From NCBI GenBank assembly GCA_016214075.1, contig JACRPI010000035.1, positions 1 through 34,457 on the forward strand: 34,457 bases of DNA, given 5' to 3'. The translations under genes and the position numbers were made by a program. Under the pieces are notes generated by a model. The model was not told the DNA's origin. It did not search any database and saw only the letters and a list, made by a program, of their open reading frames with translations. Shown here in pieces: positions 1 through 34,457 of this stretch. Source of the stretch: Candidatus Woesearchaeota archaeon (GTDB lineage: Archaea; Nanobdellota; Nanobdellia; Woesearchaeales; DSVV01). The stretch's first letter is position 1. Each line of letters starts with the position of its first letter.

Positions 1-75
1 TTTTCCTAACTTATTTTTTCTATAACCTTTTTTAGCAATATCACTGGATTTACAGTTCAAACATTGAATGTCCAT
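1..75 (-). CDS. transposase N-terminus, partial (zinc-ribbon start)
   Basis: The peptide begins MDIQCLNCKSSDIAKKGYRK and continues off the left edge. A CxxC pair followed by a short basic stretch is the usual start of a zinc-ribbon-headed DDE transposase, as in IS1/IS1595/IS6-like archaeal elements. Only about 25 residues are visible, so the catalytic domain and family are unknown. It is identical to the partial gene at the right edge and reads outward from the window. Confidence 0.7.
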   Translation of the reverse strand, partial: MDIQCLNCKSSDIAKKGYRKNKLGK

Positions 76-105
76 AAAAATCACCAAAACAACCTAAGAA
101 TTAAC

Positions 106-117
106 TAATATATATAG
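106..117 (+). promoter_or_regulatory. outward TATA box inside the IS end
   Basis: The tract TAATATATATAG inside the IS end is centred about 23 bp upstream of the ATG at 135, the spacing seen before other leaderless genes in this window. The core is nearly symmetric, so it could serve both the transposase (leftward) and the downstream transglycosylase (rightward). Promoter activity is inference. Confidence 0.45.
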
Positions 118-134
118 ATGACGCTAAATAGACA

Positions 135-989
135 ATGTCTAAAGGAAAAAAAGATTATAAATCGCACCTTCATTTTATTGTTAATGATAGTGGAGTTTCT
201 TCATATCTTCAAGATGCTTCTGGAAACAAAGCAGTATTAGAATCAGGAAATGTCAATCCACTGTGTTACATGGATGAAGAAATGGGGTTCACTGTTTCAA
301 AAAGATCCGGTTGTAACACGCAGGGTGGGAAAAACAAATATTGTGGTTTGTATAAAAGCCCACTAGAACTTGTCGTGGATATTGAACAAAAATATGGAGA
401 AATAGTGAGAAGGTATGTTGATCCCGCAAAAATGGATCCCGGGATTATTTATGCACTCATTGCGCAAGAATCAAGAGGGGAACCTAATGCTGATTCAGGA
501 ACAGGAGCAGCAGGATTAATGCAGTTTACCAAAGACACTGGATTCAGATATGGTCTTTGTGACGATAAAAAGTGTACAGGAAGAGATGACCGAACTAATC
601 CTGAGAAAAGTATTGCTGCAGGAGTGACGTATTATGGAAGACTTCAAGAGGAGTTCAAGGATTATGCAGAAGGTGATATTTTTGCCATCGCCGCGTACAA
701 CGCAGGAAGTGAACTTATCAAGAGAGCAATTGAAAAAACAGAATGGTCTGACCCAACATGGGATCAAGTTGCGGTTATGATTACGCAAGATCTTGTTGGA
801 GATGTGTATGGAACAAAGCATGGAATGGGAAACATAAGTGTCAGAGAAAAGAAAGCATTAGAAATAAAAGACCACGTTAGTAATGTCAGAGGATATTATT
901 CATTTTATATTCCAATAAGAGATAGTAGGGATAGGAGACAAATAGCTGATGACAGAGAGACGGATACAGTAGGAATAAAAGGTCAATAA
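135..989 (+). CDS. lytic transglycosylase (SLT/Slt70-like domain), probably 5'-truncated by the IS
   Basis: This is a 284-residue protein with an SLT/goose-lysozyme-type fold signature. Residues 104-114 (IYALIAQESRG) carry the catalytic Glu112, followed by AAGLMQFT (125-132), NPEKSIAAGVTYY (155-167) and AAYNAG (186-191), the motif order of the Slt70/MltE/LT family that cleaves the MurNAc-GlcNAc bond of peptidoglycan. The first 100 residues hold several Cys and match nothing I recognise. There is no signal peptide or membrane helix. The ATG lies within the last bases of the IS end, so the native 5' end, perhaps with an export signal, was probably removed. Archaea lack murein, so the substrate would be bacterial; this could be predation, competition, symbiosis or transfer. 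The domain call is firm; the role is inference. Confidence 0.85.
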   Translation: MSKGKKDYKSHLHFIVNDSGVSSYLQDASGNKAVLESGNVNPLCYMDEEMGFTVSKRSGCNTQGGKNKYCGLYKSPLELVVDIEQKYGEIVRRYVDPAKMDPGIIYALIAQESRGEPNADSGTGAAGLMQFTKDTGFRYGLCDDKKCTGRDDRTNPEKSIAAGVTYYGRLQEEFKDYAEGDIFAIAAYNAGSELIKRAIEKTEWSDPTWDQVAVMITQDLVGDVYGTKHGMGNISVREKKALEIKDHVSNVRGYYSFYIPIRDSRDRRQIADDRETDTVGIKGQ

Positions 990-1020
990 AAAAAGAATAA
1001 AAAATTATAGGAATAAAGAT

Positions 1021-1755
1021 TTAAGGATCACAGCCATCTGGCGTTCCGTCACCATCTGTATCTACGGTATCGTCATATCCTTCACAAACATCATCTTCAT
1101 CGGAAACACCGTCTCCATCAGAATCTGTTTCAGCTTCCTCTTCCTCATCTTCTATTTCGTCTTCTTCATCTTCAGCGTCATTTTCTGCTTCATTGATGTC
1201 ATCCTGAAGGTCATCTGCCTGTTCTTCAAGGAAATCTAATTGATCCTGAAGGGAATCTGCTTCTGAGCCTTCAACATCATAAAGGAGATTGTACCATCTG
1301 CTGATTTTGGAAAGTTGATATTGGACGTCATCTTCGAGATCATCAAGGTCATCAAAGACATCGTCAATGTCGCTTTCATCGTCCGCGTCATCAATGTCGT
1401 CTTCAACATCGTCTAACTCAGATCCAATGTCATCAAGCGCTTCGTCAATTTCATCGATCGCGTTCTCTGCGTTTTCGAGAAGTTGTTCATCTGCGCTGCT
1501 TAAAGAAGAGTCATCGTCGTCTTCTTCAGAATCATCTGAAGTTCCAAAGACAAACGTTTGCGTTCCTGTCACTGGCGCAGGATAAGCAAAAGAATATCCT
1601 GTAGGAGCATCATTTCGTGATGGCTGTTCTACAGTTGTGTCTGCTGTGCTATCTGTTTCTCCCATAAAGGTGAGAGCGAACAAGAGAGCGCCGAAGCAGA
1701 GAATCGTTGTCACTAACAACACTGCAATCATTGCTAAAGGTACTCGTTTTCCCAT
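1021..1755 (-). CDS. acidic membrane-anchored protein with thrombospondin type 3-like Ca-binding repeats
   Basis: The product has 244 residues. A hydrophobic helix at about 8-30 is an uncleaved signal or anchor. The next 30-60 residues are Ser/Thr/Pro-rich. A very acidic heptad-like region (about 75-205, many D/E with DDIDDxxDE patterns) is likely an extended coiled coil. The C-terminal 35 residues have DSDGDGVSDEDDVC and DTDGDGTPDGCDP, the TSP3 calcium-binding pattern with two Cys. It is probably displayed outside the cell. A TATA box (TTTATAAA, 1779-1786) about 27 bp upstream of the ATG implies a leaderless transcript. No enzymatic domain is visible. The large surface protein at the other end of the window also carries TSP3-type repeats. 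Confidence 0.75.
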   Translation of the reverse strand: MGKRVPLAMIAVLLVTTILCFGALLFALTFMGETDSTADTTVEQPSRNDAPTGYSFAYPAPVTGTQTFVFGTSDDSEEDDDDSSLSSADEQLLENAENAIDEIDEALDDIGSELDDVEDDIDDADDESDIDDVFDDLDDLEDDVQYQLSKISRWYNLLYDVEGSEADSLQDQLDFLEEQADDLQDDINEAENDAEDEEDEIEDEEEEAETDSDGDGVSDEDDVCEGYDDTVDTDGDGTPDGCDP

Positions 1756-1843
1756 AGTTGAGGGTAATGAAGCAGGATTTATAAAAGTAGTGTCAAGAGA
1801 TGAGTTTAGGGGAAAAGTTTAAATGGAAGAAGAGAATAATAAA

Positions 1844-1964
1844 CGGCGAGGGCGGGATTTGAACCCGCGCGTGTCGTGTAACACAAAGGCTTACTCCAAA
1901 GCTCTTCACATCGCTGTGGAGAGCTCTTGAGGCCTTCTCCCTAACCATGCTAGGAGACCTCGCC
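1844..1964 (-). tRNA. tRNA-Leu(CAA)-like, type II, with intron
   Basis: The acceptor stem is GGCGAGG/CCTCGCC with discriminator G. The D stem is TCC/GGA with a 12-nt loop, the anticodon stem AAGGC/GCCTT, and the T arm GCGGG-TTCAAAT-CCCGC. A variable arm of about 17 nt makes it type II. The mature loop CTCAAGA is rebuilt by removing a 34-nt intron after position 37, giving anticodon CAA. The 5' strand of the loop pairs with the intron, as in archaeal bulge-helix-bulge sites, with one mismatch. G73 is unusual for leucine tRNA, which normally has A73. Upstream are a TATA-like box (1992-2003), two hairpins and a CGAAA-dyad array. Confidence 0.85.
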
Positions 1965-2001
1965 AAAAGACTTAGCTTTTCTTAGAACAAACTTATTATT
2001 T

Positions 2002-2084
2002 GGAATTTAACACTCAACTTACTAAGAGTTAAATTCCTAATATTATGGATTAAAGCTTTAATATCAATCGTGTTGCTTTAATCC
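2002..2084. repeat. paired hairpins between tRNA TATA box and upstream array
   Basis: Two adjacent inverted repeats are present: GGAATTTAAC/GTTAAATTCC (2002-2011 with 2028-2037) and GGATTAAAGC/GCTTTAATCC (2046-2055 with 2075-2084). They occupy the roughly 90 bp that separate the TATA box of the 1844-1964 tRNA from its CGAAA-dyad array; the other three tRNAs have only 12-13 bp there. They look like an insertion, but no target duplication was identified. Confidence 0.6.
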
Positions 2085-2097
2085 AAAATAAAAGAAC

Positions 2098-2212
2098 TTC
2101 CGACGAGTTTTCCGAAAATCTTTCGAATAAACCGAAGGATTTACGGATAAAGCGAATAGGTTTCGGTATTTTTGTTTTTTCGCGTGTTTTTTTCGAATAT
2201 ACCGAAAGGATT
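2098..2212 (-). repeat. tRNA-upstream CGAAA-dyad array, copy 1
   Basis: This is one of four copies of a roughly 110-bp element found upstream of every tRNA here. It is built of tandem imperfect dyads of the form CCGAAnnnTTTCGG, repeated at about 20-22 bp, then a T-rich stretch and a last CGAATATACCGAAA. It is close to 90% identical by eye to the copy at 20480-20590. The orientation given is that of the tRNA it precedes. A protein-binding upstream element for tRNA transcription is plausible; an insulator or terminator role is also possible. Confidence 0.75.
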
Positions 2213-2285
2213 CTCACATTCATTTCAGTTTTTTAATGTTAAAATAGTCACACTACATACAAAACACGCACTCGCAAAGCGTAAA

Positions 2286-2316
2286 TGTCAGGGGGACCCA
2301 TTGCCGCGGCAATGGG
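2286..2316. repeat. 20-bp perfect palindrome preceded by a shared 15-mer
   Basis: CCCATTGCCGCGGCAATGGG at 2297-2316 is a perfect 20-bp palindrome. It overlaps the 15-mer TGTCAGGGGGACCCA (2286-2300), which recurs in inverted orientation at 8064-8078. The GC content is far above the surrounding spacer. The rest of the 1965-2429 spacer holds only the hairpins, the dyad array and the promoter of the next gene. Confidence 0.6.
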
Positions 2317-2398
2317 GTTTATTTGTAATGGAAACATTCCAAAAAAAAGTATTTTCTTCATGAAGGGAAAACGAAAAAAAAGAGACTAAGACAGATAC

Positions 2399-2407
2399 CT
2401 TTAAATA
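2399..2407 (+). promoter_or_regulatory. TATA box for the PLDc_N-type membrane protein
   Basis: CTTTAAATA is centred about 27 bp before the ATG at 2430, which fits leaderless or near-leaderless transcription. Confidence 0.5.
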
Positions 2408-2429
2408 ACAGAAAGCAATAAACAATAAT

Positions 2430-2702
2430 ATGAGCGCGGAAATCTTTATGGGAACAATGATGGTCACTGTCATGCTTCTCTTTTTTGTTTTGGCTATCGG
2501 TCTTTTTGTGTTCTGGGTATGGACAATTGTTGATGTCGCGAAACGAGATTTCACGAACAGTAATGAACGATTGATTTGGTTGCTTCTTATTATTTTGCTT
2601 GCCCCTATTCCATCTTTGGTTTATTATATTGTCGTCATGCGGCCGAATAATAAAGGCGTTATGAGAGAAGGAAAAACAGAAAAGAAGAAAGGGAAGAAGT
2701 AG
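2430..2702 (+). CDS. small membrane protein, PLDc_N-like
   Basis: The product has 90 residues and two hydrophobic helices (about 9-33 and 45-69) separated by VDVAKRDFTNSNERLIW, then a Lys-rich tail. The pattern (aromatic helix, ...N..LIWLLLI...P...VYYIVV.RP) matches the PLDc_N family of small two-helix membrane proteins, first seen in front of cardiolipin synthases and also found alone. No enzyme domain follows. Its actual role is unknown. It ends 3 bp from the converging PRPP-synthetase-like gene. Confidence 0.7.
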   Translation: MSAEIFMGTMMVTVMLLFFVLAIGLFVFWVWTIVDVAKRDFTNSNERLIWLLLIILLAPIPSLVYYIVVMRPNNKGVMREGKTEKKKGKK

Positions 2703-2705
2703 GTT

Positions 2706-4049
2706 TTACTGCTTTGAATAGTGTTGATCAAATAGTTTTATTCTAAACAGCCCGTCAAAAAAAGAAGGATCTTCCGCGAATAACCGCTTATAATAAGCAT
2801 TCGGCTCAATACTTCTCTCAACACAATTTGCGAGAGCATGCGCGATATACGCCGCGGGCTGGATTACGGTAACCTTCCTCTTCGCGCCAGCGCCTAAATC
2901 CCGAAGCCGCTGCGGCCGTGTATCCATAAATATAACATCGCTTAAGCGCCTATGCCGCCGCATCCTATCCTCTGCCTGACCCCCAAGAATCGCGTGTGTC
3001 GCATAGGTGACAAAGCGTTTTATTTCTCCTGGCAATTTATTTAATGCCTGATTCATTGTACCAAATGTATCAACCATATCATCAGGAACAATACCTGTTT
3101 TACCGCGATAATCTGTATCGGTGGGCTCAACAGGGACAAGCATTCCTTTTAACGCGCCAGGATCATTCGCGCGCATTCTTTTTTTATCAATATAGGCGAG
3201 AGATGACTGTGTATAGCCGCTCATTTCTCTTACTGTTCTTACAAATTCCAACGCGCCATTATCAGGAGCAATAAAAATAATCCCTTCTCCTTTATTGTCT
3301 TTTTCTTCAGAAGTAAGAATATCTGTTGTTTGCAAATATCGCGCTATGAGTGGTGTCGGACTGAGATTAAACGTGTAATGATCCTCTCTTGACCTCCCCA
3401 AAAGTCCAAGACAATCCTCAACTATAGATTGAAGATGATCTGAATGATGATGAAGCGTCACAACACCATCACAGCCATGAACCATGAGCGTAAGAAGAAC
3501 GCTGCTTATGTAATCAGTCTGACCAGCGTGCTTTAATTTGTCGCCATCCAACGATCCCTCTGATAACCTGTTGTACAAACCTATTCCTCTATCCTGCCGT
3601 GCGAAAGGAAACTCAGAGAAAACAGCAAAAACCTTGTCAGCGCCAATATGCTTCGCAGTCCGGGCGGCGACAGCCATACGAAAAACCATTTGATCCGGCT
3701 GCCAATTGGGATCAGTATCAGGACTCGCGATAAAATAGACGGTCTTTCCCTGGAGCTCATCGCCAAGTTTAGTATGAAAATACCGACACTCACGCCCGCC
3801 ATCAGTATACGTCTGCGGATTAACTTCTCGCCCATTGCCGGCAATCTCTTCTGGCAAAAGAGTTATTGCGAATTCACCGCTGCTAAACGAAGTAAATTCT
3901 ATGAGATCATCGCCTATTGGAAGAACACCTTGTGAATTAACAGTATTATAAAAATTGAGAAATCGAGATTTTCGAATCGCGTCCGCGGTCGGGTCGCCTC
4001 TTTTTAGAGGAATAACAACGCGCTTTACCACTTCTTCAAGTGTCATCAT
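2706..4049 (-). CDS. ribose-phosphate pyrophosphokinase-like protein (long form)
   Basis: This 447-residue member of the PRPP synthetase family would make phosphoribosyl pyrophosphate from ribose-5-phosphate and ATP for nucleotide and His synthesis. Matching motifs are SSGEF (56-60), FPFARQDRG (147-155, the flexible ATP-contacting region), a His-rich TLHHHSDH (198-205), APDNGALEFV (261-270), DKKRM (288-292) and VPDDMVDTFGT (321-331), which aligns with the PRPP loop VDDMIDTGGT. Oddities are the length (usual 285-320) and Phe in place of the first Gly in the ribose-phosphate loop. The extra length lies in the first 100 residues and the C-terminal 110. It could be a divergent active enzyme or a paralogue with another substrate. 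Confidence 0.75.
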   Translation of the reverse strand: MMTLEEVVKRVVIPLKRGDPTADAIRKSRFLNFYNTVNSQGVLPIGDDLIEFTSFSSGEFAITLLPEEIAGNGREVNPQTYTDGGRECRYFHTKLGDELQGKTVYFIASPDTDPNWQPDQMVFRMAVAARTAKHIGADKVFAVFSEFPFARQDRGIGLYNRLSEGSLDGDKLKHAGQTDYISSVLLTLMVHGCDGVVTLHHHSDHLQSIVEDCLGLLGRSREDHYTFNLSPTPLIARYLQTTDILTSEEKDNKGEGIIFIAPDNGALEFVRTVREMSGYTQSSLAYIDKKRMRANDPGALKGMLVPVEPTDTDYRGKTGIVPDDMVDTFGTMNQALNKLPGEIKRFVTYATHAILGGQAEDRMRRHRRLSDVIFMDTRPQRLRDLGAGAKRKVTVIQPAAYIAHALANCVERSIEPNAYYKRLFAEDPSFFDGLFRIKLFDQHYSKQ

Positions 4050-4104
4050 AAAAACACAATTATTTCTCCATTTTAATAGTTAATCATTTTCCCACAAACA
4101 AAAT

Positions 4105-4113
4105 TTTATAAAT
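4105..4113 (+). promoter_or_regulatory. TATA box of kae1
   Basis: TTTATAAAT is centred about 26 bp before the ATG at 4135, so the transcript is probably leaderless. Confidence 0.6.
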
Positions 4114-4134
4114 CATTCCTGCTTCGTTACAACT

Positions 4135-5127
4135 ATGATCATCCTCGGCATAGAATCAACTGCGCACACCTTCGGCATAGGCATCATTAAATCCGTTGGG
4201 AAAAAACACATTATTCTCGCAAACGTCAAAGATATTTACACCACAGAAAAAGACGGCATCATTCCCGCGAAAGTCGCTGACCATCATGTAGATGTCTGCG
4301 ATATTGTTTTCAAGAAAGCGTTGGAAACTGCGAAGATAAAAAAAACAGACATAGACATTATCGCGTTCTCGCAAAGTCCTGGACTTGGTCACACGTTAAG
4401 AATCGGCGCGATGTTCGCACGATCGCTTGCGGTCACGCTAAGCAAACCATTAGTAGGAGTCAATCATTGTATCGCGCATCTAGAAATTGGACGATTGCAA
4501 ACAAAAGCGAAAGATCCCATCCTCCTTTATGTATCCGGCGCGAACACGCAAGTGATTGCCTATGAAGCGGGAAAATATAGAATATTTGGAGAAACGCTGG
4601 ACATCGGCGTGGGCAATTTTCTCGACACGTTCGCGCGAGCGTTGGGATTAGGGTTTCCAGGCGGTCCGAAGATAGAACAGCTCGCGTTGAAGGGAAAAAA
4701 GTACGTAGAGCTTCCCTATGTCGTCAAAGGAATGGATGTCAGCTTTGGCGGAATTCTCACAAATCTCCAAACAAAATTACGAAATAAAGAACACACAAAA
4801 GAAGATCTTTGTTATAGCGGCCAAGAAACAGTGTTCAGCATGCTCGTTGAAGTGACAGAACGCGCGCTCGCGCATACAAGAAAAAAAGAAGTGCTCTTAG
4901 GAGGCGGTGTCGCGTGCAACAAACGATTGCAGGAAATGGTGAAGATCATGTGCAAAGAACGCGGCGCGAAATCCTATTGTCCAGAAAATCAATTTCTTGT
5001 GGATAATGGCGCGATGATCGCGTGGCTCGGCAAATTACAGTTTGACGCGGGAATGGTTCTTAGTGTAGAGAAAGCAATCATCGAACCGTATGTGCGGACA
5101 GACGAGATTGTCGTGAAGTGGCGGTGA
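4135..5127 (+). CDS. kae1: Kae1/TsaD, tRNA N6-threonylcarbamoyltransferase
   Basis: This is the catalytic subunit of the archaeal KEOPS complex, which transfers the threonylcarbamoyl group to A37 of ANN-decoding tRNAs (t6A). It has 330 residues, the normal length for a stand-alone Kae1. Visible signatures are the N-terminal ASKHA phosphate loop (GIESTAHTFGIGI), the metal-binding HCIAH (His111, His115), the YVSGANTQVIAY strand, GGPKIEQLA, and GGGVACNKRLQE near the C-terminus. There is no Bud32 kinase fusion, unlike many euryarchaea. It has its own TATA box. The sigma-factor gene follows after 45 bp with a separate TATA box. Confidence 0.95.
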   Translation: MIILGIESTAHTFGIGIIKSVGKKHIILANVKDIYTTEKDGIIPAKVADHHVDVCDIVFKKALETAKIKKTDIDIIAFSQSPGLGHTLRIGAMFARSLAVTLSKPLVGVNHCIAHLEIGRLQTKAKDPILLYVSGANTQVIAYEAGKYRIFGETLDIGVGNFLDTFARALGLGFPGGPKIEQLALKGKKYVELPYVVKGMDVSFGGILTNLQTKLRNKEHTKEDLCYSGQETVFSMLVEVTERALAHTRKKEVLLGGGVACNKRLQEMVKIMCKERGAKSYCPENQFLVDNGAMIAWLGKLQFDAGMVLSVEKAIIEPYVRTDEIVVKWR

Positions 5128-5141
5128 AAAAAACTGAAATA

Positions 5142-5150
5142 GTTTATAAA
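5142..5150 (+). promoter_or_regulatory. archaeal TATA box driving the sigma-70 gene
   Basis: GTTTATAAA is centred about 26 bp upstream of the GTG start at 5173. The spacing matches the other leaderless genes here, so the sigma-factor gene itself appears to be transcribed by the TBP/TFB system. Confidence 0.6.
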
Positions 5151-5172
5151 TGCTTTTTGAATTCTTTCTGGT

Positions 5173-6585
5173 GTGAGTAGAGCGCGGGGATTTATTCCAT
5201 CTACAAAACTTATAAACACGTATTTGGAAGAGATAGGAAAATATCGATTGCTCACAAGAAAAGATGAACAAAGGATAGGAAAAGAACTCACCGGTGAAGC
5301 CTGTCTGGAAAAAATGATTGCGGCAAAAACATATGTCTTTGCGCGGGATTATGGAGCGCAGGTCGCTGTTCTCGCGGAAAAAAGCCCTTTCGCAAAACAA
5401 TGGAGAGCGTATGAAGCGCGTTTTCCAGCGGCGCAGTCAGGAAATGGTACGCTCGAAGAAGAAGTCGCAGCGTTGCGGAAAATGTATAGAGATTCACCAA
5501 TGCATTATCAGCGATTTCTTGCTGTTACAGCAGGATATCTTAGAGCGATCCAGCCAGAGAGAAAGAAAAAAGCAGGAGAAAAGGCCGAGAAGGCGCAGTG
5601 GAATACGCCTATTTCATATCCGAGATGGGGTTCTGTCTGGAAAGCACAGGAAGAAGCGATAGCAAGCCCAAATGAAAAGAGCAGAAAAAAGAAAAAAAAG
5701 ACAAAATGTGTTCTCTATTTTTCGCCGGAAATGAGAGAAGTCGCTGCGACAGGCAAAGAACTGGAAAACGCGCTTTATCACGCGTACAAACAGCTTATCG
5801 CGAACGAAAATAATGCAGGAGAACAATTAGTCCTGGCAAACCTTCGGCTTGTGGTCACAATCGCGAAGCTTTACACGGGAAGAGGTTTGGATTTCGAAGA
5901 TCTCGTTCAGTATGGAAACATTGGGCTTATGAAATCAGTAGAAAAATTTGATCATAAGCGTGGCTTCAAATTCTCCACGTATGCAATGTGGTGGATACGG
6001 CAATCCATTACTCGCGGTTTAGAAAGTGATGGAAAAACAATACGTATTCCTGTGCATAAGATGTCAGACATATATAAACTTCCTAACGTTCATAAGCAGT
6101 GTTGGGAAGCGTTGGGAAGAGAACCTACTGAAAGAGAATATGTTGCGTATATTGCGCAAGAACTCAATATCGACGAGGAAAAAGCGCGTATGCTTTTGTC
6201 TCAGAGGCATCTTATAACCATTACGTCGCTGGATGGGGTTATTTCTGATACCTCTGAAACACGAGTTGGAGATGTATACCAAGTGCCGGACGCGGGAAGT
6301 TCATTAATAAATCATGCGACGCAAAAAGCCGCGGATGCTGCTGAAGATGCCGCAGAGCTTCGCGATCTTATAGACCGCGTCCTTGCAGAACGATTAAATC
6401 CACGCGAAGAAAAAATAATTCGAATGAGATGCGGGATTGGAGAACCGAAGGCGTATTCCCTTGAAGAAATTCATTCTTTTTTCGACCTTACCAGAGAAAG
6501 AATACGGCAGATAGAGGAAAAAGCGCTGAAAAAGTTGCGTGAATCCGGAAGATGGGGCTATATTCTTGCTCCATTTAATGAATGA
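5173..6585 (+). CDS. sigma-70 family RNA polymerase sigma factor, RpoD-like, complete
   Basis: The product has 470 residues with a GTG start chosen by TATA spacing. Region 1.2-like residues 10-40 ([20 protein letters not shown]) are followed by a basic, unconserved insert (about 45-205). Region 2 (215-290) is nearly canonical: [36 protein letters not shown], and [17 protein letters not shown] with the WW pair used to open the -10 element and the Q/T positions that read it. Region 3 (305-375) has GREPTEREY. Region 4 (395-460) has [16 protein letters not shown] and the helix-turn-helix [18 protein letters not shown] used for -35 contact. Sigma factors are the bacterial initiation system; archaea use TBP/TFB. 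Whether this one binds the archaeal polymerase is unknown. Family call is firm. Confidence 0.95.
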
Positions 6586-6637
6586 AGAAATGAATGAACA
6601 AAAATGTGAATGAAAAATCACAAACAGACAATAATCA

Positions 6638-6649
6638 CCTTTTTATATC
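6638..6649 (+). promoter_or_regulatory. TATA box of the glycosyltransferase gene
   Basis: CCTTTTTATATC is centred about 26 bp before the ATG at 6670. It lies inside the longer open frame that begins at 6610, which favours 6670 as the true start. Confidence 0.5.
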
Positions 6650-6669
6650 AGCGACATTTTTCCAATCGC

Positions 6670-7902
6670 ATGGCAAGAGGAAGAGAATCAACAACAACGC
6701 AGCAGAAATTAACAGGCGATAACAGAGGAGAAGCGATGAAGAGAGATGCGAAAATTGCTGATGAAAGAGAAAACAATAACGACAAAAAAATAAATAATAA
6801 CGATAATAATAGTAATTATAAACAAGATAACAATAATAAAACAAAAGCCCCAACTATTTCCGCGTGCATGATTGTCAAAAACGAAGAAAAATTCCTACTT
6901 CAATGCCTTGATTCTATAAACAACCTTGTTGATGAAATTATTATTGTAGACACAGGAAGCGCAGATAAAACAAAAGAGATCGCGAAAAAGAATAAAAAAG
7001 CAAAATTTTTTGACTTCACATGGAATAATAATTTCGCGGACGCAAGAAATTTCTCTATCAGCAAGGCAACAAAAGATTGGATTCTCTGGATTGACGCGGA
7101 TGAAACCATCGCGGAAAAAGATCATCCATTCATCAAACAGATTGTCGCGGAAGAAAAATTCCCTGTTGTTGTGCTTGAACAACGGCATTACACAAACAAT
7201 ACCAAAAACCCACAGTACAAAGAAGTTGACGAACGATACAGAGAAGAAGCGAAAGAATTCTCTGGATATTATCCAACATTAATTACAAGACTCTTCAAAA
7301 ACAAGTTAGGATTGGAGTTTGAAGGAGCAGTGCACGAAACCATTGACAAAAGTATGCAAAAGAAAGGTCTCAAATTCCTAAGAACAGATATTCCAATCCA
7401 TCATTACCAAGCGTTGAAAGGAGAAAGCGTCGCAAAAGAAAAAAACGAAAAATACGCGGAATTATTGAAAGAAAAAGAAAAAGCTGATCCAAAAGACATC
7501 AAAACAATCCATGATCTCGCGATCACGCATCTCCAAAAGAGCGACTACACCACAGCGTTTTCATACTTCAAAAAAATATACGAATTGGATTCAGAATTAT
7601 TGGAATCCTATTTAGGCATGGGCTTGATCTGGGCAAAACGAGGAGAGTATCAGCGAGCGATCAAATTCTTCTTAATGGCAATGGACAAAAAAACAACACG
7701 CACAATTGAACTTTCTATTCCAATCGCAAACGTTCGGGAAAACATTTTATATAATCTCGCGCTTTGTTTCCTCAAAACAAGAGAGCGTGCAAAAGCAGTG
7801 CAGATATTCAAAGACATGCTTCGTTTGAACAGCAGATTCTCACCGTTAATTCAGGAAAAATTAAAAGAGATTGGAGCAGTAGGAACGAAGCGTGCAGGGT
7901 AA
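6670..7902 (+). CDS. family 2 glycosyltransferase with C-terminal TPR repeats
   Basis: The product has 410 residues from the TATA-supported start (an in-frame ATG at 6610 would add 20). After an Asn/Lys-rich, low-complexity leader (residues about 30-60) comes a GT-A domain: ACMIVKNEEKFLLQCLDSI, EIIIVDTGSADKT, NFADARNFSI and WIDADE, the DxD-type metal/nucleotide-sugar site, at about 140-145. TPR-like helices fill about 270-400 (AITHLQKSDYTTAFSYFKKI, LGMGLIWAKRGEYQRAIKFF). This GT2-TPR layout is common for enzymes that glycosylate surface glycans or peptides. There is no membrane anchor. Substrate unknown. It lies downstream of the sigma gene but has its own promoter. Confidence 0.85.
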   Translation: MARGRESTTTQQKLTGDNRGEAMKRDAKIADERENNNDKKINNNDNNSNYKQDNNNKTKAPTISACMIVKNEEKFLLQCLDSINNLVDEIIIVDTGSADKTKEIAKKNKKAKFFDFTWNNNFADARNFSISKATKDWILWIDADETIAEKDHPFIKQIVAEEKFPVVVLEQRHYTNNTKNPQYKEVDERYREEAKEFSGYYPTLITRLFKNKLGLEFEGAVHETIDKSMQKKGLKFLRTDIPIHHYQALKGESVAKEKNEKYAELLKEKEKADPKDIKTIHDLAITHLQKSDYTTAFSYFKKIYELDSELLESYLGMGLIWAKRGEYQRAIKFFLMAMDKKTTRTIELSIPIANVRENILYNLALCFLKTRERAKAVQIFKDMLRLNSRFSPLIQEKLKEIGAVGTKRAG

Positions 7903-7977
7903 GGATTACCATCCGATCTTTCGAGTGATACACTGTTTTTTTCTTCCATATGAAATGAAGGTTAAAATCAATTTTCT

Positions 7978-7996
7978 ACTTTTTTGTTTTTTTTCT
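7978..7996 (+). terminator. oligo-T tract downstream of the glycosyltransferase
   Basis: A run of six and then eight T's (about 75 bp after the stop codon) follows a shorter T7 run at 7936-7942. Archaeal polymerase stops at such oligo-T tracts without a hairpin. Site use is inferred. Confidence 0.4.
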
Positions 7997-8063
7997 AAAA
8001 AATAACCCCATTCACCGAATTTCTCTTCTAATTTTTTTCTTTTTTGCTCGATACTTCGGTTCA

Positions 8064-8078
8064 TGGGTCCCCCTGACA
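8064..8078 (-). repeat. 15-mer shared in inverted orientation with 2286-2300
   Basis: TGGGTCCCCCTGACA is the exact reverse complement of the 15-mer at 2286-2300. Both lie in non-coding, structured spacers. The stretch 7903-8157 otherwise holds T-rich DNA and no convincing gene. Confidence 0.5.
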
Positions 8079-8157
8079 GTAAAAGGTCTTGCTAGCACGT
8101 GTATTCTCTTTGCTGATGAGAAAATATTCGCTTTGCTCTTACATGAATCGCCTTATT

Positions 8158-8220
8158 ACATGAGAAGTCGGTGAAAGCCCCGCACTTTAGTGCGGGGATG
8201 AAGCCGTTATCTTCTCATGT
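8158..8220 (+). repeat. nested hairpin resembling an IS605/TnpB right end
   Basis: Outer arms ACATGAGAAG/CTTCTCATGT (8158-8167, 8211-8220) enclose the strong hairpin CCCCGCACTTTAGTGCGGGG (8178-8197), flanked by CGGTGAAAG and ATGAAGCCG. The pattern GAAAG-GC hairpin-GATGAAG resembles the right end of IS200/IS605 elements, where it forms the 3' part of the TnpB guide RNA. No tnpB or tnpA is present, so at most it is a relic or a small non-autonomous element. The resemblance is from memory, not a search. Confidence 0.4.
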
Positions 8221-8222
8221 TT

Positions 8223-8347
8223 AATAATCCCGACGGCAAAGCCCACGTCTTTATTTCGAAACAAAGTTTCGTAATACTACAAACCAACTCTTTCTAACTT
8301 TTCTAGTTGGTTTGAAATAGACGTGGGATACGCCATCTGGGATTATT
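8223..8347. repeat. multi-arm foldback element A
   Basis: Outer stem AATAATCCC/GGGATTATT (8223-8231, 8339-8347) and second stem CCCACGTCT/AGACGTGGG (8242-8250, 8319-8327) enclose two hairpins: CGAAAC-AAA-GTTTCG (8257-8271) and AAACCAACT/AGTTGGTTT (8281-8289, 8305-8313). The result is a cloverleaf-like three-way junction. It could be a structured RNA or a small mobile foldback element. No coding frame explains it. Confidence 0.65.
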
Positions 8348-8377
8348 TTTACTTTTTGGAATCCCTAAATATTTTTA

Positions 8378-8438
8378 TTACCGAATGGGTTTAATACCCC
8401 GGAGCTCTGCTGCGGATTCAAAAACCCATGAGCGTAAT
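8378..8438. repeat. foldback element B1
   Basis: An imperfect stem of about 16 bp, ATTACCGAATGGGTTT with AAAACCCATGAGCGTAAT, encloses ATACCCCGGAGCTCTGCT (8394-8411). The same 18-mer recurs in the neighbouring hairpin at 8468-8485. Confidence 0.5.
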
Positions 8439-8441
8439 GAC

Positions 8442-8517
8442 ACAAATTCCGTTAAGAAAATTCACCGATACCCCGGAGCTCTGCTCCGATTGGGATGGTG
8501 AATTTTTAGGAATTTGT
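8442..8517. repeat. foldback element B2
   Basis: Nested stems ACAAATTCC/GGAATTTGT (8442-8450, 8509-8517) and ATTCACC/GGTGAAT (8460-8466, 8497-8503) enclose the hairpin CGGAGC-TCT-GCTCCG (8474-8488). It shares an 18-nt direct repeat with B1, so the two are probably relatives. Confidence 0.5.
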
Positions 8518-8533
8518 ATTCATTTATTGAACT

Positions 8534-8644
8534 ATGAAAAAACAAAATTCTGAAAATGCCGAAGACAATACCTCCACTCCTTATAGAAAATCAACAATTT
8601 CACTTGCTAGATCGGATGGCACGATAAGGAGAAAAAGAGAATAA
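8534..8644 (+). CDS. possible 36-residue charged peptide
   Basis: An open frame starting MKKQNSENAED and ending with the basic tail DGTIRRKRE. There is no recognised domain and no clear promoter. It may be chance or a gene remnant in the folded spacer. AGATCGGATGG inside it also occurs inverted at 7909-7919, just after the glycosyltransferase stop. Confidence 0.15.
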   Translation: MKKQNSENAEDNTSTPYRKSTISLARSDGTIRRKRE

Positions 8645-8671
8645 TAACCTCCTATAACCAATAACAAGTAA

Positions 8672-9403
8672 TTACTGTTCTAACTCATCCAAACCTTTCT
8701 CAAAGCGGTTGGTCAAAAAATATGAAAGCCCTTTTGGCGTGAAATAGACGGTATGCCGCAAGAATTCACCTAACTTGTATGGCTTTGTTTCAACCTCAAC
8801 CTTCTTCTTGTTTCTGCCAACAGCTTTTTTCTTCAGCACATCAAGAATCGCGTCTGTTGTCGGAGCAGCGTCAATGTGCGTAAAATCTTTTCCAAACATC
8901 GAAAGATGATGGACGTCAGAATTACCGACAAGCGGAATTTGTAATTGCGACGCCGCGAAAATCGCCTTTTTGTTAAAGTTGATTGTTTTTGTGTAAAAGT
9001 GAGAATGTTCTATGAAATCAAAAAGTTTTGGATGATCGAAAACATTATTTCCAAGACAAGAGGGAAGCACGAAAAAAGGATGAGGCGCGCCAACAAGCAC
9101 ATGATCTTTGAATTGATACAGATCGTCGAGGGTTTTCACTTTCGCTGCTTCTTCTTTGGTAATATTATAGACAAGCGTGTGCTGATTGTTGATCGTCAGT
9201 TCAGCGCCCTGCAACAAAGTAATGCCTTTTTTCTTCGCGTAACTTCTCAACTGATTTGTTTCAAAGAGTTTGTTATGCCAAGTAATGCCGAGAACATCAA
9301 ATTTTTGTTTTGCGGCGATGTTGACAATATCTTGCGCGGTATATTGAATCTGCGTATCAACAGGATCGCCTTTTGTGTGAATGTGTAAGTCTGCTTTGAG
9401 CAT
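8672..9403 (-). CDS. PHP-domain metal-dependent phosphoesterase
   Basis: The product has 243 residues starting MLKADLHIHTKGD. The upstream extension of this frame is rejected because the motif begins right at this ATG and TTAAAAATG lies about 25-30 bp upstream. PHP metal-binding motifs are in order: DLHIH (5-9), TWHN (His43), GAE (66-68), PHPF (His108) and NSDVHH (161-166). These sites bind two or three metals and hydrolyse phosphoesters. Stand-alone PHP proteins of this size include histidinol-phosphatase-like and nucleotide phosphatases; the substrate cannot be told. It is divergent from lonB. Confidence 0.85.
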   Translation of the reverse strand: MLKADLHIHTKGDPVDTQIQYTAQDIVNIAAKQKFDVLGITWHNKLFETNQLRSYAKKKGITLLQGAELTINNQHTLVYNITKEEAAKVKTLDDLYQFKDHVLVGAPHPFFVLPSCLGNNVFDHPKLFDFIEHSHFYTKTINFNKKAIFAASQLQIPLVGNSDVHHLSMFGKDFTHIDAAPTTDAILDVLKKKAVGRNKKKVEVETKPYKLGEFLRHTVYFTPKGLSYFLTNRFEKGLDELEQ

Positions 9404-9466
9404 GAAGGAAGAAGATAACAGTCCATTTTTAAGACTTGTGAAAGGAAGAGTTAAATTTAGAACAAG

Positions 9467-9583
9467 CAAAAAACAACAACAATGGCACAGACGGTCGTGC
9501 TCACGCACGCCCTACTCCGCAAACGAGAACACCTCACTGCGTAAGGTAACCTCGTTCGCTCCGTCTGGCCATGTTGTTTTTTG
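9467..9583. repeat. multi-arm foldback element C (family shared with 23719-23848)
   Basis: The outer arms are about 23-28 nt (CAAAAAACAACAACAATGGC... and ...GGCCATGTTGTTTTTTG). They enclose a small hairpin CGTGC-TCAC-GCACG and a longer one with arms GCAAACGAG/CTCGTTCGC. The outer arms match those of element E at 23719-23848 while the inner arms differ, so this is a repeated element family with a conserved base and variable arms. Confidence 0.65.
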
Positions 9584-9584
9584 T

Positions 9585-9671
9585 TAATAAAAGACAAACG
9601 CGCAAGGTCGAACGTTTCTGTGAGACCTTGTGCGTTGAGACGCGAGCATTTGTCGAGCGTCTCTTTTATTA
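9585..9671. repeat. multi-arm foldback element D
   Basis: The outer stem AATAAAAGA/TCTTTTATT encloses two hairpins: AACGCGCAAGGTC/GACCTTGTGCGTT (9597-9609, 9624-9636) and GAGACGC/GCGTCTC (9637-9643, 9657-9663). It abuts element C within the divergent PHP/lonB spacer (9404-9868). Confidence 0.55.
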
Positions 9672-9683
9672 TTTAGAAACATT

Positions 9684-9778
9684 AGAATATAGTAAACGAC
9701 ACAATTGACGCATAAAATATAATATCGTTTATTATTCTAGTAACGGACAACAAGTATGTCTTATTTATGTCCGTTACT
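9684..9778. repeat. two adjacent hairpins upstream of lonB
   Basis: An imperfect stem (AGAATATAGTAAACGA with TCGTTTATTATTCT, 9684-9738) is followed directly by AGTAACGGAC/GTCCGTTACT (9739-9748, 9769-9778). They complete a run of hairpins that fills most of the 465-bp spacer. They lie about 60-90 bp upstream of the lonB TATA box and could affect it. Confidence 0.5.
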
Positions 9779-9838
9779 AATATTCGAAAAAGTAATCTTC
9801 ATTCTCTATGAATAATTGTTAATTTTACTTCCACAAAG

Positions 9839-9847
9839 CTTATAAAT
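9839..9847 (+). promoter_or_regulatory. TATA box of lonB
   Basis: CTTATAAAT is centred about 26 bp before the ATG at 9869, so the transcript is probably leaderless. Confidence 0.6.
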
Positions 9848-9868
9848 AATTGCGCATTAATTTCTGAC

Positions 9869-11740
9869 ATGGCAGAGGCATTTGAAAACTATCAAAGCAC
9901 AAAAGATATTCCTATTGATCCTAAAGCGATAAATCAAGTCATCGGACAAGACGACGCAGTAGAAATTATAAAAAAGGCGGCAGAACAAAGGCGACACGTT
10001 CTCTTGATTGGGGAACCAGGAACAGGAAAATCGCTTCTCGGTTTCGCGCTTGCTGAACTGCTTCCAAAAGAAAAATTAGTAGACATTGTCGCGTTTCCAA
10101 ATCCACATGATGAAAACCAACCATTAATTAGAACAATGCCAAGTGGCACTGCGCGGGATTTAGTCATGCGCGCGCGCATTGAAAGCGCGTCCATGTTCAA
10201 GAATCAAAATATTATTTTCCTCGTTGTTGTTTTTATATTATCACTAATCCCATTCTGGTTGTGGAAGACTGGAAAAATTTCTGATGTTATTTTCGCGGCG
10301 TCAATTATCACGACAGCTGTTGCGTTTATTGGAGTAGTCTTCGCGATGAATATCGGAAAACGAATGGGCGGCGAACGGGTGCAAATTCCAAAAATCATTG
10401 TAGATAATTTTCAGAAAAAACAAGCGCCATTTTTTGACGCGACAGGAGCGCACGCAGGAGCGTTGTTGGGAGACGTCCTTCACGACCCATTCCAATCTGG
10501 TGGGTTAGGAACACCTGCGCATGAAAGAATTATCGCGGGAATGATTCACAAAGCGCACATGGGTGTTTTGTTCGTTGATGAAATCGCGACATTACAGCCA
10601 CACACCCAGCAAGAACTACTAACAGCGTTGCAGGAAGGAAAATACCCCATCACTGGTCAATCAGAGAGAAGCGCGGGCGCGATGGTGCGAACAGAAGTTG
10701 TTCCGTGTAATTTTATTCTTGTCGCTGCGGGAAATATGGATACAATGAAGAATATGCATCCTGCGTTACGAAGCAGAATCCGTGGATATGGTTATGAAGT
10801 GTATATGAAAGAGACAATGCCGGACACACCAGAAAATAGAATCAAAATCGCGCGCTTTGTTGCGCAGGAAGTCACAAAGGACAAAAAAATTCCTCATTTT
10901 GACAGAGAAGCGGTTGAAGCGATTATTGAAGAAGCAAAACGCAGAGCAAACAGAAAAGGTCATATCACCTTACGATTACGAGAACTTGGTGGCATTATTC
11001 GAGCAGCAGGAGATCTTGCGACAGAAGAAAAAGCAAAACTCGTTGAACGAAAACATGTCCTTGCGGCGAAAAAACTTGCGCGAACATTAGAGCAGCAGCT
11101 TGCTGATAAATATATTGAACGAAAAAAAGAATATGAGATTATAATTACAGAAGGACAAAAAGTGGGCAGAGTAAATGGTCTTGCTGTTATTGGTGGCGGC
11201 GACGCGTACTCTGGAATCATCCTTCCTATTGAAGCGGAAGTCACTCCTGGTGGAAAACGAGGAGAATTCATCGCGACAGGAAAGCTTGGAGAGATCGCGA
11301 AAGAAGCGGTGAAAAACGTTTCTGCGATTATTAAGAAATATTTCGGTGAAGACATTAAAGAGAAATATGATATTTACATCCAATTCCTGCAAACCTATGA
11401 AGGAGTCGAAGGGGATTCCGCAAGCATCGCGGTTGCAGTAGCGATTATCTCTGCGTTGAAAGACGTTCCGATTAAGCAGAGTTACGCGATGACAGGAAGT
11501 CTTTCTGTCCGTGGAGAAACATTGCCTGTCGGTGGCGTGACTGCGAAAGTTGAAGCGGCGATTGAAGCAGGAATCAAGAAGGTCATTGTTCCCAAATCAA
11601 ACCTTCAGGATATTGTTCTTTCTGAAAAACAGCTGGAGAAGATCAAGATCATCCCAGTAGAAACATTAGAAGAAGTATTAGAAGAAGTACTTGACTGGAA
11701 AGGCAAAGAAAGTGTTTTTAAGAAGATGTTGAAGAAGTAA
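9869..11740 (+). CDS. lonB: archaeal membrane-bound ATP-dependent Lon protease (LonB)
   Basis: The product has 623 residues, normal for archaeal LonB. The AAA+ domain has Walker A GEPGTGKS (48-55) and Walker B VLFVDEI (about 233-239). Two transmembrane helices (about 114-133 and 140-160) sit between them and anchor the hexamer to the membrane, the hallmark of the archaeal type. The protease domain has the Ser-Lys dyad: Ser517 in EGDSAS and Lys560 in [10 protein letters not shown]; the 43-residue spacing equals that of the Methanocaldococcus enzyme as I recall it. It degrades unfolded and short-lived proteins at the membrane. It stands alone, divergent from the PHP gene and tail to tail with a transporter gene. 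Confidence 0.97.
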
Positions 11741-12475
11741 TTAAAAAAACAACAACACAAGCACAGCAAGCACAATCATGTTTCCAAAATCCGCGATAGA
11801 TGTCGTAATAGGAATCAAGAAGTTGTTTGGATCTTCTTTCTTTTTGAAAATATAAATCCCTGCAAAGATAGTAACAAAGAAGAGTATAGTGACAAGAATA
11901 ATGACATCAAAAATAGTGATAAGCATTATCTTAAACGCGAATAATGAAGTAACAAGGAGCGGTGCGCGCGTGAATTTAGAAAGAAGTAGAGCAATTGATG
12001 CAGAAAGAACCGCGGTAATGATAGCGATAATAAAGATCTGCCAGAATAAGACTTTGACTTGCTGTTCTTTCCACCATTGTTTTTGTACTTCTCCTTTATG
12101 CAACATAGTAGAGAATCGTGAAGCGATAATGGAACCATAATCCCCAACCATATCGTTGAGTGCTGGCAAGAGAATAACAAGCGGAAGCATCGTGAGGAAC
12201 AACGCCTTAATTTGTTCAAGCGCGAGCCCACCAACAGAGCTAATGATGGACGCGAGGATAATTATTTTAAGACTTTCTTTAAGAATTGTCTTGGGAACGT
12301 TCGTGTGCATGCCATATTCTTTGACGTAAAATAATGTTTTCTTGGAAATCCGATGCACATGATGAATCTTATGGATTAACGGATGGTGTTTGTGTCGCAG
12401 TACTTTCTGTAATTTTTTTAAGTGATGCCGTGCCTTATGGCGCCTGAAGATCTTGAGATTAAAATTAAAGTTCAT
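11741..12475 (-). CDS. MgtE-like integral membrane half-transporter (second gene of pair)
   Basis: The product has 244 residues. A basic, His-rich N-terminus (about 1-60, many K/H/R) precedes five hydrophobic segments. LLPALNDMVGDYGSIIASRFS and a late DPNNFLIPITTSIADFGN match the MgtE/SLC41 magnesium-channel membrane domain, where the conserved acidic residues line the cation path. The cytoplasmic N and CBS domains of bacterial MgtE are missing. Its ATG overlaps the upstream paralogue's stop (ATGA), so the two are translationally coupled and likely form one heteromeric transporter. The His-rich leader could bind metal. The ion is not certain. Confidence 0.75.
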   Translation of the reverse strand: MNFNFNLKIFRRHKARHHLKKLQKVLRHKHHPLIHKIHHVHRISKKTLFYVKEYGMHTNVPKTILKESLKIIILASIISSVGGLALEQIKALFLTMLPLVILLPALNDMVGDYGSIIASRFSTMLHKGEVQKQWWKEQQVKVLFWQIFIIAIITAVLSASIALLLSKFTRAPLLVTSLFAFKIMLITIFDVIILVTILFFVTIFAGIYIFKKKEDPNNFLIPITTSIADFGNMIVLAVLVLLFF

Positions 12476-13050
12476 AAGATCACCAAGGTAAAGAGAATCG
12501 CGGCGATGCTCGTAATATCTCCGAGTGATGTGAGAAATGGTCCCATAATATTGTTTGGATCATGCCCTTTCTTGAAAAGGTAAAACGTTGCGAAGAGCGC
12601 AATGGGAATCTCAAGTAAATTTGCGATGAGTCCTGCGATGACAATAATCAAAATGAGTTTGGGGGTATAGTATTCAAACACAAAATAATTCATCAGGAAA
12701 ACAACAATACCAAGGAGGAAAGAAAGAATAAAGGACAGCAGGAATGACGCGATGACATTTCCATGAATAATATTCTTTTTTGTTTGGTTTGTTCCCTTTG
12801 GCTTGATAATGCCCAGAAATAATCCGGAACTTAATCGTGATGCCATGGGCGCGCTGATGTTGGCGCGCATTTCAAGAAAACCTGGCAATAAAATGAGCAT
12901 GCTTGGAATCAAGAGAAGCTGATCCGTGTAAAGTGCCAGCGCAGAACCTGCGATGAGTCCACCGATAATCGAGACAAGTTGTGACCAGAAGATTTCTTTG
13001 AAGTTTTCATCAAAGATTTTGTATTGAACCTTGGAGAGTTCTTTGGGCAT
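12472..13050 (-). CDS. MgtE-like integral membrane half-transporter (first gene of pair)
   Basis: The product has 192 residues with five hydrophobic segments. LLPGFLEMRANISAPMASRLS and HDPNNIMGPFLTSLGDIT are the same two signature blocks as in the following gene, so the pair are diverged paralogues, each equal to half of an SLC41-type protein. There are no CBS domains. A TATA-like sequence (ACTTATTTAAG, near 13075-13085) lies upstream. It is the first gene of a two-gene operon with 4-bp overlap. Confidence 0.75.
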   Translation of the reverse strand: MPKELSKVQYKIFDENFKEIFWSQLVSIIGGLIAGSALALYTDQLLLIPSMLILLPGFLEMRANISAPMASRLSSGLFLGIIKPKGTNQTKKNIIHGNVIASFLLSFILSFLLGIVVFLMNYFVFEYYTPKLILIIVIAGLIANLLEIPIALFATFYLFKKGHDPNNIMGPFLTSLGDITSIAAILFTLVIL

Positions 13051-13133
13051 AAAGAAACTTTTGAGATGATTTTGCTTAAATAAGTTTGGATTTTTTGTTA
13101 CTGAAGATAGACGAAATACGCTGTTTTAACAGA

Positions 13134-13142
13134 ATTTATAAA
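13134..13142 (+). promoter_or_regulatory. TATA box of the small membrane protein gene
   Basis: ATTTATAAA is centred about 26 bp before the ATG at 13165. Confidence 0.5.
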
Positions 13143-13164
13143 AAATAGAATACGCACGATATTT

Positions 13165-13566
13165 ATGAAATCCATGATCGGAATAGTTTGTCAAGAGTTA
13201 GAAAAGACCTGGAAAAACATACGACTCTTTGCTTTTAACAATAGAACTATTTTTGAAATACTTTTTATTCTTTTGTATGCACTTCTTCAGATTGCTTTGA
13301 TTTTTTTTGTTGAGGTCTATCCTATTAAAATCACCTTTATCCTTTCCGTCTTTGCGATTTTAGTACTTTCTCTCTTTGCGCTTCATAAATTACTGATGGA
13401 ATCAAGAATAAGATTATTGGAAAATCGAGTAGCTGAAATGACTCTTGGAAAAGAAGCCCTGTTATCCATAATAAGAGAGATTTATGAAAGTTACAGTAAA
13501 ATACACACAGAAGCAAGATCAGAATCAAAAAGTATATATAATAAAAGAGAGGATAAAATATTATGA
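13165..13566 (+). CDS. small two-TM membrane protein of unknown function
   Basis: The product has 133 residues. Two adjacent hydrophobic helices (about 31-51 and 54-74) form a hairpin, and a charged, probably coiled-coil C-terminus follows (75-133, MESRIRLLENRVAEM...). I do not recognise a family. It has its own TATA box, and its stop overlaps the ATG of the next small gene (ATGA), so the two are coupled. It is followed by the repeat protein/sigma-like gene pair, which suggests but does not prove a functional link such as membrane tethering or an anti-sigma-like role. Confidence 0.55.
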   Translation: MKSMIGIVCQELEKTWKNIRLFAFNNRTIFEILFILLYALLQIALIFFVEVYPIKITFILSVFAILVLSLFALHKLLMESRIRLLENRVAEMTLGKEALLSIIREIYESYSKIHTEARSESKSIYNKREDKIL

Positions 13567-13700
13567 AATCTAATAATAACAAAGAATTTGAAAAATATTT
13601 GGATGAAGAGAAAAAAAAGGTAGATGCGCTTATGAAGCGCGCAGAGGAAGCAAGCAAACGTTTTGATGATATAGTACGCGAGTTTCGCCAGGGCTGCTAA
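13563..13700 (+). CDS. 45-residue charged coiled-coil peptide
   Basis: It starts by 4-bp overlap with the upstream membrane protein and ends RQGC before a TAA. The sequence (FEKYLDEEKKKVDALMKRAEEASKRFDDIVREF) is a continuous amphipathic helix with heptad character. No homologue is recalled. The ATGA coupling and the strongly helical composition argue that it is a real small gene, perhaps a partner for the C-terminal coil of the upstream protein. Confidence 0.45.
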   Translation: MKSNNNKEFEKYLDEEKKKVDALMKRAEEASKRFDDIVREFRQGC

Positions 13701-13710
13701 TTGGTCGAAA

Positions 13711-13720
13711 TGCTTATAAA
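13711..13720 (+). promoter_or_regulatory. TATA box of the repeat protein/sigma operon
   Basis: TGCTTATAAA is centred about 26 bp before the ATG at 13743, giving a leaderless transcript for the two-gene unit. Confidence 0.55.
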
Positions 13721-13742
13721 TTATATACGAATTTCTTAAATA

Positions 13743-15932
13743 ATGAGATTAGACGAACTTGTTGCTTCAGCGTTTCAAGGAGAACTTGAAATCGATGTCC
13801 ATAGAGTAACTCCTGTTAACGGTTCTGGAAAAAGCCAGTTTCGCGGGATTGTCAATTACGCGAATGGTTCTGGTATTGTGCATCAAGGTGTTTTAGATCT
13901 GCTTGTTAATGGTGCTGAAGCAGACGTTTCTTTTGATACGATGTATGTCGATACAATTCCTATTCCTTCTAACCTTGGAATAAATGATTCATTTCCAGTG
14001 ACTTATGTTTCACATCATGAAACAGAAGGCAATGGGAGAATGCCAATAAAGATTATTTCGATTGGAAAGAGTGAAGGAGAAGAAACAGCTCCTCTCCAAA
14101 AAATAGAGTATGCTTCATTAACAGCTGAAAGTGATGGATTAGTAATGCTTCTTCCAAATGTTGCTATTGTAGACAGGGAAATGCTTGAGAATAGGGGTCT
14201 TACTGAGGGGCGAGCAAGAGATAGAACGCATAACAGCAAGAAGTATGGATTTCTGCGATACAATGCTGTTGTTTCTGGAAAAATGCGAACACAGATTCTT
14301 GTTCCATATGAAGCAAGGACTGTTTTCTTTGGTGACAAAGAAATAGAACAACATGTATTTTCAGGAGTTCGACTCATTCCAAAAGAAAGACTAGAAAAAT
14401 ATTGTAAGAGAGAAGAAATTTCTCTCCCGAAGAAAGTGAGTATTCCTGAAATCAGAATAGAAGATGTTTCTTATGTTCCTGCTTCAGTAATTGATCTGTT
14501 TAAAACAACGAAAAGGTCACAAAGAGGTCATCCCAAAGGAGGAGAAGAAGTCAATGCTTCTGTCCAATATACACTTGAAGAAAAAGGACTTATCACAGTG
14601 GTAAAAGAGATTGCGGAGCTAGATAGAATAGAACTCTGGACAAAGACTAAAATAAAGTCGCAAGGATACGCAGGACAAGTACTTCGCCGAGAAACAGAAA
14701 GACATGGATTTGTCGATTACGCAACGCATACCAAAACAGGCTCTCTCAAGCGAGTAACACTTGTTCCAAAAGGAAGCGAAGAAAGAATTTACAAAGGATT
14801 AACATTTGATACATTTATAGATCTTGAATTAATTGCAAAAGAAAGTGTTCAAGCGTATACAGCAGAAAAAGGACACGCAGAAATAAACCCCATAAAGGCA
14901 TCAGTAATAAGAATACAGGGGAGAGAATATTATCTCGCAAGCCAAATTGAAGAAATAATGAAAGAAGAGCAAGGGCAAGTTTCTAAAAAAGAAAAGAAGC
15001 AAAAAGTGAAAAAAGAAGAAGAAGGGAAGCCACTACAACCTTCTTTAGAAGGAACTGCACAAATAAAATACCATACAATAACAAGAACAGTGAATGGAAT
15101 AGAAATATACGTCATGAAAGACGTTGCGACAGTGAGCAGAGAGCTTCTCCTGCAAAAAGGATTAACTGATAATCAAACACAGGGGGCACTTTATGACAGC
15201 GTAAAATTCAGAGGATTCGTAAACTATGAAAGCAGAACAAATGGCAAGCGAATATATGTTCTTGTTCCAAAAGAGAGCGTAGGTGTATTCCGCAAAGATC
15301 TCGTTTTAGAAGAAGAGCATTTTAGAAACATTGAATTACTTGCAGAAGAAAGTGTTGCTGCGTATGTAAAGCAATATGTAACTGGAGAGAATGAAGCGAT
15401 CAAAAATAAAATAAAAGAAAGTCAAACAATGAGAAAAGATGGAAAAATCTATGTGTTAAAAGAAAGCATTGATGCTATTTTGAAAGAAGTAGGAATTGAT
15501 AGTTCAGTAAAAGCAGAGACGAGAGATAAAGCAAAGGGAGAGAGAAAGAAAAAAGATGCTTCTGTTGATACTATAATTAATATCCATGAATACAGACCTT
15601 TAGGAACAACAGAGAAGAATGTCTATACTTATGATGGAAAAAGTGCGCCACTCTTTGATGAAGCAGAGAACGTTGTAAAATATGGAGAAATTTTCAATCC
15701 ATTTACTCCCGAGCATCTTACAGGAGGGGCAAGAAGCACATACCAAGATGCGATGCGGGATAAAATCCTCCGAACAACTGCCGCAAAAGACAGAAGAGAT
15801 AAAGAAGGAAATCCTGTTCCTGAAACAGAAGTAGGAAGAGGAAAAAAGCATTATCTTGAAACAAAAGTTGCAAATCTGTGTATTATGTATTTAGTGGATC
15901 AAGGATATACAATGCCTGCAAAAGTTGAATAA
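13743..15932 (+). CDS. three-repeat protein with excisionase-like modules, partner of the sigma-like gene
   Basis: The product has 729 residues and no membrane segments. After an N-terminal beta-rich region (1-120) it holds three diverged copies of a roughly 130-residue unit (about 124-250, 277-410, 443-585). Each copy has a block of the form GFVNY..(N)GK..Y.LVPKES, then a short helix-rich block; copies 2 and 3 have AESV.AY and GK.YVL.ESID.ILKE, which resembles the end of MerR/excisionase-type winged helices. Copies are separated by Lys/Glu-rich linkers (411-430, 588-605). The C-terminal 120 residues are unique. The sigma-like gene begins 18 bp downstream and carries a similar module near its N-terminus. 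DNA binding and partnership are inference; I know no named family. Confidence 0.55.
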   Translation: MRLDELVASAFQGELEIDVHRVTPVNGSGKSQFRGIVNYANGSGIVHQGVLDLLVNGAEADVSFDTMYVDTIPIPSNLGINDSFPVTYVSHHETEGNGRMPIKIISIGKSEGEETAPLQKIEYASLTAESDGLVMLLPNVAIVDREMLENRGLTEGRARDRTHNSKKYGFLRYNAVVSGKMRTQILVPYEARTVFFGDKEIEQHVFSGVRLIPKERLEKYCKREEISLPKKVSIPEIRIEDVSYVPASVIDLFKTTKRSQRGHPKGGEEVNASVQYTLEEKGLITVVKEIAELDRIELWTKTKIKSQGYAGQVLRRETERHGFVDYATHTKTGSLKRVTLVPKGSEERIYKGLTFDTFIDLELIAKESVQAYTAEKGHAEINPIKASVIRIQGREYYLASQIEEIMKEEQGQVSKKEKKQKVKKEEEGKPLQPSLEGTAQIKYHTITRTVNGIEIYVMKDVATVSRELLLQKGLTDNQTQGALYDSVKFRGFVNYESRTNGKRIYVLVPKESVGVFRKDLVLEEEHFRNIELLAEESVAAYVKQYVTGENEAIKNKIKESQTMRKDGKIYVLKESIDAILKEVGIDSSVKAETRDKAKGERKKKDASVDTIINIHEYRPLGTTEKNVYTYDGKSAPLFDEAENVVKYGEIFNPFTPEHLTGGARSTYQDAMRDKILRTTAAKDRRDKEGNPVPETEVGRGKKHYLETKVANLCIMYLVDQGYTMPAKVE

Positions 15933-15950
15933 GAAAAGACAGAAAGGAAA

Positions 15951-18905
15951 ATGGTAGAACCAAATTATAGCCGAGAACTTCTTCATTACATTCCAGATCC
16001 TTCTAAAAGAGAAATGAAAGCAGGAAGAATAGAAGGACTTGAAACAGCAGTTCTTAGAGCAGTGCAAAAATCAGTACAACCATTAATGACAGCGATATCT
16101 CTTGAAAATGTTGATGCATATCTTTCGCAGAAATATGGAAAAGAGATTGTACTGAATGGACAAGGAGAAGCGTTGAAAGCGTATGAATATGAAGGAAAAA
16201 GATTTTACAGAAGAAGTGATTTAGATGCGTTAGAGATTACTATTCCTAAAGAAATTCCCACGCCTCCTGTGCAAGAGGATAAAGAAGAGAAGAATCCGCC
16301 TCCAGAACTCAGGAAAGATGAAGAAACAATAATTCCTGCAGAAAAAGAGATTGAAGAAGGAAAGGAACAAGAAGAAGAACCTAAAGCAAGAGAACCTATC
16401 GCTCCAAAAGCTGAACCAGTGCCTCCTCCTGTATACACAAACGCAGAGCGAACAGAAAGATTTCTTCCTCCTTCTCGCGATGAAATCGAAATAACACCCG
16501 CGATGCTTTTGTATCACGCGCTTGCGCGATATGGTGTTCTTGAAAAAGGAAATAAAGAAGGTGTTGCAAGAGTAGAAGAAGCATTGGAGTATATCAGTCA
16601 TCTTCAAAGAGGGATTCTAGAATTATATTATGTCAAAGGTGGCGTTGCGAGAAGAATAGAAGAAAGATTTGGAATAACGCACAGCCAATACATCAGAGAA
16701 AGAAAAACCGCTGAAGATATTATGAAGGCAGTTCTTGCGGGAACCTATAATCCTTTAGCAAAAAGAGAAACAAAAGAGAAACCTCCAAGACCAAGCGAAA
16801 CAACACACCTGAAAAAAGAAAGCAAGTATGGTGATGATCCTCTGCAATGGTATAAAGATCATTGTAGTGGCATGACAAGAACAGAACTTCAAAAAAAGCA
16901 TAAAGGATTGTATGCGCGTTTACACCAACTGAACCTTATAGAGCACGTTCCGAAAAAAGAGAGATACGCAAGAAGAAGCAATGATGAAGAAACAGAAGAA
17001 CCTGATGAAGAAGAACAGAAACCCACGCAAAAGAAAAAACCTGCTGAAGCAAAACCTCAACGTATGTCAGAAAGACAAAAAGATCTTCTCAGAAGATTTG
17101 CGGAACATCGAGCAACGCATGGAAAACCAGAAGACGAAGAACTAACACCAGAAATAGAAGGAGAAAGATTATACTACGCGACAAAGCAATGGAAAACAGT
17201 TGCCGCGTTGGAAGATGCTTTGAATAAATCACATGCACAAGCAAATCAGATAGACAAACTCCGTGGGAAAAAGCTTCCTGATGATTTCGCGAGAATTACC
17301 GATGGAGACGCGACTATTGATTTCCTTGTTCGAGATGAATGCTATGCAATTGCAGATGTATATGTACGTGAAGTATACACACGAGCTGTTGAAGGAGTAG
17401 TATGGCCAATCTCTGATGAACATATCCAGAAACAAGAAAAAGAAAATCCAAGAGATCCAAAGAAAAAAATAAAAGTGAAAGAAGAAGAAATTCGAGCAGG
17501 ATTTGTTGCTGCGTATGAAGCATATCTAAAAAAACCATCAGAAGACGCGCTTATCGCGCTTTTCAAGAATACGCCAAGACTTTCGAGGGGATATATTGCG
17601 ACAGTGGGATGGTATTTTGCGAGTAAGGATGAGAAAGACGAAAAAAGAAAAGGAGATTGGAATGGAAGCAAATGGAGATATACGCCAACATGGAAAGACG
17701 CGTGGACTTTTTTTGTTCCTGATAAAAATATACATAGAAAGAAAAGAACTGGAACACCTGTTTTGCTTTCAGAACCACAATTTGGACATCTCTTAGAAGG
17801 AAGTACAGAAAAAGTATTGCGAAGCAGATACAGGCAACTGTGGTACCACGCGGAAACAGCGCGAGGGAATACAGTAACAAAATACACAGGATTTGCTGTT
17901 TCACAAGCAAAAAAGTTTGATTGGACAGAAATTCCTCTTAGCGACAGAATCAGTCTCGCGAAAGAAGGACTTCTTCGCGCGTCACAAAAATATGATCCAA
18001 CTTCTGACAGCAATTTTGCGACATATGCGTCACATTGGATAAAAGCAATGATTACGCGAGAACATAGAGGGTCAAGTAATATTCGAATTACCGCAAACAT
18101 GTGGGAAAAGATTTTCAAAATCCAAAGAGAGATAAAAGATATTAAGAAAGACGACCTAGATATTGATGAAGAAGAATTATACGCGCTTGTTCAAGAAAGA
18201 ACAGGTATTGCGCGTGAAACCATAAAGACTGCGCTGCAAGCAGTAGCGGATTATAATAGCGTAGTATCACTCGATGACAAAGCATATAGTGAAGCGGGAA
18301 GCAAAGGAAGAAATGAAAAGCGACTGAGTGATATGATCGCTGATAAAAGCGCGATTGGCGTAGATGAAGAAGCTGTTCAGAAAGATCAAGGAGAAAACCT
18401 CAAAAGAGCTCGCAATGGACTAACAGAACGAGAGAATTATGTTTTAGACAGAAGATTTGATGGAGGAGATTGGGAAGGACAAACACTTTCTGAAGTAGGA
18501 AAAGAGATGGGATTGAGTAGAGAACGAGTAAGACAGATTCAACTGGATGCATTAGATAAACTTCGAGGAGAGCTTAACAAACCAGCTCCAAGAATATCTG
18601 AAGAAGATAAAGCTTCTTCAAATGATACAGGGAAACAAAGAAAAGCAGTAGCTCTTAGAGAACATAGAGAAGAAGATATGATCGTTGGTACAGCAATCCC
18701 AAACACATACACAGGACAAGCATATTCACCAGAAGATCCAGAGACACAAGAAATCACAAGAAGATTTACTCCCTCCAGCAGAGATATTGTTGAACGCTAT
18801 TACATGAGAGGAGAGTCCTTAGTAAAAATCAGAGCAGATACAAAACAACCTCTTGAACACATCGTTAGACTTCTTGAAAACGCAGGCAAACTTCTTCCAA
18901 AGTAA
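15951..18905 (+). CDS. very large sigma-70-like protein with long N-terminal extension
   Basis: The product has 984 residues. Residues 46-96 (LENVDAYL...YEGKRFYRRSDLDAL) resemble an excisionase-type HTH and the modules of the preceding gene. An acidic, Pro-rich linker follows (97-165), then a sigma4-like helical region (about 184-260), a further HTH-like stretch (300-340), and about 250 unassigned residues. Sigma region 2 is at about 636-713 (LAKEGLLRASQKYDP, FATYASHWIKAMITRE, NIRITANMW), region 3 at about 725-800, and region 4 at 820-873 (LTERENYVLDRRF, LSEVGKEMGLSRERVRQIQ). Compared with RpoD the WWIRQ motif reads HWIKA, so promoter specificity should differ. A last HTH-like block ends the protein. 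Start follows AAAGGA by 5 bp. It is co-transcribed with the repeat gene. Confidence 0.85.
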   Translation: MVEPNYSRELLHYIPDPSKREMKAGRIEGLETAVLRAVQKSVQPLMTAISLENVDAYLSQKYGKEIVLNGQGEALKAYEYEGKRFYRRSDLDALEITIPKEIPTPPVQEDKEEKNPPPELRKDEETIIPAEKEIEEGKEQEEEPKAREPIAPKAEPVPPPVYTNAERTERFLPPSRDEIEITPAMLLYHALARYGVLEKGNKEGVARVEEALEYISHLQRGILELYYVKGGVARRIEERFGITHSQYIRERKTAEDIMKAVLAGTYNPLAKRETKEKPPRPSETTHLKKESKYGDDPLQWYKDHCSGMTRTELQKKHKGLYARLHQLNLIEHVPKKERYARRSNDEETEEPDEEEQKPTQKKKPAEAKPQRMSERQKDLLRRFAEHRATHGKPEDEELTPEIEGERLYYATKQWKTVAALEDALNKSHAQANQIDKLRGKKLPDDFARITDGDATIDFLVRDECYAIADVYVREVYTRAVEGVVWPISDEHIQKQEKENPRDPKKKIKVKEEEIRAGFVAAYEAYLKKPSEDALIALFKNTPRLSRGYIATVGWYFASKDEKDEKRKGDWNGSKWRYTPTWKDAWTFFVPDKNIHRKKRTGTPVLLSEPQFGHLLEGSTEKVLRSRYRQLWYHAETARGNTVTKYTGFAVSQAKKFDWTEIPLSDRISLAKEGLLRASQKYDPTSDSNFATYASHWIKAMITREHRGSSNIRITANMWEKIFKIQREIKDIKKDDLDIDEEELYALVQERTGIARETIKTALQAVADYNSVVSLDDKAYSEAGSKGRNEKRLSDMIADKSAIGVDEEAVQKDQGENLKRARNGLTERENYVLDRRFDGGDWEGQTLSEVGKEMGLSRERVRQIQLDALDKLRGELNKPAPRISEEDKASSNDTGKQRKAVALREHREEDMIVGTAIPNTYTGQAYSPEDPETQEITRRFTPSSRDIVERYYMRGESLVKIRADTKQPLEHIVRLLENAGKLLPK

Positions 18906-18946
18906 ATTCTCTCCGAAATATTTATATTCTTCAGAAAAAGAAAGGG

Positions 18947-19059
18947 CGCTGAGGCGGGGAATCGAACCCCGATAGGCGCTAACCTAATGGTTCACTCGTG
19001 CTCTCTGTGTGAACAGGGAGCATTTGAGACCATTGCCCTTCCAATTAGGCGTCCTCAGC
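18947..19059 (-). tRNA. tRNA-Leu(CAA)-like, type II, with intron
   Basis: The acceptor stem is GCTGAGG/CCTCAGC with discriminator G. The D arm is GCC/GGC, the anticodon stem ATGGT/ACCAT, the variable arm TAGG/CCTA, and the T arm CGGGG-TTCGATT-CCCCG. Removing an intron of about 30 nt after position 37 leaves the loop CTCAAAA, anticodon CAA. The intron forms its own hairpin (GCTC/GAGC plus CTGT/ACAG). Position 8 appears to be A rather than the nearly universal T. TATA box CATATTAAA is at 19081-19089. Confidence 0.8.
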
Positions 19060-19097
19060 ATAGCACTTTCTTAAAACAAACATATTAAAGTAAGTAT

Positions 19098-19207
19098 CGA
19101 CGAGAATTCCGAAAATCTTACGAACATTCCGAAGGATTTTCGGTTTTAGCGAATATGTTTCGCCAAGATTCCAAAAGTGGCAGAAATTTTCGGACATACC
19201 GAAAGAG
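19098..19207 (-). repeat. tRNA-upstream CGAAA-dyad array, copy 2
   Basis: It begins CGACGAGAATTCCGAAAATC about 13 bp beyond the tRNA TATA box. The first half is close to the other copies (TTCCGAAAATCTTACGAACA, TTCCGAAGGATTTTCGG, AGCGAATATGTTTCG). The second half has diverged but keeps TTTTCGGACATACCGAAA. Orientation follows the tRNA at 18947-19059. Confidence 0.7.
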
Positions 19208-19221
19208 GTTTAAAAGAAAAT

Positions 19222-20226
19222 CTACTTTCCCTTCTTCTTAAATCTCGAAAAATACACAATACTAAACAATAGAATTACAGGAATAACTAATGGAATGTAA
19301 AAGTACCATTGCGATTTCACATCTTCAATGTCAGAAACAATAATAGGAACAATCTCTTCACTTTCCGCAGTGTTCAAAGGAAGATTAACATCATACTCTA
19401 CAGTTTGTGTCGTGTCAACAGCGGAAAAGTGCCACATCATAACTGGATCAACATCAAGAACAGAATAATTACCCGCAAGAGTGAGATTGTTCAAGTGGCT
19501 GACAACTTCCTTTGGAAGGACAGCATAGAGAGAAACCTCTTTGCCAATCGCGGATGCGATTGCTGGTTTCACACTCAAGCGAATACGCGTGTGTTCTTCT
19601 TCTTCTCCAGTAAATTTATTTCGGACAGTGATAGTCGTGACATATTTCTTGACAGTAAAAAAAGTGGAGCTTGTTTGATATTCCTGCTGACTCACAGAAA
19701 CACTGTCCAAATCTTCCTGACGAACAACATAAGAGGAAGTTTGTTCTCCCTCACTGGAAAGTAATTCATAGTAATCATCAAGGTTGACCGCGATGTAAAA
19801 GATCGCGCTATCGCTGCCAAGTTGATTCCCTGCAGCGTCATAAGCAATAACAGTAAGATTCTGGAAAGCGCTCAAGTAGCCGATCAAATCAAGGGGCTCA
19901 AGATCATCTGATTTAAATTCGATAATAGAATTATCAGGAACTGCGTCCCGCATGCTCATGTTGCCGACATACTGCACCCATTCATTGTTTCGCATAATTC
20001 TATAATACGCGACATTTTCAGAAACAGAAACGTTCAAACGAAGATGATGCGCTTTTCCACCTGTTCTGGGATAATCAAAGTAGGTCTCGCTCCATGGACC
20101 GTAGGTAACCCCATCTTCTGGGAAGTTGAGGGTAATCGCAGACGCTGTTTCCTGACCGAAAATTGTTGGAAGAAAGAAAAGTGTGACTAAGAAAAGAATA
20201 CTAAAATAGGAAACACACCTCTTCAT
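19222..20226 (-). CDS. secreted, C-terminally anchored surface protein
   Basis: The product has 334 residues. A signal peptide (about 1-30, with FLVTLFFLPTIFGQETASA) precedes beta-rich regions (about 31-145 and 165-300) of Ig-like or S-layer-like character with several N-x-S/T sites. One transmembrane helix (about 305-326, FYIPLVIPVILLFSIVYF) and the basic tail SRFKKKGK anchor it. I recognise no catalytic motif. It is likely exported by Sec and displayed on the envelope. A TATA box (CTATTTATAG, near 20248-20257) about 26 bp before the ATG implies a leaderless transcript. It is the only gene between two near-identical tRNA genes. Confidence 0.65.
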   Translation of the reverse strand: MKRCVSYFSILFLVTLFFLPTIFGQETASAITLNFPEDGVTYGPWSETYFDYPRTGGKAHHLRLNVSVSENVAYYRIMRNNEWVQYVGNMSMRDAVPDNSIIEFKSDDLEPLDLIGYLSAFQNLTVIAYDAAGNQLGSDSAIFYIAVNLDDYYELLSSEGEQTSSYVVRQEDLDSVSVSQQEYQTSSTFFTVKKYVTTITVRNKFTGEEEEHTRIRLSVKPAIASAIGKEVSLYAVLPKEVVSHLNNLTLAGNYSVLDVDPVMMWHFSAVDTTQTVEYDVNLPLNTAESEEIVPIIVSDIEDVKSQWYFYIPLVIPVILLFSIVYFSRFKKKGK

Positions 20227-20320
20227 AGCTGTATTTTGAAAATATGACTATAAATAGTTTGCTAAAAAAACAATACGCGAAAAATGAGGAAAACTTTATA
20301 TTCTTTAGAGAAAAAGAAGA

Positions 20321-20436
20321 CGCTGAGGCGGGGAATTGAACCCCGAAAGGCCCTGACAGACCTTATGGTTCACTCATGCTCTTTGTTGAGCAAAGAGCAT
20401 TTGAGACCATTGCCCTACCAATTAGGCGTCCTCAGC
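20321..20436 (-). tRNA. tRNA-Leu(CAA)-like, type II, with intron
   Basis: The body is nearly identical to the tRNA at 18947-19059 (same acceptor, D and anticodon stems, T stem, discriminator G, A8), but the intron and variable arm (AAGG...CCTT) differ. The intron has a clean 8-bp stem GCTCTTTG/CAAAGAGC, and loop CTCA pairs with TGAG across the splice sites, a good bulge-helix-bulge. The mature loop is CTCAAAA, anticodon CAA. TATA box CATATTAAAA is at 20465-20474. Confidence 0.85.
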
Positions 20437-20479
20437 AAAATACATGTCAATTTCTTAGAACAAACATATTAAAATCTCT

Positions 20480-20590
20480 TCCGACGGTTATTCCGAAAAT
20501 CTTACGGACATTCCGAAGGATTTTCGGATAAGGCGAATACGTTTCGGTATTTTTGTTTTTTCGCATGTTTTTTTCGAATACACCGAAAAG
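20480..20590 (-). repeat. tRNA-upstream CGAAA-dyad array, copy 3
   Basis: It starts 12 bp beyond the tRNA TATA box. Three tandem dyads, TTCCGAAAATCTTACGGACA, TTCCGAAGGATTTTCGGATA and GCGAATACGTTTCGG, sit about 20-22 bp apart (two helical turns). A T-rich block and TTCGAATACACCGAAAAG follow. It is nearly the same over its whole length as copy 1 (2098-2212). Confidence 0.75.
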
Positions 20591-20628
20591 AATAGGAACA
20601 AAAATCACGAAACAATCCAAATCCGCAA

Positions 20629-20638
20629 CATATAAATA
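20629..20638 (+). promoter_or_regulatory. TATA box of the pilus-like operon
   Basis: CATATAAATA is centred about 27 bp before the ATG at 20660, the first gene of the operon. Confidence 0.55.
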
Positions 20639-20659
20639 CTCCTAAACGACAAAAAAGCC

Positions 20660-21121
20660 ATGGAACAACAGGAAGAGCTGAAGACAGAAGTAGATGCATT
20701 TTTGGAATTAGTCAAAAAGTACAGAAAAATGTCGCTTATCGACGCTGCGAAAGAAATGAATGTCCCTGTCCAAACCATCCAGTTGTGGGCAGATTTTCTT
20801 GTCGAAGAAGGAATTTTAGGAATCGAATACAAATTTACCACGCCGTATGTCTTTATACTTGAAGAAAAGAAAGGAAAAGGCGGACTGGGCTTTATCGGTT
20901 TTGATACAAAAGAAGTGTTTTATGATAAAGCGAAGAAGAAAGGCATTAAAGAACAACAAATCAGAATCCTCTGGCTCAAATATCTCAACGCGAATGAAGA
21001 TTCCATGAAAAAAGTGTTTGAAGATAAAGCGCGGGAGCGCGGCATTCCTAGCCAGAAAGTCCCTACACTATGGAAAAAATATTACGCGTACTTAAAAAGT
21101 GAAGCAGAAGAAAGTACCTAA
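20660..21121 (+). CDS. winged-helix-like protein at head of pilus locus
   Basis: The product has 153 residues. Residues 15-65 (MSLIDAAKEMNVPVQTIQLWADFLVEEGILGIEYKFT) form a helix-turn-helix with a beta wing, in the style of DNA-binding wHTH domains. The C-terminal half is charged and helical, with two diverged copies of a short motif (VFYDKAKKKGIKEQQIRILWLKYL and VFEDKARERGIPSQKVPTLWKKYY). It is first in a same-strand run with a coiled-coil protein and a secretion ATPase (gaps of 22 and 46 bp), so a regulatory or structural role in that system is likely. Function is not known to me. Confidence 0.6.
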   Translation: MEQQEELKTEVDAFLELVKKYRKMSLIDAAKEMNVPVQTIQLWADFLVEEGILGIEYKFTTPYVFILEEKKGKGGLGFIGFDTKEVFYDKAKKKGIKEQQIRILWLKYLNANEDSMKKVFEDKARERGIPSQKVPTLWKKYYAYLKSEAEEST

Positions 21122-21143
21122 AAAATTCATGAGATGAAAAACA

Positions 21144-22172
21144 ATGGACATTGACGAATTTTTAGAATCAGAAGGAAGTCCTGAAGAAAAAGGAGGACGA
21201 AAGGAGTTAGTAGAAAAACAGTCCGCAGAATTTATTACTGATCTTTCTCTTGAAGGCCAAGTCGCGAAAATCCGTGAACTCATGCAGGCAAAACGCTACA
21301 AGGACGCGGAAAAAGTATATTTTACTGTCAAAGAACAATACGCGACGCTTGCAAAGAGACAGGAAGAAGCGCGAAGAAAAATCCACAGAGAACTCACCGC
21401 GATCAACAAAGAACTCCTCGAGCATTTAGACAAAGTGAAAGGAGAAATGGAACAGCGAACAATGGTCATTAATGATTTGCTCAGCAAAGCGCAGCAATAT
21501 ATGCTGCAAGGCAACACAGAAAAAGCAAATCAGTTATACCTCCAAGTGAGAGAAATTTTCAAACAGATTCCAGACGCGTTCGCGGAACGAAAAATGCTTA
21601 TCGAAAACCAAATTCTCACATTCTACTCACAACTGGTGAATGAGTTCAACAAAAAGAATTATGGAGTATTGCTTCAAAAGCGCGATGAGATTATGCGCCA
21701 TGTAGAAATCGCGACAAACTTCGTGAATCTTGGAAAAGGTCCTGACGCAAAAAAAGCGTACGCGACAATCAACAAACTCTACAATGAACTTCCTGACGGA
21801 TTTATGTACGAAAAAGCGATTATTTACAAAAGAGTGCTAGCGCTCCATCAACTCATTGAAGAAGGATCGATGCGAATAGGAACAGGAAGCATGGACGCAG
21901 AGTTTGGGTCAATGGATGCGCTTCCTCCTATGGAAAGAACACTTGCAACAACGAATGGTTCTCAAAAATTTGAATCAATGCCCGAAGAAAGTGAAAAGAA
22001 AGTTGAAGCACCGCCTGCTCCTATAAGCGCGGAACCTGCGAAAAAGAAAGGCATCTTTGGATTCTTCAAGAGAGAAAAAGGAATACAAGCCGCGCCAGAG
22101 CCTGCGCACCAGCAAATCCCTGTTCAGCTCAAACAAAAGAAAGCAATGGACACGCCACCATTGCCGATGTAA
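21144..22172 (+). CDS. coiled-coil/TPR-like protein of pilus locus
   Basis: The product has 342 residues. It is almost fully helical from 30 to 235, with paired-helix patterns like TPRs (IRELMQAKRYKDAEKVYFTV, LSKAQQYMLQGNTEKANQLYLQV, VNLGKGPDAKKAYATINKLY). A flexible Pro/Ala-rich tail (about 260-342) contains the basic motif KKKGIFGFFKREKG, which may touch a membrane or a partner. There is no signal peptide. It lies between the wHTH protein and the assembly ATPase, so it could be an adaptor of the pilus/secretion machine. That role is inference. Confidence 0.55.
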   Translation: MDIDEFLESEGSPEEKGGRKELVEKQSAEFITDLSLEGQVAKIRELMQAKRYKDAEKVYFTVKEQYATLAKRQEEARRKIHRELTAINKELLEHLDKVKGEMEQRTMVINDLLSKAQQYMLQGNTEKANQLYLQVREIFKQIPDAFAERKMLIENQILTFYSQLVNEFNKKNYGVLLQKRDEIMRHVEIATNFVNLGKGPDAKKAYATINKLYNELPDGFMYEKAIIYKRVLALHQLIEEGSMRIGTGSMDAEFGSMDALPPMERTLATTNGSQKFESMPEESEKKVEAPPAPISAEPAKKKGIFGFFKREKGIQAAPEPAHQQIPVQLKQKKAMDTPPLPM

Positions 22173-22218
22173 CATAACAAATGTAATGATCACTGCGTAA
22201 GAAAGCGAGGAAAACTGA

Positions 22219-23673
22219 ATGGCTGATGAGAAAGTCCAATTAGATACATATAAGCTGAATGTGAATAATGTTCTAGTAGAAGTTTCCATCGTACAATATG
22301 AAGAGGATGTTGTGCCACGATATATTGTCAATATTACCAATATGAGTAAGACTACAAAACTTATTCTGGAAAAGATTAGGGAAGAATTTATTTCAGAAGT
22401 TGGCGTTGGTGTTGTCGAACTCTCCGAATCAGGAGGAGTAGAGACAATCAAGATTGAGTTTAGAAAAGAGCTCACCAAATTACTCAAAAAATATTTTCCA
22501 AACGCGGATGAGCAAACAAAAGACATGCTCATCAATTATGTTATTGAACAAAATCTTGGTCTTGGAAATATAGAAATTCTCCTCAAAGATAGCAATATAG
22601 AAGAAATTGTTGTCAACAGCGCGAAAGAACCTGTCTGGATTTACCATAAAAAATTCGCGTGGCTCAAAACAAATGTCATCATTCCAAGCGAAGCGCGAAT
22701 CAGACATTTCTCCACGATGATTGGCAGAGATGTCAATAAAGAAATTTCGACGTTAAGTCCACTTATGGACGCGCACCTGCTCACAGGAGATCGAGTCAAC
22801 GCGACATTAGAACCTATTTCTTCGTTTGGAAACACCATTACTATCAGAAAGTTCGCGACAGAACCATGGACAATTACAGACTTTCTCAAATCAAAGACAA
22901 TAGATTTTGAAACAGCTGCGTTAATCTGGATGTGCATGCAAAACGAGCTTTCGCTGCTCATCGCGGGAGGAACAGGGTCAGGAAAAACCTCGATGCTCAA
23001 CGTCATCTCTTCATTTCTTCCACCAAATCAACGAGTCATCAGTATTGAAGATACGCGAGAATTGCAGCTTCCAAACACCCTTCATTGGGTTCCGTTAGAA
23101 ACAAGACTCGCGAATCCAGAAGGAAAAGGCGGCGTCACGATGTTAGACCTCATCATCAACTCCCTGCGTATGAGACCGGATAGAATTATTATGGGAGAAG
23201 TCCGACGAGAGAAAGAAGCGGAAACATTGTTTGAAGCGATCCACACAGGACACAGCTGTTACGCGACGTTTCACGCGAATGACGCGTCAGAAACAGTCAC
23301 GCGACTGACAAATCCACCCATTAACATCCCTAAATTGGTCTTGCCTGCGATGGCAGGAATTATTGTCCAGAACAGGAACAGAAGAACAAACAAAAGAAGA
23401 TGTATGCAGTTCGCGGAATTATTGCCAAACGGAATGCCCAACATTATCAGACAGTATGATCCATTAGATGATACAACAAAGACAGTGGGACAGATGAAGG
23501 TCATCCCAAACACGCTAAGAATATTTACAGGAATGACACCGAAGATGATTGAAGAGGACCTCCACAAAAAAATGCGTATTCTGAAATGGATGGTCGATCA
23601 TAATATTAGAAATCTCAATGACATTGGTGTTCTGATGGCGAAGTATTATAGGGGAAAATTGGTGTTGAAGTAA
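22219..23673 (+). CDS. type IV pilus/type II secretion-like assembly ATPase (PilB/TadA/ArlI family)
   Basis: The product has 484 residues. Walker A GGTGSGKT is at 250-257, the Asp box VISIEDTRELQLP follows, the Walker B-like segment is RIIMGEVRREKE, and the His box is IHTGHSCYATFHAND. The N-terminal 230 residues form the typical N-domain with an NIEEIVVN segment. It powers pilin extraction and filament assembly at the membrane. A GCGAGGAAAA Shine-Dalgarno-like sequence lies 4 bp before the ATG. It is the third gene of the operon; the platform genes follow after a 480-bp spacer filled with foldback elements. Confidence 0.92.
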   Translation: MADEKVQLDTYKLNVNNVLVEVSIVQYEEDVVPRYIVNITNMSKTTKLILEKIREEFISEVGVGVVELSESGGVETIKIEFRKELTKLLKKYFPNADEQTKDMLINYVIEQNLGLGNIEILLKDSNIEEIVVNSAKEPVWIYHKKFAWLKTNVIIPSEARIRHFSTMIGRDVNKEISTLSPLMDAHLLTGDRVNATLEPISSFGNTITIRKFATEPWTITDFLKSKTIDFETAALIWMCMQNELSLLIAGGTGSGKTSMLNVISSFLPPNQRVISIEDTRELQLPNTLHWVPLETRLANPEGKGGVTMLDLIINSLRMRPDRIIMGEVRREKEAETLFEAIHTGHSCYATFHANDASETVTRLTNPPINIPKLVLPAMAGIIVQNRNRRTNKRRCMQFAELLPNGMPNIIRQYDPLDDTTKTVGQMKVIPNTLRIFTGMTPKMIEEDLHKKMRILKWMVDHNIRNLNDIGVLMAKYYRGKLVLK

Positions 23674-23718
23674 TTATTCTAAGTACAATAGGAAATTTGA
23701 TTTCTAACATATAAATAA

Positions 23719-23848
23719 GCAAAGAACAACAACAAAGGCAGCAAACACGGTCATTTTTCTTCGAAAAATGTCCTATTCGTAAAGGATTTTCCGGAACTTC
23801 GTAACCGAAAAATCCTCTACACTCAGTTTGCGCCATGTTGTTCTTTGC
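23719..23848. repeat. multi-arm foldback element E (same family as 9467-9583)
   Basis: Outer arms GCAAAGAACAACAACAAAGGC... and ...GCGCCATGTTGTTCTTTGC enclose two inner hairpins: CATTTTTCTTCGAAAAATG (about 23752-23770) and AAGGATTTTCCGG/CCGAAAAATCCT (about 23782-23816). The base of the structure matches element C by eye while the inner arms are unrelated. Confidence 0.65.
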
Positions 23849-23869
23849 TTTAACGAAAAGAATCAAAGA

Positions 23870-23972
23870 AACCCGCCGCTGGCGCCGACGCACCGGGGGT
23901 TGCCCCATTCGGGGTGGTGCGTAGGACAAAATTCAGAGAATTTTGACCGTAGGCCGCCAGCTGCGGCGGGTT
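23870..23972. repeat. GC-rich multi-arm foldback element F
   Basis: The outer stem AACCCGCCGCTGGCG pairs with CGCCAGCTGCGGCGGGTT. It encloses GACGCACC/GGTGCGT with a CCCC-ATTC-GGGG tip (23887-23932) and CAAAATTC-AGA-GAATTTTG (23937-23955). It is much richer in GC than its surroundings and only 22 bp from element E. Confidence 0.65.
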
Positions 23973-24019
23973 ATGGAACATTATATCTTATCTTGTTTCA
24001 AAACCAAGTCTCTGAACAA

Positions 24020-24031
24020 AACTTATATATA
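24020..24031 (+). promoter_or_regulatory. TATA box before the platform genes
   Basis: AACTTATATATA lies after the foldback elements. With 25-bp spacing the start of transcription would be near 24050, just before a GAGGTG Shine-Dalgarno-like sequence at 24056-24061. It would let the two platform genes be transcribed apart from the ATPase gene. Confidence 0.45.
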
Positions 24032-24155
24032 GCTTCATTCCAAAAAACAACCAAAGAGGTGTCTCCCTATCGTTGATATTATTCATCAGGTTGCAAGCAC
24101 GTTCCCGCATCTGAAAGAAGAGCTGCGAAAAGCGCACATTAAACTTCGACCAGAC

Positions 24156-24881
24156 ATGTTTGTCAAGAAGACACTCCAACTTGCCGCGATGTTCGCGCTC
24201 AGCACACTTATCCTTTTATTTTTCTTCTTTGAAATCGCGGGAATCTCTCTCTTATATCTTCTCCTTTTACTCCCCTTCATCTGCATCGGCTACTTTTTCT
24301 TTTTCATGATGTCACCAAAGAACATCATCAACAAGAGAAAAAGAGAACTCGATCAGGAAGTCCTTTTTGCAGGAAGATTCCTTCTCGTCAAAGTGCATTC
24401 CGGAAGACCGCTCCTCAACGCGTTGATTGAAGGATCCCAAAGCTATGGCATCGCAAGCAAATATTTCAAAGAAATTGTTGAAGATATTAACCTTGGAACT
24501 CCTATTGAGAAAGCATTAGACAATGCAGTCAAATATTCTCCATCCGAAAAATATAGGCGCATCCTCTTCCAAATCAGCACTGCGCTCAAAGTAGGTATTG
24601 ACGTTTCTATCCCATTAAGCAACGCGATTGACGAGATTACCGCGGAACAACTCACGGAAATCCAACGATATGGGAAAAAGCTCAACTCCCTTGCGTTATT
24701 TTACATGCTCCTCGCGATTGTCCTTCCCTCTATTGGCATGGCAATTTTTGTTGTTGTGGGCGGTCTTTTAGGGCTTCCTATTGAACGAAATTTATTTTTG
24801 GTAGTCACAGGCGCGTTGGTGATTGTCCAACTTATTTTTGTCTCTGTGTTCAAAGCATCGCGATTGAGTGTGAACTTATGA
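24156..24881 (+). CDS. pilus/secretion inner-membrane platform protein (T2SSF/TadB-like), first of pair
   Basis: From the first ATG this is 241 residues with four hydrophobic segments (two near 10-50, two near 180-240). The cytoplasmic T2SSF segment is DQEVLFAGRFLLVKVHSGRPLLNAL...LGTPIEKALDNA. The platform subunit couples the assembly ATPase to pilin insertion. Coding sequence clearly continues upstream in frame (VDIIHQVASTFPHLKEELRK...), with no ATG, GTG or TTG until a stop at 24030. A GAGGTG sequence stands 7 bp before ATC at 24069, so translation may start there at a rare codon, or a frameshift hides the true start. It is only half the size of the fused PilC/ArlJ type. The second gene follows after 7 bp. 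Confidence 0.85.
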   Translation: MFVKKTLQLAAMFALSTLILLFFFFEIAGISLLYLLLLLPFICIGYFFFFMMSPKNIINKRKRELDQEVLFAGRFLLVKVHSGRPLLNALIEGSQSYGIASKYFKEIVEDINLGTPIEKALDNAVKYSPSEKYRRILFQISTALKVGIDVSIPLSNAIDEITAEQLTEIQRYGKKLNSLALFYMLLAIVLPSIGMAIFVVVGGLLGLPIERNLFLVVTGALVIVQLIFVSVFKASRLSVNL

Positions 24882-24888
24882 GGGATTC

Positions 24889-25923
24889 ATGAAACAACTC
24901 CTATACATCAACGAATTTGGAAAAGCGTTTATCCCTGAACGAATACGTCCAAAATTGCGAAATTATTTACTCAAAGCAGGAATAGTTGAAGTGCCGTATT
25001 GGTTCTTTGGTATCTTATTTTACATCACTTATCTCCTGACGTTTTTAGTGTATTTTTACGGATTCTGGGGAACAATTTCTGAGCAAACAGGAATCCTTGT
25101 CTTTCTTTATGTATTCCTCATCTGGGTAGTAATTCCACTCGCGTTTATTGCGTTATTCATGCTCTTCATGTATATGTATCTCGATATCAAGATATTTAAC
25201 AGAACAAAAAAGATGGAAGATGTCTTGCCTGACTTTTTGCAGGAAGTTTCCTCCAATCTCAAGGGAGGACTTGCGTTTGAAAAATCATTATGGGTTGCGA
25301 TCAAGCCCCGTTTTGGCATTCTCGCGAATGAAATCGCGCTTGCGGCAAAAAAAGTTATGACAGGAACAGATGTGGATATTGCGCTCAACGAGTTTGCGAA
25401 CAAGTACAATTCGCCGATGCTCAAGCGAGCGATGGAATTGATTGTCAGCGAAATTCAAAGCGGAGGAAAAGTCGCGGACATTATTGATCGTGTTGTTGAA
25501 AACCTCAAAAAAACAAAAGCGTTGAAGGATGAGATGACTGCGTCTGTGTTGACGTACATGATTTTTATTGGCGCGATTGTCATCTTTATTTCTCCAATGC
25601 TCTTCGCGCTTGCGTACAACCTCCTGATTGTTATTAGTAAAGTCGCGGCGCTGCTTGCCACAACAGCGGCAACAGGAGGCACAACTGGTTTACTTTCCAA
25701 CATTGGAAATATTAATGTCAATAAAGAGGATTTCGTCTGGTTCAGCAGAATTGCGTTAGGAGTGATTGCGTTCTTTTCTTCGATGATCGTCTCCATTATT
25801 GAGAAAGGGAATATTCGGGGAGGGGTCAAGTATATTCCCATATTTATCGTGAGTACTGAAGTAGTGTACATTATCGCATTAAAGATTATGACTGCTGTGG
25901 TGACTGCGTTTATTACGTTTTGA
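24889..25923 (+). CDS. pilus/secretion inner-membrane platform protein (T2SSF/TadC-like), second of pair
   Basis: The product has 344 residues. Two N-terminal helices (about 37-60 and 68-98) precede a T2SSF cytoplasmic domain (DVLPDFLQEVSSNLKGGLAFEKSLW, MTGTDVDIALNEFANKY, IVSEIQSGGKVADIIDRV), then three or four helices to the C-terminus. It starts 7 bp after the previous gene, whose product has the same fold, so they are likely to form a heterodimeric platform as in Tad systems. No pilin or prepilin peptidase gene was found in this window. Confidence 0.88.
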   Translation: MKQLLYINEFGKAFIPERIRPKLRNYLLKAGIVEVPYWFFGILFYITYLLTFLVYFYGFWGTISEQTGILVFLYVFLIWVVIPLAFIALFMLFMYMYLDIKIFNRTKKMEDVLPDFLQEVSSNLKGGLAFEKSLWVAIKPRFGILANEIALAAKKVMTGTDVDIALNEFANKYNSPMLKRAMELIVSEIQSGGKVADIIDRVVENLKKTKALKDEMTASVLTYMIFIGAIVIFISPMLFALAYNLLIVISKVAALLATTAATGGTTGLLSNIGNINVNKEDFVWFSRIALGVIAFFSSMIVSIIEKGNIRGGVKYIPIFIVSTEVVYIIALKIMTAVVTAFITF

Positions 25924-25963
25924 GACTAAAAGAGAAAAAAAATCTTGTGAAAAAAAGAAAAAA

Positions 25964-27520
25964 TCAAACAGAAAGATATTTTCTTGTGGTAATATCTTCT
26001 GCTCTATAACGCTGGAACATTGCATGACGCGCAAGGTCTTCCATAACCATCTGATCAATAACATGTTGTGGAGCAGTTGCTGTTTCTTTAGCTCTATGGA
26101 GAACTTCTCCGACAAGTGATTTCAAAGATCGAACAACATGTAGGGGCCTATCCCTAATAAAAACACCGCCTAATGATGCTTTTACATCATCACGTTCGTA
26201 AATAGTGTTTAGAATTCCTCCAAGATTAACGAGGTAGTCCGGACCATACGCAATTTGATGTGCAACAATATAATCATCAACAACCTGCCGTTGTTGTGGA
26301 TGTCTTTGGTTGTTTGCTCCGCCAACAATAACGCGACAACCATGCTCATGCAATGTTTTAATAGAATCTTCAGTAAGGATTTGTCCACCTGCGTTTGGTG
26401 AGAAGACATCCATTCCTAAAGTATAAAACAATTGTATATCCGCAGGAGAAGTAATTTGGTGAAGAACATAATCAGTTCCTTCAACTTTTCCATTTCGTAA
26501 AAGAAGTTTTCTTGCTTTATCAAGAGCTGTAGAAGAACTGTCTGCGAGATGAAGCATTTTTGTATGATGGCCATCTTCTAATATCCTTTCAAGAAGCCGA
26601 TAACCTACTTTTCCGAGTCCTTGTATCCCTATTGTTTTTAGTCGAAGACGATCTTTTTTCCAAACAGATTGTGCTGCGCCAAGCATACTGTAATAAACAC
26701 CTTCTGCAGTAACAATAGAAGGATCACCAGAACCTCCGACTCGTTCAGATAAACAAGCAACTGGAACATGAACTCCCCTTGCAAGAAGATCAGAACGAAC
26801 AAATTCCATAACAGCAGTATCTGTGTACATGTCTGGAGCAAAAATATATCTTCCATCTAATGCTGCAACAACGTCTACATCTTTTCCGTAAAGTGTTTTT
26901 TCAAAAGAAGTTAATTCTTCTGAAGTTCTTCCTTTACGAATAGGGCAAAGTCGCTCAAGAAGTCCAGGAGATGCAAGAGCAAGTGAAGAAAGTCCATCAA
27001 CATAATTTCCTGACTTTCCGCCACCCATGCGAGATGCAAGAAGTTCTGCTTCAGTAACATGATCTCCTGTAAGCGCTCGGCGGATGAGAAGAAGATCGAA
27101 AGCACCCCACTTAAAGGACATACCACGTGCTAATTCTTTTACATCCCTTATACCTGTAACACCATTTGAAACATCTTCAAGGTCAAGAGTGTAATCTTTA
27201 TTTCCTAACTCCGCATAAGGAAGTAGTCGCGTACCGCCAAGTGCTGGTCGAACAAAAGAACCATCCTCACGATAAAAAAGAGCAGAAAGAAGTGTATTGT
27301 GAACTGCAACTACATAGGTAAGAGCACGATCTTGTCCTTCAACAAGAACAGTCCCTAATGGCTTGACATGAATTTCTTCATGCGCGTCATGACCCATTGT
27401 TTCAGAAACAGATGCAAGCATCTCTGTATCTGGTTGAAGTTGTGAAAAATGCCGCAGCTCCGGTAAAGAAGTGCAATCCGTACGAACTGTAAAACCATAT
27501 GCTCTATTAACCAAAGTCAT
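25964..27520 (-). CDS. Glu/Leu/Phe/Val dehydrogenase family oxidoreductase
   Basis: The product has 518 residues. The N-terminal dimerisation/substrate domain carries ALGGTRLLPY (93-102), ARGMSFKWGAFDL (131-143, Lys137 in the substrate site) and GGGKS (166-170, the catalytic-lysine position). APDMYTDTAVMEF (228-240) leads to the Rossmann domain with GIQGLGKVG (298-306) and a later SPNAGG...IVGGANNQ. The reaction is NAD(P)-linked oxidative deamination of an amino acid to a 2-oxo acid; the layout is closer to leucine/phenylalanine dehydrogenases than to hexameric GDH, but specificity is not certain. It is longer than usual (350-450), mainly from the first 70 residues and a 190-225 insert. A TATA box near 27575 and a palindrome in the leader precede it. 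Confidence 0.85.
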   Translation of the reverse strand: MTLVNRAYGFTVRTDCTSLPELRHFSQLQPDTEMLASVSETMGHDAHEEIHVKPLGTVLVEGQDRALTYVVAVHNTLLSALFYREDGSFVRPALGGTRLLPYAELGNKDYTLDLEDVSNGVTGIRDVKELARGMSFKWGAFDLLLIRRALTGDHVTEAELLASRMGGGKSGNYVDGLSSLALASPGLLERLCPIRKGRTSEELTSFEKTLYGKDVDVVAALDGRYIFAPDMYTDTAVMEFVRSDLLARGVHVPVACLSERVGGSGDPSIVTAEGVYYSMLGAAQSVWKKDRLRLKTIGIQGLGKVGYRLLERILEDGHHTKMLHLADSSSTALDKARKLLLRNGKVEGTDYVLHQITSPADIQLFYTLGMDVFSPNAGGQILTEDSIKTLHEHGCRVIVGGANNQRHPQQRQVVDDYIVAHQIAYGPDYLVNLGGILNTIYERDDVKASLGGVFIRDRPLHVVRSLKSLVGEVLHRAKETATAPQHVIDQMVMEDLARHAMFQRYRAEDITTRKYLSV

Positions 27521-27538
27521 CGCCCCCAGTTTTTTGAA

Positions 27539-27550
27539 AAGTAATTACTT
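27539..27550. promoter_or_regulatory. 12-bp palindrome in the dehydrogenase leader
   Basis: AAGTAATTACTT is a perfect palindrome between the TATA box (CTTTATATAG, about 27575-27585) and the start codon at 27520. The position suits an operator for a dimeric repressor such as an Lrp-type regulator; no direct evidence. Confidence 0.3.
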
Positions 27551-27622
27551 GTAATTTCTAAAAGAGAGAGAGAAACAAACTATATAAAGTTTCTTATAGG
27601 CGTGAAATCAAGCACACATGAA

Positions 27623-28867
27623 TTACCCAAACAATAAAGCAAACGGATTGCCGAGATAATTCACGACAAGAGCGAACAACAATCCCCCTAAGAAAAACAT
27701 GCTAATAAAGCCCCAGAGTTTCTGCGCGCGGGTCTTGTCATCAAACATACTGTGCAATGCAGTTTGCAACATTCTTCCCCCATCTACAATACCGAGAGGG
27801 AGCAAGTTCGCGAGACCAATAAACAAATTCAGCAAGAATAACCACTTGATAAAGCCGCGGAACCAGTAATAAACACCTGCGATACCCGCGTATTCTGTAT
27901 TAATCCGTCGTTCATTTTGTGTGGGTTTAATGCCCATGAATCCTTTTTCAGGATTATCTGATCGCGGGATAGCGGTAAAGGTATATTCTCCTTTATCTGT
28001 GCCAAGTGTTACTTCTTGATCAGGAACAAGGCAGGAAGAATAACTCATAAACTGACTGTAATCGTCAACAGCTTTTCCGTTGATAGAAGACAAAATAGCG
28101 GGAGGAACAGCAGAAGTGTACGCGGGATAACTTTCATTTTCAAGAACTTCATAACTAAACCCAATAGGATGTGTGATCTTATCTTCAAATGGCGCAAGCG
28201 TTGAGTTTGTCATGTCTCCAACATAAGGGAAAGCAAGCAGGAGAATAAACGCAAGCACAAGATTTGCCATTGGTCCTGCTGCGAAAACAGAATATTGCAC
28301 AATGTCATGCGCTTTTCCTAATTTCTTTTCATCAGGTTCAACAAACGCTGCAGGAATAACTGGCGCAAGTAATGCAAAGACTGCAAAACCGCTGGATTTC
28401 ACAGGAATGTGATGACTTCGCGCGACAACACCATGAGAAAATTCATGCACAATCGCGAGAATAAAAATAGCAAGAATCCAATGCGTAAAACTCAAGTATC
28501 CAATCCCTGGAATGTGTGTGAAAGGAAGCACGAGAGAAACACCGTTGGTATCAACAGTAGGTTGAAAAATGAGTTTAATGAAAAAAATAAAAATGCCTAA
28601 AGAAACATACAACATGCCAAGAAAACCAACACCCACAGAAACGTAGCCAAACAATTGCACAGCGCCGCGATATTTGGACGCGAGTTTGTCCATCAACGCA
28701 AGACCAAGTTTTGTTCTGTACATAATGATGTAGATGAATGGATGCAGAATTTTTTGAATCGCAATTTCTTTTCTTTTGATGTATACAGTAATGCTCAAAG
28801 CAAGTAAAAAAAGAATGAACAAGATTAAGTCAAACGTCCATGTGATAGTGAGACCAAATATTTCCAT
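27623..28867 (-). CDS. site-2 protease family membrane zinc metalloprotease (M50) with PDZ
   Basis: The product has 414 residues. HEFSH (141-145) in a hydrophobic helix holds the zinc ligands and catalytic Glu142. NLLPLGIVDGGRM (354-366) supplies the third ligand Asp362. Several helices flank these sites, and a PDZ-like region lies between them (about 230-310, PPAILSSINGKAVDDYSQF). S2P proteases cut membrane-embedded substrates. In bacteria they release sigma factors by cutting anti-sigma proteins, which is noteworthy beside two sigma genes, though no anti-sigma factor is recognised here. TATA box GTTTATATATAA (about 28889-28900) is about 28 bp before the ATG. Confidence 0.9.
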   Translation of the reverse strand: MEIFGLTITWTFDLILFILFLLALSITVYIKRKEIAIQKILHPFIYIIMYRTKLGLALMDKLASKYRGAVQLFGYVSVGVGFLGMLYVSLGIFIFFIKLIFQPTVDTNGVSLVLPFTHIPGIGYLSFTHWILAIFILAIVHEFSHGVVARSHHIPVKSSGFAVFALLAPVIPAAFVEPDEKKLGKAHDIVQYSVFAAGPMANLVLAFILLLAFPYVGDMTNSTLAPFEDKITHPIGFSYEVLENESYPAYTSAVPPAILSSINGKAVDDYSQFMSYSSCLVPDQEVTLGTDKGEYTFTAIPRSDNPEKGFMGIKPTQNERRINTEYAGIAGVYYWFRGFIKWLFLLNLFIGLANLLPLGIVDGGRMLQTALHSMFDDKTRAQKLWGFISMFFLGGLLFALVVNYLGNPFALLFG

Positions 28868-28934
28868 TACGTAAATAAGACAACGGATTATATATAAACC
28901 TTTCTACTAAAGAAAAAGTTTACTGTGCAAAATG

Positions 28935-29045
28935 TCATTCGCCAAAATCGAAAGATTTTCGGATAGAATGAGTTTTACCGAAAATTTTCTTGAGAAATGA
29001 AACAGTTTTTCGGATTATCCGTAAGATTTTCGGAAAACTCGTCGA
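28935..29045 (+). repeat. tRNA-upstream CGAAA-dyad array, copy 4
   Basis: Read towards the tRNA, it ends TTTTTCGGATTATCCGTAAG, ATTTTCGGAAAACTCGTCG, 12 bp before the TATA box TTTAATATG (29053-29061). The distal half (28940-28985) is more diverged but keeps CGAAAGATTTTCGG and TTTTACCGAAAATTT. It lies between the divergent S2P gene and the tRNA. Confidence 0.7.
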
Positions 29046-29052
29046 TAATTAC

Positions 29053-29061
29053 TTTAATATG
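29053..29061 (+). promoter_or_regulatory. TATA box of the 29090-29206 tRNA
   Basis: TTTAATATG, followed by GCTTCTTCTAAAAAAAG, matches the TATA plus initiator block seen at the other three tRNAs (TATG-TTTGTTCTAAGAAA type). It is centred 33 bp before the mature 5' end. Confidence 0.6.
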
Positions 29062-29089
29062 CTTCTTCTAAAAAAAGGATAAAAATATT

Positions 29090-29206
29090 GGTGAGGTCGC
29101 ATAACATGGTTATTGCAGTGGTCTCAAAAACCTGTGTTGTCCAACACAGGCATGAGCGAGCCACAAGGTGTAACAGCCTTTCGGGGTTCAAATCCCCGCC
29201 TCATCG
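29090..29206 (+). tRNA. tRNA-Leu(CAA)-like, type II, with intron
   Basis: The acceptor stem is GGTGAGG/CCTCATC (one G-T pair) with discriminator G. The D stem is GCA/TGC with a 12-nt loop, as in the 1844-1964 tRNA. The anticodon stem is GTGGT/GCCAC, the variable arm AAGG/CCTT, and the T arm CGGGG-TTCAAAT-CCCCG. A 30-nt intron (29129-29158) with stem CCTGTGTT/AACACAGG interrupts the loop after position 37; CTCA pairs with TGAG across the site. The mature loop is CTCAAAA, anticodon CAA. Confidence 0.85.
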
Positions 29207-29282
29207 TTTATTATTCTGAAGAAGAATATAAAGATTGTGAAAACAAAAACCTTTATGAAGGAATTCACAACATCATTTCCTT

Positions 29283-29951
29283 ATGTTCGAATTCCTGCAA
29301 ACATTCTTCGTCACATTCATCAATGTTATTCTTCATTTAGACACGTCACTCCAATGGGTCATACAAACGTATGACACGTGGACCTACGCAATCATCTTCA
29401 TCGTCATTTTCTGCGAAACAGGATTAATTATAACGCCGTTTCTCCCCGGAGACTCTCTCCTTTTCGCGGCAGGAGCGTTCGCTGCGTTAGGATCGCTGAA
29501 TCTTGCGGTGTTATTCGCGTTAATCTTCATCGCGGCAGTGCTTGGTGATTTTGTGAATTACTCCATAGGCAATTATGTTGGTCCAAAAATATTCAAGAAA
29601 GAAAAATCATTGCTGTTCAACAAAGACTATTTGATGCGCACAGAAGAATTTTATGAAAAGCATGGCGCGAAAACAATTATCGCAGCACGATTTATGCCCA
29701 TCATCAGAACTTTCGCGCCGTTTGTCGCAGGCATTGCGAAGATGAATTGGCTCAAGTTCGTCGCGTACAACATTGTCGGCGCATTGTTATGGTGCGTCTT
29801 ATTCCTCTTTGGCGGCTATTTCTTTGGAAACATTCAGCTGGTGAAAGAGAACTTCACAATAGTCATCATGGCAATTATTGTGATCTCGTTTATTCCCGTG
29901 ATTAAAGAAGTTATTATGAGCTTGTTGAAGAAGAAAGAACCAACTCCTTAA
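29283..29951 (+). CDS. DedA/VTT-domain membrane protein
   Basis: The product has 222 residues with about five hydrophobic segments. The DedA pattern is clear: ETGLIITPFLPGDSLLFAAGAFAA, GDFVNYSIGNYVGPKIF, FYEKHGAKTIIAARFMPIIRTFAPFVAGIAKMNW, where the Arg/Pro residues form the re-entrant loop. Family members are linked to undecaprenyl/lipid phosphate flipping and membrane homeostasis; the archaeal substrate is unknown. AATATAAAG at 29225-29233 may be its TATA box, giving a leader of about 30 nt. Confidence 0.88.
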   Translation: MFEFLQTFFVTFINVILHLDTSLQWVIQTYDTWTYAIIFIVIFCETGLIITPFLPGDSLLFAAGAFAALGSLNLAVLFALIFIAAVLGDFVNYSIGNYVGPKIFKKEKSLLFNKDYLMRTEEFYEKHGAKTIIAARFMPIIRTFAPFVAGIAKMNWLKFVAYNIVGALLWCVLFLFGGYFFGNIQLVKENFTIVIMAIIVISFIPVIKEVIMSLLKKKEPTP

Positions 29952-31079
29952 TCAAGTACAATCTTCTGCACAAACACCCATTCTCATTTCGATGGATTGA
30001 CAAATACCATCCCCACAGCTGTCTGAAGAAGATTCTGTTCCTGTGCTTGACTCAGCAGCATGAACATCGGTGTAAAAGAGTTGATTTGGCTCAGCATTAT
30101 ATTCATCAAACCATAGTTGAAAAACCTCACCAAAACCAACCCATTCAATTCGTCCTGCAGCAGTTTCATCAGCAAGATCCTGAATGTGTTGACGAAACTC
30201 TTCTATATACGTTTCATTGACAAAATATTTTTGGTTCGCAAAGAGAGAAGCAGTATAAATCTTTCCAGGCTCAAGAACACCTTGCTTTTGAAGTTCCAAT
30301 AATTCATATAACCCATTCCATTCCGAAGTATAAGATCCAACAACGACAAGAGAAGCTGCGTCATCGTGCACGTGAAATTGTTCATTATTTTGTGGTTTCC
30401 ATATGCCAGAGACCCATAAAGCTTCTTCATTAAGATGAAGCGATGTTCCAGCACCCATAAGAATTTCCGCTTGCCATGTATAAGAAGAATACTGCCTTCC
30501 TTGTATTGGTTTCGAAAGATATTCCAGTTTAGATTTTTCAGGAGGATCTGCAATAAAGCCTCCTACAACAAAAGAAGGTTCAACCCCCAGCTGTTCAATC
30601 AAATACGCAACATCGGCGTAACTATATTTTGTTTCGTGCGCATGCGGGTCAATTTCAAAACCCAAATCTTCCTTGAGATAGCGAAGAACATTTTTTCCAC
30701 GTGTAGACGGAGTTCCTGAATCATAAAGCGTTGCAGCCAACAAAAAAGTCCAATCAGATTGAAAATTATAGGAAACTCCCTCTTCATGAAGCATTTGCGC
30801 AAATTGAACAACACCATTGCGTTGTTCCCAGAATGCATCTTCATCTTCTACAAAATTTGGATACTGACCACTATTTGGCTCTTCGTTATGTGTAAAAATA
30901 GAGACATAAATAGGAGGAAAGGCCTCATTTTCATGAGTATTGGTGCCAAGTATTTCTGGAGTTGGTTCTTCATTCATTATGATCTCATCGCTGGAGAAGG
31001 AAAAAATAAAAATGATACTGCCAAGTAAAGAAAAGAACAAAAATATCCCAAGCAAAGTATAGACTATTTTTTGTTTCAC
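29952..31079 (-). CDS. secreted protein, possible polysaccharide deacetylase-like domain
   Basis: The product has 375 residues starting at GTG, with a TATA-like TTTTATTAAC about 26 bp upstream. A signal/anchor helix (about 7-28) precedes a soluble domain (50-335) with YVSIFTHNEEP, FAQMLHEEGVSYNFQSDW, LGFEIDPHAHE (a DxHxHE site that could bind metal) and PSFVVGGFIA, as in CE4/NodB-like barrels. The C-terminal 30 residues (CGDGICQSIEMRMGVCAEDC) form a small Cys-rich knot seen at the ends of many archaeal surface proteins. It lies 1 bp after the converging DedA stop. The enzymatic call is tentative; secretion is more secure. Confidence 0.5.
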   Translation of the reverse strand: MKQKIVYTLLGIFLFFSLLGSIIFIFSFSSDEIIMNEEPTPEILGTNTHENEAFPPIYVSIFTHNEEPNSGQYPNFVEDEDAFWEQRNGVVQFAQMLHEEGVSYNFQSDWTFLLAATLYDSGTPSTRGKNVLRYLKEDLGFEIDPHAHETKYSYADVAYLIEQLGVEPSFVVGGFIADPPEKSKLEYLSKPIQGRQYSSYTWQAEILMGAGTSLHLNEEALWVSGIWKPQNNEQFHVHDDAASLVVVGSYTSEWNGLYELLELQKQGVLEPGKIYTASLFANQKYFVNETYIEEFRQHIQDLADETAAGRIEWVGFGEVFQLWFDEYNAEPNQLFYTDVHAAESSTGTESSSDSCGDGICQSIEMRMGVCAEDCT

Positions 31080-31127
31080 AATAAAAATTAGAAAGAAAGA
31101 AGTTAATAAAACTACTTATTTGAGAAA

Positions 31128-31289
31128 TTATTTCTTTCTCTTTGGCCGAAGTACTTTCCCTTTGCATTTTCTGCAAGAGATTTTACCTGCCAAAACCTTC
31201 ATGTTTATTGCGCGAACAGTTGTCTTGCAATTTCTGCAGACAAATTTGTTCTGGAATAACCGTGCTTCTGCTTCTGGAAATCGTACCAT
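31128..31289 (-). CDS. rpl40e: ribosomal protein eL40
   Basis: The product has 53 residues, MVRFPEAEARLFQNKFVCRN and onward. The MxRFPEAEARL start, two CxxC pairs (CRNC, CRKC) for one zinc, and the final LRPKRKK are the eL40 pattern. It is a large-subunit protein present only in archaea and eukaryotes. It starts 6 bp after the aIF5A stop, so the two form a translation operon. Its presence is one of the best signs that the window is archaeal. Confidence 0.93.
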   Translation of the reverse strand: MVRFPEAEARLFQNKFVCRNCKTTVRAINMKVLAGKISCRKCKGKVLRPKRKK

Positions 31290-31295
31290 TGTTTA

Positions 31296-31712
31296 TCACT
31301 CAGATTTTAATTGTTTCATAACTTTTGTTCCTGTAATGACCCAATAAAGGACGTTGCAGCTTTCTGTAACATCTGTTTTGAGTTCTTCAGGAATATCCAA
31401 ATCAAATGTTTCAAAGGATTCAGAGTCCATAACATTTGCTTTACTGCCAGAGATAGAAAGCACTTGCGCGCTTCTTTTCTCAATAATTGGAGCATTAACG
31501 TTATCATGCGCGGGACCAACGTATTCACGTCGTTTGTCGTCCAAAATTCCTACTGCGGTGATTCTCACTTTTGCGTGCCCGTGTTTTCCGGGTTTGCTTG
31601 TTTGTGTGTCTGTGACTCTGCAAGCGACACCATCAATGATCATAAATGATCCTTTTTTCATAGCGCCTGCATGTGTAACTTTGATTTCTCCTGCTACTTC
31701 GCCTTCTTCCAT
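31296..31712 (-). CDS. eif5A: translation factor aIF5A
   Basis: The product has 138 residues from the second Met. The first ATG (31718) overlaps the GAGGG Shine-Dalgarno sequence, while the ATG at 31712 stands about 7 nt after it. The N-terminal SH3-like domain carries SKPGKHGHAK, in which Lys43 is the site of hypusine (or deoxyhypusine) modification. The C-terminal OB fold ends in ITGTKVMKQLKSE. The factor relieves ribosome stalling and helps termination. TATA box GTATATAAAAG is at about 31770-31780. First gene of an operon with eL40. Confidence 0.95.
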   Translation of the reverse strand: MEEGEVAGEIKVTHAGAMKKGSFMIIDGVACRVTDTQTSKPGKHGHAKVRITAVGILDDKRREYVGPAHDNVNAPIIEKRSAQVLSISGSKANVMDSESFETFDLDIPEELKTDVTESCNVLYWVITGTKVMKQLKSE

Positions 31713-31789
31713 ATTCATCCCTCAATGTATAATATGATTCTACTCGCTTTCTCTCTGAATTAACTGCCCTTTTATATACTTTTCGGTAT

Positions 31790-31832
31790 AGCGAACGAAC
31801 CAAATTTTCGTAATTTCATATGTTCGTTCGCT
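31790..31832. repeat. 11-bp inverted repeat upstream of aIF5A
   Basis: AGCGAACGAAC and GTTCGTTCGCT (31790-31800, 31822-31832) are perfect arms with a 21-nt loop, just outside the aIF5A TATA box. The flanking TTTTCGGTATA resembles the end of the tRNA-upstream arrays. It could be an operator or a terminator for the gene further right. Confidence 0.45.
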
Positions 31833-31938
31833 TATTAGCGGACACACGAAATCACCATAAAAAGATTACAAGTATTTCGTGCGTCAGCTATAAATGAATT
31901 AGCGCAAAGAATGAATAAAAAAAGAAAAAAACTAAAAT

Positions 31939-34254
31939 TCAATTTCGCACTAAGTTTGTTCCAGTTAATGTGAACCACATCGTACTTGTTTTTCTTCGCA
32001 CCGTGTATTGGAGCGCGACAGTATCGCTACTGCTCCCATGCGTTATAGTCAACGTCATTGCAGAAGGAGTATATTTTGAGATATACTCATTATCTTTTGC
32101 GACACCATTTTGGTATGTCTTCATACGCTTTCCATTCGTCACGACTAATACGGTGTTGTCATAATTCAATCCAACTAAAATGGAATCAGTTCCTGTAAAC
32201 GGATTAATAGTGCCAGTATGTCCATCTGCATAGTACACAGTGACGAGCGCATTAGCAGTATCAATTGTGTACGATGAAATCTGGTTTGGATCAATAACAA
32301 CAGGAACATCATCTGTGCTATCCAGAGGATTGGTTCCACGAGCAATTTCTGTCGCGTCATCAACACTTCCACTATCTGAATCTGCGTTCAATGGATTTGT
32401 CCCATACGTGACAACTTCTTGATAATCGGTTAAACTATCATTGTCGCTATCAGTATCACGTGCATCTGTTCCATAAGTAATAATCTCTTGATAGTCTGAC
32501 AATCCATCTCCATCTGTATCAGCAGTTGTTCCACTTGTTCCGTAGGTGATAACCTCTTGGTAATCAGTTAAGCCATCGCCGTCTGTATCAACAAGGTTTG
32601 GATTTGTTCCATACGTTGCTTCTTCTGTGTCTAATAAACCATCGTCATCAGCATCTAAATCAACTGGCGTTGGTTCTACAGAACAAGTAATTGGGTATCC
32701 TGTGTATTTCATTACTGTATTTCCCTCATCATTTGCGATGTACGCATCCGCTGTTGAAGTTGCGCAATCTGTAACAAGAGTAAATCCCTCTGGATCTGTT
32801 CCAGGAACAGAAGTGTATGTCATGACAACAGTCCCATCAACAGTCATTTCGCGAAGTGTTGTTCCATAAAGAACATACAAAAGTTCTGTTTCAGAAGAAT
32901 AGAACATATCAGTAATTGCTTCTGCTACTGGTTGGATCGAGCCAAGAAGCGTTGCGGTTCCTGAAGATGTTGGAATACTGACAAAATAAATTCTGCCATC
33001 GTCAGATGAACCAACTGCGAAAATACCACCTAAAGCTGTTGTTCCGTAAGAATGTGCACCATCTGGAATGTAGGCCATTCCTTCTAATCCGTTACTGGTT
33101 GTGCTTGGCGTTGTTATTCCTATACTGCTCAAATCAAATGTTGCGGTTTTTGTTCCTGTTCCAGTATTGAACGCGTAAATCGCGAAAGGATATTCATTCA
33201 AAATATATGCAGCGAAAGCGCCAGAAACTGAAACTCCTTCCAAATCTCCAGAGAGAGTTAAAGAAGTAACAGAACTTCCATCGCTGTTCATGATACTCAC
33301 GCCACCATTATCATTAACAACAACAAGTTTGTTGCTCGCTGAGTTCCAAACAACACCACTTGGTTCAAAAGAAGAGGATAATCCAGAGCCAACATTTGTT
33401 CCTGAAGATGAAGCAGGCCAAACTGCTGTCGTAGATCCTGAACCACCTGATCCTGATGATGGACAAGTGACTGGATATCCCGCATAACTCGTAAATGTAT
33501 GCCCCGTATCAGATCCAATAATAATTGTGCTTGTTGTTGAAGGGCATGATGTTGCGAGTGTCACTGCTTCCTGATCGCTTCCAGGAACAGTATATGTTGC
33601 AATAATGTTTCCAGAAGTGTCCATTTCCACAAGGGTTGCGTCATACAAAACGTATAATGTTTCTGTTTCTGGATCAAAGTACATATCGGAAATGCTTGCG
33701 GAATATGGTTTCATAGATCGAACAACAGAAACAGTTCCTCCATTAACAGAAGTATCAAGAGAAAGGAAATAAATTATACCCGTTTCCTGTGAACCAACTG
33801 CGAACAATCCTTCTGAAGAAATATAGGTTAGTCCTTCAAGACCATAACTTGTAGAAATAACTGGTGCAGGAACAATACCTGTTAATGACCATGATTTTGT
33901 TTTTGTCCCCGTAGTAAAATCAAATTCATAAATCGCGTAAGGATATTCATTGAGAACATAAATATAATTTGAAGAAGGATCTGCGATTGCGAGACCTTCA
34001 AGATCACCACTCAAAGTCCAAGAAGTAACATCTGTTCCATCAATGTCCATTCGAGTAATCATATCATCATCACTTACCACAAAAAGCGCGTTTAAGCGAG
34101 GATGCCAAACAGCGCCACTTGGCTCATACGTAGACGGCAGGCCACTGCTAATAACAGTTCCAGTGCTCTGCGTCGGCCAGCTTGCGGCAAAGACTGTTTG
34201 CGCAAAGAGCAATAAAAGAACAAAGATCGAAATACATGTTGTTTTTGTTTTCAT
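31939..34254 (-). CDS. large secreted surface protein: duplicated propeller-like domain plus TSP3-type repeats
   Basis: The product has 771 residues with a signal peptide (1-24, ending TVFAA). Two tandem copies of a roughly 240-residue unit follow (about 27-265 and 280-525), each with EPSGAVWHPRLNALFVVSDD, WTLSGDLEGLAIAD, YIYVLNEYPYAIYEF, GLEGLTYI and LYVLYDATLVEM-like blocks. This is the SdiA-regulated/esterase-like beta-propeller pattern. Residues about 540-640 hold repeated DxDGDGLxDYQE units, TSP3-type calcium sites spaced by EVITYGT. The C-terminal 110 residues are beta-rich. An AGGAGGGA Shine-Dalgarno lies 5 bp before the ATG and a TATA box near 34294-34305, so this mRNA has a leader. 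Probably an adhesin or surface enzyme; function unproven. Confidence 0.75.
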   Translation of the reverse strand: MKTKTTCISIFVLLLLFAQTVFAASWPTQSTGTVISSGLPSTYEPSGAVWHPRLNALFVVSDDDMITRMDIDGTDVTSWTLSGDLEGLAIADPSSNYIYVLNEYPYAIYEFDFTTGTKTKSWSLTGIVPAPVISTSYGLEGLTYISSEGLFAVGSQETGIIYFLSLDTSVNGGTVSVVRSMKPYSASISDMYFDPETETLYVLYDATLVEMDTSGNIIATYTVPGSDQEAVTLATSCPSTTSTIIIGSDTGHTFTSYAGYPVTCPSSGSGGSGSTTAVWPASSSGTNVGSGLSSSFEPSGVVWNSASNKLVVVNDNGGVSIMNSDGSSVTSLTLSGDLEGVSVSGAFAAYILNEYPFAIYAFNTGTGTKTATFDLSSIGITTPSTTSNGLEGMAYIPDGAHSYGTTALGGIFAVGSSDDGRIYFVSIPTSSGTATLLGSIQPVAEAITDMFYSSETELLYVLYGTTLREMTVDGTVVMTYTSVPGTDPEGFTLVTDCATSTADAYIANDEGNTVMKYTGYPITCSVEPTPVDLDADDDGLLDTEEATYGTNPNLVDTDGDGLTDYQEVITYGTSGTTADTDGDGLSDYQEIITYGTDARDTDSDNDSLTDYQEVVTYGTNPLNADSDSGSVDDATEIARGTNPLDSTDDVPVVIDPNQISSYTIDTANALVTVYYADGHTGTINPFTGTDSILVGLNYDNTVLVVTNGKRMKTYQNGVAKDNEYISKYTPSAMTLTITHGSSSDTVALQYTVRRKTSTMWFTLTGTNLVRN

Positions 34255-34317
34255 AAAAATCCCTCCTAATAGATAAAAATGTAGAATGAAGATGCTATAT
34301 ATAGTTTTCTGTACAAT

Positions 34318-34457
34318 GACATTGTCTATTTAGCGTCATCTATATATATTAGTTAATTCTTAGGTTGTTTTGGTGATTTTTATGGACATTCAATGTTTGA
34401 ACTGTAAATCCAGTGATATTGCTAAAAAAGGTTATAGAAAAAATAAGTTAGGAAAAA
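34318..34457 (+). mobile_element. IS element end with 5' part of its transposase (right copy)
   Basis: The last 140 bases are the reverse complement of the first 139. The IS boundary is at 34318 (GACATTGTCTATTTAGCGTC inwards). The transposase frame starts at 34382 and leaves the window. The element is inserted about 60 bp upstream of the large surface-protein gene, beyond that gene's own TATA box. Confidence 0.85.
34382..34457 (+). CDS. transposase N-terminus, partial (zinc-ribbon start)
   Basis: Identical to the partial frame at the left edge: MDIQCLNCKSSDIAKKGYRK, cut off by the end of the window after 25 codons. The CxxC start suggests a zinc-ribbon DNA-binding head. A TATA-like CTATATATATTAG (34341-34353) lies about 35 bp upstream. 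Confidence 0.7.
   Translation, partial: MDIQCLNCKSSDIAKKGYRKNKLGK

Follow-up and report, generated by a model that had tools for sequence, protein, structure and literature searches.

The stretch of DNA analyzed here (the window, 34,457 nucleotides) makes up one entire contig of an archaeal genome of 1.62 Mb and 98% completeness, assigned to Candidatus Woesearchaeota. It carries genes for two different sigma factors, P0001 and P0002, as the earlier note on this DNA had recognized. A sigma factor directs bacterial RNA polymerase, of which it is a subunit, to its start sites. Archaeal transcription starts with TBP and TFB, both of which are encoded in this genome. The features of the two loci are the following.

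5143..5150, + strand: TATA-like sequence TTTATAAA, 23-30 bases before P0002
5173..6585, + strand: P0002, the other sigma, 470 aa, DLVQYGN and WWIRQ present
13713..13727, + strand: TATA-like sequence CTTATAAATTATATA, 16-30 bases before P0003 (sequence and positional profile)
13743..15932, + strand: P0003, 729 aa, with three repeats of ~150 aa; P0001 follows on the same strand after 18 bp
15951..18905, + strand: P0001, 984-aa sigma-70-family protein (ORF; Pfam, PDB, AlphaFold, Foldseek)
16032..16229, + strand: N-terminal alpha/beta domain, aa 28-93, pLDDT mostly 57-77
16497..16739, + strand: helical block, weakly like antitermination Q or a sigma4 HTH, aa 183-263 (profiles, model)
16806..16988, + strand: single copy of a 46-aa DPLxYYxxHYxGxTRxxL repeat, aa 286-346, core pLDDT 93-95
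17826..18569, + strand: sigma core of P0001, regions 2 to 4, aa 626-873 (iterated HMM, AlphaFold)
17943..17963, + strand: region 2.2 docking motif, DRISLAK replacing DLIQEGN, aa 665-671
18033..18047, + strand: region 2.4, HWIKA replacing WWIRQ, aa 695-699
18519..18539, + strand: region 4.2 recognition helix RERVRQI, intact, aa 857-863

P0001, a divergent sigma-70 homologue with a mosaic N-terminus

The open reading frame of P0001 starts with ATG and runs for 984 residues with no internal stop. That it encodes a sigma-70-like protein with regions 2 to 4 towards the C-terminus had been proposed from the sequence, and Pfam, PDB, iterated HMM, AlphaFold, and Foldseek agree. In Pfam, Sigma70_r4 (PF04545) scored 54.3 bits against a cut-off of 24.1, and Sigma70_r2 (PF04542) scored 20 bits in the protein scan, where the cut-off is 24, and 24 bits, equal to the cut-off, in the genome search. 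The best PDB sequence match was SigB (7.3e-23), followed by SigA, RpoS, and RpoD, and an HMM iterated with relatives gave the core an E value of 1.5e-60. The AlphaFold model, computed with 43 core relatives as input and with a structure alignment that covers the sigma core only, has a pLDDT mostly above 90 from sigma2 to sigma4, and all listed Foldseek matches of the model in the PDB are sigma-70 proteins. Hence, the profile and structure checks assigned the core to no non-sigma HTH family and recovered both the sigma2 and the sigma4 folds. Region 1.2 (PF00140) and region 3 had no match in the Pfam scan. An unmatched region 3 would suit an ECF (group 4) sigma, which has sigma2 and sigma4 but no sigma3, but the model places helices at aa 715-769, between sigma2 and sigma4.

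The substitution of HWIKA for WWIRQ, pointed out earlier, is present in the region 2.4 stretch ATYASHWIKAMITR and corresponds to W433H and Q437A, with W434 and T440 kept (E. coli numbering). However, the changes go beyond region 2.4, the part named in the earlier note, and also remove the docking motif of region 2.2: positions D403, Q406, E407, and N409 read D, S, L, and K, so that three of the four polymerase-docking residues are replaced (Q406S, E407L, N409K). This reading of region 2.2 comes from a single divergent sequence without orthologs. Region 2 retains W434, T440, and the sigma2 fold, and promoter melting may therefore be possible. In region 4.2, the equivalents of the -35 recognition residues R584, E585, R588, and Q589 are all present. 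Because the docking residues are retained in most sigma cores of the order (of 55 cores, D403 in 51, Q406 in 40, E407 in 44, and N409 in 45; W433 in 40), P0001 belongs to a divergent minority. Because of its replaced docking residues, we file it as a divergent sigma-70 homologue and not as a canonical sigma factor. Nor does it qualify as a group 1 (housekeeping) sigma, given its unmatched region 1.2, its changed W433 and Q437, and the lack of -35/-10 enrichment in the promoters of the genome.

P0001 shares with the bacterial group 1 and 2 sigmas (RpoD, SigA, SigB, and RpoS) the homology of regions 2 and 4, the sigma2-sigma4 fold, perhaps including sigma3, and the region 4.2 helix, but core identity is only ~30% and the Pfam regions 1.2 and 3 are unmatched. 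It further differs from them by the replacement of Q406, E407, and N409, by a long unrelated N-terminus, and by the archaeal polymerase of its host. Among PHROG profiles, phage sigma factors (phrog_351) matched the core best (2.1e-41); this match is limited to aa 634-906, and for the N-terminus no phage relative turned up. MzaA of the MZA anti-phage system is also a big sigma-70 protein with an N-terminal extension and a similar core, but P0001 reached only 81.4 bits against a curated cut-off of 800, with only the sigma core matching. No other MZA components were recognized beside P0001, and we rejected an assignment to this defense system.

The N-terminus of P0001 is a mosaic. About 630 residues with HTH-like blocks had been reported to precede the core; one weak helical block, at aa 183-263, fits that description (PF06530, E 0.025; phrog_79, 8e-4), but the rest consists of the repeat, the alpha/beta domain, which has no Pfam family match, and long disordered or charged linkers. 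The 46-aa repeat also occurs once in a giant archaeal sigma of another family, an 877-aa protein of genome G286 (1e-15). Small proteins of the order (L187, L191, L189, L190, and L196) consist of tandem 46-aa DPLxYYxxHYxGxTRGxL repeats in 2-5 copies and have no convincing Pfam match.

Genomic setting, promoters, and sigma-70 genes of the order

P0001 and P0002 lie ~9 kb apart, and their region 2 matches are the only two Sigma70_r2 matches in the genome. P0002 has a detectable region 1.2 (PF00140), as do other long sigmas that we scanned. Its place between TsaD and a glycosyltransferase is kept in a same-genus genome, where the sigma at the same locus (L039:1731-3170) is 33% identical to P0002, compared with 89% for TsaD and 74% for the glycosyltransferase. 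Neighbors in the window are archaeal (a TsaD/Kae1-type protein, LonB, an archaellum-type ATPase, and membrane genes), and the window is syntenic with same-genus genomes. Bacterial contamination or a misassembled chimera could be suspected, sigma factors being a bacterial hallmark. This hardly credible explanation is in effect ruled out by the archaeal neighbors on both sides of both sigmas, the same-genus synteny, the TATA boxes before the sigma genes, and the presence of sigma genes in many genomes of the order.

A TATA-like hexamer peak was found 21-40 bases before start codons in 384 upstream regions, and the TATA-like sequences of P0003 and P0002 lie at about this genome-wide distance. TTGACA-TATAAT pairs were not enriched (30 sense, 17 antisense, and 24 +/- 3 simulated) in the ~656 kb of the genome that the promoter statistics cover, a test that a few sigma-dependent promoters would escape. 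The TATA boxes and the absent -35/-10 enrichment argue against a housekeeping sigma role, which we rejected. The clamp coiled coil of the genome's own Rpo1' reads I, L, and H where E. coli has R275, E295, and A302, which we take to be sigma-contact residues of the polymerase clamp. With a verified E. coli clamp segment as reference, these three E. coli residues were found in none of the 13 sigma-bearing and 14 sigma-free genomes read.

P0003 has no family match, and one of its repeats gave no meaningful Foldseek match from a weak model (pLDDT 52). An excisionase/MerR identity of the repeats was unsupported. A domain shared between these repeats and the N-terminus of P0001, plausible by eye, was rejected (hhalign P 0.015; HMM score below that of shuffled controls). 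Conservation of the gene and its neighbor, which the earlier note had proposed to check, was not borne out: P0001 has no ortholog in 60 relatives, and P0003 has no homolog in 193 genomes of the order except for one match, to a secreted Ig-like protein in G178, which we judged to be due to chance. The P0003-P0001 block is absent from the readable parts of the homologous loci in relatives, and a search of further genome contigs and viral contigs yielded no relatives of P0001. The GC3 of the block is low (6th-9th percentile), an anomaly that is only suggestive, and a tRNA-Leu gene lies ~38 bp downstream of P0001. Four intron-containing tRNA genes (1843-1965, 18944-19060, 20319-20437, and 29089-29207) were missed by the default tRNA scan, although the Rfam gathering score is reached by three of the four. 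The gene at 19222-20226 is flanked by the two at 18944 and 20319, which are similar in their acceptor and D arms; the first of these two is the one ~38 bp after P0001.

In G009, G006, G029, G045, G022, G177, and G331, long sigmas are likewise immediately preceded by a large same-strand gene (524-813 aa), which, with the P0003-P0001 pair, brings the arrangement to eight genomes; of all genes in G000, 3.8% are at least 700 aa long. Two of these upstream genes have weak MerR/HTH_17 matches, and homology among those of different genomes was found only between G009 and G006, in addition to a weak repeat match between G009 and G045. A large gene upstream of long sigmas is thus suggestive of a recurrent arrangement whose homology is unproven. 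Immediately 5' of the 877-aa sigma of G286 lies a gene for a 793-aa GHKL ATPase (HATPase_c_3; L333:7065-9446).

PF04542 is found in 140 of the 353 genomes of the order, and in 79 of the 180 high-quality ones, often in several copies and in frames of 56 to 1763 residues. At four shared loci, sigma dN/dS ranged from 0.32 to 0.53; that of neighbors was 0.04-0.12 in seven of nine comparisons and 0.21 and 0.49 in two genes adjoining a sigma. All of these values are rough, with dS saturated in several pairs, and by this rough measure, sigma genes evolve faster than most of their neighbors. In a sigma tree, archaeal sequences interleave with bacterial and viral ones, and P0001 falls tentatively, on a long branch, beside a Vibrio phage sigma. 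The proposal that two sigmas in one window reflect an established sigma-based system fits the order as a whole and P0002, whose locus is shared with a same-genus genome, but is not supported for P0001 itself, because P0001 has no ortholog and is missing from the readable homologous loci. Those promoters of the genome that could be measured are TATA boxes of the archaeal type, and -35/-10 pairs are not in excess.

A proposed role for P0001 and its alternatives

Castelle et al. (2021, PMC8204110) have already reported sigma-70 (fam00359) from Woesearchaeota and further DPANN archaea, in small genomes that, like this one, also have TBP and TFB. That survey excluded misbinning by co-encoded genes, whereas we did so by synteny; it found no anti-sigma factor with Woesearchaeota sigma-70 and called the controlling mechanism unclear. 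The survey reports presence only, whereas the present case adds a 984-aa mosaic protein with an altered docking motif, an upstream repeat protein, and no ortholog in 60 relatives. Sigma-70 in such archaea is therefore known, but the giant, mosaic, dock-altered form beside a repeat-protein gene is new.

Our current working hypothesis, to which we tentatively give a probability of roughly 45%, is that P0001, a fast-diverging sigma-70 superfamily protein specific to its lineage, has been rewired as a gene-specific DNA-binding regulator. P0003 and P0001 would probably be expressed together from an archaeal TATA promoter, and the intact sigma4 helix of P0001 would read a -35-like element. Its N-terminal modules, perhaps with P0003, may add DNA or protein contacts. 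The altered sigma2 would no longer dock on polymerase in the canonical bacterial way, having either changed contacts to the archaeal polymerase or become a structural or DNA-contact module instead, and the targets would be a small gene set. DNA binding, the partnership with P0003, and a regulatory effect are thus predicted from the following evidence. We favor a regulator because region 4.2 is intact while the contact residues of regions 2.2 and 2.4 are replaced, because the Rpo1' clamp of this very genome lacks the E. coli sigma-contact residues and TBP and TFB are present, because upstream regions show a TATA peak and no TTGACA-TATAAT enrichment, and because the 46-aa repeat is common to another giant sigma and big upstream genes recur in eight genomes.

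Among the alternatives, a true initiation factor ranks first, mobile cargo second, and action on a foreign bacterial polymerase third. As an initiation factor, P0001 would recruit the archaeal polymerase at a small number of special promoters, where it would stand in for TFB and TBP, and its polymerase contacts would have co-evolved to differ from the bacterial ones. The kept sigma2-sigma4 fold, W434, T440, and region 4.2 are consistent with this, as is the retention of docking and -10 residues by most sigmas of the order, which suggests that selection maintains an initiation-like function in the family, where dN/dS stays below 1. We nevertheless consider it unlikely for P0001, in view of the replaced Q406, E407, N409, W433, and Q437, the unmatched Pfam regions 1.2 and 3, and a polymerase clamp with no sigma-linked change; the lack of -35/-10 enrichment points the same way, although it would miss a signal confined to very few promoters. 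The block could instead be mobile or viral cargo, or a decaying remnant, of little function for the host. Its absence from the readable homologous loci of relatives, the missing orthologs of P0001, the adjacent tRNA-Leu gene, the low GC3, and the phage sigma family as best PHROG match would all fit. We find this rather improbable, as no integrase or other mobile-element gene was recognized beside the block, the 984- and 729-codon frames are intact, the N-terminus has no viral relative, P0003 is preceded by a TATA box, and long sigmas of other families also have a large gene upstream.

A still less probable explanation is that these sigma proteins act on a bacterial polymerase in another cell, either a partner or a host, with P0001 as a diverged representative. 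It would account for the bacterial docking motif in most sigmas of the order next to an own polymerase devoid of the three partner residues, for the lack of a -35/-10 signal in the genome, and for the fast evolution and the patchy, multicopy distribution of the genes. However, neither an export signal nor a route of delivery was identified, the docking motif is lost in P0001 itself, and the motif would also be intact if the genes had been acquired recently or repeatedly from bacteria or phages, in line with the interleaved tree. An extension of this idea, to which we attach very little weight, is that archaeal sigmas with a docking face suited to bacteria act in trans on a bacterial partner's polymerase and that P0001 and its upstream repeat protein are an offshoot retooled for DNA binding.

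With a canonical-looking P0002 and a diverged P0001, both in an archaeal promoter setting, this one genome makes the question of what sigma factors do in archaea testable, and relatives within its family, some with a sigma and some lacking one, provide controls. If such sigmas do direct initiation on archaeal polymerase, archaea would possess a second initiation route; if they do not, a sigma scaffold would have been turned into an ordinary regulator.

Unusual sigma frames in the order

Several sigma frames of the order are unusual in their architecture. A 1550-aa protein of genome G306 (L338:4696-9348) holds three Sigma70_r2 and two region 4 stretches in one frame, as well as an HTH_17 domain above cut-off, and a 1741-aa protein (L331:2316-7541) ends in a complete C-terminal sigma with regions 1.2, 2, 3, and 4. 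In the same-genus genome G002, which has no region 2 match, a 116-aa frame (L092:774-1124) contains sigma region 4 only and is perhaps a remnant. Both G278 (contig C56) and G279 (contig C28) have a contig on which three sigma matches are clustered (L137, L128).
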